Origin: Tumebacillus algifaecis
Lineage (GTDB): Bacteria; Bacillota; Bacilli; Tumebacillales; Tumebacillaceae
Length of the DNA: 64,000 nt
Direction: 5' to 3'
Assembly: GCF_002243515.1 (NCBI RefSeq)
Contig: NZ_CP022657.1
Span: forward strand, 1,479,001 to 1,543,000
The notes under the pieces are model-generated. The model made no database searches. It was not told where the DNA came from and saw only the letters and a program-made list of their open reading frames with translations. The position numbers and the translations under genes are program-made. Positions 1 to 64,000 of this stretch are shown here, piece by piece (position 1 is the stretch's first letter; every line of letters begins with the position of its first letter).

Positions 1-3000
1 AAGACCCGAGCTACGTACAGGCAGCCGCGCCGCTCGAAGGGGCGGAGGATTTTGACGCGCCCTTCTTTGACATGGTGAAACGGGAAGCGGAAACGACCGA
101 TCCCCAGCATCGCATCTTCTTGGAGTGTGCCTATGAAGCGCTCGAAGACAGCGGCTACGATGGCCGTTCGTACGATGGGCGGATCGCCGTGTTTGGCGGA
201 GTAGGTCGCAACAGCTATTTGCAAAACCTGCTCTCCAACCCGGACATCGTCAATGCGGTCGGCTCGTACCAAGCGGGCATCGGCAACGATCACGACTTTT
301 TGGCCACCCGCGTCGCTTACAAGTTGAACTTGCAAGGTCCGGCGATGACGGTGCAGACCGCCTGCTCGACATCGCTGGTCGCGGTGCACATGGCCTGCCA
401 AAGCTTGCTCACCTATGAATCGGACATGGCGCTCGCTGGCGGCGCGTCTGTAAAATTTCCGCAAAAAGCGGGGTACCTGTGGCAAGAAGGAGGGATTTTC
501 TCTCCGGACGGTCATTGTCGTGCCTTTGACGAAAATTCAGCGGGGATGGTCGTCGGGAACGGTGGCGGCGTCGTGTTGCTCAAGCGCCTTGAAGACGCAG
601 TCGCAGATGGCGACACGATCTATGCGGTGATTCGCGCTTCAGCGATCAACAACGACGGCTCGAACAAAGTCGGCTACACCGCACCGAGCGTAGACCGTCA
701 GGAAAGCGTGATCGCGCAGGCCATCGCCATCGCGGACATCGATCCGGCTTCGATCAGCTATGTCGAAGCGCACGGCACCGGAACGGCGCTCGGTGACCCG
801 ATTGAAGTGGCAGCTCTGACGCAGGCGTTTAGGATGAGCACAGACGAGACGGGCTATTGCGCACTCGGTTCGGTCAAGACGAACGTCGGTCACCTCGACG
901 CAGCGGCTGGTGTGACCGGCCTGATCAAAACGGTGCTCTCCTTGCACCACAAGCAGATTCCGCCGAGCCTGCATTTTGAAAATCCGAATCCGAAAATCGA
1001 CTTTGCCAACTCTCCGTTTTTCGTTAACACCGAACTTCGCGATTGGACCGCTTCAGCAGACGCCCCGCGCCGAGCGGGAGTCTCTTCGTTTGGCATCGGC
1101 GGCACCAACGCGCATGTCATTTTAGAAGAAGCTCCAGCAGTGGGAAGCTCAGCTGTGGCGAGCGATCTCAATCTGCTCGTGCTCTCGGCGAAAACGGAAT
1201 CGGCGCTCGCGAAATCGACAGACAATCTGGCTGCGCATCTGGAGCAGGAGCAAGACCTGAATCTGTCCGATGTGGCCTACACGTTGCAGACAGGTCGTGC
1301 AGCGTACAACCATCGCCGCATCGTCGTGGCCAAAGATCTGGCCGAGGCGGCACAGGCTTTGCGCGAACTCGATCCGAAAAAAGTGCAGTCGAGCGGACTG
1401 AAATCCAACCATACCCCGTCTGTCGCCTTCCTGTTCTCAGGTCAAGGTTCTCAGTATGCCAACATGGGTCGCGAGTTGTATGAATCGGAAGCAATTTTTA
1501 AAGAAGAGATCGACCGCTGTGCCTTGCTGTTGAAACCGCATCTCGGTCTTGACCTCCGCGACCTATTTTTCCCGGCGAAAGGCAATGAAGTGGATGCGCA
1601 GGAGCTGTTGAATCAAACGCAATTCACCCAGCCGGCACTGTTCGTCTTCGAGTATGCCTTGGCACAGCTTTGGCTGGCGCGCGGCGTGCAACCGGAGGCG
1701 ATGATCGGTCACTCGATCGGTGAATATACGGCAGCTGTGCTCGCAGGCGTCATGAACGTAGACGAAGCGTTGCCGCTCGTCGCGGCGCGTGGTCGCCTGA
1801 TGCAGGCGATGGAGCCAGGCTCGATGCTGGCGATTCCACTGCCTGAAGCTGATGTGGCAGCGCTGCTCCCGTCCGAACTTTCGATCGCAGGCGTGAACGG
1901 TCCGCAAGCGACCGTTGTCGCAGGCCCGACGGCGGCGATTGAGCACTTGGAAGCGGAGTTGCAAAAGCAAGACCTGCACTTCAAGCGACTTGATACCTCT
2001 CATGCTTTCCATTCCGCGATGATGGAGCCGATGCTCGATCACTATGCGGCCGAAGTGCAAAAGGTGCAATTGAACGCGCCGAATCTGCCCTATCTCTCCA
2101 ACGTGTCTGGCACATGGATCACAGCGGAAGAGGCCACCGACCCGGCGTACTATGTCCGCCATCTGCGTCAAGCTGTGCGTTTTGGCGACAACGTGGCCGA
2201 ACTGGTCAAACAGCCGGGCCGCATTTTGCTGGAGGTGGGCCCGGGCCGATCGCTTGGCACTGTGGTCAAGCAATCTCTGCAAGGCACGGAGACGGAAGCG
2301 GTCGTGTTGTCCTCGACTCGTCATCGCGACGAAGGGCAGTCTGATCGTGCGTTCTTCCTGATGGCGTTCGGGCAGCTCTGGCTGAACGGTGTGGATGTCG
2401 ATTTTGCATCCCTCTATGGTGGAGACTCCCGCCATCGCTTGCACCTGCCGACCTATCCGTTTGAGAAACAGCGCTATTTTGTGGAAGCAAACAAGAATGC
2501 CTATCAAGCGCCGCGCCCGGTCGGACGGCAGGCGAACCTCGCCGACTGGTTCCACATCCCGGCCTGGAAGCAGACCGCACCGCTGCAAGCAAAAGCGGAG
2601 GAGCCGTCCGTCTATCTGTTGCTACAAGATGAAGTGGGTGTGGGCACAACGCTTGCAGACCGCCTGAAAAAGCAGGGTCATGAGGTGATCGAGGTTCGCA
2701 TCGGTGCAGAATTTGCCGAAGTGGACGCAGGGGTCTATACGCTCAATTCAGCTGATCGCGGCGCGTACAGCCAATTGCTCAAAGCGCTGATCGAACAGGA
2801 GAAAATTCCGAAGCGCATCGTCCACCTGTGGTCGTTGACCGACGAGGCCCAAAGCTATGAACAGGCCCAAGAACGTGGCTTCTACGCGCTGATCAACTTG
2901 GTGCAGGCGCTTGGCGAACAGAACCGCAGTGAGTCGTTTACGCTCACTGCGATCACCAACTCGTTGCAGGAAGTGACCAGCGAAGCGATCCTTGCTCCGG

Positions 3001-4427
3001 CGCGTGCGACCCTGTTCGGTGCACTCAAAGTCATTCCGCAGGAGTTTGCCAACGTGACCACGCGCGCGATCGATATCGAGCTTGGCAAGTTGGGCAAGCT
3101 GACCGAACGCCTGCTGGCTGAGATCGCACAAGCTCCGGCAGAGGAGACAGTGGTCGCCTACCGTGGTGCGCACCGCTTTGTGCAAGCGTTTGAGCGCGCC
3201 AAACTCCCCGAGCTGGCAACGACAGCAACCGACCTTCGTCCAAATGGCGTCTACCTGATCACTGGGGCAACGGGTGAAATCGGCTTGCACGTGGCCGAAC
3301 ATCTGGCCCATGCACAGGGTGCGAAACTGATCTTGCTCGGCCATGCCGATTTCCCAGCGAGCGCAGACTGGAACGCATATCTTGCTGCGCAGACAGACGC
3401 AGACGATGCGACCGCCCAGCAGATCGGCAGACTGCTGCAACTCGGGAAAACCACCGAACTGCTCTACCACAGCCTCGACATCACCGATGCTGATGCTTTG
3501 CGAGCGGTGCTACGCGAAGCAGTTGAGCGCTACGGGGCAGTACATGGTCTGTTCCACACTGAAGAGTTGATGGGTTCGGGACTGATTCAACTGAAAACGC
3601 AAGAAGCGATGGAAACGGTCTTCGCTCCCAAAGTAAAAGGTACACTTGCGCTCGCCGAAGCGACGGCCGATTTGGAACTCGACTTTTTCGCGCTCTTCTC
3701 GCGGATGCTGTCGGTCACTGGCGGTTTCGGCCAAGTGGACAACACGGCAGCCAACGCGTTTCTCGACAGTTTCGCCCGCGCGCACAGCGCGGCGAGCGGC
3801 ACGCACACGCTGTCGATCGACTGGGGCATGTGGCAATTTGACAACTTGCTCCAAGGCCAGCCGATCCTGCCGGAGATGGTCGCACAATTGCAACAGATGC
3901 AAAAGCAGTTCGGCATCTCGGCAACTGAAGGCATGGATGGATTCGGACGTATTTTGGCGAGCGGCCTGACGCATGTCATCGTCTCCACTCAAGACCTGCA
4001 AACGGTGATCGATGAAACGAATGGCATGAACGCAACTTCGTACTTCGACGGCTTGAAAGGCAACCGCAGCGTGGATGCCAACCGTCCGTATATCGCACCG
4101 CGCAATGACGTGGAGGAGCAAGTCGCGCTGATCTGGCAAGACCTGTTCGGCGTCGATCAAGTCTCGATCCACGACAACTTCTTCGACCTCGGCGGCAACT
4201 CGCTGCTCGGCGTGCAGTTGGTGACGCGCATCCGCAACGCTTTCGAAATCGACCTGCCGATGAGCGCCCTGTTCGAATCGGCGAGCGTGGCCGAACTGTC
4301 CCAGTACATCGCCGACCACCAGCTCAAACCGGAAGAACTGGACGAACTCGAAGCGTTGCTCGCCGAGATCGAGGGCCTGAGCGAAGATGATATTGAGGCA
4401 GAACTGGCCGAGGAGGGCATCGAATGA
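1..4427 (+). CDS. Type I polyketide synthase module, KS-AT-KR(inactive)-ACP, 5' cut by window edge
   Basis: The open frame runs from base 3 with KS sequence already under way before the first in-frame ATG (base 72), so the true start lies outside the window. Order: ketosynthase (Cys at base 363 in TACSTSL, then HGTGT and NVGH), malonyl-type acyltransferase (GQGSQ; Ser at 1713 in GHSIGE; HAFH, which favours malonyl), a pseudo-KR/KR region, and an ACP (Ser at 4200 in LGGNSLLG). In the KR the Ser expected 13 residues before the Tyr is Arg (base 3702) and the Tyr is Asn (base 3741, QVDNTAAN), so beta-keto reduction is unlikely although the nucleotide loop (TGATGEIG) survives. The C-terminal tail is a run of acidic helix (LSEDDIEAELAEEG), a likely docking element for a basic N-terminal helix. 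The stop overlaps the next ATG (ATGA). Role: one malonyl extension in the left assembly line. Confidence 0.95.
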   Translation, partial: DPSYVQAAAPLEGAEDFDAPFFDMVKREAETTDPQHRIFLECAYEALEDSGYDGRSYDGRIAVFGGVGRNSYLQNLLSNPDIVNAVGSYQAGIGNDHDFLATRVAYKLNLQGPAMTVQTACSTSLVAVHMACQSLLTYESDMALAGGASVKFPQKAGYLWQEGGIFSPDGHCRAFDENSAGMVVGNGGGVVLLKRLEDAVADGDTIYAVIRASAINNDGSNKVGYTAPSVDRQESVIAQAIAIADIDPASISYVEAHGTGTALGDPIEVAALTQAFRMSTDETGYCALGSVKTNVGHLDAAAGVTGLIKTVLSLHHKQIPPSLHFENPNPKIDFANSPFFVNTELRDWTASADAPRRAGVSSFGIGGTNAHVILEEAPAVGSSAVASDLNLLVLSAKTESALAKSTDNLAAHLEQEQDLNLSDVAYTLQTGRAAYNHRRIVVAKDLAEAAQALRELDPKKVQSSGLKSNHTPSVAFLFSGQGSQYANMGRELYESEAIFKEEIDRCALLLKPHLGLDLRDLFFPAKGNEVDAQELLNQTQFTQPALFVFEYALAQLWLARGVQPEAMIGHSIGEYTAAVLAGVMNVDEALPLVAARGRLMQAMEPGSMLAIPLPEADVAALLPSELSIAGVNGPQATVVAGPTAAIEHLEAELQKQDLHFKRLDTSHAFHSAMMEPMLDHYAAEVQKVQLNAPNLPYLSNVSGTWITAEEATDPAYYVRHLRQAVRFGDNVAELVKQPGRILLEVGPGRSLGTVVKQSLQGTETEAVVLSSTRHRDEGQSDRAFFLMAFGQLWLNGVDVDFASLYGGDSRHRLHLPTYPFEKQRYFVEANKNAYQAPRPVGRQANLADWFHIPAWKQTAPLQAKAEEPSVYLLLQDEVGVGTTLADRLKKQGHEVIEVRIGAEFAEVDAGVYTLNSADRGAYSQLLKALIEQEKIPKRIVHLWSLTDEAQSYEQAQERGFYALINLVQALGEQNRSESFTLTAITNSLQEVTSEAILAPARATLFGALKVIPQEFANVTTRAIDIELGKLGKLTERLLAEIAQAPAEETVVAYRGAHRFVQAFERAKLPELATTATDLRPNGVYLITGATGEIGLHVAEHLAHAQGAKLILLGHADFPASADWNAYLAAQTDADDATAQQIGRLLQLGKTTELLYHSLDITDADALRAVLREAVERYGAVHGLFHTEELMGSGLIQLKTQEAMETVFAPKVKGTLALAEATADLELDFFALFSRMLSVTGGFGQVDNTAANAFLDSFARAHSAASGTHTLSIDWGMWQFDNLLQGQPILPEMVAQLQQMQKQFGISATEGMDGFGRILASGLTHVIVSTQDLQTVIDETNGMNATSYFDGLKGNRSVDANRPYIAPRNDVEEQVALIWQDLFGVDQVSIHDNFFDLGGNSLLGVQLVTRIRNAFEIDLPMSALFESASVAELSQYIADHQLKPEELDELEALLAEIEGLSEDDIEAELAEEGIE

Positions 4428-5671
4428 GTTCGCTGAACAACCGTTTGAAAAATCTTACGCCCGAGCAGCGCGCCGTATTGGAGAAGCGGATGAAGGCGAA
4501 AGGAATGAACACCGCGGTGGTCAGTTCGACTCAAGAGTCGTCAGCCCTTCCGCCAAACATGCTAGCAGCGATGGGAGGCGGTCAAGCTGCCGCTTCCAAA
4601 AAACAAAGGCCACGCCTGACCGATAAGGGAATGGAGTTTTCCATCTTCTTCTTTTCCGGGGACGGTTCGACCGAAGATGGCGACAAATACCGCATGTTGA
4701 TCGATTCGGTCAAATATGCAGACCAACACGGTTTCAAAGCGGTGTGGACGCCAGAGCGCCATTTTGAAGATTTCGGCGGGTTGTATCCCAACCCGTCGGT
4801 CCTCTCCGCCGCTTTGGCGATGATCACCGAAAACATCCAGATTCGCGCCGGTTCGGTCGCGCTTCCGCTACACCATCCGATCCGTTTTGTCGAAGAGTGG
4901 GCGGTGGTAGACAACCTGTCTGGCGGTCGCACCGCCGTGTCCTTTGCCTCGGGCTGGCACCCGTCCGACTTCCTGATCGCACCGACGCCGACGCGCGACT
5001 ATTACAACCAGCGCAAAGAGGTGATGATCGACAACATCAAGACGATCAAAAAGCTCTGGTCTGGTGAAACGGTGCAGATGATCGGCATCGATGGACAGGA
5101 GCAGGCGGTCAAAGTCCTGCCCCGCCCGCTGCAAGACGAATTGGAAATCTGGGTCGCCACCAATGGCTCGGAGGACACCTACATCAAAGCGGCTGAAACG
5201 GGCTCGCACATCTTGACCGGACTGACCAACCAAACGCTCGACGAGTTTGAAGAAAAGATCAAGCTCTATCGCGAGACATTGGCGCAGCACGGGTTCGACC
5301 CGGAACAAGGCAAGATCACCGTCATGTTGCACACCTGTGTCGGGGAAACGAATGAAGAGATCAAAAACAAAGTGCGCGACCCGCTGAAAGACTATCTCAA
5401 AACGTTCATCAAACAGCAAAAAAATGTGATGGGCAACTACGACGATTTTTCCGAAGCGGATCAAGATGCGATCGTTACGTACGCCTTCGATAAATATTTT
5501 GCCGAAAGTTCTCTGTTTGGCACCGTGGACAAATGCTCGGGGCTGATCGAAGATCTGATCGACATCGGTGTCAATGAAGTGGCCTGTCTCGTCGATTTTG
5601 GCATTTCCACAGCCGATGTGATGAGTTCGATGAACTACCTCGGCAAGTTGAAAGACAAATACACGCTGTAG
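4424..5671 (+). CDS. Luciferase-like flavin monooxygenase of the NRPS/PKS-associated type
   Basis: 415 aa. Residues about 70-400 are a bacterial-luciferase-like (LLM) barrel: SIFFFSGDG near the start, WTPERHFEDFGG, and ASGWHPSDF, typical of the natural-product LLM subfamily that acts on carrier-bound intermediates. The first ~30 residues carry a helix (LTPEQRAVLEKRMKAKG) nearly identical to the N-termini of the NRPS proteins at 5695 and 45022, followed by a low-complexity linker (to about residue 65). That helix normally receives an upstream PKS tail, so I infer that this enzyme docks on the PKS ACP and works in trans. Start at the ATGA overlap with the PKS; GAGGAGGG lies just upstream. Family members are FMNH2-dependent oxygenases, but the position oxidised cannot be read from sequence. 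Its placement between a PKS module without KR activity and the next NRPS suggests modification of a beta-keto acyl-ACP or the following peptidyl intermediate. Confidence 0.9.
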   Translation: MSSLNNRLKNLTPEQRAVLEKRMKAKGMNTAVVSSTQESSALPPNMLAAMGGGQAAASKKQRPRLTDKGMEFSIFFFSGDGSTEDGDKYRMLIDSVKYADQHGFKAVWTPERHFEDFGGLYPNPSVLSAALAMITENIQIRAGSVALPLHHPIRFVEEWAVVDNLSGGRTAVSFASGWHPSDFLIAPTPTRDYYNQRKEVMIDNIKTIKKLWSGETVQMIGIDGQEQAVKVLPRPLQDELEIWVATNGSEDTYIKAAETGSHILTGLTNQTLDEFEEKIKLYRETLAQHGFDPEQGKITVMLHTCVGETNEEIKNKVRDPLKDYLKTFIKQQKNVMGNYDDFSEADQDAIVTYAFDKYFAESSLFGTVDKCSGLIEDLIDIGVNEVACLVDFGISTADVMSSMNYLGKLKDKYTL

Positions 5672-5694
5672 CGCTTCTTGGAGGGAATCTTTAC

Positions 5695-8600
5695 ATGAAA
5701 AACAATCTGTCAGACCGTTTGGCGGCGCTCACCCCAGAGCAGCGTGCCATCTTTGAAAAGCGGGCCAAGGCCAAAAACTTGGCAGCCGAAAAATTGATGC
5801 TCAAGCAAGATCGGATTCCCAAGCGCGGCCACAAGAACCCGAGCCCGCTGGCGATCGACCAAGAGCGGCTCTGGTTCTTCCACATGATGAACCCGGACGA
5901 GCCGACCTACAACGTGTATGGTGCGATCAATATGAAAGGGACGCTGAACGTCGAAGTGTTCGAGCATAGCTTCAACGAGATCGTCCGCCGCCACGAAGCA
6001 TGGCGCACCACGTTTGAAATGCTGGAAGGCCAGCCGATGCAATTGGTGCACGATGAGCTGATCGTGCCGATGGAATTGCTCGACCTGACCGACCTGCCGC
6101 ACGACGAGCGAGAGGAAGCTGCCAAGCAGGCGATGTCCGAAGTGATCCAGATTCCGTTCGATCTGGAAGTGCCGCCGCTTGTGCGCACCAACCTGATTCG
6201 CAAGCATGAGGATGAGTGGCTGTTCGTGCTCACCGTCCACCATATCGTCACCGACCGCGTGACGTTCTCGATCTTCTTCCATGAGATGATGGCGCACTAC
6301 AAAGCATTCCTGAACGGCCAGCCGTCGGTGCTCCCCGAGCCGCAGATCTCCTATGCGGACTTCTCGGAGTGGCAGCGCAAATACCTGACCGGAGATGTGA
6401 AAGACAACCTGGTCAACTACTGGAAAAAGACGCTCGACGGCAGCGACTTCGTCCTGAACATCCCGACCGATTTCCCGCGTCCGGCCATTCAGGACTTTAA
6501 AGGGGCGCGCGTGTTCCTCGACATTCCGATGGAGACGGCGAACCGTTTGAAAGAGATCGGCAAAAAAGAAGGTGCCTCCGCCTTCATGACGCTGCTCGCC
6601 GTTTATTATGCGCTGTTGTACCGTTACACAGGGCAGGAAGACCTGCTGGTCGGCACACCGTTTGCCAACCGCAATCGCGGTGAGATGGAAGGGGTGATCG
6701 GCTACTTCCTGACCTCCGTCGTGCTCCGTGCGCAAGTCGAGCCGAACATGACGTTCAAAGAGCTGCTCCGCCGCGTCAAAGATGTGTCGCTGGAAGCGTA
6801 CGCGAACAACGACATCCCGTTCGGCCTCCTGCTCGATGAGCTGAAACCGCCGCGCGATGGCTCGCGCAACCCGATCTTCCAAGCGTGCTTCGTCTACGTC
6901 GATGTGATGGAGGACAAATTGGAACTTCCCCATCTGGAGTTGAAATATGAGCTGACCGATGCGGAGACGGCCAAGTATGACTTGACGATCGGCTTGATGG
7001 AAGTGGAAGACGGCATCACCGGCTTCTTCGAGTATGCTCCGGCGATGTTCCGCAAAGAGACGATCGAGCAGATCACGAGCCACTGGATGAACATGATCGA
7101 CGCTGTGATTGAAAATCCGGAGCTGAAAGTCTCGGAAATGCCGCTCTTTTCGGCAGACGAGGCGCAGAAGGTATTGCGGGACTGGAACAACACCGACCGT
7201 CCGCGTCCGGAGCGTTCGATCATGCACGAACTGTTCGAAGCACAGGCGCTGAAAACGCCCGATAACAAAGCGGTGATTCTGGGCGATGAATACCTGACCT
7301 ACCGCGAGCTGAACGAGCGCGCCAACCGCCTCGCCAACTTCTTGCAAGCGCGCGGCGTCGGGCATGAGTCGCTGGTCGGCATCTACATGGGCCGCACCTT
7401 AGAGATGATGGTCGCGATGATCGGAATTTTGAAAGCGGGCGGCGCACAGGTCATGCTGGAGCCGAGCTATCCGCAAGATCGCTTGGCCAAGATGCTGGAA
7501 GACGCGAAACTGACGGTGGTGCTGACCCAAGAGACGCTGCTCGGCCGCCTGCCGGAAAACGGCGCACCAGAATTTGCGCTCGACCGCGACTGGGCGATTG
7601 TCGGCGAGGAAAGCGCGACGAAACCGGAGAGCCCGGCGGAAGAGACCTCTTTGGCCTACGTCATGTACACGTCCGGTTCCACGGGGCGCCCGAAAGGCGT
7701 GATGATCGAACACCGCTCGGTCGTCAACACGATGTTGCATCTGGTCGAGCGTTTCGAGCTGACGGGCGAAGACCGCATGTTCTTCAAGTCGCTCGTCGGC
7801 TTTGACGGAACGGTACTGGAATATTTCTCGCCGTTGCTCGCGGGTGCTGCTGTCGTCCTCTGCGAAGAAGGCGGTCACCATGATACGCACTATTTGATCC
7901 GTGAGATGATCAAGCAAGGGGCGACGATCACACAGGTGATTCCGTCGGTGATGAATCTGCTCGTCGATACGCCGGGCATCGAAAATGTGACGACGCTCAA
8001 ATACCTGCTCTTGGGCGGGGAAGCAGTCTCCACGTCTTTGCGCGACCGCATTCATCAGCGGATGCCGCACACCAATCTGGTCAACATCTACGGCCCGTCA
8101 GAAACGTCCGTCTTCTCTACCGACTATATTTTTGAACGCACAGACAAACGGACCTCGGTGCCGATCGGCTACCCGATCGCCAACATCAAGACGTACGTGC
8201 TGGATAAGCATCTCAATCCGGTGCCGGTCGGTTCCTATGGCGAACTGCATATCGGTGGCGTCGGCGTCACGCGCGGCTATTTGAACCGTCCAGAATTGAA
8301 TGAAGAGCGTTTTGTGCAAAATCCATTCGTCAAGGACGGTGGACGCCTGTACAAGACGGGTGACATCGTGCGCTGGCTGCCGGATGGCACGCTGGAGTAC
8401 CAAGGCCGCATCGACAACCAAGTCAAGATCAGCGGCGTGCGCATCGAGACGGGCGAGGTGGAAACGGCGTTGCTCAAGCATCCGTCGATTCAACAGAGCG
8501 CCGTTGTCGTTCGCGAAGATGTGCCAGGACTGAAGCGCCTTGTCGCCTATCTGATCGGTGATGTCACCTCGTCATCCGAACTGCGTGAGTTTTTGAAAAC

Positions 8601-9075
8601 ACGCCTGCCCGATGCGATGATCCCGACTGCGTACCTGTTTGTCGATCACTTCCCGCTCTCGCCAAACGGCAAGCTCGACCGCAAAGCCCTGCCGCAACCG
8701 CAGGTGGACGAGGCGGTCTACGAACGCGACTATGTCGCACCGCAAAATGATCTGGAAGATCTGCTTGCCGGCATTTGGCGCGAAATTCTCGGCTTGCCGA
8801 AAGTTGGTACAAAAAGCAACTTCTTTGAACTGGGCGGACAGTCGCTCCATGCGATGCAGATGATCGGACGCGTCCGTGAACTGTTCCAGATCGAGGTGCC
8901 AGTCACCAAACTGTTCTCCGTCACGACGATTGGCGGACTTGCCGAATTGCTCTGCGAGTATGAGCAAAAACCAGGTCAGGCTGAAGCGATCGCCCGTCTG
9001 CGCAAGCGGTTGGCGAACATGTCGGACGATGAAAAGCGAGCGATGCTCGAAGCGAAGAAAACGGGTAGGGGGTAA
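5695..9075 (+). CDS. NRPS module, C-A-T, with N-terminal docking helix
   Basis: 1126 aa. An N-terminal helix (residues ~1-30, LTPEQRAIFEKRAKAKN) precedes a condensation domain (~45-480), an adenylation domain (~510-1000; YTSGSTGRPKG near 658, NGKLDRKAL) and a carrier domain (Ser1050 in LGGQSLHA). The C motif reads HHIVTDR: both His and Asp187 are kept but the usual Gly is Arg188, a change also unusual among the other C domains here. Pocket residues read by alignment to GrsA give D-G-L-Q-L-G-I-V-F plus the invariant Lys; I do not recognise this code. The C-terminus (ANMSDDEKRAMLEAKK) is a mixed-charge helix probably contacting the acidic N-terminus of the next protein. RBS TGGAGGG sits about 9 nt before the ATG. 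It follows the monooxygenase by 23 nt and is presumably co-transcribed. Confidence 0.95.
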   Translation: MKNNLSDRLAALTPEQRAIFEKRAKAKNLAAEKLMLKQDRIPKRGHKNPSPLAIDQERLWFFHMMNPDEPTYNVYGAINMKGTLNVEVFEHSFNEIVRRHEAWRTTFEMLEGQPMQLVHDELIVPMELLDLTDLPHDEREEAAKQAMSEVIQIPFDLEVPPLVRTNLIRKHEDEWLFVLTVHHIVTDRVTFSIFFHEMMAHYKAFLNGQPSVLPEPQISYADFSEWQRKYLTGDVKDNLVNYWKKTLDGSDFVLNIPTDFPRPAIQDFKGARVFLDIPMETANRLKEIGKKEGASAFMTLLAVYYALLYRYTGQEDLLVGTPFANRNRGEMEGVIGYFLTSVVLRAQVEPNMTFKELLRRVKDVSLEAYANNDIPFGLLLDELKPPRDGSRNPIFQACFVYVDVMEDKLELPHLELKYELTDAETAKYDLTIGLMEVEDGITGFFEYAPAMFRKETIEQITSHWMNMIDAVIENPELKVSEMPLFSADEAQKVLRDWNNTDRPRPERSIMHELFEAQALKTPDNKAVILGDEYLTYRELNERANRLANFLQARGVGHESLVGIYMGRTLEMMVAMIGILKAGGAQVMLEPSYPQDRLAKMLEDAKLTVVLTQETLLGRLPENGAPEFALDRDWAIVGEESATKPESPAEETSLAYVMYTSGSTGRPKGVMIEHRSVVNTMLHLVERFELTGEDRMFFKSLVGFDGTVLEYFSPLLAGAAVVLCEEGGHHDTHYLIREMIKQGATITQVIPSVMNLLVDTPGIENVTTLKYLLLGGEAVSTSLRDRIHQRMPHTNLVNIYGPSETSVFSTDYIFERTDKRTSVPIGYPIANIKTYVLDKHLNPVPVGSYGELHIGGVGVTRGYLNRPELNEERFVQNPFVKDGGRLYKTGDIVRWLPDGTLEYQGRIDNQVKISGVRIETGEVETALLKHPSIQQSAVVVREDVPGLKRLVAYLIGDVTSSSELREFLKTRLPDAMIPTAYLFVDHFPLSPNGKLDRKALPQPQVDEAVYERDYVAPQNDLEDLLAGIWREILGLPKVGTKSNFFELGGQSLHAMQMIGRVRELFQIEVPVTKLFSVTTIGGLAELLCEYEQKPGQAEAIARLRKRLANMSDDEKRAMLEAKKTGRG

Positions 9076-9082
9076 GCAGTCG

Positions 9083-12000
9083 ATGGGATATTCTAGCGAA
9101 GCGGATGAGCTGTTAGCGCTGTTGCTTGAGGAAGAAGGGTTTGATTTGGAAGCGGTGGAGTCGATCAAGCCGCGCGACCCGTCGCTTGAGCCCCAACTGT
9201 CTTTTGCCCAACAGAGGCTGTGGTTTATGTATCAGCTCGATCCGAACGATCCGTCGTACAACATCTCGGCCGCCGTGCAGTTTCGTGGTGTGCTGAACAT
9301 TCCGGTTTTGGAAAAATGCTTCGTGGAGATCATCGAGCGCCACGAAGCGCTCCGCACCCGCTTTTTGACGGTTGACGGGAAACCGCTGCAGGTGATCGAC
9401 CCCACGGTGGATTTTGCCTTGCAGTTGGTCGATCTGACCGAGCTTTCCGCAGAGGAGCAGGCGGCAGAAGTCGATCGCCTGCTCACCGTTGAGTCGGTAA
9501 AGCCGTTCAAGCTCGATCAGGAGGCGTTGATTCGCGCACTGCTGATGCGGACGAGCCCGACCGAGCACACGCTGTGTCTCACCATCCACCACATCGTTTC
9601 GGACGGTTGGTCGATGGGTGTGTTCACAGGCGAGGTCGCGGCGTTGTACGCTTCGTTTTTGGACGAAAAAGAGTCCCCACTGCTGCCGTTGCAAGTGCAG
9701 TATGCAGACTTCGCCGCTTGGCAGCGCGATGTGATGCAAGGAGAGACCTACGAGAAATTGCGCAGTTACTGGGTGAATCAGTTGAGCGGAGAGATTCCGG
9801 TCCTGCAACTGCCTGCCGACCGACCGCATCCGGCCGAGAAGACGATGCGCGGCCAGATGCACATGTTTCGTATCGACAAGGAGCTGGTCAAGCGGATCAC
9901 AGGGCTTGGCCAGCAAGAGGAAGCGTCGCTGTATATGACGCTGTTGGCGGCGTACAAGGCGCTGTTGCATCGCTATTCCGGTCAGGAAGACCTGATCTTG
10001 GGCACGCCGATCGCCAACCGCAGCCGTCCTGAATTGGAAGGGCTGATCGGTTTTCTCGCCAACACGCTCGTTTTGCGCACCGATCTTTCGGGCCGTCCGA
10101 CGTTTCGTGAACTGCTCCGCCGCGTGCGCCAGATGGCACTGGACGGGTATGAGCATCAGGACATGCCGTTTGTCAAACTGGTGGAAGAGGTACAGCCCAA
10201 CCGCGATGTTAACGTGTCCCCGTTGATTCAAGCGATGTTTGTGTTGCAAAATGCGCCGAAACCATCCGTCACATTCAACGAGTTGACCGTGTCGATGATG
10301 GGCATTGAAAGCAAAACGGCCAAATTTGACCTGTCGTTGTTTCTGACCGAAGACGAGCAAGGGCTGGAAGGTGTGTTCGAGTTCAACACCGACCTGTTTG
10401 ACGCAGCGACGATCGAGCGGATGGGCCTGCATTACGCCAATCTGTTGGCAGCGGTCGCAGCCGAGCCAGACTGCCGCATTGACGAATTAGTCTTCCTCTC
10501 GGCAGACGAGCGTCAACAGGTGCTGACCGAAAGTTTCCACGCGCGAGAATATGACCGCAATGCGACGCTGCACAGCCTGTTTGAGCAACAGGTGGCGCAG
10601 AACCCGGATGCGACGGCCGTCGTCTATCTGGACCGCTCGCTGACCTATCGCGAGCTCAATGAGCAGGCCAATCGTCTCGCGCACCACCTGCTCACGCTCG
10701 GTGCGGGACCTGACGTGCCGATCGGCATCCTGTTCGATCGCTCCTTGGAGATCGTCATTGCGATTCTCGCCGTGCTGAAGACGGGCGGCGCTTATCTGCC
10801 GCTCGACCCGACCTATCCGCAAGACCGCCTGCTGTTTATGCTGGAAGATGCACAAGCTCCGGTGCTCTTGACCCAAGTTGGGCTGAAAGAAGCCTTGCCG
10901 AGCGGGAACATTCAGGTGTTGGCGCTCGATGAGGAGACGCTGGCGTGGAGCGATGCTCCGGCTGACAATTTGAACACTGCAACGGGCGCAGCGGGTCTCG
11001 CTTACATCATCTACACGTCTGGCACCACCGGAAAGCCGAAGGGCGTCTTGGTGCCGCACCGTGGCGTTGTCAACCTGATGACAGATGTGCAAAGCCGCAA
11101 ACCGTTGGGGCCGACAGATCGAAGCAGCGTTTGGACGAGTTTTGGTTTTGACGTTTCGGTCTATGAGCTCTTTTCGGCGATACTCTTCGGGGCAGCTGTG
11201 TATCCGGTGCCGGAAGCGGTGCGTTATGACAGCCACAAATTGTTCGGCTGGATGCGCGATCAGGGGATCACTTCCTCCTATGTGCCGCCTTTCATGTTCA
11301 AAGACCTCGCGACTTGGCTGACCGAAGAAGCGGGAAGTTTGCACATGCATCGCATGTTGGCGGGGGTCGAACCGATCTCCGAAAAACTGCTCGCCACGAT
11401 CATGCAAAATGTGCCTGGACTGCAAATCTTCAACGGCTATGGACCGACCGAAACGACGATTTCACCGACACTCTACCAGGTCGATGCAAACGCTACGGAG
11501 CGTCAGACCCCGATCGGAAAAGCGGTGGCCAACACTGTGCTCTACCTGCTCGATCAGCGTTTGCAACCGGTGCCAAACGGCATCGCAGGCGAGCTGTACA
11601 TCGGCGGTGACATGGTGGTGCGCGGCTATCTGAATCGCCCGGAAGAGACTGCAGCTCGCTTTATCGCCGATCCCTTCTGTGCAACGGGCGAAGGGCGGTT
11701 GTACAAAACGGGTGATGTAGTGCGCCGACTGCCCGACGGGAACTTGCTGTTCCTTGGCCGCATCGACCAGCAGGTGAAGATCCGCGGCTTCCGCATCGAG
11801 CTTGGCGAGATTGAAGCGCAGTTGATCGCGCATGCGCAGGTGCGGGAAGCGGTCGTCACCGTGCAGGAAGCCGCTCAATGTGACAAGCGACTTGTCGCGT
11901 ACATCGTGCCTGCCGCGAGCGCAGAGAAGTTGGAAGCGGAACTGCGCGCCCAAATCGGGGAATACCTGCCGAGCCACATGGTGCCGTCCGCCTTTGTCTT

Positions 12001-12391
12001 CCTCGATGCTCTGCCGCTGACCACCAACGGTAAAATTGACCGCAAAGCCCTGCCGCAACCGGATTTCTCGGCGGTGCGCAAAGAGCGCGAGTACATCGCG
12101 CCTTCGACGCCGACCGAGCAGAAGTTGGCGCAGCTTTGGTCACAGCTGTTGCAGATCGAAGAGATCGGCGTCACCGACAGCTTCTTCGAACTAGGTGGAC
12201 ACTCGTTGATGGCGATGCAGATGGTCGCCCAAGTTCAAGGCGATTTTGGGATCAACATCGAAGTGCGCAGCCTGTTCGACGACCCGACCCTCGGTGGTCT
12301 GTCTCGTGCGATCGATGCTGCGGAAAAGCTCGAAGCGAAACCGGAGATCGTCGCACTGACTCGCGAAGCGCGCAAACGCCGCAACAGATAA
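9083..12391 (+). CDS. NRPS module, C-A-T, no termination domain
   Basis: 1102 aa from the ATG at 9083. The same frame is open upstream to 8876, but that overlaps the previous gene and the AGGGGG at 9066 supports 9083. The N-terminus is a short acidic segment (EADELLALLLEEEGFDLEAV), then condensation (HHIVSDG near residue 170), adenylation (YTSGTTGKPKG near 645; GYGPTETTIS) and carrier (Ser1041 in LGGHSLMA). The A domain belongs to the type with AGVEPI in place of the common GGE motif, as does the second A domain of the protein at 27338; pocket residues approximate D-V-Y-Y-M-A-G-I-S, not recognised. The protein ends in a short basic tail (REARKRRNR) like those of 27338, 35848 and 53507 and has no TE or E domain, so the chain must be passed on to another protein. 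Last gene before a bidirectional terminator. Confidence 0.95.
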   Translation: MGYSSEADELLALLLEEEGFDLEAVESIKPRDPSLEPQLSFAQQRLWFMYQLDPNDPSYNISAAVQFRGVLNIPVLEKCFVEIIERHEALRTRFLTVDGKPLQVIDPTVDFALQLVDLTELSAEEQAAEVDRLLTVESVKPFKLDQEALIRALLMRTSPTEHTLCLTIHHIVSDGWSMGVFTGEVAALYASFLDEKESPLLPLQVQYADFAAWQRDVMQGETYEKLRSYWVNQLSGEIPVLQLPADRPHPAEKTMRGQMHMFRIDKELVKRITGLGQQEEASLYMTLLAAYKALLHRYSGQEDLILGTPIANRSRPELEGLIGFLANTLVLRTDLSGRPTFRELLRRVRQMALDGYEHQDMPFVKLVEEVQPNRDVNVSPLIQAMFVLQNAPKPSVTFNELTVSMMGIESKTAKFDLSLFLTEDEQGLEGVFEFNTDLFDAATIERMGLHYANLLAAVAAEPDCRIDELVFLSADERQQVLTESFHAREYDRNATLHSLFEQQVAQNPDATAVVYLDRSLTYRELNEQANRLAHHLLTLGAGPDVPIGILFDRSLEIVIAILAVLKTGGAYLPLDPTYPQDRLLFMLEDAQAPVLLTQVGLKEALPSGNIQVLALDEETLAWSDAPADNLNTATGAAGLAYIIYTSGTTGKPKGVLVPHRGVVNLMTDVQSRKPLGPTDRSSVWTSFGFDVSVYELFSAILFGAAVYPVPEAVRYDSHKLFGWMRDQGITSSYVPPFMFKDLATWLTEEAGSLHMHRMLAGVEPISEKLLATIMQNVPGLQIFNGYGPTETTISPTLYQVDANATERQTPIGKAVANTVLYLLDQRLQPVPNGIAGELYIGGDMVVRGYLNRPEETAARFIADPFCATGEGRLYKTGDVVRRLPDGNLLFLGRIDQQVKIRGFRIELGEIEAQLIAHAQVREAVVTVQEAAQCDKRLVAYIVPAASAEKLEAELRAQIGEYLPSHMVPSAFVFLDALPLTTNGKIDRKALPQPDFSAVRKEREYIAPSTPTEQKLAQLWSQLLQIEEIGVTDSFFELGGHSLMAMQMVAQVQGDFGINIEVRSLFDDPTLGGLSRAIDAAEKLEAKPEIVALTREARKRRNR

Positions 12392-12460
12392 AAAAAGCCA
12401 TCCGATGGCGATCGACCCCCGTCTAGCAGACAAGGGGCCGATCGCTTCGGATGGCTTTTT
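12391..12460. terminator. Bidirectional intrinsic terminator between convergent NRPS and lanC genes
   Basis: Arms AAAAAGCCATCCGA (12392-12405) and TCGGATGGCTTTTT (12447-12460) are exact reverse complements, and the interior (GCGATCG / CGATCGC and CCCC / GGGG) extends the stem. The A-run/T-run ends serve both strands. It lies directly after the NRPS stop and 22 nt before the lanC stop. Confidence 0.9.
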
Positions 12461-12481
12461 GATTTGAATGACAAGCAAAGA

Positions 12482-13774
12482 TCAAGAGATGAGCAACGCC
12501 ATATCCCACTCTGGCGCATCCTCGGCAAGCAGGCTAAGCAGCGTCAAGGCGACTCCAGACGCGCCTTCCAAAAGTTCTGGCTTATGCTGCGTGGTGGATG
12601 CCGGATCATTGAAGCCGTACGGGTGTTGCTCGGAGAAGCTGTCCAGCACGCGGCGCGCAAGTTCGTCGCGGCAGGGAGCGAGTTCCGCAAGCCCAGTCTC
12701 TGCGTACATGCGCTGTACAAGGTGCAACAGCCCACCCCAGCCGTGGCAGATGTTGGGGGTGCACAGGTCCCATTGGCTGTCGATGCGATCGGCAACCCCG
12801 AGATAGGCGGCGATGCCTGCCTCTTTCCAGTCGGTGTGATCGAGAGCTTTGCCCGCAAGCCACATGGCGCGGCCGATGCCCGGTGCACCGTAGCACCAAG
12901 AGTAGGGGGTGTGCACTTTCTCAGCGCAGTGTCCCGACTGCCATGATTCGAACGAGACGCGTCCCGGCCAGAGCAGGGCATTTCCTTCCCTAGTTTGATA
13001 ATGTTCGATCCAAGCACCGAACCGTTGGATCGCCTCGCGTTGGCCGGGGATTTCCACACCTTGGAGCAGTGCTAAGCTGAGGGTCGCCAGCGGCCCTGCA
13101 ATCCCGTGGGAGAGCCCGAGATTAAAGCTGCCTTGCGGATAGCGATCAAATTCATCCTCCCTCATGTGCAGGTGGCTGTGAATGTGCCAAGCTGGGACGA
13201 GCGTCCCGTGCGCTTCTTTCTCCCCGCTGAGTGTGACCAGATAGCTGAGCACCTCGTGCAAAGCGGCGCGGACCTCCTCGCGGTCTGCAAAGGCGAGCAG
13301 GACTCGTCCGATGCCAGCCAGTCCTAGAACCGCATCATAATCGGTAATTCTCAACTCGTTGGCGATCCGCGAACGGGCCTCTTCGATGTGCGCGGGCAGC
13401 TGTTCGAGGAGCGAATGCAACAGGCTGGCCTGCATCTTCTGATAGCGCTCACCGCCGCGCGATAAAGCCTGCACCGCCAATACCGTACCGCTAAGCCCGC
13501 TCCATAGCGAGAGGTTGGGCACGCCGGCCGTCTGCAGACGTTGCTGGATGGCGATCAGACTTTGATGCCCGATGAGGTCCCAGCCTTCTTCGGGAAAGAG
13601 GTGATCGAGTGCTCCGTAGAGCAGGCACAGCCCTGCCGCACCACCTGCGAGGGAGGCGTCATGTTCCCAAGTCGCCTCCTTCAACCGCTCTGCGGTCAAG
13701 CGAACTGTGCGTTCCACTTCATTGCGCAGTTGTTCCGATTCAATCGGCTGCCACTGCAACTTTTTGGTTGTCAT
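12482..13774 (-). CDS. lanC: Class I lanthipeptide cyclase LanC
   Basis: 430 aa from the ATG at 13774, which has AGGAGG 11 nt upstream; the frame is open 22 codons further but without a better site. The protein is an alpha-toroid LanC-type cyclase. The three zinc ligands are visible: Cys294 in WCYGAPG, and Cys342-His343 in NICHGWGG. The motif GLSHGIAGPL earlier in the chain is also typical. LanC catalyses Michael addition of Cys thiols onto dehydrated Ser/Thr to close lanthionine rings, in complex with LanB and LanT at the membrane. Its start lies inside the end of lanT (35 nt overlap), so translation is probably coupled. Length is normal for the family (about 400-430 aa). Substrates are most likely the two precursors at 18991 and 19143. 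Confidence 0.93.
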   Translation of the reverse strand: MTTKKLQWQPIESEQLRNEVERTVRLTAERLKEATWEHDASLAGGAAGLCLLYGALDHLFPEEGWDLIGHQSLIAIQQRLQTAGVPNLSLWSGLSGTVLAVQALSRGGERYQKMQASLLHSLLEQLPAHIEEARSRIANELRITDYDAVLGLAGIGRVLLAFADREEVRAALHEVLSYLVTLSGEKEAHGTLVPAWHIHSHLHMREDEFDRYPQGSFNLGLSHGIAGPLATLSLALLQGVEIPGQREAIQRFGAWIEHYQTREGNALLWPGRVSFESWQSGHCAEKVHTPYSWCYGAPGIGRAMWLAGKALDHTDWKEAGIAAYLGVADRIDSQWDLCTPNICHGWGGLLHLVQRMYAETGLAELAPCRDELARRVLDSFSEQHPYGFNDPASTTQHKPELLEGASGVALTLLSLLAEDAPEWDMALLIS

Positions 13775-15614
13775 CTTCTGGACTTCCTCCTTTGTTGTCA
13801 GATAGATAGGCGTTAACTTGCATGTTGTACAGCTCTGCATACATGCCGTCCTGTGCCATCAACTCCGCATGTGAGCCGAACTCTACGACCTGCCCTTGAT
13901 CGAGCACCATGATCTTGTCGGCGAAGCGCACCGACGAATAGCGGTGGGAGATGAAAATGCCGAGGCGGTCGTCGAGCAGCTGTTGAAACTTGTGGAACAC
14001 ATCGGCCTCCGCCATCGGGTCCAAAAACGAACTCGGCTCATCGAGCAGGTACAGATCGGCCTCTCGGAAAAACGCCCGCGCGATCGCCACGCGCTGCCAC
14101 TGTCCGCCCGAAAGCTGATAGCCTTGTGCCAGCCAGCGGCCGAGTTTCGTGTCCAAGTGTTGTGGCATTGCTTCCAGCAGTGGTTTGATCCCGGCCTGCT
14201 CCGAGGCGTGATAGATTTTGTCATCTTCCTGCAAAGCTGGCAGATTGCCAAAGCCGATGTTATGCCGCACATCCGACTCATATTGCATAAAATCTTGAAA
14301 CACCACACCGACTCGCCGCTGGAGCGAATCGAGATCGAAAGAGCGCAGCGGTTCGCCGTTGAGCAGAATTTCCCCTGCATAGTTTGGATAGAGCCCGGTC
14401 AGCACTTTGACTAAGGTCGATTTGCCCGACCCGTTTTTGCCGACGACGGCCAGCGTCTCGCCGCGATGGAGCGTAAAGGAGACGTTATGCAAGGCATCGA
14501 CATCACGCCCTGGGTAGCGGAAGGTGACGTTTCGGAACTCGACCGTCTCCAGGGGCGGCACTTCCGGTCGAGCACTGGACAATTGCTTCTGTTCGGCAGA
14601 GTCCAGATCGAGGAAGAAGAACAGCTGTTTGATGTACAGGTTGTTCTGGCAGAGTTGGATCAGCCCTTGTACCACGCTTTGCGACGTGTTTTGGGTCAGC
14701 GTGATCGCTTGCACATAGCCGAACACGTTACCGATCAAGATCTCCTTGGCAAAAGCGGAGAGCAAAACGAGCAAGACCATCGAGGTGGTCAAAGTTAGCG
14801 ACACGCCTTCAAAGATTAAGGAGATCAGCAGACGTTTGCGAGCTAACAGCTTATCTTGGCGGAAGAATGTCATCAAGATGTCCATATATTTGTTGAGCAG
14901 GTAGTCGCCTAGCTGATACAGCCTGACCTCTTTGACCGCTTTGTCGTTGGTCAGCAGGTAGCTCCAGTACCAAGATTCGCGGCGCAAAGGCGCGCGGTGG
15001 TACTCATATTCGAACTGCTGCTGTGAGAGCCGGAGAAAAGAGATGAAAGAGGCGAAGGGCATCAGGATCAGTACAAAGGCGATCCACCACTTCCAGGCGA
15101 TCAAGACACCTGCGGCAGAAAGCATCGTCACAACGCCTGTGATCACGCTAAACATCTGTTTCATGATCTGATAAGGGCGGTACGACGCTTCTTGCTGGGC
15201 GCGTTTGAGCTGGTCTTGCACCTCGGCATTTTCAAACTCGGTGAGGCCAAGTCCGACCGCTTTTTCGATGATCGTCTGGTTGATTTTATTGGATAGTTTA
15301 GTCTGGAACAAACCTTCCTGATAGCCCTGCACCAGACTGATCAACTGCCTGACGATGACGACGATGATAAACATGACGAACGACGCGTACAGCACGTCGA
15401 TCCCTTTCTCCCACGATTCGCCGACCGAGTTGATCAAGTGAGTGGTGGCAAGGAGCATCGCGACAGGCGCGATCCCTTGTAGCAACTGCCAACCCAGCAA
15501 ACTGATCAGCATTCCCCGATCAACGCTCCAGAGCAGGCGGAAGATGCGAGGCCAGTAAATAAACGCTTGGAAGACACCCCGCAGCGTGACGCTCTCTTGG
15601 TCTTGGCCACTCAT
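13740..15614 (-). CDS. lanT: ABC exporter for the lanthipeptide (LanT type, no C39 peptidase)
   Basis: 624 aa half-transporter: an N-terminal membrane domain (about residues 30-330, several hydrophobic segments) fused to a nucleotide-binding domain with Walker A GKNGSGKST (~395), signature LSGGQ (~500), Walker B LYLLDEPSSFLD (~523) and switch His in ISHRYSS. It begins directly with a cytoplasmic helix and lacks the N-terminal cysteine peptidase of class II transporters, which fits a class I system in which a separate protease removes the leader. No LanP protease is seen in the window. The ATG overlaps the lanB stop (ATGA) and has GGGAGG 7 nt upstream. Presumably homodimeric, exporting the modified peptide. 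Confidence 0.92.
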   Translation of the reverse strand: MSGQDQESVTLRGVFQAFIYWPRIFRLLWSVDRGMLISLLGWQLLQGIAPVAMLLATTHLINSVGESWEKGIDVLYASFVMFIIVVIVRQLISLVQGYQEGLFQTKLSNKINQTIIEKAVGLGLTEFENAEVQDQLKRAQQEASYRPYQIMKQMFSVITGVVTMLSAAGVLIAWKWWIAFVLILMPFASFISFLRLSQQQFEYEYHRAPLRRESWYWSYLLTNDKAVKEVRLYQLGDYLLNKYMDILMTFFRQDKLLARKRLLISLIFEGVSLTLTTSMVLLVLLSAFAKEILIGNVFGYVQAITLTQNTSQSVVQGLIQLCQNNLYIKQLFFFLDLDSAEQKQLSSARPEVPPLETVEFRNVTFRYPGRDVDALHNVSFTLHRGETLAVVGKNGSGKSTLVKVLTGLYPNYAGEILLNGEPLRSFDLDSLQRRVGVVFQDFMQYESDVRHNIGFGNLPALQEDDKIYHASEQAGIKPLLEAMPQHLDTKLGRWLAQGYQLSGGQWQRVAIARAFFREADLYLLDEPSSFLDPMAEADVFHKFQQLLDDRLGIFISHRYSSVRFADKIMVLDQGQVVEFGSHAELMAQDGMYAELYNMQVNAYLSDNKGGSPEDDNQKVAVAAD

Positions 15615-18600
15615 CGCCTGTCCTCCCGGAAGTGTCGCAGTCCGTTTAACGCATGGCGGGCGAGGATCATCACACCGCGCTCCCGCTCGCGGTCGGTGCC
15701 GAGCAGTCTGTTGAGATGCAGGTGAATCACGCTGCCGACGATGTTGTCAAACGTGTTGTACAGGTTGCCAAGCGCGGCATGCTCGCGGATCTCCTCTGCA
15801 AAGCGAGCAATCGCTTCGTGGCGGACTTGAAGGCCAGAGTAGACGATTTCGCCTTCGGGATGGGCTCGCAAACCTTGCCAATCATCAAGCGAATTGGAGA
15901 GGGTGAGCAGCAGTTTGCGCTGCGTGCGGAACTCTTCCTGCTGTTCTTTGTGTGAAAAGCGCTGGTCCAGCCACTGAAAGGATTCGTTGAAGGACATGCC
16001 AAAGCTTTCCAAATAGTCGATGACGGAGACCGCGCCGATCTGCTCAAGGCTCAACCCGAGTTTTTGAAACCGTTTGCTGTGCAGCCAGCCGCTGACTGCC
16101 ACACTGTCCAACGCAAACAGGTTTTCTACCGTTTTCATCGGCTGTGGACCTCCGTACCGCTCGATCTCCGGATCGTAGGTGTCGGTCGCGATGCGCGAGA
16201 GCAACCCTTCTTTTTGCAGCATCGATGCCCATTCGTGCAAGCGCGGCCAAAGCTTGGCAGCGAGTGTCTCCGGATCACCGTGAAAGCGCAAGCGGATGTG
16301 CGGTTCCGGGTCAGCATAGCGGATGAAATAACTTTTGCTGACGATGCCGTTTGCTTGCACGTCGCGGCAAAACTCGCGTAAGTGCCCGCCGATCAATTCT
16401 TCTTGCCGAGCGCTGACTCCGTAGAGTTTGGCATACAGCCACTCGCCACCTGGAAGTATCTGTCTTTGTTCGAGCGGGATCAGAGGCAGGCGGGGGCGTG
16501 CACGCAGCTTTTTCACGGACGGTACCGCTTTGACCAGCGGGATCACGACTTCGTTCAGCAGGAGACCATCTGGGCTCGTCAGGCACAGTTCGTCAAAACC
16601 AACTCCCATTTCAATCAGCTTGAGATCTTTGCCCTTGCGGAACTCTTTGCTCAAAATCTCAAGATGCAGCGGATGATCGAGATCGAGCAGGATGCGATTG
16701 TCCGCTTCGATCAGGTAGACATAGCGCGGGAGTTTCCACTCGGCACGCCACAGGTTGAATTCGGCCTGCCACTGTTCTTCTGTCAGGCCGACGCGCAGCT
16801 CCGATGTCTGTTCACTTAGCGTCCAAACGGCTGGAACCAGCACCGTTTTCTGATAGCGCACGCGCGGTAAAAACGGTGACTGTTCAAACACTTCCCAGCG
16901 AAACGGTTGCCAAGTCTGGACATGCTCGGAAGCGATTTCTCGCAAAAAGCGGTACAGGTTGGGCGTCGTGCTGGGATTGAGCATATGTCCCGCCTTCGGG
17001 ATGACTTGCCGCCCGAGCGACTGAGAGGTCAGGTACAGTCCTTGCTCTGTACAGCCGACGAGCAGGTCGGACATGGGCAGTGTGTGCGTTTCATCTTTTG
17101 ACGAATTGGTGCCCATCGCCAGTTCATAAGGTCTACAGTGTTCGGTCAGCACGACGTTGGTCGCCCGGCCGGCCGGGGGCAGAAAGGAAACTTCCACCAA
17201 AAGCGCATCGGGCGTCATCGCTTGTTCCGCCTCCTGAACCGCTGCCAATCGGTCGCGGAACGATTCGGGGAAGAGGTCAACAAAGCGGCCAAACGTCCGC
17301 CCGGCACCGTTCGAACCGGGCATCGGCCCGAGGTGCAGCTGAAAGTCTCCGGCATCAAGAGCCGCCTGAGAGCGAGCGGCGAGCGAGAAGTAGAGTTCCA
17401 GCGACGGTCGCAGCGCTTTCGGGTTCTCTTCTGTCGTCAATTGTGCCACCATGTCGTCAGTCAATTCGACTTCCACTGCCCCTTGGGACAGCGCCTTGGC
17501 GAGCAGGTTGGTTTGCAGGGCCTGCCGTTTTTTGGTGGCCTCGCTACGGGTGGGCGTAACGGGGCGGTGGCGGGATTGCGGATATTCGTATCCGGCAGGC
17601 GCTCCCAGACCCCGGTCTTCGTCGAGCAGTTCGAGCAGCGGCACTTCGCGATCTTGACCGTATCTTTCCATAAACTCCGTGCGGTACGCTTCCAAGTGCT
17701 GATAGCCGACGCGACCGGACGAGAGTTTACAGAGGAGAGAAGCGACTTTGGCCGCCTCCTCACCGACACTGAGCGGTAAGTGGAGCGGGTTCCCAGCGAG
17801 TGCCAAATCGACTTGGAGCGGATTTTTTACATCGGCCAGCGCTTTCATCTCCGCGAGCAGCTCAAGGAACAGCGTGTCGCCTTCTCCGAGGGGCAGGCGG
17901 TCATACGTTGTGAGCTTGTCTGCGAGCGAGGCGAGCTGGCTTTTGATGCTGTCCACGCCGTTCAGCCGTTCGATGCGCTCCCGAATATAGTGTAACGGGG
18001 AGGTGACAGTCGTCGGCGGCCGCAGTTCAGAGATCAGGAACTCTTGGCGGAATAGGGTGATCAGGAAGTTTTGCACCGTTTCGAGCGGTGCCTGAAATTG
18101 GGCTGCGACCCGGTCGAGCAACTCGGAGAAGAGGATCGGCTTTGTGGCCTGCTCCAGCACATAATGCAACACTGGGGTGGCGCGAACGGAGACCGAATCC
18201 ATCGTGATGCGGCCTTGTGCATCCCGTTGTCCGTAACGGGTTACGTATGGCAGTTTGGCCCGCGTTCCGCTGAGGAAGATCATCGGATTTATGTGCATCT
18301 GCAATTGCAATACGACGTCCGTTTGGGCCTCGAGCAGTTCGATGACTTTGAGCAGCCATTCCATGTCGGGGCGGGCGCGCTTGTGATGTTGAGACGTCGG
18401 GTGCAAGGTGAGATTGGATGTCTCGGCAAACGTCCCGCTGGCCACGCCCGAAAACAGACCGAACGGCGTCGGCCGCGACATCATACGCAGCAGATAGCGA
18501 AGAAACCCTTTGACCGCTTGATCTTGTTTTCTTGGATTCGAAATATTCGTTATATTATGCAAAGAGTCGAGCAACGAAGGGGAGGCGACAGCGATCGCTT

Positions 18601-18805
18601 CCCGAATGAGCGGTTGCTGAGCCAGTTCGGCCAATTTGGCGATTCCGTCTGCGCGCAAGTCATCGACTTGGTCTACATCAGCAGGAAACAACTCTTGAAA
18701 CGACTCAAGTGGGAGGACAGGAGATCGCAGCATGAAGAAGTCAAGTGGACGAAACAAAGTGCGTTCCGTTGGTTGAGCAAGCGGTTTGGTATCGGTTTGG
18801 ATCAA
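15611..18805 (-). CDS. lanB: Class I lanthipeptide dehydratase LanB, full length
   Basis: 1064 aa. The N-terminal glutamylation domain opens with FRPLDFFMLRSPVLPLE, the hallmark of the lantibiotic dehydratase N-terminal family; the C-terminal ~280 residues (WLYAKLYGV ... IRYADPEPHIRLRFHG) are the elimination domain shared with thiopeptide enzymes. Both parts are fused, as in NisB, so this is not a split LanB. The enzyme uses glutamyl-tRNA to activate Ser/Thr of the precursor and then eliminates glutamate to give Dha/Dhb. Start is a TTG at 18805 with AGGAGG 9 nt upstream; no ATG is placed as well. First gene of the lanB-lanT-lanC operon, divergent from the precursors with 185 bp between. Confidence 0.94.
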   Translation of the reverse strand: MIQTDTKPLAQPTERTLFRPLDFFMLRSPVLPLESFQELFPADVDQVDDLRADGIAKLAELAQQPLIREAIAVASPSLLDSLHNITNISNPRKQDQAVKGFLRYLLRMMSRPTPFGLFSGVASGTFAETSNLTLHPTSQHHKRARPDMEWLLKVIELLEAQTDVVLQLQMHINPMIFLSGTRAKLPYVTRYGQRDAQGRITMDSVSVRATPVLHYVLEQATKPILFSELLDRVAAQFQAPLETVQNFLITLFRQEFLISELRPPTTVTSPLHYIRERIERLNGVDSIKSQLASLADKLTTYDRLPLGEGDTLFLELLAEMKALADVKNPLQVDLALAGNPLHLPLSVGEEAAKVASLLCKLSSGRVGYQHLEAYRTEFMERYGQDREVPLLELLDEDRGLGAPAGYEYPQSRHRPVTPTRSEATKKRQALQTNLLAKALSQGAVEVELTDDMVAQLTTEENPKALRPSLELYFSLAARSQAALDAGDFQLHLGPMPGSNGAGRTFGRFVDLFPESFRDRLAAVQEAEQAMTPDALLVEVSFLPPAGRATNVVLTEHCRPYELAMGTNSSKDETHTLPMSDLLVGCTEQGLYLTSQSLGRQVIPKAGHMLNPSTTPNLYRFLREIASEHVQTWQPFRWEVFEQSPFLPRVRYQKTVLVPAVWTLSEQTSELRVGLTEEQWQAEFNLWRAEWKLPRYVYLIEADNRILLDLDHPLHLEILSKEFRKGKDLKLIEMGVGFDELCLTSPDGLLLNEVVIPLVKAVPSVKKLRARPRLPLIPLEQRQILPGGEWLYAKLYGVSARQEELIGGHLREFCRDVQANGIVSKSYFIRYADPEPHIRLRFHGDPETLAAKLWPRLHEWASMLQKEGLLSRIATDTYDPEIERYGGPQPMKTVENLFALDSVAVSGWLHSKRFQKLGLSLEQIGAVSVIDYLESFGMSFNESFQWLDQRFSHKEQQEEFRTQRKLLLTLSNSLDDWQGLRAHPEGEIVYSGLQVRHEAIARFAEEIREHAALGNLYNTFDNIVGSVIHLHLNRLLGTDRERERGVMILARHALNGLRHFREDRR

Positions 18806-18840
18806 TTAAATCCGCCTCCTGTTCAATGTGATATTCCAAG

Positions 18841-18870
18841 ATTATACCTCAATACTTAATAAAGTGACAA
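18841..18870 (-). promoter_or_regulatory. lanB: Likely sigma-A promoter for lanBTC
   Basis: Read on the - strand: TTGTCA (18870-18865), an 18-nt spacer, and a perfect TATAAT (18846-18841), about 36 nt before the TTG start of lanB. The site sits in an AT-rich intergenic gap divergent from the precursor genes. Confidence 0.6.
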
Positions 18871-18898
18871 TTTTCAGAGGAAGCCATTTGGGATTGTA

Positions 18899-18927
18899 TT
18901 GATAATTATTCGAAAATTCATTACTAT
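18899..18927 (+). promoter_or_regulatory. Likely sigma-A promoter for the precursor genes
   Basis: TTGATA (18899-18904), 17-nt spacer, TACTAT (18922-18927), about 63 nt upstream of the first precursor ATG. It lies back to back with the lanB promoter, leaving about 28 bp between the two -35 boxes, where a shared regulator could bind; none is recognised. Confidence 0.5.
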
Positions 18928-18990
18928 TTTTATAGTGTATGAGTTAAAATACATGTATGTTTATTTTACACTAGACATGGAGGTGAAGAA

Positions 18991-19101
18991 ATGGAAAACA
19001 TGTTCGATCTGGATGTTCAAGTTGGGAACATTGCTAAAGATGGGTTGGAAAAAATCTCTGGCAACACGTCCTGCATTAACGGATGCGATATTGATAACTA
19101 A
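18991..19101 (+). CDS. lanA1: Class I lanthipeptide precursor peptide 1
   Basis: 36 aa, too short for routine gene calling. AUG start with GGAGG 6 nt upstream (TGGAGGTGAAGAA). Leader: FDLDVQ at residues 5-10 matches the FNLD/FDLD box that LanB and LanC recognise. The C-terminal part (from about Gly18) holds Ser23, Thr26, Ser27, Cys28 and Cys32 (SGNTSCINGCD), enough for two thioether rings. A Gly-Asn-type junction (GNI at 12-14) and a Leu19-Glu20 pair are present, but no obvious PR/PQ or GG cleavage site is seen, so the leader/core boundary is uncertain. Its immediate neighbours are lanBTC (divergent) and the paralogue 41 nt downstream. A 70-codon frame covering 18899-19108 overlaps it in another register and has no supporting features. 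Confidence 0.85.
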   Translation: MENMFDLDVQVGNIAKDGLEKISGNTSCINGCDIDN

Positions 19102-19142
19102 TTGTTGACAGCAAGACATTGGTAAGTACGGAACTTCCGAAG

Positions 19143-19253
19143 TTGGAACACAAATTCGATTTGGATGTTCAAATGGGACACGTTGTTCAGGGTGAGTTGG
19201 AAAGATTGTATGGGTCGCCGTCCTGTGGGCGTACCTGCGATCCGACTCAGTAG
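19143..19253 (+). CDS. lanA2: Second lanthipeptide precursor paralogue, probable TTG start
   Basis: 36 aa if started at the TTG that aligns with the ATG of precursor 1. The two peptides then align end to end without a gap and share the first residue, Glu2, FDLDVQ (5-10), Gly12, Leu19-Glu20, Gly24, Ser27-Cys28 and Cys32-Asp33. The core differs elsewhere (GSPSCGRTCDPTQ), with Ser25, Ser27, Thr31 and Thr35 as dehydration candidates. The frame is open further upstream with another TTG at 19119. No strong RBS precedes either TTG (GGAAC/GAAG only), so the copy may be poorly translated, coupled to the upstream gene, or decaying. The preserved leader box and Cys spacing argue for selection. Followed 10 nt later by a strong terminator. 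Confidence 0.65.
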   Translation: MEHKFDLDVQMGHVVQGELERLYGSPSCGRTCDPTQ

Positions 19254-19263
19254 GCCACATGAG

Positions 19264-19302
19264 AAAAGTCTTTCGGATGTAAAATATCCGAAAGACTTTT
19301 TA
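19264..19302 (+). terminator. Intrinsic terminator of the precursor transcript
   Basis: 15-bp perfect stem AAAAGTCTTTCGGAT / ATCCGAAAGACTTTT (19264-19278 and 19286-19300) with a 7-nt loop and a T-run. It closes the precursor operon, so the thioesterase downstream needs its own promoter in 19303-19481, where I find no convincing -35/-10 pair. Confidence 0.92.
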
Positions 19303-19481
19303 ATTTAAAAAGTTTCCGAATTCACCCCCTGCATCCTGCTAAATCATGGTGATCAATTCTAGTAAATAAAGAAGGTGCCTCGTGAAGGAACTCCCTTTTT
19401 CAATATCGAAATAGTAAGTTAGTATTCTGCGAATAATTAAGTGTTGCGCATAACATGTAACTGAAAGAGGAGATTTGCAAA

Positions 19482-20258
19482 ATGTCAACGATGCGTACGA
19501 CCGATAAGTGGATTGCACACAGAAAACAGAAGCCAAATGCACGGTTGCGGCTGTTCTGTTTCCCATATGCGGGGGGCAGTGCGGCGATTTATCGAGGATG
19601 GCAAGAGGAGTTTCCGGCCGAAGTCGATGTCTGTTCCGTTCAGTTGCCAGGGCGAGAGAGCAGATTGATGGATGAACCGTATACGCGCATTGAACCGATG
19701 GTCAAAGCGATCGTCGAAGCGCTCAAGCCGCACATGGATCGTCCGTTTGCGTTTTTTGGCCATTCGATGGGGGCGTTGATCTCCTTTGAAGTGGCGCGCG
19801 AAATGCGCCGCCAAAAGGTCGGACTTGAGCCTGTGCACCTGTTTGTCTCCGGACGCACCGCTCCACAGCGCAAGATTGAGCGCGATCCGGTGCACCAACT
19901 GCCGCACGATCAGTTCATCGAGCGACTGCGCACGCTCAATGGCACTCCGGAAGCGATATTGCAAAATGAAGAGCTGATGGAACTGCTGACCCCGGTCCTG
20001 CGCGCAGATTTTGCGGTCAATGAGACGTACGTGTATCAGCCGGAAGATCCGCTTCGCATTCCGATCCATTGCTATGGCGGCATCAGCGATAAGGACATTT
20101 CGGAAGCGAACCATGATGCATGGCGTGAGCAGACCACCGAAGCGTTCAAATTGCAGATGTACCAAGGGGATCATTTCTTCCTCAACCAACCGGAGAGTCG
20201 CCAAGCTCTGTTGGCCGATTTGACCTCCGAACTGAAACGAATTGTCAACCTGTTATAA
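19482..20258 (+). CDS. Type II (external) thioesterase of NRPS/PKS
   Basis: 258 aa alpha/beta hydrolase of the GrsT/SrfAD family. Visible elements: FCFPYAGGSA near the N-terminus, nucleophile Ser95 in GHSMGA, VQLPGRESR, and the C-terminal His in GDHFFL. These free-standing enzymes strip wrongly primed or stalled acyl groups from carrier domains and restore assembly-line throughput. AGAGGAG lies 10 nt before the ATG. It is followed after 18 nt by the acylase gene, with which it is likely co-transcribed. Its GC content and codon style match the NRPS blocks rather than the AT-rich precursor region just upstream, so it probably serves the NRPS/PKS genes and not the lanthipeptide. Confidence 0.93.
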   Translation: MSTMRTTDKWIAHRKQKPNARLRLFCFPYAGGSAAIYRGWQEEFPAEVDVCSVQLPGRESRLMDEPYTRIEPMVKAIVEALKPHMDRPFAFFGHSMGALISFEVAREMRRQKVGLEPVHLFVSGRTAPQRKIERDPVHQLPHDQFIERLRTLNGTPEAILQNEELMELLTPVLRADFAVNETYVYQPEDPLRIPIHCYGGISDKDISEANHDAWREQTTEAFKLQMYQGDHFFLNQPESRQALLADLTSELKRIVNLL

Positions 20259-20276
20259 CATCGAGGAGGGGTAGGC

Positions 20277-22751
20277 TTGCTAAAGAAAATTTTGCTGGTC
20301 TCGCTGTCTGTCGTCCTGCTGCTCGTGTTAGCTGCCAGTGGTGGTAGCTACTACATGGTGCATCGGGCACTGCCGACCATCGAGGGCGAGATCATCACAA
20401 GTGTAGACAAACCGGTGCGCATCGTGCGCGATCAATATGGCGTGCCGCATCTGTACGCGGAAACGGAAAAAGATCTGTTCTTCGCACAAGGGTACGTGCA
20501 AGCACAAGACCGCATGTTCCAATTGGAGCTGTCCCGTCGCAACATCGGCGGGAATCTTGCGGAAATCATGGGCGAGAAAATGATCAAACTGGATCATTTC
20601 AACCGCACGATCGGGTTCCGTCGAGCTGCGGAAGAAGGCATGTCCAAGGTGAATCCAGAAACGATGAAAGCGTTGCAAGCGTTCGCGGACGGCGTCAACG
20701 CATACCTGGAAGACCATGCGGACAGCCTGCCTGTCGAGTACACGATGCTCGGGTTCAAACCGGAGCCGTGGACGCCGCTCGATTCGCTTTCGATCGGCAA
20801 ATACATGGCGTGGGAACTTGGCACCAACATGCGCACCGAGCTGTTCATGGGCGTGGCCCTGCCGAAGCTCGATGAAGACAAGCTGCTGTCGCTGCTCTAC
20901 CAATATGATCAAGTCCACCCGACCATCGTCAAACAGTCGGAGATGGAAAAAGCGATTGAGGTAAGCGAGGAAGAGCGCCCGAAAGTCGCGCTTTCCAAGG
21001 AAACGGTCGATAGCATTCTTGTCGCACTCGACCTAGCCGATCAAAAGGCGCTGCCCGGCGAAGGTTTGGGCAGTAACAACTGGGTCATCTCCGGCAAGAA
21101 AACGGAGTCGGGCAAACCGCTCCTCGCCAACGATATGCATCTGGGTCTGAGCGCACCTTCGACCTTCTATCAAAATCATCTCGTACTGCCGGGTAAATAC
21201 AACGTCACCGGCGCGATCTTCCCCGGCGTTCCGGGCGTGATCGTAGGACATAATGACAAAGTGGCTTGGGGCTTTACCAACCTCGCACCCGACGTGCAAG
21301 ATCTCTTTATCGAAAAGCCCAATCCGGCCAATCCGCATCAATTTGAATATGATGGCAAGTGGTATGATGCCAAAGTGATTCAAGAGGAAATCAAGGTCAA
21401 AGGGCAGGCCGAGCCAGTGAAAGCAGAGATTGTGATCTCCCGTCACGGCCCGATCATCACCAACATGCTCGATTCCTATGTGTCGAAAGATCAAGAACCT
21501 GCGCAGACGATCCGCACGGCCGAAGAAGTCACGCAGCCGTTGGCACTGCGCTGGACGGCACATGATACGACCGATGAGATCACAGCGATGCTCGGTTTCG
21601 ACAAAGCGAACAACTACAAGGAATTTGAAGCGGCGATGAAGCTGTTCCAAGCACCTGCCCAAAACGTGGTCTACGCGGACGTCGAAGGGAATATCGCCTA
21701 CCATGCGATGGGGTCGGTTCCGATTCGCGCCAAAGGCGACGGTCTGTCACCAGTGCCGGGCTGGACGAGCGAGTATGAATGGACAGGGTATATCGCTTGG
21801 GATGAACTGCCACACGCGATCAACCCGGAGAAAGGGTATTTCGCTTCGGCGAACAACAAGCCGGTCGATGGTGATTACCCCTACCACCTCTCCTATGACT
21901 ATGATCTGCCGTACCGCGCAACACGCATCGGCCAGATGATCGAGGAGAAAGACAAATTGAACCTTGAAGATATGGAGCGCATGCAAACGGACTGGCTGAA
22001 CCTGCAAGCCAAACAGCACGGCCCGGTGTTCATTTCTGCACTCCAAGCTGCCGATCTCACCGAGACGGAACAAAAAGCGTTCGAAGTGCTGAAAGCCTGG
22101 CTGAGCAACCCGCTGGACGAACCAGATCTGGCAGGGCCTGTGGTCTACCATGCGATGTATATCAAAATGTATACGCGCTTCTTTGAACCGCATTTGACTG
22201 AAGAGTTTTTCTATCATTTCAATCGTACAGCTATGCCCAACTACGGTTTGGAAGTCATCCTGCGCGATTCCAACCCGAAATGGTTCCAAGGGACGGACGA
22301 TTCGAAGGAGAAGGCGATCGTCGATTCGTTCAAACAAGCGGTGGCTTGGATGGCCGAGGAGCATGGCAAGAACCCGGACAAATGGAAGTGGGGGAAAGTG
22401 CACACTTTCAGCCTCTCCCATCCGCTCGGCAGTATCAAGCCGCTCAATCTGCTGTATAACATCGGACCTTACGAGTACGGCGGCAGCAACGGCACGGTCG
22501 GAATGGCCGGCTTCTCGCGCGGCAAACCATTTAATATCGTGCTCGGGGCTCCGTGGCGTTTTGTGGTCGATATGAATGATGTAAATGGTGCTAAAGATGC
22601 GCTGACGATGGGCGCTTCTGCACAGCTTGGCTCCGATCATTATCAAGATCAGACCGAAATGTGGCTGGAAGGGCGTTACAAAACGATGCACTTCACCAGT
22701 GCTGACGTAGAAGCGAACGGTGAACGCACACTGATCCTTCAACCTGAATAG
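20277..22751 (+). CDS. Penicillin-acylase-type Ntn hydrolase with N-terminal export/anchor segment
   Basis: 824 aa, peptidase family S45 (PvdQ/penicillin G acylase type). A TTG start with GAGGAGGGG upstream is followed by KKILLVSLSVVLLLVLAA, a signal peptide or membrane anchor. The alpha-chain region (about 35-240) has VRDQYGVPHLYA and FFAQGYVQAQDRMFQ; autocatalytic cleavage is expected between Gly265 and the nucleophile Ser266 (GSNNWVISG), with ANDMHL downstream as in the family. Active forms hydrolyse amide-linked acyl groups outside the cytoplasm. Because the NRPS at 27338 starts with a fatty-acyl-AMP ligase, I infer that this enzyme removes the N-acyl chain from an exported prodrug. A self-resistance or quorum-quenching role is an alternative. 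Terminator follows at 22790. Confidence 0.9.
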   Translation: MLKKILLVSLSVVLLLVLAASGGSYYMVHRALPTIEGEIITSVDKPVRIVRDQYGVPHLYAETEKDLFFAQGYVQAQDRMFQLELSRRNIGGNLAEIMGEKMIKLDHFNRTIGFRRAAEEGMSKVNPETMKALQAFADGVNAYLEDHADSLPVEYTMLGFKPEPWTPLDSLSIGKYMAWELGTNMRTELFMGVALPKLDEDKLLSLLYQYDQVHPTIVKQSEMEKAIEVSEEERPKVALSKETVDSILVALDLADQKALPGEGLGSNNWVISGKKTESGKPLLANDMHLGLSAPSTFYQNHLVLPGKYNVTGAIFPGVPGVIVGHNDKVAWGFTNLAPDVQDLFIEKPNPANPHQFEYDGKWYDAKVIQEEIKVKGQAEPVKAEIVISRHGPIITNMLDSYVSKDQEPAQTIRTAEEVTQPLALRWTAHDTTDEITAMLGFDKANNYKEFEAAMKLFQAPAQNVVYADVEGNIAYHAMGSVPIRAKGDGLSPVPGWTSEYEWTGYIAWDELPHAINPEKGYFASANNKPVDGDYPYHLSYDYDLPYRATRIGQMIEEKDKLNLEDMERMQTDWLNLQAKQHGPVFISALQAADLTETEQKAFEVLKAWLSNPLDEPDLAGPVVYHAMYIKMYTRFFEPHLTEEFFYHFNRTAMPNYGLEVILRDSNPKWFQGTDDSKEKAIVDSFKQAVAWMAEEHGKNPDKWKWGKVHTFSLSHPLGSIKPLNLLYNIGPYEYGGSNGTVGMAGFSRGKPFNIVLGAPWRFVVDMNDVNGAKDALTMGASAQLGSDHYQDQTEMWLEGRYKTMHFTSADVEANGERTLILQPE

Positions 22752-22789
22752 ATTGAACGTAAACCTGATTTCGCATCAAGCGAAGTTGG

Positions 22790-22836
22790 AACGGAGTGAA
22801 AGGCCTTGAGAATCCAAGGTTTTTTCACTCCGTTTC
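22790..22836 (+). terminator. Intrinsic terminator after the acylase
   Basis: Stem ACGGAGTGAAA (22791-22801) / TTTCACTCCGT (22823-22833), extended inward by CCTTG / CAAGG. It ends the thioesterase-acylase unit before the convergent germination operon. Confidence 0.85.
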
Positions 22837-22907
22837 TTGTATGTACGAACATTTTGCAAACATTCATTGCAGTTGATAACAGTGACCATGCTAGTTCTAG
22901 AGCCTTA

Positions 22908-24062
22908 TTACTTGAGAGGTAATATTTTCAAACCAAAGTGGTCCAAATTAATTTTGACGGTGACGGAATCTAATGAGTGTTCATTCAGCAGGGAGTCTCC
23001 CGAAGATTTTAACCTTTTCCAAACTCCAGTTTTATGTTTAAACAAAAGATGCTCCAAACGATACGGATCTGAATTGATTTTTAATCCATTTTGAAAAGTG
23101 GTCACGACCTCTGTTCGCACTACTTCCGCAGCGATTTTTTCGAGTTCCTCCCTTGTGACCTCTTTATAGACTTCATTTACATTCCCATTTAATTTGATAT
23201 GAAGTTGAAACTTCGGTTTTCCGTTCACGATTTTCATTGACTTTCGGACCTTTGGATGTTCCAAAGACAAGACAGCGGCATCTTCGCCATTTTTGGTAAT
23301 GGCGAGAAATGACTCTTTCGTTTTCTGCTCTACCCAACGGAGTCCCGTTAACTTCTTATTGTTAAGCAAGCCGATCAGCTTTCCCTCAGACATGGCATAC
23401 GCTCCGTCAACAAACAATTTCGGCTCTTTTTGTTCGTTTTTTTTCCACGTAGACCGATTGATCGACAAGGAGGGGAGCAAAATCGTGGTAGCCGGTTCTG
23501 TCAATTGTGCTGTCAGTTTAACAAATTGAGTCGGGGCAATGTAGGAGCGTTGTTTATAATCTTCTACAGGCTCATGTGACACCGTATTCAGGGGGGATAC
23601 ATTAAAGAATGCAGGTGTAGTAAGGATTTGATCAAGCGGCTCTTTCGTGCCGAATATCCATGGTGTAAGGCGAATTTCCTGATAGCGGCCAATTGCGTCA
23701 GTGCTGGTGAGGAAATCTGTCCTCAAGGCATTCTCGCTCATGATAATACATGAGATATGACTCCAAGACGTCCGCCCTTGCATTGAAGAATAAAGACGGT
23801 TCATGGCCTGCTTCAACGTTTTCCCTTTCGTTTTTCCAATCCACACCTGGGCAGGCTTATCCGACTTCCCAGTTTCAGTTTTTGCAACGTTTGTAAAATC
23901 AATCATTTGGGCATACAGAACGAAATGTTGATCCACATAATCAATGCCGATGCCCGTGACGTAATTGATGCTTTCGATTTCTTTAATATCCCAGCAGCCG
24001 CATATCAAGTTTACGAGCAAGAAAATGGGCATCAACTTAATTAATTTACTGTGAACTCTCAT
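22908..24062 (-). CDS. Spore germination lipoprotein, Ger(x)C family
   Basis: 384 aa. The N-terminus is a lipoprotein signal with lipobox LICGC and CWDIKEIESINYVTGIGID after it, the classic GerAC/GerKC opening; the rest is the soluble three-domain GerC fold exposed at the outer face of the spore inner membrane. It acts with the A and B subunits to sense germinants. I chose the ATG at 24062, two nt from the gerA stop and 12 nt after AAAGGG; the frame is open 11 codons further (24095) without a better RBS. Last gene of the B-A-C operon. No clear terminator is seen in the 71 bp between its stop and the acylase terminator. Confidence 0.92.
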   Translation of the reverse strand: MRVHSKLIKLMPIFLLVNLICGCWDIKEIESINYVTGIGIDYVDQHFVLYAQMIDFTNVAKTETGKSDKPAQVWIGKTKGKTLKQAMNRLYSSMQGRTSWSHISCIIMSENALRTDFLTSTDAIGRYQEIRLTPWIFGTKEPLDQILTTPAFFNVSPLNTVSHEPVEDYKQRSYIAPTQFVKLTAQLTEPATTILLPSLSINRSTWKKNEQKEPKLFVDGAYAMSEGKLIGLLNNKKLTGLRWVEQKTKESFLAITKNGEDAAVLSLEHPKVRKSMKIVNGKPKFQLHIKLNGNVNEVYKEVTREELEKIAAEVVRTEVVTTFQNGLKINSDPYRLEHLLFKHKTGVWKRLKSSGDSLLNEHSLDSVTVKINLDHFGLKILPLK

Positions 24063-24063
24063 C

Positions 24064-25590
24064 TCATTCGGCATCCCTTTCTTGGCGAGTGTCATCCGGC
24101 GTGTTCAGCATCGCGGGTCTTCTCTTAGTAGCAGCCCAGGGTTTGGTTAGTAATCCGGACATAAGGTCTTTCCAAGTTAGCGGGGATAGAGGTGCCAAAT
24201 AGGGGAGACCAAAGGACTCCTGAACGGAAAGGTAAGCAAGGAGGCTCAACATACCGATAAAGAAACCGAACATTCCCAGCAGGGAGGACCATAGGAAAAT
24301 ATACAGCCGGACGATGGTAACTGTTCCGCTTAACGTTTGATTGACAAGTGTGAAAGTAGACACAGCCGTTATGGCAGATACGACCAGCATGGTTGGTGAT
24401 GTAAGACCGGCACGAATCGCCGCCTCCCCGATGATCAGCCCGCCTAGGACGGCTACGGTTTGACCTACAGCTTTTGGCAAACGAATTCCTGCTTCTCTAA
24501 ATAGCTCGAACATGCCGAGCATTAAGAGAAATTCTATGGGTGTAGAAAACGGAAGTCCGAACCTAGATGTTGAGATGGTCGCAAGCAGGGGGAAGGGAAT
24601 CTGGTCCATGTTAAAGGAAGTCAGTGAGATCCAAAAACCCGGTAAGAAAATGGCCATAATCAAACCAATCAGCCGAAGGAATCGCTCAAAAATAACGAAA
24701 TGGTATGGCAGATAAGAATCCTCAGGTGTTTTTAGTAACTCAAAAAAGTTGCAAGGGGCAATAAGTGCCATCGGGGAACCGTCCACCAAGATGATAAAAC
24801 GCCCTCTGAGCAAACATTCTATTGCAAAATCGGGTCTCCCGATGTAATCCACGAGCGGAAATATCGATAAAGAAGAATCGGAGATCCCCTCTTCCAATTG
24901 GCCACTGCTTACCAATGCATCGACATCGAGCCGTTTCAAGCGTGCTCTCGCTTCTTCAATTACTTCGGAACGGATAATATCGGAAAAATACAGCAACGAT
25001 ACTTTGGTCTGGCTACGGGAACCGATGACCCACCGCTCATTGTGTAAGGAAGCGGTACGAAGCCGTTTACGTATTAATGCCACATTGGTGTTAATATCTT
25101 CGGTAAACCCGTCCCGAGCGCCTTTGATGGAAATTTCAGTATTTGATTCCTCGGTTTGTCTTTGTGGCACTTGGGCGATGTTGATCGAATAAAAGCACTC
25201 TTGGATCGGGAAAAAAACGATTACACATCCAGCGAAAAGAAGCTTTGCTACTTCAGAATGCTGGTTCAATCGACGCCATTCCATCGATTTTTCTAGCTCG
25301 AGAGCGAATTCTTCCCAAGTTTCGAAAATCTCCAGCATCCGTTCTAAATCGGGTAGCACGTGCTGATGCATGACTTTGGAATCAATCATTCCTTCGCAGT
25401 AAATCAGTAGCGTCGAAATCGCTCGATGTTGCTGATGCGGAAAGTTAATCATGACGACATCTGCTGATGAGGCAAATAAAGAGCGTAGCGATTCTTCGTT
25501 CAGTATTTCCGGAACAGAGTTCTTTTTCACGGCTGGGTTATTTTGTTTCATTTTCCTTTGAAATCTCTTGTTCAGGAAGTTGTCAGTCAT
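24064..25590 (-). CDS. Germinant receptor subunit A (GerA family)
   Basis: 508 aa from the ATG at 25590, with AAGGTGAT 8 nt upstream (frame open to 25638). The N-terminal half is the soluble GerA domain (RSQTKVSLLYFSDI, IEEARARLKRLDVDAL, DYIGRPDFAIECLLRGRFIILVDGSP), and the C-terminal half has about five hydrophobic segments (ISTSRFGLPFSTPIEFLLMLG, RLPKAVGQTVAVLGGLIIGEAAI). These are diagnostic of the integral-membrane A subunit that forms the receptor's ion-conducting oligomer and binds nutrient germinant together with the B subunit. The gap to gerB upstream is 7 nt and to gerC 1 nt. The gene is visibly AT-richer than the flanking NRPS genes. Confidence 0.95.
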   Translation of the reverse strand: MTDNFLNKRFQRKMKQNNPAVKKNSVPEILNEESLRSLFASSADVVMINFPHQQHRAISTLLIYCEGMIDSKVMHQHVLPDLERMLEIFETWEEFALELEKSMEWRRLNQHSEVAKLLFAGCVIVFFPIQECFYSINIAQVPQRQTEESNTEISIKGARDGFTEDINTNVALIRKRLRTASLHNERWVIGSRSQTKVSLLYFSDIIRSEVIEEARARLKRLDVDALVSSGQLEEGISDSSLSIFPLVDYIGRPDFAIECLLRGRFIILVDGSPMALIAPCNFFELLKTPEDSYLPYHFVIFERFLRLIGLIMAIFLPGFWISLTSFNMDQIPFPLLATISTSRFGLPFSTPIEFLLMLGMFELFREAGIRLPKAVGQTVAVLGGLIIGEAAIRAGLTSPTMLVVSAITAVSTFTLVNQTLSGTVTIVRLYIFLWSSLLGMFGFFIGMLSLLAYLSVQESFGLPYLAPLSPLTWKDLMSGLLTKPWAATKRRPAMLNTPDDTRQERDAE

Positions 25591-25597
25591 ACTCTTA

Positions 25598-26680
25598 TCA
25601 CCTTTTACATTGGACTTTAAGGATCGTGGAGAAGGCAATGATGATCGTTAGTGCCGCAAGAAACGTGAAAGAGACCACAGAGTACTTGCCTAATATGAAT
25701 AATTCGATCTGTTTATCGACCGCTGAGTTTAATGTCAATCCAATCAAGGCTGCACCAAGTACGAACAAGAAGGGGAGACGGCGCTTTTGGTTCTTGAAAG
25801 GAATCATGTCTGTGATGATAAATAGGAAGAGGGAGATACGGATTAAAGATCCGGACAACCACTGATACAAGGCAAAAAAGTCAAGATGAGTGATATATTT
25901 GGTGATACTAACTAGCATCCACTGATCATAAGCGGGATATCGGAGTTGCATCGCCGCTTCAAAGCCGAAATTAGCAATAGCTCCCATTAACGGCCCCAAT
26001 GTAAGTCCAGCCAGTACAGCAGCCAGAATGCTAACAGATAAGTAACTGATTCGACGAGACATATGATGTTGGATGAAGATCAAAACGATCAATTCCAGAA
26101 AGCCTCCACCTGCAACGATCATACTTTTGAGCATAGGCTTGTACCCTTCGGTGAATAACGGGGTCAGTAAGGAGTAATCTTTGTACTGGAGGTTTGCTAC
26201 GGCTACAAAGTGACCCAATATCCAAACGAAGGGGAGCAAGATCCCAGATATGATTGCAATAGATCGAATCCCGTTGAAGGCGACGAAGATGCACAGCAGG
26301 ACAAGGGCGATCAGAACAACCACTTTTGGCGTGTGTGGCAAGTATGTCACTTTGATCCAAGTGGATGTCTCTCTTACCATAATCAAAGCCATCAGGAAAA
26401 AATAAAATGTGGAAACGATCAGAAATAACCAGCCGACCACGGCACCGTAGCGCTCCCTGAACCAAGGAAATATGGACTGCTGGTTTGTTCGTTTCATAAT
26501 GAAGCAAAGAGAATATACCCAAATCATGAGCAAAAGCATTGTCAATAATACGCCGACCCATGCGTCGCGTTTGGCTGTTTGCAGAAGAAGCGGGAGCAGA
26601 ATGACATGATTAGTAATCCCTAATGAGAGCAATATAATAAAATAGGCATTAAGAACTGAAATTTTCTTGCCTGTTGACAT
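25598..26680 (-). CDS. Germinant receptor subunit B (GerAB/amino-acid permease family)
   Basis: 360 aa, about ten predicted hydrophobic helices over the whole length (e.g. IILLSLGITNHVILLPLLL, VVGWLFLIVSTFYFFLMALI), an APC-fold permease relative that binds the amino-acid or sugar germinant. Start chosen at the ATG at 26680, preceded by GGAGAT 7 nt upstream; the alternative ATG at 26695 is that same GGAG's own codon context and has only CCAAG before it. Promoter-distal order is B-A-C, unlike the A-B-C order of Bacillus gerA. I could not find a sigma-G promoter in the 200 bp upstream with confidence. Confidence 0.93.
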   Translation of the reverse strand: MSTGKKISVLNAYFIILLSLGITNHVILLPLLLQTAKRDAWVGVLLTMLLLMIWVYSLCFIMKRTNQQSIFPWFRERYGAVVGWLFLIVSTFYFFLMALIMVRETSTWIKVTYLPHTPKVVVLIALVLLCIFVAFNGIRSIAIISGILLPFVWILGHFVAVANLQYKDYSLLTPLFTEGYKPMLKSMIVAGGGFLELIVLIFIQHHMSRRISYLSVSILAAVLAGLTLGPLMGAIANFGFEAAMQLRYPAYDQWMLVSITKYITHLDFFALYQWLSGSLIRISLFLFIITDMIPFKNQKRRLPFLFVLGAALIGLTLNSAVDKQIELFILGKYSVVSFTFLAALTIIIAFSTILKVQCKR

Positions 26681-26890
26681 ATCGCTTATCTCCATTCTTG
26701 GGGATCTTGTATCTTGATACTGGTAAGAGTATTTTCCATTTGATGTATTTTAATGTATGGTTGATCTGTTCGACAAGAAAAGCCAATACAGGTACGAATG
26801 ACTTGCTTGCGATCCGAACCGCATGATTCTGGTACGGAAGCACAAAACGTCACAACCATCGCTTCAATAATCGAGAGAAGACCGCTCCAC

Positions 26891-26935
26891 GAAATGAACA
26901 GATCTCTGTCTATTTGACAGGGATCTGTTCATTTC
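26891..26935. terminator. Long stem-loop, possible orphan bidirectional terminator
   Basis: 20-nt arms (26891-26910 and 26916-26935; GAAATGAACAGATC... / ...GATCTGTTCATTTC) pair with a single G-U wobble around a 5-nt loop TATTT. AT-rich ends with TTTC/GAAA resemble a terminator on either strand, but no gene ends close by on either side, so it could be the relic of a lost gene, a mobile-element end or a small-RNA terminator. Confidence 0.5.
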
Positions 26936-27002
26936 TTAACAGTAAGCGGGTTACTTCTTGCTGTCTACGCAAAGAAAATCCGATCAAAAGGATGAGGTTG
27001 TT

Positions 27003-27185
27003 ATGTTTGTAAACACCCGATTACAACCGGATGATTCGGAACCAAGGGTTCAGATGATTCGGAAAAGGGCGAATTCCGCCTGTAAAACGGTGTGTACGGA
27101 GTTGTCTATACCTAAATGGAACCTAATGGAACCATGGGGAGTAAGCGGGATTTCTATTAAAGGAAGTCATGTGTTTATATTGTGA
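27003..27185 (+). CDS. Possible small protein of unknown function (60 aa)
   Basis: ATG with AGGATGAGG 5 nt upstream. The frame also opens from a TTG at 26958. The peptide is polar and basic in the middle (QMIRKRANSACKTVCTELS) and ends hydrophobic (GSHVFIL). It has two Cys and several Ser/Thr but lacks the FDLD leader box of the two lanthipeptide precursors, and I do not recognise any family. It could be noise in an AT-rich gap. Position: between the orphan hairpin and the giant NRPS, on the same strand as the latter, ending 152 nt before it. Confidence 0.2.
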   Translation: MFVNTRLQPDDSEPRVQMIRKRANSACKTVCTELSIPKWNLMEPWGVSGISIKGSHVFIL

Positions 27186-27288
27186 AGAGAAAAGTAGGTT
27201 ATAAAGTAACTAAGAAATTTTACGTATGTTAGGAAGGGGAATACTTAACCTGCGAAGAAATATATTTTTAGGTGATTTGGCGGATTTA

Positions 27289-27328
27289 AATCTGGTTGAA
27301 AGTTCTGAAAGTATTACCAGATTGGAGG
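27289..27328 (+). promoter_or_regulatory. Inverted repeat abutting the RBS of the lipo-initiation NRPS
   Basis: AATCTGGT (27289-27296) and ACCAGATT (27316-27323) are perfect 8-bp inverted repeats separated by 19 nt; the right arm ends exactly where the GGAGG (27324-27328) begins, 9 nt before the ATG at 27338. It could be a dimeric repressor operator or a leader hairpin that affects ribosome access. Confidence 0.4.
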
Positions 27329-27337
27329 ATATAAAAC

Positions 27338-30300
27338 ATGGTGGATAACCGAGTCAATGTTGCAACCCTGGTCGAACTGTTGCAAATCAGAGCGCAAAGC
27401 TGGGCGGACCGGGATGCATTCGCATTTTTATCAGACAATGTGGAAGAGCGCATCACGTTTGCTGAACTGGATCGGAAGGCGCGGGCGGTCGCGGCGGTAT
27501 TGCAGGGGCTGGGCGCGGAAGGAGAGCGTGCGCTTCTCTTGTACCAATCAGGGCTGGAGTATATAGTCGCCTTCTTTGGTTGCCTGTATGCCGGAGTGTT
27601 TGCGATTCCGGCCTATCCGCCGCGGCAGAACGGGAACTTGGATCGTCTGCAGGCGATCGTCAAGGACTCGGAAGCTAAATACGCGCTGACCACAACGGCG
27701 ATTTTGAGCGGTGTGGAGAAGCGTTTTGGTGACGCGGAGGGTCTGAGCGATCTGGCGTGGGTGAACACCGATGAAGTGAAAGACAGCGAGGCGGAGCGCT
27801 GGAAAATGCCCAAGATCGACGGTGAGACCTTGGCGTTCTTGCAGTACACGTCAGGCTCGACGTCTGCGCCGAAAGGGGTCATGTTGACACATGGCAATCT
27901 GCTGGCGAACTTGGAGCTGATTCAAAGCAGCTTTGAGACATCGGAACAGGACCGCGCTGTGATCTGGTTGCCACCGTATCATGACATGGGATTGATCGGC
28001 GGGATCTTGCAGCCGATCTATGCCGGTTTTTACACGACGTTGATGGCGCCTGTCGCCTTTGTCCAACGTCCGTTGCGTTGGTTGCAGGAAATCTCCCGCA
28101 CCAGAGCATCGGTGTCTGGCGGCCCGAACTTTGCTTATGAGCTCTGTCTCGACAAGATCACGCCGGAGCAACGCGATCAACTCGATCTTTCCACATGGTC
28201 GGTGGCGTTTACAGGCGCTGAACCGATTCGCAAAGAGACGCTCGATCGGTTTGCCGAGTTTTTTGCACCGTGCGGTTTTCGAAAAGAAGCCTTTTATTCC
28301 TGTTACGGGCTGGCGGAAGGCACGTTGCTTGTCACCGGGGGCAAGAAAGCGGAATTCCCGATTGTCAATGAGTTTGATGGCGAGCAATTGGAACAGAACC
28401 GGGCGGTCCTGCTGACCGAGCCGATCGAAGGCAGCCGGACGTTGGTCTCGTCGGGCCGTTCGCCACAAGCTCAGCAGGTCGTGGTTGTCGATGTCGAATC
28501 GCTCACTCTCTGCGCAGAGGAGCAGGTTGGCGAGATTTGGGTGTCAGGTCCGTCGATCGCACAAGGCTACTGGAATCGCCCGGAGCAGACGAAAGAGACG
28601 TTTTGCGCGATGCTGGACGAAACGGGAGCCGGTCCCTTTTTGCGCACAGGCGACCTTGGCTTTTTGCAAGATGGAGAACTGTATGTGACGGGACGGATGA
28701 AAGATTTGATCATCATTCGCGGGCGCAATCACTATCCGCAGGATCTTGAGTTTACGGTGCAAGAATGCCACCCGGCGATCGCGACGGGCAACTTGGCCGC
28801 ATTTTCGGTCGTGATCGAGGAAGAAGAGCGACTGGTGATCACAGCAGAAGTGGAGCGCTCGATGCGCAGGTCCAATCTGGATGAGGTGATCGCCACCGTG
28901 CGCCAAGCGGTCGCCGAAGCGCATGAGTTGCAAGTGTACGGCATCGTGCTGTTGAAGCCTGCGAGCATTCCGAAGACCTCGTCGGGCAAGATTCAGCGCC
29001 ACGCCTGCAAAGATCGCTTTTTGCACGGTGGGTTGGACGTGTTGAAGTCCGATGTGTTGGATCGAGCGGCGGCAGAGGAAGGTCAGGACGCAGCGCTTGA
29101 CCTACAACTGAGCCGAGCTGACCTGATGGCTGTGGAGCAGGAAGCGCGCGGCAAACTGCTGGAGCAGTATCTGCTGGCTCGGGCTGCGGAGGCGCTCAAA
29201 GTGTCGGCGGCGCAGATCGGACGTGACAAACCGCTGGGAGCGCTCGGCATGGACTCGCTGACGGCGGTGGAGTTGAAGCATGAGATCGAGGAGAGCTTCG
29301 GTGTCGATCTGCCGCTGTCTGTACTGCTCGAAGGTCCGAGCGTTGCGACGCTGACAGTCGATGTGCTGAACGAATTGGCAGGGGCTTTGGAAGCATCGAC
29401 AAACGTTCTGCCGATGGAGCCGGGCGTGCATCCGTTGTCGCACGGACAGCGTGCGCTCTATTTCTTGCAGACGTTGCAGCCGGACAGCGCCGCGTACAAC
29501 ATTGCCAGCGCCGTACAAATCGGGTCGGGACTCGATGTACAACAACTGCGTGGTGCGATCGCAAAGCTGGTCGAGCGCCATCCGCTCTTGCGCACCACGT
29601 TTGTGCGGGATGAGGAAGAGCCGATGCAGGTTGTGCATGCGAAGCTTAACGTGCCGATCGTTGTGGAAGATGCAACCCAGTGGACGAATGAACAAGTCCA
29701 AGCGCATTTGACACAGGAGATGCATCGTCCATTCGATTTGCAAAACGGGCCGCTGCTGCGGATCAACTTGTACCCGCGAGCCACTGGGGAACATGTGATG
29801 TTGCTGGCGGTGCACCACATCATCGTCGATTTCTGGTCGCTCGGTGTGATCGTGCAAGAGTTGTCTGCGCTGTATGCAGGTCAGGAACTTCAGGCTGCCG
29901 GAACGGCGTATGCCGATTTCGCTGGCTGGCAGAGCGAGATGCTGTCCAGTGCCGAAGGAGCGGAAAAGTTGTCCTACTGGCAGGCAGAATTGGCCGGAGA
30001 ACTGCCGGTGCTCAGCCTGCCAACCGACCAACCGCGCCCGAGTGCACAGGCTCATTTTGGCGCCACTCACTCGCGCAAGCTGAGCGGGGCGTTGACCGCC
30101 CAAGTGAAAGAACTCGCTCAGTCACAGGGCACGACCCTGTTTACCACGCTGCTGTCCGCCTATCAGGTGCTTTTGCACCGCTACTCGGGTCAGGACGATA
30201 TTTTGGTCGGCACGCCGACCGTCGGGCGCAGCAAAGCGAAATATGCGAACACCGTCGGTTATTTTGTCAATCCGGTCGTTGTGCGTGGCGATCTGTCGGT

Positions 30301-33300
30301 CAATCCCACGTTTGCTGAGTTCATGCAGTCGGTGACCCAAAAGGTGCGTGGAGCGCTGTCGAATCAGGATTATCCGTTCCCGCTGCTCGTGGAAAAATTG
30401 GCACCGAAGCGCGATCAAAGTTACTCACCGCTGTTTCAAGCGATGTTCGTCCTGCAAAAATCACATCTGGATCAGGACGGATTGACCGGATTTGCACTCA
30501 ATGACTCCAGTGCACAGATGATGCTTGGCGACCTGCCTTTGCAATCGTGGGCGCTGGAGCGCCGATCCGCACAATTTGATCTGACGCTGATGATGGCAGA
30601 AGTGAACGGGGAATTGATCGCTTCCTTTGAATATGACCTCGGTCTGTTCAACGCCGAGACGATTGAACGGATGGCTCTCCATTTTGAAACCTTGCTCCAC
30701 TCGCTGGTTGCAAATCCGGCACTTACAGTCGGGGAAGCGAAGATCCTTCCGACAGAGGAGCAACAACGCCTGCTGGTGGAGTGGAATGCGACCGAAGTCG
30801 ATTTTGGTACACAAGCACCTTTGCACCGCCTGTTCGAAGAGCAGGCTGCACGCACGCCCGAAGCGAACGCGGTGGTCTTTGAGAGCACAGAATTGACCTA
30901 TCGCGAACTGAATGAACGGGCGAACCGCTTGGCACACCGCTTGCAAAAATCGGGGGTGGGTGCAGATGTGCTGGTCGGCATCTGCATGGAGCGCTCGTTG
31001 GAGATGGTCGTCTCCCTGCTGGCGACGCTGAAGGCGGGCGGGGCCTACGTGCCGCTCGACCCAAGTTATCCACAGGAACGTTTGGCCTTCATTTTGGAGG
31101 ATGCTAAACCGCCAGTGCTGTTGACACAGGCGCATTTGCAAGCAGGTCTGCCTGCGCATACAGCCGAGTTGATCGTGGTGGACCAAACGGATATTTCCGG
31201 GGAAATAGCAGAAAATCCGACTCAATCTGTCACGGCAGAAGATCTGGCCTACGTCATCTTTACCTCCGGTTCTACAGGACGTCCGAAAGGTGCCATGCTG
31301 CCACATCGGGCGATCTGCAATCATATGTTGTGGATGCTCCGAACGTATGGCTTGAACGAAACGGATCGCATTTTGCAAAAAACGCCGTTTGGGTTTGACG
31401 CATCGGTTTGGGAATTCTGGGCACCGCTGTTGGCTGGCGGCCAGTTGATCATCGCCAAGCCGGGCGGCCATCAAGACCCCGTCTATCTGTCGGATGCGAT
31501 CAAACGATATGGCGTGACGATGCTGCAAGTGGTGCCGTCCTTGCTGAGCGTACTGTTGAAGAGCAAGTTGCTTCGATCCGCGAAAACGCTGCGCTATGTG
31601 TTCTGCGGTGGTGAAGTGTTGTCGCCTATCGATACGACCGAGTTTTGCGACACGATGCCGAACGCCTCGCTGGTCAACCTGTACGGCCCGACCGAAGCGT
31701 GCATCGACACGACGTCTTGGACGGTCAGCTATGAGACGGATCTCGACCCGATCGACGATGAAGTAGCGATCATCCTTGAGCGCGTCAACATGCTGATCCC
31801 GATCGGCCGCCCGATCGCCAATGCGCAAGTCTACATCCTCGATGAACACCTGCAACCTGTACCGATCGGTGTGGCAGGTGAACTGCACATCGGTGGGGCA
31901 GGATTGGCGCGCGGATATGTCGGACGTCCTGATTTGACAGAAGAAAAGTTTATTGACAGCCCGTATGGGCGTTTGTATAAAACGGGCGACATGGCACGTT
32001 GGTTGCCCGATGGTTTGATCGACTACCTTGGCCGTCTCGACGATCAGGTCAAAGTGCGCGGCTTCCGCATCGAACTCGGTGAGATCGAAACGGTCTTGAG
32101 CCAACATCAACAGGTGCAGGAAGTGGTCGTGATCGCACGAGAAGACGTGCCGGGCGATCAACGCCTCGTCGCCTATGTGGTGGCGAAAGGGGACTTGACC
32201 TCGCTCGATCTGCGCACCCATGCACAAGGCATCTTGCCGGAGTACATGTTGCCGTCTGCTTACGTCATGCTCGAAGCGTTCCCGCATCTGCCAAACGGCA
32301 AGGTTGACCGTCGAGCGTTGCCCCGTCCGGAAGCGTCGCGCGGCGATGTTCAATATGTGGCGCCGCGCAATCAGACGGAAGCGGAGTTGGCGGAGATTTT
32401 CGCTGAGCTGTTGGGTGTGGAACGTGTGAGCATGACCGACAACTTCTTTGACCTCGGCGGACATTCGTTGCTCGCGATGCAGGTTGTCGCCCGTGTTGGC
32501 AAAGTGTTTTCGGTGCAAATCGCCCTGCGCAGCCTGTTCGATCTCCCAACGGTCGAGAAGTTCGCAGCGTTCATTCAACGCACGGCGAAAACGGAACTTC
32601 CGCCACTTTTGCCCGTCTCACGGGAAGGCGATCTGCCGCTCTCCTTCGCTCAGGAACGCCTGTGGTTCTTTGAAGAATTGCAAAGTGGTACGGCAACCTA
32701 CAACATTCCAGGTGGTTTGCGCCTGACGGGGCCGTTGGATCTTCAAGCGCTGGAAGAGAGCTTGAACGTCATCTTGGTTCAACATGAAGCACTGCGTACT
32801 TCGTTTGTCACCACGGATGGGCAGCCCAAGCAGGTGATTGCGCCGCAAGCTGTCGTTCCGTTTGTGGTGATCGATCTGCAAGGGTTGTCAGAAGCGGATC
32901 GTGAAGCAGAAGCGGTACGCATCACCGACGAAGAGGCGCGCAAACCGTTCACGCTCTCGCAAGCACCGCTGATGCGTGCAACCTTGCTGTGCTTGGGCCG
33001 AGAGGAGCACATTTTGCTGCTCACCTTGCATCACATCGTAGCGGACGGCTGGTCGCTCGGCCTCCTGATGCGTGAGCTGTCCGCGAATTACTGGGCGATC
33101 ACGGCAGGACGGCCTTTGGTGCACTCCGACTTGCCGATCCAATATGTGGACTTCGCACAGTGGCAAAAGGGCCTTGGCAGTTTGCTCGAGACGCAGTTGA
33201 ATTATTGGAAACGGCAACTCGGTGGCGAACTGCCCGTCCTGCAACTGCCGACCGACAAGCCGCGGCCGGCGGTGAAAACGTACAACGGGGCCGCGCGCAC

Positions 33301-35818
33301 TTTGACGCTGTCCAAACGATTGTCCGAAGAGGTCAATGTGCTGGCTCACCGCAACGAGGTCACCTTGTACATGACGTTGCTCGCCGCCTTCCAAACGCTG
33401 CTCTATCGCTACACGGGGCAGAACGATATCATCGTCGGCTCTCCTTCGGCGGGCCGCAACCGAGAAGAACTGTCCCAACTGATCGGCTTTTTCGTCAACA
33501 CCTTGGTCATTCGCACGCAGGTAGACGAAGGGAACTTGAGCTTTGAAGAGTTGTTGCTTCGCGTCCGCGACACGTCACTCGATGCTTTTTACAACCAAGA
33601 TGTGCCGTTTGAAATGTTGCTTGATGAACTGCAACCGGAGCGGAACATGAGCCAAACGCCTTTGTTCCAAGTGATGTTCGCCCTGCAAAACGCGCCGTTC
33701 GACCTCTATATGGAAGGTTTGAAAACGGAACGGATCGAAGGCGACAGCGCGACCGCCAAGTTCGACCTGACTTTGCAGGCGACCGAGACGAACCGCGGGA
33801 TCGTCTTGACGCTCGAATACAACACCGATCTGTACGAGTCGGCAACGATCGATCGCATGCTGAACCATTACGCGACCTTGTTGCAAGGCGCGGTAGAGAC
33901 ACCGGAGCAAAAGCTCAAACATCTGCCGTTGCTCACCACTGCAGAACAAGAGCAGCAATTGATTACATGGAACCAGACCCAAGCGAACTACCCGAGCGAG
34001 GACACCCTGCACAGCCTGTTCGAAGCTTGGGTGGAGCAACAGCCGGACACTCCTGCTGTGCTCGGCAATGGTCGCCAACTGACCTATGCCGAACTGAACG
34101 CTCGTGCCAACCAAGTGGCGCATGCGCTGCAACAGCGCGGCGTCGGCCCGGATACGTTCGTCGGGATCTCGCTGGAGCGCTCGCCGGAACTGCTTGTCGC
34201 CATCTTCGCGACGCTCAAGGCGGGCGGGGCTTATGTGCCGCTCGACCCGTCGCATCCGAAAGACCGACTGCACTTTATTCTTGACGATGCAAAACCGTCC
34301 GTTCTGCTAACACAGTCCACACTGGCCGACACCTTTGCTGGGGCGGACGTCCAGATCTTGTTGCTCGACAGCACTGGACTTGAGTATGCAAGCGAAAGCA
34401 CGGCGAACCCGCCGCGCGTTGCGACCCCCGACAACTTGAGCTACATGCTCTACACGTCCGGGACGACAGGTTTGCCCAAAGGCGCACTGTTGCAACATCG
34501 CGGTGTGGTCAACATGCTGAGCGACTTTAGCGAACGCAAAAGAGTGGAACCGGGCGCACCGGCCGCACTGTGGGCGAACTACGGTTTTGACCTGTCCGTG
34601 CTGGAGATTTTCACCTGTTTTATGGAGGGCGGTACGCTGTATCTGATGCCGGATGAAATCAGAAGCGACAGTGTCGCCTACTTCCACTGGTTGGAAGAGC
34701 ACGCCATTCAATGCGCTTTTATCCCACCGTTCATGGTCAAAGATTTCAACCAGTGGTTGGATGAGCAGCCGCGCAACATCAGATTGAGCCGCATCCTGAC
34801 CGGGGTTGAGCCGGTGTTAGAGCCGCTTGTGGCCGAAATGGCGCAACGATTGCCTGAGATGCTCATCATCAACGGCTACGGTCCGACCGAAGCGTCGATC
34901 TGCGCAACGCTGTACACGTTTGATCCGCATTGCGTACAAGAGCGCAATCTGCCGATCGGCCAGGCGGTACAGAACACGGAGCTCTACATTCTGGACGCCA
35001 ACCAGCAACTGGTGCCTCTAGGCGTCACAGGTGAACTGCATGTTGGGGGCACAGGGCTTGCCCGTGGCTACCTGAACCGTCCGGAACTGAACGAGGAGCG
35101 ATTTGTCCCGCATCCGTTCAAGCCGGGTGAACGTCTGTACCGCACGGGCGATGTGGTGCGCAGACTGCCCGATGGCAACATTGAGTACGTCTCGCGCATC
35201 GACCATCAGGTCAAAGTGCGCGGCTATCGCATCGAACTCGGCGAGATCGAAGCGGTGCTCAGCCAGCATCCGAAAGTGGTGCAGACGGTCGTTCTCGCTC
35301 GCGAAGATGGCGGCGATAAGTACCTCGCTGCCTACATCGTACCGACCGGAGCGGATGCGCCGACCAGCGCTGAACTGCGCAACGACCTGAAAGACAAACT
35401 GCCGATCTACATGATCCCGAGCGCATTTGTGATGCTCGATGCGATTCCGCTGACCAGCAACGGCAAAGTGGACCGCAAAGCGCTACCTGAACCGGTGATT
35501 ACGCGCACCGTCGAGTATGTGGCGCCGCGCACCGAAGCGGAAGAGAAAATGGCGTTGATCTGGTCGGCAGTGCTCGGCGTCGAGCAAGTGGGCGTACATG
35601 ACAACTTCTTTGACTTGGGAGGCCATTCGTTGCTCGCCACACAGCTGATCACTCGCGTCCGCACCACGTTCTCGGTGGAGTTGCCAGTTCGCTCCTTGTT
35701 TGAAGTGGCGACGATTGCGGAACTGTCTGCGATGGTTGAAGGTTTGCAGCAAAAAGCGGTCACGGCACCGCAGCAGCCAGCGATGAAAAAGCTGAACCGG
35801 GAACGCCGAAAACTGTAG
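27338..35818 (+). CDS. Lipo-initiating NRPS, FAAL-ACP-C-A(Gln)-T-C-A-T
   Basis: 2826 aa. Fatty-acyl-AMP ligase (residues ~1-580; YTSGSTSAPKGVMLTHGNLL and LPPYHDMGLIGGILQ are FAAL signatures); ACP (Ser640 in GMDSL); C1 (~695-1130; HHIIVDFWS, with Phe for the usual Gly); A1 (~1165-1670; YVIFTSGSTGRPKG); T1 (Ser1710); C2 (~1770-2200; HHIVADGWS); A2 (~2220-2720; LYTSGTTGLPKG); T2 (Ser2764). It ends in a basic tail (KKLNRERRKL) without TE. A1 pocket residues read D-A-W-Q-F-G-L-I-D-K, the published fengycin-type Gln code. A2, of the GVEP type, reads roughly D-L-L-F-I-T-G-I-C and is not recognised. Role: activates a free fatty acid as the adenylate, loads it on ACP, N-acylates Gln and adds a second residue. 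First gene of the right operon, GGAGG 9 nt upstream. Confidence 0.95.
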   Translation: MVDNRVNVATLVELLQIRAQSWADRDAFAFLSDNVEERITFAELDRKARAVAAVLQGLGAEGERALLLYQSGLEYIVAFFGCLYAGVFAIPAYPPRQNGNLDRLQAIVKDSEAKYALTTTAILSGVEKRFGDAEGLSDLAWVNTDEVKDSEAERWKMPKIDGETLAFLQYTSGSTSAPKGVMLTHGNLLANLELIQSSFETSEQDRAVIWLPPYHDMGLIGGILQPIYAGFYTTLMAPVAFVQRPLRWLQEISRTRASVSGGPNFAYELCLDKITPEQRDQLDLSTWSVAFTGAEPIRKETLDRFAEFFAPCGFRKEAFYSCYGLAEGTLLVTGGKKAEFPIVNEFDGEQLEQNRAVLLTEPIEGSRTLVSSGRSPQAQQVVVVDVESLTLCAEEQVGEIWVSGPSIAQGYWNRPEQTKETFCAMLDETGAGPFLRTGDLGFLQDGELYVTGRMKDLIIIRGRNHYPQDLEFTVQECHPAIATGNLAAFSVVIEEEERLVITAEVERSMRRSNLDEVIATVRQAVAEAHELQVYGIVLLKPASIPKTSSGKIQRHACKDRFLHGGLDVLKSDVLDRAAAEEGQDAALDLQLSRADLMAVEQEARGKLLEQYLLARAAEALKVSAAQIGRDKPLGALGMDSLTAVELKHEIEESFGVDLPLSVLLEGPSVATLTVDVLNELAGALEASTNVLPMEPGVHPLSHGQRALYFLQTLQPDSAAYNIASAVQIGSGLDVQQLRGAIAKLVERHPLLRTTFVRDEEEPMQVVHAKLNVPIVVEDATQWTNEQVQAHLTQEMHRPFDLQNGPLLRINLYPRATGEHVMLLAVHHIIVDFWSLGVIVQELSALYAGQELQAAGTAYADFAGWQSEMLSSAEGAEKLSYWQAELAGELPVLSLPTDQPRPSAQAHFGATHSRKLSGALTAQVKELAQSQGTTLFTTLLSAYQVLLHRYSGQDDILVGTPTVGRSKAKYANTVGYFVNPVVVRGDLSVNPTFAEFMQSVTQKVRGALSNQDYPFPLLVEKLAPKRDQSYSPLFQAMFVLQKSHLDQDGLTGFALNDSSAQMMLGDLPLQSWALERRSAQFDLTLMMAEVNGELIASFEYDLGLFNAETIERMALHFETLLHSLVANPALTVGEAKILPTEEQQRLLVEWNATEVDFGTQAPLHRLFEEQAARTPEANAVVFESTELTYRELNERANRLAHRLQKSGVGADVLVGICMERSLEMVVSLLATLKAGGAYVPLDPSYPQERLAFILEDAKPPVLLTQAHLQAGLPAHTAELIVVDQTDISGEIAENPTQSVTAEDLAYVIFTSGSTGRPKGAMLPHRAICNHMLWMLRTYGLNETDRILQKTPFGFDASVWEFWAPLLAGGQLIIAKPGGHQDPVYLSDAIKRYGVTMLQVVPSLLSVLLKSKLLRSAKTLRYVFCGGEVLSPIDTTEFCDTMPNASLVNLYGPTEACIDTTSWTVSYETDLDPIDDEVAIILERVNMLIPIGRPIANAQVYILDEHLQPVPIGVAGELHIGGAGLARGYVGRPDLTEEKFIDSPYGRLYKTGDMARWLPDGLIDYLGRLDDQVKVRGFRIELGEIETVLSQHQQVQEVVVIAREDVPGDQRLVAYVVAKGDLTSLDLRTHAQGILPEYMLPSAYVMLEAFPHLPNGKVDRRALPRPEASRGDVQYVAPRNQTEAELAEIFAELLGVERVSMTDNFFDLGGHSLLAMQVVARVGKVFSVQIALRSLFDLPTVEKFAAFIQRTAKTELPPLLPVSREGDLPLSFAQERLWFFEELQSGTATYNIPGGLRLTGPLDLQALEESLNVILVQHEALRTSFVTTDGQPKQVIAPQAVVPFVVIDLQGLSEADREAEAVRITDEEARKPFTLSQAPLMRATLLCLGREEHILLLTLHHIVADGWSLGLLMRELSANYWAITAGRPLVHSDLPIQYVDFAQWQKGLGSLLETQLNYWKRQLGGELPVLQLPTDKPRPAVKTYNGAARTLTLSKRLSEEVNVLAHRNEVTLYMTLLAAFQTLLYRYTGQNDIIVGSPSAGRNREELSQLIGFFVNTLVIRTQVDEGNLSFEELLLRVRDTSLDAFYNQDVPFEMLLDELQPERNMSQTPLFQVMFALQNAPFDLYMEGLKTERIEGDSATAKFDLTLQATETNRGIVLTLEYNTDLYESATIDRMLNHYATLLQGAVETPEQKLKHLPLLTTAEQEQQLITWNQTQANYPSEDTLHSLFEAWVEQQPDTPAVLGNGRQLTYAELNARANQVAHALQQRGVGPDTFVGISLERSPELLVAIFATLKAGGAYVPLDPSHPKDRLHFILDDAKPSVLLTQSTLADTFAGADVQILLLDSTGLEYASESTANPPRVATPDNLSYMLYTSGTTGLPKGALLQHRGVVNMLSDFSERKRVEPGAPAALWANYGFDLSVLEIFTCFMEGGTLYLMPDEIRSDSVAYFHWLEEHAIQCAFIPPFMVKDFNQWLDEQPRNIRLSRILTGVEPVLEPLVAEMAQRLPEMLIINGYGPTEASICATLYTFDPHCVQERNLPIGQAVQNTELYILDANQQLVPLGVTGELHVGGTGLARGYLNRPELNEERFVPHPFKPGERLYRTGDVVRRLPDGNIEYVSRIDHQVKVRGYRIELGEIEAVLSQHPKVVQTVVLAREDGGDKYLAAYIVPTGADAPTSAELRNDLKDKLPIYMIPSAFVMLDAIPLTSNGKVDRKALPEPVITRTVEYVAPRTEAEEKMALIWSAVLGVEQVGVHDNFFDLGGHSLLATQLITRVRTTFSVELPVRSLFEVATIAELSAMVEGLQQKAVTAPQQPAMKKLNRERRKL

Positions 35819-35847
35819 GCACGATAGAGCCAAAGGAGATGTTTCTT

Positions 35848-38800
35848 TTGACCGATACCAAAGAGGAGCTTCAGGGGACGGAGGAGGGGGTTTATCTTTT
35901 CCCCCTCTCCTATGCGCAACAGCGGCTGTGGTTTCTTGATCAGTTCATGCCAGGCAACCCGGCCTACAACATTTCGACCGCGGTCAGGCTGAATGGAACG
36001 TTGCATAGCGACCAACTGCTGCACGCTTTACGTCAGATCGCAGTCCGTCATGAAACGCTCTGCACTTCATTTCGAGAGGTAGACGGCGTGGCGATGCAGG
36101 TGATCGACCCGAGCATCTCGCTGCAATTGCCGCTGATCGACCTAAGCGCTCTTTCCAAAGAGGAGCAGCAAGCGCGAGTCGCCGCGCAGATCACGTCACA
36201 GGCTCAAGAGCCATTCGATCTGAAAACGGCTCCTCTGCTTCGCCTGACCCTGCTCAAGCTGAGTGAGGTGGAGCACGTCCTGCTGTTGACGATGCATCAT
36301 ATCATCTCGGACGGCTGGTCGATGAACGTGCTGATCTATGAGCTGTCACAGCTATACAACGCAGCGCTCTCCGGAGAAGAGGCGGTGTTGCCAGAACTTG
36401 TGATTCAATATGCCGATTTTGGCGACTGGCAAAAAGAGTATTTGGAAAGCGGCGTCCTGACCGAGCAGTTGAGCTACTGGCGGGATAAGCTCGGCGGCAA
36501 ACTGCCCATCCTGCAACTGCCGGCCGACCACAAACGTCCGGCCGTCCAGTCCTACAACGGCGCGCTCGAAACGTTCCTCGTACCTGCGCGCTTGGCTGAC
36601 CAACTGCGTACGCTGAGCCAGGGCGAAGGTGTGTCGCTGTTCATGACCCTGCTTGCGGCCTTTAAAACGCTGCTCTTCCGCTATACGGGGCAGCAGGACC
36701 AACTTGTCGGCACGCCGATCGCGGGACGCACGCGCGAGGAGATTGAGCCGCTGATCGGATTTTTCGTCAACACGCTGGTCATGCGCACCGAACTGACGGA
36801 GGACATGAGTTTCCGCACCTTGCTCCAGCGGGTCAAAGACACCGCGTTTGAAGCGTATGCGCATCAGGACGTTCCGTTTGAAAAGCTGGTCGAAGAGTTG
36901 GCGCCGGAGCGAAACATTTCGCACACGCCGTTGTTCCAAGTGATGTTCAACCTGCAGAACGCATCGGTAGAAAATCTGTCGTTGACCGGACTGACGCTGG
37001 AAGCGCTCGACGCGGATACCGGATCATCCAGCTTCGATCTAACCTTGAGCATGACCGAGGGGAAAGCGGGCATCAGCGGTCGTATTGAGTACAGCACCGA
37101 TCTGTTTGAGCGCACGACGATTCAGCGCATGATCCCCCATTTCTTGACCTTGCTCGAAGCGCTGGCAGGCAACCCAGACCTAGAGCTAGCCGCGTTGCCG
37201 TTGCTGACCGCCGAGGAGCGGAAACTGGTGATCGAAACGTTCAACGACACGGAAGCCGATTTCCGGACCGACCTTTGCATGCATCAGATGTTCGAATTGC
37301 AGGTGCAGAAAACGCCAGATACGGTAGCGGTGGAACATCTGGAGGAGCGAATCACCTACGCGGAACTGAACGCCCGCGCGAACCAGCTCGCTCATTATCT
37401 GCAAGAGATGGGGATCGGGCCGGAGAAGCTGGTCGGCCTGTGCATGAACCGTTCGATCAACCTGATCATCGGTCTGCTCGGCATCCTCAAAGCGGGCGGC
37501 GCGTTCTTGCCGCTCGACCCCGATTATCCGGCGGAGCGTCTGCGCTACCTGCTGAACGATTCGGGTGTGAGCGTGCTGTTGACCGAGTCGGAGCTGTTGG
37601 AACGCTTGCCGGAACACAGCGCGAACGTGGTTTGCATCGACCGAGACGGGGACAAAATCGATTCCTTTGCCACCGAGAACTGCGAGAGTGGAGTCGGTCC
37701 GGAGAATCTGGCGTATCTGATCTATACGTCCGGCTCGACGGGAGCGCCGAAAGGTGCGATGTTGGAGCATCGGAACGCGGTCTCACACCACTATGGGGTG
37801 ATCGATCGCTACAATGTGACGGCGAGCGATCGCATTGTGCAATTCACCTCGATCTCCTTTGATGTCACCGTTGAAGAGATCTTCCCGACGCTGGCCACCG
37901 GAGCGACGCTCGTGCTGCGACCGCAGAAGACGCTGATGGCAAGCGATGAATTCTTGGCTTGGCTCACCGAGCAGCGCATCACCAAGTTCAATCCGCCGAC
38001 CGCTTACGTCCAAACGTTCCTGCGCGATTTGGCTGAACTGAAGCTGAGCTTGCCGCCGACGCTGCGACTGATGATCGCAGGCGGTGAGCGAGCGTTGCCT
38101 TCGATGATCCGCTCTTGGCGCGAAGTGGCGACCGAGCACAACCTGCTCTACAACGGGTACGGCCCGACCGAAACGACCGTGACGGCGACCGTGTACAACG
38201 AGGAGCTGCCAGATGATGATGTGCCGATCGGACGCCCGGTTGCAAACTCGCAAACCTATGTCCTCGACGTCCGCCTTCAGCCAGTGCCGATCGGCATTCC
38301 GGGCGAGCTGTACATCGGAGGGCGCAACGTCGGGCGCGGGTATCTGGGACGCCCTGACCTGACAGCCGAACGTTTTGTGCAAAATCCGTTCCGCGTCGGT
38401 GAGCGGATGTATAAGACGGGCGACATCGTCCGTTTCCTGCCCGATGGCAACCTGCAATTTATCGGACGGGCTGACGGACAGGTGAAGATTCGCGGGTATC
38501 GCATCGAATTGGGTGAGATCGAGAACGCGCTGTCCGAAGCGCCAGGGGTGCGCGAGGCGGTGGTGATCGATCGTGAAGACATCCCGGAGCAAAAATACCT
38601 CGCCGCTTATGTGACGCTACAATCGGCAGAGCTGACGGCTGGTGATTTGCGCAAGCATCTGGCGCAGCGTCTGCCCGAGTATATGATTCCGTCCGCCTTT
38701 GTGATCATGGACGAGATGCCGATGACACCAAATGGCAAAGTGAACCGCAAAGAATTGCCGAGACCGGACGATGATCGTCCTGAACTTGGCAACGCCTACA

Positions 38801-39126
38801 TCGCGCCGCGGACCGACTTGGAGCGGTCGATTGCTGAGATTTGGCAAGAGGTGCTAGGAGTGAGCCGCGTCGGGATTCATGACAATTTCTTTGAGCTTGG
38901 CGGCGGGTCGCTCTTGATTTTGCAAGTTCACCGCCAACTCAAAGAGAATCTCGGGATCGAAACCTCCGTCGTCCAACTGTTCCAATACCCGACGGTCGGC
39001 ACCCTGGCCAAATTCTTGGGGGACGATGCGGAAGAAATATCGGTCAAACAGGGACAGGACCGCGCAGACCGCCGCAAAGATTTAAAATCGCGTCGGGCCG
39101 CACGGACGAAGAATCGAAGAGAGTAG
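35848..39126 (+). CDS. NRPS module, C-A-T, with long basic C-terminal tail
   Basis: 1092 aa from the TTG at 35848. An in-frame ATG lies at 35839 but immediately abuts AAAGGAG (no spacing), whereas the TTG is 9 nt from it, so I prefer the TTG. A short acidic N-terminus (TDTKEELQGTEEG) leads into C (HHIISDGWS), A (YTSGSTGAPKG; GYGPTETTVT) and T (Ser1021 in LGGGSL). Pocket residues approximate D-V-E-F-M-A-G-V-T, not recognised. After T comes a 30-residue tail rich in Arg/Lys (RADRRKDLKSRRAARTK), closely matched by the tail of the NRPS at 53507, which also starts with the same GVYLFPLSYAQQR sequence; the two genes look like recent paralogues. The following PKS starts 13 nt later with an acidic N-terminus, the presumed docking partner. 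Confidence 0.94.
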   Translation: MTDTKEELQGTEEGVYLFPLSYAQQRLWFLDQFMPGNPAYNISTAVRLNGTLHSDQLLHALRQIAVRHETLCTSFREVDGVAMQVIDPSISLQLPLIDLSALSKEEQQARVAAQITSQAQEPFDLKTAPLLRLTLLKLSEVEHVLLLTMHHIISDGWSMNVLIYELSQLYNAALSGEEAVLPELVIQYADFGDWQKEYLESGVLTEQLSYWRDKLGGKLPILQLPADHKRPAVQSYNGALETFLVPARLADQLRTLSQGEGVSLFMTLLAAFKTLLFRYTGQQDQLVGTPIAGRTREEIEPLIGFFVNTLVMRTELTEDMSFRTLLQRVKDTAFEAYAHQDVPFEKLVEELAPERNISHTPLFQVMFNLQNASVENLSLTGLTLEALDADTGSSSFDLTLSMTEGKAGISGRIEYSTDLFERTTIQRMIPHFLTLLEALAGNPDLELAALPLLTAEERKLVIETFNDTEADFRTDLCMHQMFELQVQKTPDTVAVEHLEERITYAELNARANQLAHYLQEMGIGPEKLVGLCMNRSINLIIGLLGILKAGGAFLPLDPDYPAERLRYLLNDSGVSVLLTESELLERLPEHSANVVCIDRDGDKIDSFATENCESGVGPENLAYLIYTSGSTGAPKGAMLEHRNAVSHHYGVIDRYNVTASDRIVQFTSISFDVTVEEIFPTLATGATLVLRPQKTLMASDEFLAWLTEQRITKFNPPTAYVQTFLRDLAELKLSLPPTLRLMIAGGERALPSMIRSWREVATEHNLLYNGYGPTETTVTATVYNEELPDDDVPIGRPVANSQTYVLDVRLQPVPIGIPGELYIGGRNVGRGYLGRPDLTAERFVQNPFRVGERMYKTGDIVRFLPDGNLQFIGRADGQVKIRGYRIELGEIENALSEAPGVREAVVIDREDIPEQKYLAAYVTLQSAELTAGDLRKHLAQRLPEYMIPSAFVIMDEMPMTPNGKVNRKELPRPDDDRPELGNAYIAPRTDLERSIAEIWQEVLGVSRVGIHDNFFELGGGSLLILQVHRQLKENLGIETSVVQLFQYPTVGTLAKFLGDDAEEISVKQGQDRADRRKDLKSRRAARTKNRRE

Positions 39127-39139
39127 GGGGATTTGCACT

Positions 39140-42100
39140 ATGAGTCATCAAGACTTTTCCGACCGCGTCGATGAGATTGCGGTGGTCGGTCTCGCCGGAC
39201 GCTATCCGGACTCGAACAATCTCGACGAATTCTGGCAGCATCTACGACAAGGACATGAGCTGGTTTCCTTTTTCACGGAGGAAGAGCTGCTTGCAGCAGG
39301 CCATGATCCTGCGGTGATCGGCGACCCGAACTACGTCAAAGCGGCCGCGATCATGAAAGGCGTTGACCAATTTGATGCCAGCTTCTTCGGCTTCAATCCA
39401 CGCGAGGCGGAAATCCTCGACCCCAACCATCGTTTCTTCCTCGAAACGTGCTGGGAGGCGCTGGAGAACGCAGGTTGCAACCCGGACACGTACCAAGGGG
39501 CGATTTCCGTGTATGGCGGTCAGGCGATGAACCGCTACCTGTTGCTCAACCTTCTGCCCAACCGCGCCACCGTGGCACAGGCGGGCGAACTGCAAGTGAT
39601 GATGGGCAACGAAAAAGACTTCTTGACCACACGCGTGTCCTATAAGCTCAACCTAAAAGGGGCCAGCGTCAACGTGCAGACAGCCTGCTCCACCTCGCTT
39701 GTCGCGGTGCACATGGCGACACAGGCGCTGCTCAACGGTGAGTGCGACATGGCGATGGCAGGCGGGGTATCGGTCATTCATCCAAAGACTGGCTATCTGT
39801 ATACCAAAGGTAGCGTGATGTCCCCGGACGGCCACTGCCGCGCGTTTGATGAAGACGCACAAGGCAGTACGCAAGGCTCTGGCGTCGGCGTGGTGGTGCT
39901 CAAGCGCATCGAAGATGCGATCGCGGATGGCGACACGATCTATGCGGTGATTAAAGGCTCAGCGGTCAACAACGACGGTGAGCAAAAAGTCGGCTATACG
40001 GCGCCGAGCATCAATGGACAGTCGGCGGCGATCTCGGAGGCGCTGGCGATTGCAGACATCGATGCCGACACGATCAGCTATGTGGAGACGCATGGCACCG
40101 CGACCGAACTGGGTGATCCGATCGAAGTGGCGGCACTGACTCAGGTGTACCGCGACGCGACAGACCAAGCGAAATTTTGTGCGATCGGCTCGGTCAAAAC
40201 GAATGTTGGCCACACCGACTCGGCGGCTGGCGTTACCGGTTTGATCAAAACCATCTATCAATTGAAGCATAAAGAGCTCGTGCCCAGTCTGCATTTTAAG
40301 AAGCCCAATCCGAAGTTTGACGACTGGGAGAACGGCCCGTTCTATGTGAACACCGAGTTGAAACCATGGGAAGCGGGCGACACACCGCGCCGTGCGGGCG
40401 TTTCTTCCTTTGGCATCGGGGGCACCAACGCGCACGTCGTGCTCGAGGAGTTCCCGGAGCGCAACAGTGCCCCGTCCAAACGCTCGAGCCAGTTGGTGCT
40501 CCTGTCGGCCAAAAGCGAACGCTCGCTCGAAGCGATGACCGACAAGTTGAAAGACCATCTGCAAACTCGTACCGAGCAAAACTTTGCCGATGTGGCGCAC
40601 ACCTTGCAAGTTGGACGCAAAGCGTTCAGCCATCGCCGCGCGCTGGTCGCCAAAGACGCATCAGATGCGGCGCAGGCATTGGCAACTCGCGATCCGAAGC
40701 GTTTGCTCACCGCACAAAACGAGGTGGAGAACCGCTCGGTGGCGTTCCTGTTCCCCGGTGTCGGCGATCAATACGCCAACATGGTCAAAGAGCTGTATGC
40801 GACAGAAGCGGTGTTTCAAGAGCAGTTGGACGCATGTTTTGACCGCTTGAAGCCGCTTATCGGACGCGATCTGCGCGAGGTGCTGTTCCCGGCACAAAGT
40901 GACGAACAACCAGCGGCGGTGCAAGGGATCGACATGCGCAAATTGCTGCGCCGCGACACAACCGATGCGGACACCTCGAAGCAAGAACTGACGAAGACCG
41001 AGTATCTGCACCCGACCGTCTTTGCGGTCGAATACGCGCTGGCCCAACTGTTGATCGCGTGGGGCATCCAACCCGCTTCGCTGATCGGGTACTCGCTTGG
41101 CGAGTATGTCGCCGCGACGGTAGCAGGCGTGTTCACGTTGGAAGATGCGCTGAAGCTGGTTGCCAAACGGGCTCAGCTGATCGCCCAACTGCCAAACGGT
41201 GCGATGCTGGCCGTTCCGATGTCGGCCGAACAAATTCAGCCTCTGCTTGGCGAAGAGTTGCAGATCGCGACGATCAACACGGTCGGACACCTCGTCGTTT
41301 CCGGCACGTTGGATGCTGTGGCTGCGCTTGAGACGACGCTCCGAGAGCAAGGCATCACTTCGATTCGTGTCGCTTCCACGCACGCGTTCCACTCGAAGAT
41401 GATGGAGCCGATCGCCGAAGAGTTCAAACGATTGATCGCTTCGTTCGATCGACAGGCACCGGAGATTCCGTTCGTCTCCAACGTGACGGGCACTTGGATC
41501 ACCGACAACGAAGCGGTCGATCCGGACTATTGGGCGAAACATCTCTGCCAGACGGTACGCTTCGCAGACGGTATCGTGGAACTTGCACAGGATGAAAATC
41601 TTGCGCTGCTCGAAGTTGGGCCAGGCACGACGCTCTCTTCGTTTGCGATGCAGGCGAAGAGTGGCCTGACTGCGTTGCCGACGATTCGCGCTTCCTATGA
41701 CGGTCAGTCGGACACAGCGTTTCTGCTGAACACGGTGGCGAACTTGTGGCTGTCGGGCGTCGATGTCGATTTTGCCAAGATGAACGAAGGCGAAGAGCGC
41801 CTGCGCGTGCCGCTTCCGACCTACGCTTGGGATCGCCAGCGCTACTGGATTGATGGATCGGCCGCGACCGTCGCCGCTGCGGCGACCGCGACCGCGTCCG
41901 CCCTGCCAAGTGAGGCGGTTCGCCCGGTCGAAGAGCGTTTCTACACCCCGATCTGGAAACAGGCGCTTCCGCTTGCGAAAGAGGATGTGGCGGCAGAAAC
42001 GAAACGCCTGCTGGTGTTCTGCGAGGAGTCTTCCTTGTCGGCTGGCTTGGTCTCTCGCCTGCGCACAGGCGGCCATGAGGTGCAGACGGCGAGCACGCTC

Positions 42101-43594
42101 GCTCAGTTTGCAAGCCTGCTCGAATCGCAACAACTCCCGACGCACATTGTGCATCTCGGCAGTTTGACCACCGCCGAACCGACATTTGACGAAGCGCAAC
42201 AAAACGGTCTGTACTCGCTGATCGCCATCGCACAGACGCTTTCGAAAATGGAGCTCACGGCGAAGGTCGAACTGGTCGTGATCACGAATGGACTGTTCCA
42301 AGTGGAAAGCCGGGATCAGACCTATCCGGCGCAAGCGACTTTGCTTTCGCCACTGCGCGTCTTGCCGCAAGAACTGCCGAACGTCGCGACACGCGCCTTT
42401 GACATCCTGCTTCCGCAAGCGGGAACGAAAGCGGAAGCCCGCCTGCTCGACGCACTGACCCGCGATCTGCTTGGCGAACCGACCGAGCGCCTCACCGCCT
42501 ATCGCGGCACACAGCGCTGGACGCAAGCTTATGAGCAAGTTGCTCTGGAGCAGAAGCCTCGCCTGCGCGACGGTGGCGTGTACCTCGTGACAGGCCTCGG
42601 CCTGTTGGGGAACAACCTGGCCCAAGCGCTGGCAGCAACGCCGCAGGTCAAACTGGCCATCGTCACGCGCACAGGTGCTGCGAACCGTCTGGAGGCGGTG
42701 CAAGCGTTGGAAGCAAAAGGCGCTGAAGTCATGCTCTTGCAAGCTGATGTCGCCGATGTGACCGCGATGCAGCAGGCAGTTGCTGACATCATCGCCAAAT
42801 GGGGCGCTTTGCATGGCGTTATCCATGCGGCTGCTGCAGCCGACTCGGATACGATCAGCGTGATCGCCGATACGACCGAAGCGGACTGCGCTGCACACTT
42901 CCAAGGCCGCGTACATGGACTGCACGCGTTGCAGCAGGCGCTGACCGACATCCCGCTCGACTTCGTGTTCACCGCATCGACGTTGGCGGCCGTGCTGGGC
43001 GGTTGGGGCTTTGTGGGCCCGGCTGCAGGACATCTGTACATGGATGCGTATGTCGCCGCGCAAAACGTGGAGAGCGAAACACCGTGGATCACGGTCGGAT
43101 TTGACCGACTGGATGAAGCGGAAGTAGCGGTCGTGCTCCATCGCGCCTTGTCGGTCGAGCCTGTACTGCCGCTGGTGTTGTCCAATCAAGACCTCAATCT
43201 GAGCATTGAGAAGTTTATCAACCAGCAAGGTCAGCAGGTGGTCACCGATACGACACAAAGCAACGGGGCTCGCCATCCGCGTCCGAATTTGAAGAACGCG
43301 TACGTGGAGCCGAGCAATGAGCTGGAAGAGATGATCGCCGAAATTTTGCAAGACCTGCTCGGTATCGACAAGATCGGCGTGCACGACAACTTCTTCCAGC
43401 TCGGCGGCAACTCGCTGCTCGGCACCCAAGTCGTCTCGCGTCTGCGCACGACTTTCCAAGTCGATCTGCCGCTGCGTGTCCTGTTTGAAGCCAACACCGT
43501 CGCTGACATGGCCGTCGTGATCGAAGACATCATGATCGCCGAACTGGAAGCGATGAGCGACGAAGAAATTGCCAATCTGCAAGAACAAAACTAG
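39140..43594 (+). CDS. Type I PKS module, KS-AT-KR(inactive)-ACP
   Basis: 1484 aa, complete. KS (~10-430): Cys183 in TACSTSL, HGTAT in place of HGTGT, NVGHTDSAAG. AT (~535-850): GVGDQ for GQGSQ, Ser652 in GYSLGE (Tyr for His), HAFH suggesting malonyl. KR region (~1140-1350): the nucleotide loop is shortened (TGLGLLG), the catalytic Ser is Thr (base 42980) and the Tyr is Pro (43019, FVGPAAGHLYMD), so it should be inactive. ACP: Ser1425 in LGGNSLLG. The acidic tail (IAELEAMSDEEIANLQEQN) resembles that of the PKS at 1-4427 and would suit the basic helix at the N-terminus of the NRPS at 45022. No DH, ER or MT domain. AGGGGGA precedes the ATG. Role: one two-carbon extension that leaves the beta-keto group, unless another enzyme acts on it. 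Confidence 0.95.
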   Translation: MSHQDFSDRVDEIAVVGLAGRYPDSNNLDEFWQHLRQGHELVSFFTEEELLAAGHDPAVIGDPNYVKAAAIMKGVDQFDASFFGFNPREAEILDPNHRFFLETCWEALENAGCNPDTYQGAISVYGGQAMNRYLLLNLLPNRATVAQAGELQVMMGNEKDFLTTRVSYKLNLKGASVNVQTACSTSLVAVHMATQALLNGECDMAMAGGVSVIHPKTGYLYTKGSVMSPDGHCRAFDEDAQGSTQGSGVGVVVLKRIEDAIADGDTIYAVIKGSAVNNDGEQKVGYTAPSINGQSAAISEALAIADIDADTISYVETHGTATELGDPIEVAALTQVYRDATDQAKFCAIGSVKTNVGHTDSAAGVTGLIKTIYQLKHKELVPSLHFKKPNPKFDDWENGPFYVNTELKPWEAGDTPRRAGVSSFGIGGTNAHVVLEEFPERNSAPSKRSSQLVLLSAKSERSLEAMTDKLKDHLQTRTEQNFADVAHTLQVGRKAFSHRRALVAKDASDAAQALATRDPKRLLTAQNEVENRSVAFLFPGVGDQYANMVKELYATEAVFQEQLDACFDRLKPLIGRDLREVLFPAQSDEQPAAVQGIDMRKLLRRDTTDADTSKQELTKTEYLHPTVFAVEYALAQLLIAWGIQPASLIGYSLGEYVAATVAGVFTLEDALKLVAKRAQLIAQLPNGAMLAVPMSAEQIQPLLGEELQIATINTVGHLVVSGTLDAVAALETTLREQGITSIRVASTHAFHSKMMEPIAEEFKRLIASFDRQAPEIPFVSNVTGTWITDNEAVDPDYWAKHLCQTVRFADGIVELAQDENLALLEVGPGTTLSSFAMQAKSGLTALPTIRASYDGQSDTAFLLNTVANLWLSGVDVDFAKMNEGEERLRVPLPTYAWDRQRYWIDGSAATVAAAATATASALPSEAVRPVEERFYTPIWKQALPLAKEDVAAETKRLLVFCEESSLSAGLVSRLRTGGHEVQTASTLAQFASLLESQQLPTHIVHLGSLTTAEPTFDEAQQNGLYSLIAIAQTLSKMELTAKVELVVITNGLFQVESRDQTYPAQATLLSPLRVLPQELPNVATRAFDILLPQAGTKAEARLLDALTRDLLGEPTERLTAYRGTQRWTQAYEQVALEQKPRLRDGGVYLVTGLGLLGNNLAQALAATPQVKLAIVTRTGAANRLEAVQALEAKGAEVMLLQADVADVTAMQQAVADIIAKWGALHGVIHAAAAADSDTISVIADTTEADCAAHFQGRVHGLHALQQALTDIPLDFVFTASTLAAVLGGWGFVGPAAGHLYMDAYVAAQNVESETPWITVGFDRLDEAEVAVVLHRALSVEPVLPLVLSNQDLNLSIEKFINQQGQQVVTDTTQSNGARHPRPNLKNAYVEPSNELEEMIAEILQDLLGIDKIGVHDNFFQLGGNSLLGTQVVSRLRTTFQVDLPLRVLFEANTVADMAVVIEDIMIAELEAMSDEEIANLQEQN

Positions 43595-43608
43595 GAGGTT
43601 GTCCTTTT

Positions 43609-43845
43609 ATGGAAACGAACAAAGCAAAAATCCGCGAATTTCTGTCCCGCCATTTTCGAAATGATGATCTGAAAGATGATGACGATATCTTTGCACTCGG
43701 CTTCGTCAACTCGCTGTTTGCGATGCAGCTGGTGATGTTTGTGGAAGGCGAGTTTAAAATCCGCGTGGAAAATGAGGATCTGGACCTCGACAACTTCCGC
43801 TCGGTCGATGCAATCGCAACACTCATTGCCAAAAAAGCAGCGTAA
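43609..43845 (+). CDS. Discrete acyl carrier protein of the FkbJ/glyceryl-ACP type
   Basis: 78 aa, with TAGGAGG 9 nt upstream. The phosphopantetheine Ser35 is in GFVNSLFAMQLV, a signature of the free ACPs paired with FkbH-type enzymes in methoxymalonyl-, hydroxymalonyl- and glyceryl-ACP pathways. The helix before it is strongly acidic (DDLKDDDDIF). Immediately followed (28 nt) by the FkbH-like gene, its expected partner. Confidence 0.93.
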   Translation: METNKAKIREFLSRHFRNDDLKDDDDIFALGFVNSLFAMQLVMFVEGEFKIRVENEDLDLDNFRSVDAIATLIAKKAA

Positions 43846-43873
43846 CCAACTGTCAACTAGGGGAGGAGAACTC

Positions 43874-44932
43874 ATGGAAGCGACGCAAAAGACGAAGAAA
43901 AAGGACGATAAGAAGACGATCAAATGTGTGGTCTGGGATCTCGACAACACCGTTTGGGACGGCGTCCTGCTCGAAGATGAAAATGTCATCCTGAAAAGTG
44001 AAGTGGTTGACATCATCAAGGAACTTGACGAACGCGGCATTCTGCAGTCGATCGCCTCGAAGAACAACCATGAGGACGCGATGCGCAAATTGGAGGAGTT
44101 CGGCATTGCTGAATACTTCCTCTACCCGCAGATCAACTGGAATTCGAAAGGGTCGTCTGTGGAGCAGATCGCCAAACTGATCAACATCGGCATCGACACG
44201 CTGGCTTTTGTCGATGATCAGCCGTTTGAGCGAGAAGAAGTTGCGCACACTCACCCGCAGGTGCTTTGCCTCGACGCGCTGAACCTCGAAGGGATGCTGG
44301 AGCTTGATGTGATGATCCCGCGTTTTATCACCGACGACTCGAAACAGCGTCGCAAGATGTATATGGCAGATATTGAGCGCAACCAGGTAGAAGAGGAATT
44401 TGTTGGGCCGACCGACGAGTTTCTCGCATCGCTCAACATGACCTTTACGATCGCACCGGCCACCGTGGAGGACTTGAAGCGGGCAGAGGAATTGACGCAA
44501 CGCACCAACCAGTTGAACACGACTGGCTACACCTACAACTATGACGAGCTCGATGAATTCCGCAAATCGGAGAATCACCTGCTGTTGATCGCAGGTCTGG
44601 AAGATAAATACGGCACGTATGGCAAAATCGGGTTGGCACTCGTCGAAACGGGCGAAGAAGTTTGGAAAATCAAACTGCTGCTGCTCTCCTGCCGCGTGAT
44701 GTCGCGCGGAGTGGGCTCGATCTTGATCAACCACATTTTGCAATCGGCCAAGGAGCAGGGCAAGCGTTTGCAGGCCGAGTTCCTCCAGACCGATCGCAAT
44801 CGGATGATGTACATCACCTACAAGTTTGCTGACTTCAAAGAAGTAGATAAACAGGACGACCTGATCATTTTCGAAAACGACCTGACGCGTGTTCAACCGT
44901 TCCCGGATTACGTGAACGTACAGATTGGTTAA
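43874..44932 (+). CDS. FkbH-like HAD phosphatase/glyceryl transferase
   Basis: 352 aa from the ATG at 43874, which has GGGGAGGAG 5 nt upstream; the same frame is open back to 43739 but that would overlap the ACP gene. N-terminal HAD-IIIC domain: VVWDLDNTVWDG with nucleophile Asp22 and Asp24, then SKNN (~75), and FVDDQPFEREEV. The C-terminal part is GNAT-like, with LLSCRVMSRGVG, the region holding the conserved FkbH Cys. Characterised homologues take 1,3-bisphosphoglycerate, dephosphorylate it and load a D-glyceryl unit onto the partner ACP. The dehydrogenases (FkbI/FkbK type) and methyltransferase that would convert this to hydroxy- or methoxymalonyl-ACP are absent in the window, so glyceryl-ACP itself is the likely product. 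Confidence 0.93.
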   Translation: MEATQKTKKKDDKKTIKCVVWDLDNTVWDGVLLEDENVILKSEVVDIIKELDERGILQSIASKNNHEDAMRKLEEFGIAEYFLYPQINWNSKGSSVEQIAKLINIGIDTLAFVDDQPFEREEVAHTHPQVLCLDALNLEGMLELDVMIPRFITDDSKQRRKMYMADIERNQVEEEFVGPTDEFLASLNMTFTIAPATVEDLKRAEELTQRTNQLNTTGYTYNYDELDEFRKSENHLLLIAGLEDKYGTYGKIGLALVETGEEVWKIKLLLLSCRVMSRGVGSILINHILQSAKEQGKRLQAEFLQTDRNRMMYITYKFADFKEVDKQDDLIIFENDLTRVQPFPDYVNVQIG

Positions 44933-44940
44933 ATTGGCGA

Positions 44941-44999
44941 GGAACGAAGGAACCGAACTTTCCCCGTGAGCGGACGCTCACGGGGACTTCGTTCCTTTT
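44941..44999 (+). terminator. Intra-operon terminator-like double hairpin
   Basis: Perfect 10-bp stem CCCCGTGAGC / GCTCACGGGG (44962-44971 and 44976-44985) with a GGAC loop, embraced by GGAACGAAG (44941-44949) / CTTCGTTCC (44987-44995) and followed by TTTTCCTTTT. It lies between the FkbH-like gene and the 45022 NRPS with no sign of a new promoter, so it may attenuate rather than stop transcription. Confidence 0.7.
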
Positions 45000-45021
45000 C
45001 CTTTTCACGGAGGAATCTGCG

Positions 45022-48000
45022 ATGACGAACAAACAGGATCTCTCACAACGCAAGTCCAGCTTGTCCGCCGAAAAGCGTGCTCTGCTTGAAAAGCGATTGA
45101 AAGGCCAACTTAGCGTCCCTGCCAAACAATGGATTCCGAAACGCACCGGGGCGGGGCCGGCAGATCTTTCGCTCGGCCAGCAGCGCCTGTGGTTTTTTCA
45201 CCAGTTTCAGCCAGAAGATGCGTCAGACAACATTCCGTATGCGGTGCGCCTGCGAGGGCGACTGCATGTGGAAGCCATGCAAAAAAGCATCAATGAAGTG
45301 GTCAAGCGCCACGAAGCGTTGCGCACCAACGTGCAACTGGTAGACGATCAGCCCAAGCAGGTGATTCATCAGGAACTGTTCGTGCCACTGCCCGTGCTCG
45401 ATTTGACAGGGACACCTGTGACGAGCCGTGACCGTATCATCGACGAGGTGAGCGGCCAAGAGGCGCGCCGACCCTTCGATCTGACTGCCGATCCGTTGCT
45501 TCGTTGCTCGCTGGTGAAACTGGATGAGCAAGATTACGCCCTGTTGCTCACCTTCCACCATCTGGTTGCAGACGGGTGGTCGATGGACGTCATTTTGCGG
45601 GAAGTGATCGTGTACTACGACGCGTTTTCCAAAGGGCAGTCGGCAGCGCTCCCCGAGCCGGAGCTTCAGTTTGCCGATTATGCGGAGTGGCAGAACGAAT
45701 GGCTGCAAGGCGATGCATCTCAAAAGCAACTCCGCTACTGGAAAGAGCAGTTGCAAGGTCCGCTGCCCGTGTTGCAGTTGCCGACCGACCGTCCACGCCC
45801 GGCGATGATGACGACAAAAGGGTCGCTTTTGCAGATCGAGTACCCACTCTCGTTGCAACAACGCATGCAAAAGGTTTGTGAAGAAGCGGGCGTCACGATG
45901 TTCATGGGACTTTTGGCAGCCTATAAGACCTTGTTGTACCGCTATACCCGGCAAGAGGAACTGCTGGTCGGAACAGCGGTGGCTGGCCGCAACCGCTCGG
46001 AGTTGGAAGGTGTGGTCGGCAACTTTGCCAACACGCTGGCCTTGCGCTCAGAACTTCGAGCAGACATGACGTTTCGTGAACTGTTGGAGCAGGTGAAAGC
46101 GACCTCGCTTCAGGCGTTTGCCAACCAAGACGTGCCGTTTGAAAAGGTGATCGAAGAGGTGCAGCCGGAGCGGAACATGGGCCACACGCCTTTGTTTCAG
46201 GTGCTCTTTTTGCTGCAACCGCATGTGAACGCGGAACAGCTAGATCTGGGCGACTTGCGCTTCGAACCGATCTGGTCCGATCAGGGAGCGGTCAAATACG
46301 ATCAGATGATGTGGCTCTCCGAAAGTGAGACAGGATTGACCGGACTTTTGATGTACAACACCGACTTGTTCGAACAGGCGACGATCGAGCGAACGCTACA
46401 GCATCTCGAGACGTTGCTACAAAGCATCGCAGACGATCCACACCAAAAGCTGGTCGATCTGAAAATGCTTCCCGATGCGGAAGCGGAACAGGTGCTGTTT
46501 GCGTGGAACGACACAGATGTGCTTTTTGCGGATGACAATCTCTGCACGCACCAGCTGTTTGAACGGCAGGTTGAGCGCACCCCCGATGCGGTGGCGCTGG
46601 TGTTCCATGAGCAGACGTTCACCTACCGCGAACTGAATGAGCAGGCGAACCGATTGGCGCATAAACTGCGCGAGCTAGGCGTTGGGGCAAACGTTCCGGT
46701 CGGACTCTGCGTCAACCGTTCTGCGAAGATGATTGTCGGACTCTTGGCAATTTTGAAAGCGGGAGGGCCTTACCTGCCGCTCGACCCGAGCTATCCGAAG
46801 GACCGTTTAACTTTTATGATCGAAGACACGCAGGCTCCGGTGATTTTGACCGAGCAAAGTCTGGTCGAAGAGTTGCCGCCGCATCGAGCGACGCTCGTCC
46901 TGCTCGACGAACTGTCCGCTTTCGACGAGTACAGCAGCGCAAATGTGCAGGGTAGCGTAACGCCCGATGACCTGGCGTTCCTGATTTACACGTCCGGCTC
47001 GACGGGCCGTCCAAAAGGTGTGGCGATGGGACATCGCGCTTTGTGCAACTTACATCTGTGGCAGTTGGACGATTTTGTGCACGGAGGCCCGCGCCGAACG
47101 ACACAGTTTTATTCGATCAATTTTGATGTAGCGTTTCAAGAAGTGTTCTCCACCCTGTCTTCGGGCGGCGCTTTATATGTGCTGGACGAGGAGACTCGTC
47201 GCGATTCCCACAAGCTGTTGCGCTATCTCGCCGAGGAGAAGATTGAGCGTGCCTACATGGCGTTTATTGCCATGCAACACCTGGCCGAAGCGGCCGAAAC
47301 GTCAGACGCCAAAGCGCAGCTGTTAGAAGTGGTGACGGCGGGCGAGCAGTTGCAAATCACGCGTCACATCGTGAAGTGGCTGGCTGAGATGGAGGGCGTG
47401 GTCGTGTACAACCAATACGGCCCGAGCGAAAGCCATGTCGTCACCTCCCACACCTTGACCGGAGATCCGAGCACGTGGCCGGCTTTGCCATCGATCGGCA
47501 AGCCGATCTCCAACGCGCAAATCTATGTGCTCGACCAAGAGCTACGCCCCGTTCCGGTCGGTGTCACCGGAGAGCTGTACATCGGTGGAACCTGTCTCGC
47601 CGCTGGGTACCTCGGACGTCCCGACCTGACCGAAGAGCGCTTTTTGCCCAATCCGTTCCGAAATGAACCGGATGCGCGCATCTACAAGTCGGGCGACCTC
47701 TGTCGCTGGCACCCCGATGGGAATCTGGAGTATATCGGGCGCGCCGACCAGCAAGTGAAGATCCGTGGGTTTCGGGTCGAACTTGGCGAAGTGGAAGCGG
47801 TCGTCCGCCAGCATCCATTGGTGCGGGAAGCGGCGGTGATCGCAGTGGACAAACGTCTCGTCGCCTATATCGTGCCGGAGCAGCCCGAGGTGAATTTTGC
47901 CGACGTGAAGGGCTGGATGATGGAACGGCTGCCCGACTATATGGTGCCGTCCTTTGCGATGTACCTCGCGGCGATGCCACTTACGCCAAGCGGCAAGATC

Positions 48001-51000
48001 AGTCGGCTGGCTCTGCCCGCCCCAGACTGGTCAAATCTCAACGAATCGTCCTATGTCGCGCCGCGCACCGAAACGGAAGCGAAAGTAGCCAACGTGTGGA
48101 GCGAAGTGCTCGGTGTGCCGAACGTCGGCGCACAGGACAACTTTTTCGATCTCGGCGGTCACTCCCTGCTCGCGACAAAAGTCATCTCCCGCCTGAACCG
48201 TGAGTTCCAAGTGGAGATTCTGCTGCGGGAACTGTTCGAAAACCCGACGGTGGAGGGCGTGTCCAGCTATCTTGAGCGCGGGGGACAAACGAAGCAGTTG
48301 GCGTTGACAGCGGTGCATCAAGGCGATGAGAAGCCACTGTCCTTCTCGCAAAGCCGCCTCTGGCTGCTCGACAAGCTGATGCCTGGCTCCACAGCCTACT
48401 TGCTTTCTTCAGCGGTGCGCTTGAACGGACCACTTGATGTCGAGCGTCTGCAGGCGGCCCTGTGCGGCGTGGTGGAGCGCCATCAATCGCTGCGCACCAA
48501 CTTCCGCGAAGTTGGCGGGGAAGCGGTGCAAGTGATTCGCCCTGAGGTGCGCGTGCAACTGCCTGTGGTCGATCTGTCGCACCTGTCCTCGCACGATCAG
48601 GAGCGCGAAGTGGAACGTCAGATGCGTGCAGAGGCGCAAAAACCGTTCGATCTGGAACGGGACGACCTGCTGCGCACCGTCCTGTTGCGTTTGTGCGGGG
48701 ACGAGCACGTCTGCCTGCTCACGATGCACCACATCATCACCGATGGTTGGTCGAACGAACTGTTCGTCACCGAACTCTGTGCGCTCTATGCGGGCGCAGA
48801 ATTGCCGACGCTCGACATCCAGTATCACGATTTTGCCCACTGGCAACGAGCGTGGATGAACAGCGATGGCATGAAAAAGCAGCTCAGCTATTGGCAAGAC
48901 CAACTCGGCGGCGCGCTTCCGGTGCTGGAATTGCCCACAGACCATCCGCGTCCGGCGGTGCGTTCAGGACTGGGTAGCCGATACCTCTTCCAACTGCCGA
49001 GCCGATTGCTGGAGCGACTGCCGACCGCAGCTTGGCGCGAACAGGGTATCACGCTCAACATGGTGTTGCTCGGCGCGTTCCAAGTGTTGCTGTACCGCTA
49101 CACCGGGCAGACAGATCTGCTCATCGGCACGCCGATCGCGGGTCGCAATCGCCGAGAGATCGAGAATCTGATCGGCTTTTTCGTCAATACGCTGGTTGTG
49201 CGCACCGATCTGTCAGGCAACCCGACGTTTGGCGAACTGCTCGAGCGCGTGAAACGGACGGCGCTCGATGCCTACACCTACGCCGATGTGCCATTTGAAA
49301 AATTGGTCGAGGAGTTGCAGCCGAAGCGGAGCATGAGTCACACCCCGCTGTTCCAAGTGATGTTCGCGATGCAAAACATGCCGCGTTCAGAAGCGAGCTT
49401 CGAAGGCGTGACCGCGGAGAGCATCATGCTCGACACGGGCGGCAGCAAATGCGATCTCTCGCTGTACGTGACGGAGGAAAGCGGCACTCTCGATGCGCAT
49501 TTTGAATACAGCACCGACCTGTTTTGCGAAGAGACGATCGCGCGCATGGCGGGACATTACGCTACGCTGTTGGAAGCGCTGGCCGAGCGACCGGACGCGG
49601 CGATCTCCGAGATCCCGTTCCTGACCGAACTGGAGCGGTCGCGCTTGCTGACCGAGTTTAACGAGACGGTACAGGAGTATCGGCAAGACCTTTGCCTGCA
49701 CGATCTGTTCGAAGCGCAGGCCGCGTTACAACCAGCGGCGATCGCCTTGATCGCTGGCGAAGAGCGCTTGACGTACCAAGAGTTAAACGAGCGAGCAAAC
49801 GCTGTGGCCGACCGACTGCAAACGATGGGCGTCGGCCCGGAATCGTTGGTCGGGGTGTACCTGGAGCGTACCCCCGAATTGGTCGTCGCTCTGCTAGGCG
49901 TGCTGAAGGCGGGCGGAGCTTATGTGCCGCTCGACCCGTCCTATCCAGAGGAGCGCGTGCTGTATACGATGGAGGATGCGAAATTGGCGGTGCTTTTGAC
50001 CAGTGAGCGTCTGCATCGTCAACTGCCTGCGCATCAATCGACCGCCTTGTATCTGCCGCTTGAGGAGCGGGTCGCGACGAACACTGGCTCGACTGTGCAG
50101 GCCAGCAATCTGGCCTACGTGATCTATACCTCGGGCTCGACGGGCCGCCCTAAAGGTGTCGCCATCGAGCATCACAGCGCTGCGACGATGATTCAATGGG
50201 CACTGGATCACTATTCAAAAGACGAGTTGCGCGGCGTGCTGTTTGCTACGTCGATCTGCTTCGACCTTTCCGTCTACGAATTGTTCGCCACGTTCGCCGC
50301 AGGAGGTCAGGTGATCCTCGCCGAAAATGCGCTGCAACTGCCACAGCTTCCGGCAAAGGCGGAAGTGACGCTGATCAACACCGTTCCCTCCGCCATCGCC
50401 GAACTGCTGCGCATGGGTGCGATCTTGCCTGAGGTGTGCACCGTCAATCTGGCAGGGGAGGCGTTGCCGCTGCATCTGGTGCAAAAACTGTATGCGCTCG
50501 GCACGGTTGAAAAAGTGTACAACCTCTACGGCCCGTCCGAAGACACGACCTACTCGACCTTTGCGCTGATCGACAAACAGGCGACGAGCGCTCCGACGAT
50601 CGGACGACCGCTTGCCAATACGCAAGCGTACGTGCTGGATCAACAGCTGCGACTGGTGCCGATCGGTGTGCCAGGACAGTTGTACTTGAGTGGGGACGGC
50701 TTGGCGCGAGGCTATCTGGGACAGGAGCGGTTGACGGCGGAGAAGTTTATTCAGAACCCGTTCGCTTCCGACCCGACGGGGCGCATGTATGCGACTGGCG
50801 ACTCTGTGCGCTGGCTGGCCGACGGCACGCTCGAATATCTGGGCCGCACCGACCGCCAGATCAAAGTGCGCGGCTTCCGCATCGAGCAGGGTGAGATCGA
50901 AGCCTCACTGCTCAACCATCCTGCGGTGCAGGCCGCTTATGTACAAGTGCGCGAAGATGGGAGCGGCGACAAACGACTTGTCGCCTATGTGGCAACGGGT

Positions 51001-52182
51001 GGCCATGCGGTCACAGTAAGCGATCTACGTCTGGCGCTCAAAGAGCGCCTGCCCGACTATATGGTACCGTCGGCGTTCGTGCTGTTGGACAGCCTGCCGC
51101 TGACACCAAACGGCAAAGTGGACAGCTTCGCCTTGCCTGCCCCCGAACTCGGCGTCACCCGTGAGCAAGCGCTCCTCGAGCCGAGGAACGAAACGGAAGC
51201 TGTGCTTGCCGCCATCTGGCAGGAACTGCTTGGCATAGACAGGATCGGCGTTCGCGATAACTTTTTTGAGCTCGGTGGACACTCCTTGCTCGCCGTGCGC
51301 ATGTTGGCGCAGATTGAAGCAGGTTTCGCCAAATCGCTCCCGATGTCCGCCCTGTTCCGCAGTCCGACGGTGGAAGCGCTGGCCGAGGAACTGTTGCAAG
51401 ACGAAGCTCAAGTGACAAGCTCGCTTGTGACGTTGCAAGCGCATGGCACCAAGCCGCCCTTGTTCCTCATCCATCCGATCGGTGGAAGTGTATTCTGTTA
51501 CCGCGCGTTGGCAGAGGAGCTGGGCGTGGAGCGCCCGATCTATGCGTTGCAGGCACCGGGGTTGGATGCAGGTCAAGAAGCGCTGCTGTCGGTGCAAGCG
51601 ATGGCACAGCATTACCTGGAGTTGGTCCGATCGGTGCAGTCGTCCGGCCCCTATCATCTGGGCGGTTGGTCGTTTGGCGGCGTGATCGCCGTAGAGATGG
51701 CACGCCTGTTGCAGGCGCAAGGGGAGCGGACGGCACCGCTTGTGCTGATCGATACTTATGCCGAACTTGAACACACGAAAGAGGACGAAAGCGCCCTCGT
51801 CGCCGCATTTTTCAGCGACATCGCGGGACTGTCGGGCACAGATGTCACACGTTTTGCCGAGGTGGCCGACACGTTGCGCGAAGCCGATTTACCGCAACTG
51901 TTGCCGCAAGCGCAACAAGCGGGACTTTTGCCCGCCGACGTGAGCGCCGAGCAACTGCTCCGCCTCTACCATGTGTTCCGTGCCAACCGTCGCGCCTATG
52001 CAGACCATCTTATGGCTACGTTTTCAGGTGACATTCTCCTGTTGCACACCGCAGACGGAGGAAGCGTCCCTGGCTGGCAAGCTGTGGTCACTGGCACGCT
52101 GCAAACCAAAGCACTTTCAGGCAACCATTTCACCTTGTTGCAGGTCCCGCATGTCCGCGAGGTCGCACAAGCCATGTTGTAA
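45022..52182 (+). CDS. NRPS, C-A-T-C-A-T-TE, chain-terminating protein
   Basis: 2386 aa, GGAGG 8 nt upstream. N-terminal docking helix (LSAEKRALLEKRLKG), C1 (HHLVADGWS, ~45-480), A1 (~500-1000; YTSGSTGRPKG), T1 (Ser1048), C2 (HHIITDGWS, ~1100-1520), A2 (~1560-2030), T2 (Ser2088) and a type I thioesterase (~2140-2386; Ser2217 in GWSFGG, Asp in VLIDTY, His in SGNHFTLL). A1 pocket: D-V-Q-Y-V-A-Q-V-V, not recognised. A2 pocket: D-L-Y-N-N-A-L-T-Y, close to codes reported for Ala. The only chain-releasing domain in the window. It probably receives its chain from the PKS at 39140, whose acidic tail matches this helix type. Hydrolysis versus cyclisation cannot be decided. Confidence 0.95.
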   Translation: MTNKQDLSQRKSSLSAEKRALLEKRLKGQLSVPAKQWIPKRTGAGPADLSLGQQRLWFFHQFQPEDASDNIPYAVRLRGRLHVEAMQKSINEVVKRHEALRTNVQLVDDQPKQVIHQELFVPLPVLDLTGTPVTSRDRIIDEVSGQEARRPFDLTADPLLRCSLVKLDEQDYALLLTFHHLVADGWSMDVILREVIVYYDAFSKGQSAALPEPELQFADYAEWQNEWLQGDASQKQLRYWKEQLQGPLPVLQLPTDRPRPAMMTTKGSLLQIEYPLSLQQRMQKVCEEAGVTMFMGLLAAYKTLLYRYTRQEELLVGTAVAGRNRSELEGVVGNFANTLALRSELRADMTFRELLEQVKATSLQAFANQDVPFEKVIEEVQPERNMGHTPLFQVLFLLQPHVNAEQLDLGDLRFEPIWSDQGAVKYDQMMWLSESETGLTGLLMYNTDLFEQATIERTLQHLETLLQSIADDPHQKLVDLKMLPDAEAEQVLFAWNDTDVLFADDNLCTHQLFERQVERTPDAVALVFHEQTFTYRELNEQANRLAHKLRELGVGANVPVGLCVNRSAKMIVGLLAILKAGGPYLPLDPSYPKDRLTFMIEDTQAPVILTEQSLVEELPPHRATLVLLDELSAFDEYSSANVQGSVTPDDLAFLIYTSGSTGRPKGVAMGHRALCNLHLWQLDDFVHGGPRRTTQFYSINFDVAFQEVFSTLSSGGALYVLDEETRRDSHKLLRYLAEEKIERAYMAFIAMQHLAEAAETSDAKAQLLEVVTAGEQLQITRHIVKWLAEMEGVVVYNQYGPSESHVVTSHTLTGDPSTWPALPSIGKPISNAQIYVLDQELRPVPVGVTGELYIGGTCLAAGYLGRPDLTEERFLPNPFRNEPDARIYKSGDLCRWHPDGNLEYIGRADQQVKIRGFRVELGEVEAVVRQHPLVREAAVIAVDKRLVAYIVPEQPEVNFADVKGWMMERLPDYMVPSFAMYLAAMPLTPSGKISRLALPAPDWSNLNESSYVAPRTETEAKVANVWSEVLGVPNVGAQDNFFDLGGHSLLATKVISRLNREFQVEILLRELFENPTVEGVSSYLERGGQTKQLALTAVHQGDEKPLSFSQSRLWLLDKLMPGSTAYLLSSAVRLNGPLDVERLQAALCGVVERHQSLRTNFREVGGEAVQVIRPEVRVQLPVVDLSHLSSHDQEREVERQMRAEAQKPFDLERDDLLRTVLLRLCGDEHVCLLTMHHIITDGWSNELFVTELCALYAGAELPTLDIQYHDFAHWQRAWMNSDGMKKQLSYWQDQLGGALPVLELPTDHPRPAVRSGLGSRYLFQLPSRLLERLPTAAWREQGITLNMVLLGAFQVLLYRYTGQTDLLIGTPIAGRNRREIENLIGFFVNTLVVRTDLSGNPTFGELLERVKRTALDAYTYADVPFEKLVEELQPKRSMSHTPLFQVMFAMQNMPRSEASFEGVTAESIMLDTGGSKCDLSLYVTEESGTLDAHFEYSTDLFCEETIARMAGHYATLLEALAERPDAAISEIPFLTELERSRLLTEFNETVQEYRQDLCLHDLFEAQAALQPAAIALIAGEERLTYQELNERANAVADRLQTMGVGPESLVGVYLERTPELVVALLGVLKAGGAYVPLDPSYPEERVLYTMEDAKLAVLLTSERLHRQLPAHQSTALYLPLEERVATNTGSTVQASNLAYVIYTSGSTGRPKGVAIEHHSAATMIQWALDHYSKDELRGVLFATSICFDLSVYELFATFAAGGQVILAENALQLPQLPAKAEVTLINTVPSAIAELLRMGAILPEVCTVNLAGEALPLHLVQKLYALGTVEKVYNLYGPSEDTTYSTFALIDKQATSAPTIGRPLANTQAYVLDQQLRLVPIGVPGQLYLSGDGLARGYLGQERLTAEKFIQNPFASDPTGRMYATGDSVRWLADGTLEYLGRTDRQIKVRGFRIEQGEIEASLLNHPAVQAAYVQVREDGSGDKRLVAYVATGGHAVTVSDLRLALKERLPDYMVPSAFVLLDSLPLTPNGKVDSFALPAPELGVTREQALLEPRNETEAVLAAIWQELLGIDRIGVRDNFFELGGHSLLAVRMLAQIEAGFAKSLPMSALFRSPTVEALAEELLQDEAQVTSSLVTLQAHGTKPPLFLIHPIGGSVFCYRALAEELGVERPIYALQAPGLDAGQEALLSVQAMAQHYLELVRSVQSSGPYHLGGWSFGGVIAVEMARLLQAQGERTAPLVLIDTYAELEHTKEDESALVAAFFSDIAGLSGTDVTRFAEVADTLREADLPQLLPQAQQAGLLPADVSAEQLLRLYHVFRANRRAYADHLMATFSGDILLLHTADGGSVPGWQAVVTGTLQTKALSGNHFTLLQVPHVREVAQAML

Positions 52183-52275
52183 ACAAAGAGTGCAGGGGGA
52201 GGCGCTTGACCGATCATCCGCAAGATGAGTCGGTCAGCGCTGTCTCCGAACGCTATAAAAAGAGGGAGGTCGCCT

Positions 52276-53493
52276 GTGAATCGAAAACTATTTCTCTACG
52301 TCAATGCTTTTTCTCACCTCGGCACGATGATGGACATGATCGTCGTCAACTCGATGATCTATGTGCTCACCGATGGCAGCACGATGTGGCTGTCGGCCTG
52401 TCTTGGGATTCGCGTGTTGGGCGGTATGCTCTCCTCGCTCTATTCGGGCGTGCTGGCCGACCGTTTTGACCGCAAGAAGCTGATGCTGTTTGCAGATTTT
52501 GCGCGCGCCGCCTTAATCTTGGGGATGATCGTCTTCCCCAATCCGACGATGATCCTGATCATCTCGTTTCTGATCGGGTTTCTCGCTTCTTTCTTCCAAG
52601 TTTCATTCAACGCGGAAGTCCCGCAGATTTTCGGTGAAGACAAAGTGCTGGAAGTCAACGCGCTCATCATGCGCTTGAGCTCGATCGCGATGGTCATCGG
52701 CTTCTTCTCGTCAGGTCTGGTGACAGAACGCTTTGGCTTTTCTACCGTATTAGCGATTGATGCTTTGTCCTTTGCTCTGTCCGGCGTGGCGCTCATGCTG
52801 ATGAAATGGGAACGCACTCCGGTCAAGCGGCAGGAGGCAAACGTCCAGGCGAAAGGCAAACTCGCGTCGATCTTCGAAGACCTGGGCGAAGTTAAACGCT
52901 ACCTGATGTTGAAACCGCTGTTGCTCACCGTCTTTGGCGTGTATTTGGTACAGACGGCAGGTGCGAGCGGGCACAACGTCGGCATTCCGCTGCTCGCCGC
53001 TGCGCTCGACCCAGCCGCACAAGCCAAGATCTACGGCTTTATCTGGGGCACATGGGGGATTGGCAGCGTGGTCGCATCCTTTTTGATTGCGCGGCGCAAC
53101 GTGGTACAAAAGCATCTCAACGGCTTTTACTATGGTTCTACCGTGGTGGCAGGGCTCGGGTTTATCACCTTTTTGTCGAGCGAAAATCCGTGGCTGATCT
53201 TTCCCGTCGTCTTTCTGGTCGGCGTGAGCGAAGCGGTGTGCGGCACGACGTTCTCCGTGTTGATGCAGCAATGTGACAACCATGTGCGAGGGCGGGTGTT
53301 TGGCGTTTCGGCGCTGCTCAATCGCTTCGGCTTTGCCAGCGGCTTCCTGCTCGTGCCCCTGCTGATGGATATCCTGACCATGCCGCAGACGATCATGGTC
53401 TGCCAAGGCGCTGTCATTACCGCAGTGATCTGGGCAGTCTGGAAATCGTCATCGCACAAGTTAAAAAAACAGCCGAAACAAACGGCCGCGTAA
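52276..53493 (+). CDS. MFS transporter, probable product exporter
   Basis: 405 aa from a GTG at 52276 with GGGAGG 5-6 nt upstream; the frame is open back to 52225 but those codons have no site. About 12 hydrophobic segments; the A-motif region GVLADRFDRKKLML lies between helices 2 and 3, typical of the NRPS/PKS-associated MFS exporters (MacB/MefA-like subfamily). Located inside the operon between two NRPS genes, 93 nt after the TE-containing gene and 13 nt before the next NRPS, so it likely exports the acylated product or confers self-protection. A second reading frame with a better RBS begins at 52206 and runs into this gene out of frame. Confidence 0.92.
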   Translation: MNRKLFLYVNAFSHLGTMMDMIVVNSMIYVLTDGSTMWLSACLGIRVLGGMLSSLYSGVLADRFDRKKLMLFADFARAALILGMIVFPNPTMILIISFLIGFLASFFQVSFNAEVPQIFGEDKVLEVNALIMRLSSIAMVIGFFSSGLVTERFGFSTVLAIDALSFALSGVALMLMKWERTPVKRQEANVQAKGKLASIFEDLGEVKRYLMLKPLLLTVFGVYLVQTAGASGHNVGIPLLAAALDPAAQAKIYGFIWGTWGIGSVVASFLIARRNVVQKHLNGFYYGSTVVAGLGFITFLSSENPWLIFPVVFLVGVSEAVCGTTFSVLMQQCDNHVRGRVFGVSALLNRFGFASGFLLVPLLMDILTMPQTIMVCQGAVITAVIWAVWKSSSHKLKKQPKQTAA

Positions 53494-53506
53494 GGAGAAG
53501 ATCAAC

Positions 53507-56500
53507 ATGACATCACCAGGCGTCTACCTGTTCCCGCTGTCCTATGCGCAGCAGCGAATGTGGTTCCTCGATAAATTTGTACAGGATGGGGCGGCCTACA
53601 ACATCACGGGCGCCGTTCGCATGCGTGGTCATCTGGATCAGCAAATGCTGACCGACTCGCTGTGCGCCATCGCGCTTCGCCATGAAACCTTGCAAACCTC
53701 GTTTCGGGAAGTGGATGGAGAACTGATGCAGGTGATCGATCCGGCCGCTGGGCTGCAAGTGCCGCTGATCGACCTGAGCGGTCTCCCAGCTGTAGCGCGT
53801 GAAGCGGAGGTGCAAAAACGGGCGCGGGAAGAAGCCCGTACCCCGTTCGATCTGGAAAAAGCGCCTCTGCTTCGCACCACCTTGCTCAAATTGGACGATG
53901 CAGAACATGTGCTGTTGGTGACGATGCATCATATTATCTCCGACGGTTGGTCGATGGGCGTGTTGATGGGGGAGATGCGTGCCTACTACCGCGCCTTCCT
54001 GCATGGACAACCCGACCCGCTGCCAGAATTGCCGATCCAGTACGCTGATTATGCGGATTGGCAGAAAGAATATCTCGCTTCCGGTGTGCTGGAAGATCAG
54101 TTGTCCTACTGGAAGCAAAAGTTGGCCGGGCCGCTCCCCGTGCTCGATCTGCCGACCGATTTTGCCCGTCCTGCTGTGCAGACCTTGAAAGGAACGTTTC
54201 AAGAATTCCAACTCAGCAAAGAAGTGGTGCACAGCATCAAAGCGTTGAGCCAGCGTGAAGGCGTCTCCATCTTCATGACACTGCTCTCCGCGTTCAACGT
54301 CTTTTTGCACCGCAATACGGGGCAGGAAGATCTGATCGTCGGCACTCCGATCGCCAACCGCACGCGCGAAGAGATCGAAGGGCTGATCGGCTTTTTCGTG
54401 AACACGTTGGCGATCCGAACCGATCTCACAGGCGAACCGACTTTCCGCGAGGTGCTGGGGCGGGTACGCGACGCGGCATTCGAAGCGTATGCTCATCAGG
54501 ATGTGCCGTTTGAACGGCTGGTCGAAGAAGTGTCACCGGAGCGCGATTTGAGCCGGACGCCGTTGTTTCAGGTGCTGTTCGTCTTGCAAAATGCGCCAGG
54601 CGGCACTGCTGAGCTGCCCGGTCTGACGCTCGATACGGTGCAGGTAGACACGGGCACATCCAAATTTGATCTGTCGCTCTACCTGACGGAACAGGAGGAA
54701 GGCATCAGCGGTACGGTCGAGTACAGCACCGACCTGTTCCAAGCGGAGACGGTGGCGCGGATGATGCGCCATTTCGAAAACTTGCTCGGTGCCATCGCCG
54801 CCGACCCTGATGCGCAGATCGCGGCCTTGCCCTTGCTCGATGAGGAGGAGCGGACGGAGCTGCTGACCGCATGGAACGACACAGCCGTTGCATATCGCGA
54901 AGACGCCCTGATCCACCAGCTGTTCGAAGAGCAAACGGCGCGCACCCCCGATGCGGTGGCGGTGGAGTTCGAAGCGCAGACGCTGTCTTTCCGCGAACTG
55001 GATACTCGGGCCAACCTGCTTGCGACCGCTTTGCAAGAACAGGGCATCGGTGCTGAACACATCGTCGGCGTGCGCATGGAGCGCTCGCTCGAAATGATGG
55101 TCGCACTGCTCGGGATTCTGAAAGCGGGCGCTGCCTACCTGCCGCTCGACCCGACCTATCCGGAGGAGCGCCTTTCGTTCATGGTCGAAGATGCTGGCGT
55201 ACAAGTGGTGCTGACCAAAGAGGAGGTCGCTGCGATTCCTCAGCAAGAGTCGGTCGTACCCCCTACCTGCCCGGCCACTGCTGACAACGCTGCCTATGTC
55301 ATCTACACGTCAGGCTCGACAGGCAAACCGAAAGGCGTTCTGGTTCAGCATCGCAACGTAGTCAACTTTTTCACTGGCATGGATGCGCGCATCGGATGTG
55401 GGCAAGGCGATGCGATGGCGGCGGTGACTTCGATCGGATTTGACATCTCGGTGTTGGAACTGTTCTGGACGCTGACCAGAGGCTGCAAAGTGATTCTGCT
55501 CTCGGAGACGGCGATCCTGACGGGTGATTTGAAGCCAGGTGCGACGTTGCTCCAAGGCACGCCGTCGCTGATGAGCATGCTGCTCGCCAACCCTGATGCA
55601 CGCAAAGGCTTGCAAAGCTTGGAAAAAATCCTGCTTGGCGGCGAAGCGTTGCCGCCCACTTTGGCCCAAGAGATCAAAGGCGAGTTAGGCGCCCGCCTGT
55701 TCAACATGTACGGCCCGACCGAAGCGACCGTCTGGGCGTCGGTACATGAAGTTCAAGATGAACAAGGTCTCATCCCGCTCGGCGGTCCGATCGCCAACAC
55801 GACGCTCTATATCTTGGACAAGCGGTTGCAGCCGGTGCCGATCGGGGTCGCAGGCGAATTGCACATCGGTGGTGCGAACATCACTCGCGGCTATCTCGGC
55901 CGCGACGAACTGACTGCCGAACGCTTTCTGCCCAACCCGTTTGGTGCAGGCCGTCTGTACAAGACGGGCGATCTCGCCGCTTGGCGTCCGGACGGCACGC
56001 TGAAGTTCCTTGGCCGTCTCGATCATCAAGTCAAGCTGCGCGGTTTCCGCATCGAACTGGGCGAGATCGAAACAGCGCTGGCCCAGCACCCGAGCGTGCG
56101 GGAAGCGGTGGTCACCGCTCTCGACAACCGGGTGCTGACCGCTTATCTCGTCCCCGAGGGGGAGGCGCCGGACAGTGGCGAACTGCGCCACTTTTTGCAG
56201 GAACAACTGCCCGAGTACATGGTGCCGTCCCTGTATCTCTTTCTTGAGAAACTGCCGCTCACCCCGAATGGCAAAGTGGATCGCAACGCGCTGCCCAAGC
56301 CGGAAGGGGATCGCCCCGAACTTGGCACCGCTTATGTGGCGCCCTCGACCGATCTGGAAAAGCGGATCGCAGCGATTTGGCAAGAGACGCTAGGCGTGGA
56401 GAAAGTAGGTATCAACGACAACTTCTTCGAACTGGGCGGGCAATCGATTCTGATCGTCAATGTTCACCGCCGCCTGACCGAACTGGGCTTTCAGATCGCT

Positions 56501-56656
56501 GTCGTGCAACTGTTCCAATACCCGACCGTGCGCACGCTTGCCCAATTTATCTCAGGCAGTCAGGAGGAATCGGTCGTCGAGCAAGGCAAGAATCGTGCGG
56601 ATACCAGACAAGCTCTTCGCGAAAGGAGACAATCGCGGGCCAATCGGCGAAAATAG
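53507..56656 (+). CDS. NRPS module, C-A(Gly)-T, with long basic tail
   Basis: 1049 aa, AAGGAG 8 nt upstream. It starts directly at the condensation domain (GVYLFPLSYAQQRMWF), C with HHIISDGWS, then A (YTSGSTGKPKG) and T (Ser980 in LGGQSI). Pocket residues read D-I-L-Q-L-G-M-V-W-K, the code known for Gly. The tail (NRADTRQALRERRQSRANRRK) parallels that of the 35848 protein, and the two proteins share domain boundaries and start. Without TE, and located downstream of the TE gene, it is unlikely to act last: by analogy with the paralogue its tail should dock to a PKS N-terminus, possibly the PKS truncated at the left edge. Confidence 0.95.
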   Translation: MTSPGVYLFPLSYAQQRMWFLDKFVQDGAAYNITGAVRMRGHLDQQMLTDSLCAIALRHETLQTSFREVDGELMQVIDPAAGLQVPLIDLSGLPAVAREAEVQKRAREEARTPFDLEKAPLLRTTLLKLDDAEHVLLVTMHHIISDGWSMGVLMGEMRAYYRAFLHGQPDPLPELPIQYADYADWQKEYLASGVLEDQLSYWKQKLAGPLPVLDLPTDFARPAVQTLKGTFQEFQLSKEVVHSIKALSQREGVSIFMTLLSAFNVFLHRNTGQEDLIVGTPIANRTREEIEGLIGFFVNTLAIRTDLTGEPTFREVLGRVRDAAFEAYAHQDVPFERLVEEVSPERDLSRTPLFQVLFVLQNAPGGTAELPGLTLDTVQVDTGTSKFDLSLYLTEQEEGISGTVEYSTDLFQAETVARMMRHFENLLGAIAADPDAQIAALPLLDEEERTELLTAWNDTAVAYREDALIHQLFEEQTARTPDAVAVEFEAQTLSFRELDTRANLLATALQEQGIGAEHIVGVRMERSLEMMVALLGILKAGAAYLPLDPTYPEERLSFMVEDAGVQVVLTKEEVAAIPQQESVVPPTCPATADNAAYVIYTSGSTGKPKGVLVQHRNVVNFFTGMDARIGCGQGDAMAAVTSIGFDISVLELFWTLTRGCKVILLSETAILTGDLKPGATLLQGTPSLMSMLLANPDARKGLQSLEKILLGGEALPPTLAQEIKGELGARLFNMYGPTEATVWASVHEVQDEQGLIPLGGPIANTTLYILDKRLQPVPIGVAGELHIGGANITRGYLGRDELTAERFLPNPFGAGRLYKTGDLAAWRPDGTLKFLGRLDHQVKLRGFRIELGEIETALAQHPSVREAVVTALDNRVLTAYLVPEGEAPDSGELRHFLQEQLPEYMVPSLYLFLEKLPLTPNGKVDRNALPKPEGDRPELGTAYVAPSTDLEKRIAAIWQETLGVEKVGINDNFFELGGQSILIVNVHRRLTELGFQIAVVQLFQYPTVRTLAQFISGSQEESVVEQGKNRADTRQALRERRQSRANRRK

Positions 56657-56676
56657 AAGTCGAAGGAGGGGCTGTC

Positions 56677-57477
56677 GTGGAAACGAGCGATCAATTGCAT
56701 CTTGCCCTGCAGGAAATTGAAATTTGGGAACAGGAACAGAAGGATTTGTGGTTCTGGGAAAAGTTGGGCCGCTTGCCTTTTGTCATGTTGGACAAGCTGA
56801 CCCCGCGCTTTTTGAAAGAAAAAATGGGACAGGCGATCGATGAAATGATGTCCTATGTCGATACGGGTGGGAGTTACCTCATCCAGACGGATCGCATCGT
56901 CAAGCGCTTTGCCAAAATACGAGGGGAGTCGGTCACACAAGCGGAGATCGCAACGCTTCCGCTCGCCGCGATGGACGAGGTCGCAAACGAACTGCGCGCG
57001 TCTCGCTCCACGTTTGCTAAATGGCAGGGGGCGAGCACGGGGATCGGAGGCATCTTCACCTTGGCGATCGACATCCCGATGCTGCTCGGACTGTCCCTAA
57101 AAGTCCTACAGGAGATGGCCGTTTCTTACGGATACGACCCGAATGACAAAGCGGAGCGTCTGTTTATCATCAAGTGCCTGCAATTTTCCTCTTCTGACAT
57201 CGTCGGTAAACAGGCGATCTTGGAAGAGCTTGCCGCCTATAGCGATCCGGCGCAAAAAAGCGGTCAAATGTTCGCCCAGCTCCAAGGCTGGCGCGAAGTG
57301 GTCATCACTTTGACCGACAACATGGGGTGGAAAAAGCTGTTTCAGCTCATCCCGATCGCAGGCATCCTGTTTGGGGCGTTTCTGAACAAAAAAACGATTG
57401 AAGACGTCGCCGAAACGGGCAAGATGCTGTATAAGAAACGCAGAATTCTCGAGCGGCTACAAACGAACAACTCCTGA
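56677..57477 (+). CDS. EcsC family protein
   Basis: 266 aa from a GTG at 56677 with AAGGAGG 6 nt upstream, 20 nt after the NRPS stop; the frame is open to 56377 inside the NRPS gene, which I reject. WFWEKLGRLPFVMLDKLTP and the Gly/Leu-rich stretch STGIGGIFTLAIDIPMLLG match the EcsC family, whose members are found near ABC exporter genes and whose biochemical role is not settled. Hydrophobic stretches around residues 125-150 and 225-245 suggest membrane association. As the last gene of the NRPS operon it may be a passenger or have a trafficking or immunity role; no evidence decides. Confidence 0.85.
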   Translation: METSDQLHLALQEIEIWEQEQKDLWFWEKLGRLPFVMLDKLTPRFLKEKMGQAIDEMMSYVDTGGSYLIQTDRIVKRFAKIRGESVTQAEIATLPLAAMDEVANELRASRSTFAKWQGASTGIGGIFTLAIDIPMLLGLSLKVLQEMAVSYGYDPNDKAERLFIIKCLQFSSSDIVGKQAILEELAAYSDPAQKSGQMFAQLQGWREVVITLTDNMGWKKLFQLIPIAGILFGAFLNKKTIEDVAETGKMLYKKRRILERLQTNNS

Positions 57478-57482
57478 TCGAA

Positions 57483-57518
57483 AAAAGGGACGAAGAGTGA
57501 TCACTCTTCGTCCCTTTT
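57483..57518. terminator. Bidirectional terminator closing the NRPS operon
   Basis: An 18-bp perfect palindrome: AAAAGGGACGAAGAGTGA and its exact reverse complement (57501-57518), ending in TTTT. It separates the EcsC gene from the convergent CoA-transferase gene and marks the right end of the cluster. Confidence 0.9.
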
Positions 57519-57536
57519 GTATTGCAGAACTTAATG

Positions 57537-58820
57537 TTAGAGCAGATAGCCCATCTTCCGCGCTTGAAACGTCAATTCCTCACGAAATTTGGGGTGGGCG
57601 ATGCTGATCAAAGCACAGGTGCGTTCACGGATCGTCTTGCCTCGAAGCTTGGCGACACCATTTTCGGTGACGACGATGTCCACATCGTTTTTGGAATTGC
57701 TGATCGCTGAGCCCGGATACAGGGTGGGCACGATTTTGGAGATGGTCTCGTTTTTGGCGGTGGAGTGCAGGCAGATGATGCCGCGCCCATCTTTAGCCAT
57801 GCGCGCTCCCTGAGCAAAATCGGCCTGACCGCCGGTTGATGAGTAATAGCGGCCTCCGACCATTTCCGAGTTGCACTGGCCGAGGAAGTCTACTTCCACC
57901 GTCGCGTTGATGGAGACGAGTTGCTCGACCTGCGAGATGATGCGCACATCGTTCGTCCACGAAGCGGGCAGGAAGACCACATCTTTGTTCTCATGCAGAA
58001 AATCGTACAACTTGCGGCTGCCCAAGGCGAACGTCGTGGTCATCTGGCCGGGATAGATGCTTTTGTTGCTGCCGTTGATGACGCCAGCCATGCAAAGATC
58101 GACCACTTTGTCGGGCAGCATCTCCGTGAAGATGCCAAGGTTTTTATGACCGTGCAAGAAATTCATCACCGCGTTGGGAATCGCGCCGAAGCCGATCTGC
58201 AGGTTGTCGCCGTCGCGTATGATTTCGGCGATATGACGACCGATCATTTCATCATTTGCGGTGATGACAGGTTCGAGCAGCACGGGCAGTTCTACATGAT
58301 GTTCAACTAGTGCAGACACTTGTGAGAGATGGATTCTATTTTCGCCGTAGGTGCGCGGCATCTTTTCGTTCACTTCGAGCAGGATCAGTTTGGCATCCTC
58401 GATCAACGAACTGACATAGTCGGCATTGGTACCAATGGAAAAATAGCCATCCTCGTCCATCGGGGAGACGGTTGCCATCAGCACACGGTTTTTAGTGATC
58501 TGCTGAAGCTGTGCGGCCAAATCAGAAAAATGGTTGGGCAACAGATCGACCAGACCGTCGCGAAAGCCAGGGCGATCGCCCGAGCCGAGGAACAGAGAGA
58601 CCACTTGCAACCTTTCAGGAGCGATATCGAGCGGTGGCCGCATCGTCAGCATCTGATACAGGCGGTTGCCGAGCAATCCTTCGTGGCTTGGCAGTGCGTC
58701 GAGTAAAGCGGGCGGTTGACCTGCACAGAGTGGGATGAAGATATCGTCGCCCGACTCGATCAGCCGTACTGCCTGTTCTGGGGTGTGTAGTTTGCGTTTG
58801 TAATCACGAATGAGCGTCAT
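57537..58820 (-). CDS. Acetyl-CoA hydrolase/4-hydroxybutyrate CoA-transferase family protein
   Basis: 427 aa, about the length of butyryl-/4-hydroxybutyrate CoA-transferases. The family glutyl-thioester Glu should be in FTEMLPDKVVDL (after IGFGAIPNAVMNFL). GRYYSSTGGQADFAQGARM is the conserved C-terminal CoA-binding region. These enzymes move CoA between acyl donors and acetate; the exact acyl substrate cannot be told. AAGGAG 9 nt upstream of the ATG. It is the last of three - strand genes, but separated from the P1 peptidase by its own upstream terminator. Probably central metabolism, not part of the cluster. Confidence 0.9.
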   Translation of the reverse strand: MTLIRDYKRKLHTPEQAVRLIESGDDIFIPLCAGQPPALLDALPSHEGLLGNRLYQMLTMRPPLDIAPERLQVVSLFLGSGDRPGFRDGLVDLLPNHFSDLAAQLQQITKNRVLMATVSPMDEDGYFSIGTNADYVSSLIEDAKLILLEVNEKMPRTYGENRIHLSQVSALVEHHVELPVLLEPVITANDEMIGRHIAEIIRDGDNLQIGFGAIPNAVMNFLHGHKNLGIFTEMLPDKVVDLCMAGVINGSNKSIYPGQMTTTFALGSRKLYDFLHENKDVVFLPASWTNDVRIISQVEQLVSINATVEVDFLGQCNSEMVGGRYYSSTGGQADFAQGARMAKDGRGIICLHSTAKNETISKIVPTLYPGSAISNSKNDVDIVVTENGVAKLRGKTIRERTCALISIAHPKFREELTFQARKMGYLL

Positions 58821-58862
58821 AGTGATGTCTCCTTGAACTGATTGCTGATGGTAGCTTTACAC

Positions 58863-58893
58863 AAAGAAAAGAGCCTGATACACGATCAGTCTC
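58863..58893 (-). terminator. Intrinsic terminator of the peptidase/aminotransferase unit
   Basis: On the - strand GAGACTGAT (58893-58885) pairs with ATCAGGCTC (58879-58871) with one mismatch, followed by TTTTCTTT. The stem starts within the last codons and stop of the P1 peptidase gene. Confidence 0.6.
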
Positions 58894-59956
58894 TACTCTT
58901 TGCTTGTTTGATTATCGCGTCTAGATATTCGGACAGCCCTTTGCGCAGATGACCTTCGCGCCCGATCGTCGTCTTGGCTGCGGTCAGCGAATTTAAGATC
59001 GCTTCTTCGGAAGCCTCGGCAGTGGCGCGAAACGCCAGGTCGATCTCATTTTCGTTCAGCATTTGCAACGAGATCACCGCGGCGCTCTGCTCATGTTGCA
59101 CCCGATTTGCGGTGGTGAAGGCGATCACCACATCTCCGCTGCCATTGCCGATAAACGACCCGGTGCGAGTCATGCCTACTGTACAGCGCTTGCTGATCCG
59201 CTTCAACTGCCGCTCGGAAAGCGGCAAATCGGTGGCGAGAATGAAGATGATCGAGCCTTTATCCGGCTCGTCGATCGCTTCTGCACGCTGCATCTCGTCG
59301 AGCATCGCACCTGCAGGAATCCCCTGCAACAGGAAGTCTTGCTGTCGTCCAAAGTTGGACAGCACCAGCACCCCCAAGGTGTAGACGTTTCCGTCTAGCT
59401 CGATCAGGCGCGACGCGGAGCCGATACCGCCCTTCAATCCGTAACAGCTCATGCCAGTGCCTGCTCCGACGGCGCCTTCTGCAAAATCGGAGCCAGCGTC
59501 AGACAAGGCAACGCGGACGTGTTGTTCCTGCACATGCCGACCGCGAATGTCATTTAGGTACCCGTCGTTGCATTCGCACACCACCGGGTTGACCGTGCCA
59601 GTCGTCACACCGATCTCCGCATTCTGCTCCAGCATGTACGCGATCAGGGCATCGCTCACCTGACCGACCGATAAGGTGTTCGTCAGCAAAATTGGGGTTT
59701 CGATCGTGCCGAGTTCCTCGATCTGGATCGTCCCTGTCGTCTTGCCAAACCCGTTGATCACATGGGCGACGGCCAGCACCTTGTCTTGAAACAGATTGCC
59801 CCCGTGCGGCAAAATGGCTGTCACCCCGGTCTTGATCGGCCCGTCGTCGAGCGTACAGTGGCCAACTTGAACACCGGGTACGTCGGTGATCCGATTTCCC
59901 GCACCAGGGCGCAAAGAACCGATCACCACACCATAGTCACGAATTTTACTGCGCAC
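58886..59956 (-). CDS. P1 family peptidase (DmpA/BapA-like Ntn aminopeptidase)
   Basis: 356 aa, normal family length. Family motifs: ITDVPGVQVGH near the N-terminus, GTVNPVVCECND, CYGLKGGIGSASRL and GVLVLSNFG, the region where self-cleavage creates the N-terminal nucleophile; I do not assign the exact Ser. These are cytoplasmic autoprocessing aminopeptidases acting on D-Ala, beta-amino acid or short amide substrates. GTG start at 59956, right at the stop of the aminotransferase (5 nt between), with only GGGGTG as an upstream site, so translation is likely coupled. Pairing with a D-amino acid aminotransferase suggests use of D-amino acid peptides. Confidence 0.9.
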   Translation of the reverse strand: MRSKIRDYGVVIGSLRPGAGNRITDVPGVQVGHCTLDDGPIKTGVTAILPHGGNLFQDKVLAVAHVINGFGKTTGTIQIEELGTIETPILLTNTLSVGQVSDALIAYMLEQNAEIGVTTGTVNPVVCECNDGYLNDIRGRHVQEQHVRVALSDAGSDFAEGAVGAGTGMSCYGLKGGIGSASRLIELDGNVYTLGVLVLSNFGRQQDFLLQGIPAGAMLDEMQRAEAIDEPDKGSIIFILATDLPLSERQLKRISKRCTVGMTRTGSFIGNGSGDVVIAFTTANRVQHEQSAAVISLQMLNENEIDLAFRATAEASEEAILNSLTAAKTTIGREGHLRKGLSEYLDAIIKQAKSRD

Positions 59957-59961
59957 GGGAT

Positions 59962-60807
59962 TTACACCCCGATCCCTTGATATTTTGCGCGGTAGTTCTT
60001 GTGCAGGTCACGCGAGATGGTGCCTGGAATGCCTGCGCCGATCTGTTTGCCGTCGATCTCGACGATCGGCAGGACTTCCATGGAGGTCGAGCTCAAAAAC
60101 GCTTCATCGGCCGCCAACAGTTCATCCGGTCCAAACTCTTTTTCTTCCATAGGCACACCGATTTCTTTGGCGATCTCAAGTAGTGTCGCCCGCGTGATCC
60201 CGTGCAAGATGAAGCGATTGGCAGGAGGTGTGATCAGCACGCCGTCCTTGATCAGAAATACGTTGCAACTCGACCCTTCCAACACGATGCCGTCGCGTAC
60301 AAACACCGCCTCATAAAAACCGGCATCGGTCGCTTTCTGTTTCGCCACCACGTTCGGGAGCAGGTTGAGCGATTTGATATAGCAGTTTTTCCAGCGCTCA
60401 TCCTCGACCAGCGTCACCTGCACTCCCTTTTCACGCACAGTAGCGGGGAGGTCGGTCGCCGGGCGGATCGTCATCGTCGTTGAGGCGGGCACGTCAGGGA
60501 ACAGATGCACACGCTTGGCGATCCCGCGAGTCACTTGCAGATAGACGGACGCTTCCTGCAAACCAGTTTTCGCTAAGCCTTCTGCGATCAACGCTTCCAA
60601 CTCGTCGATCGAATAGTTCATCGTAAGCAGGATCGCTTCCGCACTTTTTTCTAGGCGAACCAAATGTTCGCGCATCTTAAAAGGCGTGCCTTGATAGACG
60701 CGAATCACTTCATAGACGCCATCTCCGAAGTTATGACCGCGCTCGTCGATCGGCAATACCGCTTGATCGACCGGAATCCACTCTCCATTGATAAAACCAA
60801 TCGCCAT
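59962..60807 (-). CDS. dat: D-amino acid aminotransferase
   Basis: 281 aa from the ATG at 60807 with AGGAGG 9 nt upstream; the frame is open 22 codons further but that extension has no site. PLP-Lys145 lies in CYIKSLNLLPNVVAK, the same position as in the Bacillus sp. YM-1 enzyme. YLQVTRGIAKRVHLFP and GSSCNVFLI are also diagnostic of D-alanine/D-glutamate transaminase over branched-chain transaminase. Cytoplasmic homodimer that interconverts D-Ala and D-Glu with their keto acids for cell-wall precursors. It could also supply D-amino acids to the NRPS lines, which have no epimerisation domains, but that is speculation. Confidence 0.93.
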   Translation of the reverse strand: MAIGFINGEWIPVDQAVLPIDERGHNFGDGVYEVIRVYQGTPFKMREHLVRLEKSAEAILLTMNYSIDELEALIAEGLAKTGLQEASVYLQVTRGIAKRVHLFPDVPASTTMTIRPATDLPATVREKGVQVTLVEDERWKNCYIKSLNLLPNVVAKQKATDAGFYEAVFVRDGIVLEGSSCNVFLIKDGVLITPPANRFILHGITRATLLEIAKEIGVPMEEKEFGPDELLAADEAFLSSTSMEVLPIVEIDGKQIGAGIPGTISRDLHKNYRAKYQGIGV

Positions 60808-60901
60808 TGTATTGAACCTCCTCATTGTTCTGCTACTGTACATTTTTCTTGGCATGAGGGTGAACTCCTGCATCTGGCGGTAAATTTCGAGCGGACTTTG
60901 C

Positions 60902-60930
60902 TTGACAAGATCGCTTTTTGTAAATTGATT
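60902..60930 (+). promoter_or_regulatory. Weak candidate promoter for the sensor kinase
   Basis: Perfect -35 TTGACA (60902-60907) with a 17-nt spacer, but the -10 (TTGATT) is poor. It lies about 100 nt upstream of the kinase ATG in the gap divergent from dat. Confidence 0.25.
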
Positions 60931-61027
60931 TGTTAAGGTTTGATTTGCTTTGTGAGGAGGTCTTCGTTTCCCACTTGTAGAATATGGGAGATGATCTGGA
61001 ACCTATTCATGCCTGGAGGAGAAGAAA

Positions 61028-62821
61028 ATGGAAGCGGCGCTCGAAATGTACAATCTGTCTCTGATCGCGCTGTCCGTTCTGATCGCGTGGTTCGCAGCTT
61101 ATGCGGTGATCGACCTGAGTGAAAGGGTTGCAGCAGCCCGCGGCACAGCGCGCCAGATGTGGATGTTGGCTGGAGCGGCGGCGATGGGCTTTGGTGTATG
61201 GACGATGCAATTGATCGGACTGTTGGCCTGGGTGAACACGACCGATTCCTATGAATTTTCGATGATCGGACTGTCGATGCTGGTATCGGTGGTCACCGCC
61301 TACGGGGTGCTCATGACCATAAAACGCCGTCGTGTCGTCACGAAAGGAGGCATCCTACTAGGTGCGATGCTGATGGGAGTGGGCATCATGGTCTCCAACA
61401 TGCTTGGCTTGCACGGCGTGCAGGCTGGCTACAGCATCGAATATTCTGCTATCGGAATCGGTGTTGTGCTGCTCTATGTGTTGCCAGTGTCGTATCTGGT
61501 CTTATCGTTTACCTTTTATGCTCCGAAGCGCAAGCGGATGGGCAGACGTCCACACAAAGTCATTTCGGCCGTGCTGCTCGGGCTTGCCACCACTTCGTTT
61601 CATTATGTGTCGATGCGCAGCGTGGCCGCCATCGAGGAATTGCCGAATCTGGAAGCGAACGCTCAAGGGGATTTGGTCCTGCTGTCGTTTTCGCTTGGCA
61701 TCGCGGCCATGCTGATTCAACTGCTCGTCCTGCTCGGAGCTTTGTACGACCGACGAATGGCGTTGCATAGCGCCAACATGACCGAGCAGCGATTTCGCTC
61801 GCTCTTCGCACACAACCCGTTCTTCGTCGCCTCGTTCGACCTCGACGGGAATGTGACCGACGTGAACGGGGCGGCCGAACTGCTGCTCGGGTACGAGCGT
61901 GCTGAACTGATGGGCAGGTCGTACCAAGCGATTTTGAACGGAGAGATGATGGGCGCGTTCAAGCGCTCACTACAGGGTGCAACACCGAGCTGTGATGTTG
62001 CCATTCCTCATCGCAGCGGCAGGCTGCTCAATCTGCGGGTGACCAATGTCCCGGTGATCGTCGATGGACGCATCGTCGGCGCCTATGTGATCGCACAAGA
62101 CATCACCGAGCACAAGCGCGCGGAAGAACTGTTGCATCGCTCCGACAAGCTGTCTGCCATCGGTCAATTGGCGGCAGGGATCGCGCATGAGATCCGCAAT
62201 CCGCTGACGGCGATCAAAGGATTCACTCAACTGCTCAAAGAAAAGGCGCAACGCGATGTTGAATATTACGATGTGATTCTCTCCGAACTGGATCGCGTCA
62301 ACCTGATCGTCGATGAATTTCTGTTTCTTTCCAAGCCGCAGTCTTCCAAATTTCGTCCGGTGCGCCTCGAACAGTTGCTCCAACTGATCGTCACGCTGTT
62401 GGAACCACAGGCGATCTTACATGATGTGCGCATCCAGACCCGTTTCCAACCGTTACCAGAGGCTGCGATCGAGGAGAACCAGATCAAGCAGGTCTTTATC
62501 AACCTGCTGAAAAATGCGATCGAGGCGATGCCCGCAGGTGGCGACCTGATCATCGAACTGTGGCCCGACGAGGACGACAATGCGCGCGTTCGCCTGATCG
62601 ACCAAGGATGTGGGATCACAGAGGAGCAGTTGCAAAAGATCGGCGACCCTTTTTTTACAACCAAAGAAAAAGGCACTGGGCTCGGCTTGATGGTCTCGTT
62701 CAAAATCATTGAAGATCACGGCGGACGTCTGGAGATCGAAAGCGAGATTGGGGTCGGCACCACGATTGACGTGCTGTTGCCTTTGACCCAGCAAACAGCA
62801 TTAAAACCGCAGGTCGTATGA
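61028..62821 (+). CDS. Membrane sensor histidine kinase, MHYT-PAS-HisKA-HATPase
   Basis: 597 aa, GGAGGAG 5 nt upstream. Seven hydrophobic segments (1-245) form an MHYT-type sensor. The third motif is recognisable (FHYVSMRS), but the first (WTMQLIG) and second (SNMLGL) have lost the His expected to bind metal. Then a PAS domain (~255-365; FRSLFAHNPFFVASFDLDG), HisKA with phospho-acceptor His387 in AGIAHEIRNPL, and HATPase with N-box NLLKNAIEAMPAGG, DQGCGI and TTKEKGTGLGL. The catalytic part resembles KinA-type sporulation kinases. No response regulator lies next to it, as is usual for Spo0F-feeding orphan kinases. Its terminator overlaps its own 3' end. Confidence 0.93.
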   Translation: MEAALEMYNLSLIALSVLIAWFAAYAVIDLSERVAAARGTARQMWMLAGAAAMGFGVWTMQLIGLLAWVNTTDSYEFSMIGLSMLVSVVTAYGVLMTIKRRRVVTKGGILLGAMLMGVGIMVSNMLGLHGVQAGYSIEYSAIGIGVVLLYVLPVSYLVLSFTFYAPKRKRMGRRPHKVISAVLLGLATTSFHYVSMRSVAAIEELPNLEANAQGDLVLLSFSLGIAAMLIQLLVLLGALYDRRMALHSANMTEQRFRSLFAHNPFFVASFDLDGNVTDVNGAAELLLGYERAELMGRSYQAILNGEMMGAFKRSLQGATPSCDVAIPHRSGRLLNLRVTNVPVIVDGRIVGAYVIAQDITEHKRAEELLHRSDKLSAIGQLAAGIAHEIRNPLTAIKGFTQLLKEKAQRDVEYYDVILSELDRVNLIVDEFLFLSKPQSSKFRPVRLEQLLQLIVTLLEPQAILHDVRIQTRFQPLPEAAIEENQIKQVFINLLKNAIEAMPAGGDLIIELWPDEDDNARVRLIDQGCGITEEQLQKIGDPFFTTKEKGTGLGLMVSFKIIEDHGGRLEIESEIGVGTTIDVLLPLTQQTALKPQVV

Positions 62822-62832
62822 TTTGCGGTTTT
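62803..62832 (+). terminator. Terminator overlapping the 3' end of the kinase gene
   Basis: AAAACCGCA (62803-62811) / TGCGGTTTT (62824-62832) with a further T; the left arm lies in the last codons of the kinase gene. Confidence 0.65.
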
Positions 62833-62969
62833 TGGCATGGGGAACTTGTCAAGAGAATGGATCTGACGAAACGATGCGATCACATCGCTATTTTCTTGCT
62901 GGTGGTCTCGACGCAAACGAACTATGATATGATGAAGAGAAGGAATACATAGAAAAGTGAGGGAAAATC

Positions 62970-64000
62970 ATGAAAAATTTGAGTCAAACGTGGAATCTGG
63001 AAACGTTCTTTGCTGGCGGTTCAGAGTCTCCGGAGCTTGTTGCCTACCTCGATCAATTGGAAGGGAACATCGAGGGGCTTGCGGGTCAGATTGCCACGCT
63101 CAGTGAATCGAATAACGTGGATGCATGGGGCTCTGTGCTGGCCGTTATGCAACAGGCTAACTCCGACCTGCGCTATGTGATGAGTTTCTCCGGCTGCCTG
63201 TTGGCACAGGATGTCAAAGACCAGCAGGCGAAGATCGTTCAGGGCCGCATCGCTAAACTGTCGGCGTCGCTGGGCGCTGCGATGACCGTGCTTGATAAGC
63301 AGATTCTCACCGTCGATGAGCAAGCATGGCAGGCGCTGTTGCAAGACGAGCGCGTGCAACCGATCTCGTTTTGGTTGATCGAGCGCCGTCAGAACGCATT
63401 CAGCAAAATGGCACCGGATCTGGAAGCGCTGGGTGGCGATCTCGCAGTCGATGGCTATCATGCATGGGGCAACCTGTACAACACGCTGATCGGCCGCATG
63501 TCGATCAAGGTGGAGAAAGACGGCGAAGTCAAGGAGCTGTCGATCGGCCAGGCACAAAACATGTACTCCGGCACTCCGGATCGCGAAGTGCGCAAAGCGG
63601 TGTTTGCGGCGTGGGAAGAAGCGTTTGCACAGAGCGAGGAGCTGTTTGCAGCCAACCTCAACCATCTCGGAGGCTTCCGCTGGGCGCTGTACAAATCGCG
63701 CGGCTGGGATTCGATCCTCAAAGAGCCGTGTGACATCAACCGCATGTCCCGCGCCACCCTCGATGTGATGTGGGATGTGATCGACAAGAACAAAGATACG
63801 TTTGTGCAATTCCTCGACCGCAAAGCGGAGCTGATCGGCGTTGACAAGTTGAGCTACTATGACCTGTATGCATCGACATCGACGGCGAAGACTTCTTATA
63901 CCTATGATGAAGGGGCGAACTTCATCGTCGAGCAGTTTGCAGAGTTCTCTCCCGATTTTGCAGCGTTCGCCAAGCGTGCATTTGAGCAGAGCTGGATCGA
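62970..64000 (+). CDS. M3 family oligoendopeptidase (PepF-like), 3' cut by window edge
   Basis: 343 complete codons are visible from the ATG at 62970 (GTGAGGG 6 nt upstream), and the frame is still open at the window end. The N-terminus WNLETFFAGGSESPEL and the segments VEKDGEVKELSIGQAQNMYSG (split), REVRKAVFAAWEEAF and YKSRGWDS are typical of the pepF/M3 subfamily in Bacillales. The zinc-binding HEXXH motif would lie beyond the window, so catalysis is not confirmed here. Members are cytoplasmic zinc peptidases cleaving oligopeptides. Not evidently linked to the cluster. Confidence 0.88.
   Translation, partial: MKNLSQTWNLETFFAGGSESPELVAYLDQLEGNIEGLAGQIATLSESNNVDAWGSVLAVMQQANSDLRYVMSFSGCLLAQDVKDQQAKIVQGRIAKLSASLGAAMTVLDKQILTVDEQAWQALLQDERVQPISFWLIERRQNAFSKMAPDLEALGGDLAVDGYHAWGNLYNTLIGRMSIKVEKDGEVKELSIGQAQNMYSGTPDREVRKAVFAAWEEAFAQSEELFAANLNHLGGFRWALYKSRGWDSILKEPCDINRMSRATLDVMWDVIDKNKDTFVQFLDRKAELIGVDKLSYYDLYASTSTAKTSYTYDEGANFIVEQFAEFSPDFAAFAKRAFEQSWI

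Follow-up and report, generated by a model that had tools for sequence, protein, structure and literature searches.

A LanB/LanC/LanT locus of Tumebacillus algifaecis as the likely hub of a dispersed set of FDLD-type class I lanthipeptide precursors

In class I lanthipeptide biosynthesis, LanB glutamylates Ser and Thr residues from glutamyl-tRNA and then carries out the elimination, and LanC adds Cys thiols. Precursors with an FDLD leader box already form a known family, NCBIfam NF038155 ('FDLD family class I lanthipeptide'). The closest solved relatives of the enzymes described here are MadB and MadC of the maddinglicin system (MadA/MadB/MadC) of Clostridium maddingley. The maddinglicin precursor has an FDLD leader, the binding of which by MadB has been resolved (PMC12241602), and MadA has seven Cys residues and nisin-like first rings (PMC9889658). 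A class I cluster with 10 distinct precursors has been described in T. flagellatus (Walker et al. 2020, PMC7268733), which shares both the bacterial family and the precursor type with the system reported below.

Systems in which one enzyme set serves many substrates, including distant ones, have been described for class II. The prochlorosin precursors, which are modified by ProcM, have shared leaders and free cores, and many are encoded far from the enzyme (PMC7268733, PMC12328550). We found no class I case of this type, and no report of dispersed class I precursor arrays, in the open-licence literature that we searched. Walker et al. 2020 covered seven genes on each side of a LanC-domain gene, and prochlorosin precursors far from LanM escape such a neighbourhood search (PMC7268733); dispersed class I loci would therefore lie beyond its reach.

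Here we analyse a 64,000-nucleotide stretch of the T. algifaecis genome (the window), whose LanB, LanC and LanT likely form the hub for modification and export in a dispersed class I system, one that includes action in trans. Unlike MadA, the precursors of this system have short cores, mostly with two Cys residues, and they are many.

Precursors and enzymes in the window

The features of the locus, in window coordinates, are as follows.

12482–13840, minus strand: LanC cyclase, 452 aa; no other LanC-domain gene was found in the genome
13740–15614, minus strand: LanT-like ABC exporter, 624 aa
15611–18805, minus strand: LanB dehydratase, 1064 aa, full-length; divergent to A1
18841–18870, minus strand: probable lanB promoter, TTGTCA-18-TATAAT, 11/12; within a block conserved in three species
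18979–18986, plus strand: strong Shine–Dalgarno sequence of A1, GGAGGTGA, 4 nt 5′ of the ATG
18991–19101, plus strand: A1, class I lanthipeptide precursor, 36 aa, ATG start, FDLDVQ leader box, S23-x3-S27-C28-x3-C32 core
19143–19253, plus strand: A2, paralogue of A1, 36 aa from TTG; weak translation signals, possibly decaying
19263–19301, plus strand: terminator-like hairpin, 18 pairs and a T-rich tail, directly 3′ of A2; closes the A1–A2 unit
19482–20258, plus strand: stand-alone thioesterase, downstream of A1 and A2

Read from its ATG, A1 encodes the 36-residue peptide MENMFDLDVQVGNIAKDGLEKISGNTSCINGCDIDN. It resembles the NF038155 family in its FDLD leader box, in its adjacency to LanB and LanC, and in its score (23.9–25.6 bits in two scans, over the curated cut-off of 20 bits). 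Because the FDLD profile used for genome searches included A1 and A2, the six-frame ORFs of the window were scored with a separate profile of 118 other FDLD peptides, from which A1, A2 and the T. avium orthologue were excluded. The two best-scoring ORFs were A1 (E = 3e-10) and then A2 (E = 0.0013), with the next at E = 0.3. The single precursor beside lanB in T. avium, MENHFDLDVQVGEATVDVTRRDLTGNTSCLISCDIDI, is 58% identical to A1. A candidate promoter of A1 (TTGATA-17-TACTAT) matches 9 of 12 consensus positions; the A1 region has 2 promoter-like sites compared with 2.5 in shuffles, and therefore no excess. Judged by its sequence, A1 is a convincing class I lanthipeptide precursor.

A2 (MEHKFDLDVQMGHVVQGELERLYGSPSCGRTCDPTQ, 36 aa if started at the TTG at 19143) has no ATG. 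Its Shine–Dalgarno match is GGA alone, among the three shortest of the 123 FDLD ORFs collected below, and against NF038155 it scored 13.7 bits in one scan, under the cut-off, and gave no match in the second. Of the 122 other FDLD peptides it matches A1 best, aligning with it without gaps at 16 of 36 identical residues; the same comparison yielded no clear A2 orthologue beside lanB of T. avium or of the related genome G001. The divergence of the two genes (pS 0.45, pN 0.36) appears weakly constrained, and the most plausible reading of A2 is a local duplicate of A1 under weak constraint, which may be decaying or poorly translated. The hairpin that follows A2 (−23.2 kcal/mol, z = −7.4), which a simple consensus terminator scan did not list, suggests that A1 and A2 are probably on one transcript. 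A plasmid collection searched with the A1–A2 region returned no match.

The original prediction had described two precursor genes of equal length between lanB and an NRPS thioesterase gene. The two frames are at the stated positions, with lanB divergent upstream and a stand-alone thioesterase gene downstream, and the checked translations bear out the gapless alignment and the residues common to both peptides (FDLDVQ at 5–10, L19-E20, G24, S27-C28 and C32-D33). Both peptides combine an F-x-L-D type leader with a core that contains Ser/Thr and Cys, and the spacing expected for overlapping rings fits A1 (S23 to C28, S27 to C32) and partly fits A2. The assignment to class I is right for A1, by homology, and plausible for A2, which is doubtful as a gene owing to its TTG start, its GGA-only Shine–Dalgarno match and its score below the NF038155 cut-off. 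Conservation next to lanB in relatives, proposed at the time as a check, was found for A1 in T. avium and, in clear form, not for A2. The prediction could match the S-C-x3-C-D core to no named lanthipeptide and suggested that the product may be new, but the kind is already known: A1 falls in NF038155, 45 of 123 FDLD peptides have an [S/T]-C-x3-C core, including 43 of the 67 from the genus of the window, and the T. flagellatus cluster with its 10 distinct precursors is in print.

LanB carries PF04738 and PF14028 (the glutamylation and elimination domains) over its full length. Its closest solved structure is MadB (9g04, E = 7e-176), and NisB was also matched. PMC12241602 provides the residue roles for LanB chemistry and a list of nine catalytic residues of MadB, of which we compared eight, H1005 being beyond the aligned part: R89, R93, T95, D128, D308, R483, R822 and R864 correspond to R107, R111, T113, D147, D333, R507, R840 and R883 of the window LanB. 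Nine hydrogen-bond contacts of MadB to the FDLD leader were also considered (PMC12241602), and eight were mapped, with D785 outside the mapped set; the window LanB retains four of them, R161, S180, R182 and T184 (its R182, S206, R208 and T210), and G177, E178, K218 and Q225 are changed. LanC (PF05147) matches MadC and NisC, and its zinc motifs WCYG and CHG align with those of both proteins, the NisC zinc ligands being as given in PMC9889658. A Pfam scan found no peptidase domain in the LanT-like exporter, and we identified no candidate for a leader protease.

LanB, the exporter, precursors and the thioesterase also occur together in G001 and T. avium, where LanC follows and a small gene or two lie between the precursors and the thioesterase. 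LanB identity among the three genomes is 69–70%, and G001 has six precursors beside LanB, all divergent to it. Farther downstream of the thioesterase, the window encodes a penicillin acylase, which was also matched at the T. avium locus, and then a spore-germination operon and NRPS genes. This operon, of the GerX type (window 22908–26695), separates the acylase from the next NRPS genes; the T. avium acylase has an NRPS-type gene directly after it.

FDLD precursors across the genome and the family

The FDLD profile (E ≤ 0.01) found 25 places at six loci of the T. algifaecis genome, comprising 24 intact ORFs and one pseudogene. Two of these places are in the window, two at 1.013 Mb, nine at 1.793–1.795 Mb (including the pseudogene, which has an internal TAA), one at 1.870 Mb, two at 3.091–3.092 Mb and nine at 3.731–3.733 Mb. 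The match at 3731836 was flagged for a TAA in the profile search, but the frame runs uninterrupted up to its own stop codon; the 1.870 Mb ORF, with 31 aa, one Cys and a weak Shine–Dalgarno sequence, is doubtful. A1 and A2 are the LanB-linked minority of this set: 22 of the 24 intact ORFs lie in orphan loci at least 295 kb from LanB. The genome has one full-length LanB and one LanC, both inside the window; no class II LanM was found in it, and the window LanC is its sole LanC-domain match. With many shared-leader precursors, most of them distant, and one LanB and one LanC, the system resembles the prochlorosins. It differs from them in having LanB and LanC instead of LanM, and an FDLD instead of a Nif11-type leader, which makes this an analogy and not a membership.

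The NF038155 model alone reported 8 of the 25 places at E ≤ 0.01, seven of them away from LanB and one of these seven the pseudogene. A2 and several orphan peptides of this genome differ from that family in scoring under its cut-off. Of the 24 intact ORFs, 23 have at least two Cys residues beyond residue 12, and 21 have a Shine–Dalgarno match of at least 5 nt. Mean identity within the genome is 0.76 for the leader box, compared with 0.21 for the rest of the peptide.

The 1.79 Mb array contains eight intact genes with their own Shine–Dalgarno sequences and terminator-like hairpins, and is situated between a pseudouridine synthase gene and a xanthine/uracil permease gene; arrays adjoin the same pseudouridine synthase in G001 and G002. 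The 3.73 Mb array has Shine–Dalgarno sequences and a transposase alongside, and none of its nine genes is followed by a terminator-like hairpin. Its peptides are near-identical to those of a G001 array, which suggests that arrays move.

At 3.09 Mb (L041, G000:C1:3082500–3101500, at 8.8–12.5 kb of a partly masked stretch), two FDLDLQ precursors lie 151 bp from where a gene on the same strand ends that encodes AMP-binding, carrier and reductase domains. This proximity, and the joint occurrence of the LanC, LanT and LanB genes, precursors and thioesterase in G001 and T. avium as well as in the window, would fit a further explanation, in which A1 and A2 belong to the flanking NRPS cluster and contribute to a hybrid product, with the thioesterase and acylase acting on the peptide. 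However, the genome has 111 condensation-domain matches and 17.2% of it lies within 10 kb of one, so that one of six FDLD loci near such a domain (or two of six, if the reductase-ended gene at 3.09 Mb is counted) is little above chance; by eye, none of the listed frames at the G003 LanB locus is NRPS-like. We consider such membership in the NRPS cluster very unlikely. As for the association of FDLD loci in general with NRPS genes, these counts are not convincing either way.

We extended the count to six Tumebacillaceae genomes and collected 123 FDLD ORFs at 48 loci, 40 of which are far from LanB. Forty of the ORFs lie within 20 kb of a full-length LanB, 14 of these in G006, and 83 are farther away or on another contig. 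The census covers the fetched stretches under a strict motif and includes some doubtful frames (such as that at 1.870 Mb). It started from 125 rows, of which two were dropped (an NRPS frame in the window and a frame overlapping a precursor), and weak profile matches beside the extra LanB genes of G001 and G002 were left out. A Shine–Dalgarno match of at least 5 nt precedes 114 of the 123 ORFs, compared with a mean of 23 (range 14–31) in 50 upstream shuffles, a count that is favoured by our choice of the start codon with the best Shine–Dalgarno sequence. Terminator-like hairpins within 90 nt follow 68 of 123, compared with 2 in one shuffle. At least two Cys residues beyond residue 12 are present in 107 of 123, and an [S/T]-x3-[S/T]-C-x3-C core in 22 of 123.

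Among seven family members, G005 is the only genome without LanB and LanC, and the only one without FDLD ORFs (no match better than E = 0.24). G003, G004 and G006 each carry a single full-length LanB and a single LanC. Full-length LanB genes number three in G001 and two in G002, which makes the assignment of enzymes to arrays ambiguous there. Across 398 genomes of the class, in which at most 19 candidates were scored per genome so that match counts are lower bounds, at least seven genomes had FDLD matches at E ≤ 0.01. All family members but one of the seven are among them, together with one genome outside the family, where the match is weak (E = 0.002).

In sister species, some orphan loci are syntenic and, judged by their substitutions, under purifying selection. 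For 11 hand-picked orphan orthologue pairs of G001 and G002, pooled pS was 0.372 and pN 0.144 (Fisher p = 4e-16); beyond the leader region, the same pairs gave pS 0.315 and pN 0.166 (p = 4e-5). In two of the 11 pairs pN is at or above pS. Seven pairs between T. algifaecis and G001 (pS 0.043, pN 0.023) are too similar to be more than weak evidence of selection.

These observations bear on whether the enzymes of the window form a local system only, which modifies A1 (and A2) and leaves the orphan loci as unserved relics or mobile debris. We regard this as unlikely. The pseudogene in the 1.79 Mb array and the transposase that adjoins the 3.73 Mb array would be expected of debris, as would the G003 orphan that has a lanB remnant and an ABC transporter for neighbours; yet 24 of the 25 T. 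algifaecis copies are intact, Shine–Dalgarno and terminator signals are far above those of shuffles, orphan pairs are under purifying selection beyond the leader region too, and the one genome without LanB has no FDLD ORFs. In G003 (L077, G003:C1:672000–691000, at about 8.7–11 kb), the LanB remnant and the transporter beside the orphan precursor look like a decaying lan cluster, and the remnant shows how an orphan may arise.

At two further loci, L129 (G001:C2:748500–759500) and L088 (G002:C1:468000–487900), in two species, FDLD precursors accompany a LanC gene while their surroundings gave no LanB match, so that the dehydratase would have to act from elsewhere. Besides Lan genes and syntenic neighbours, the neighbour genes common to FDLD loci mostly belong to large families. 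Related HTH regulators lie near FDLD loci L047, L056, L058, L088 and L129 (a raw count of five loci); the two that were scanned have HTH and TPR domains.

Proposed action of the hub in trans

On balance, our analysis makes it probable that a dispersed, evolving library of FDLD precursors in Tumebacillus and the sister genus is served in trans by a LanB/LanC (and LanT) hub, which would make the system the class I equivalent of the prochlorosins. Each genome would have one to two dozen precursors. Most of their loci would be remote from the hub, and some would sit between housekeeping genes and carry ribosome-binding sites and terminators of their own. Action in trans is suggested by the presence of one full-length LanB and one LanC for 24 intact FDLD ORFs, 22 of them far away, by the co-absence of the enzymes and FDLD ORFs in G005, and by a leader box that is shared while the rest of the peptide varies. 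The orphans look like live genes, because Shine–Dalgarno and hairpin counts exceed those of shuffles and because of the purifying selection. Counting against action in trans, the co-absence rests on one genome, four of the MadB leader contacts are not kept in LanB, and a second LanB-type protein is encoded at 2.65 Mb, though in a YcaO cluster.

In the proposed mechanism, the recognition pocket of LanB would bind the FDLDVQ leader box, and LanB would dehydrate Ser and Thr residues of the short variable core. LanC would then add the Cys thiols, most likely forming two small overlapping rings in [S/T]-x3-[S/T]-C-x3-C cores. LanT would export the peptide, and a protease encoded elsewhere would remove the leader. 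A1 would be the cluster-linked substrate of the hub and A2 a poorly translated or decaying paralogue, and the same LanB and LanC would act in trans, via the shared leader box, on the majority of the roughly 22 other precursors, which lie in distant orphan loci.

The orphan arrays could instead be modified by another enzyme, for example an unrecognised one encoded locally or the LanB-type protein at 2.65 Mb. The latter carries PF04738 and is accompanied by two separate PF14028 proteins; it is also accompanied by a YcaO protein, and the scanned stretch around it contains no FDLD ORF. Furthermore, G004 and G006 have FDLD loci without such a second LanB, and Pfam scans of ten neighbours at three orphan loci and the 3.09 Mb locus revealed no RiPP-type modifying enzyme. 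Modification of the arrays by another enzyme is very unlikely in our estimate, and the 2.65 Mb protein was judged an unlikely array modifier on its YcaO context, the lack of a local FDLD ORF and its absence from G004 and G006. The scanned stretch (L073, G000:C1:2636000–2655900), which holds this LanB-type N-terminal protein, is a second, different RiPP cluster.

If the hub does act in trans, its LanB/LanC pair would be permissive by nature, a class I enzyme set that could be tried on more than 100 natural cores from six genomes and would be useful for peptide engineering. It would also mean that mining tools restricted to LanB/LanC neighbourhoods overlook 83 of our 123 precursors.

Multiple FDLD-type precursors are also found outside the family. 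One LanB locus of Clostridium ihumii AP5 (L116, 15083–19779) contains nine FDLD/FNLD-type ORFs, mostly with Cys-rich cores and one with a single Cys, so that precursor multiplicity alone is not unique to the system described here. In Paenibacillus (L094–L099, L102, L112 and L114), FDLD precursors occur in pairs or quartets, and most of their cores consist of short Cys units in repeat, such as CYSSQ, CFSSK or CITSK.
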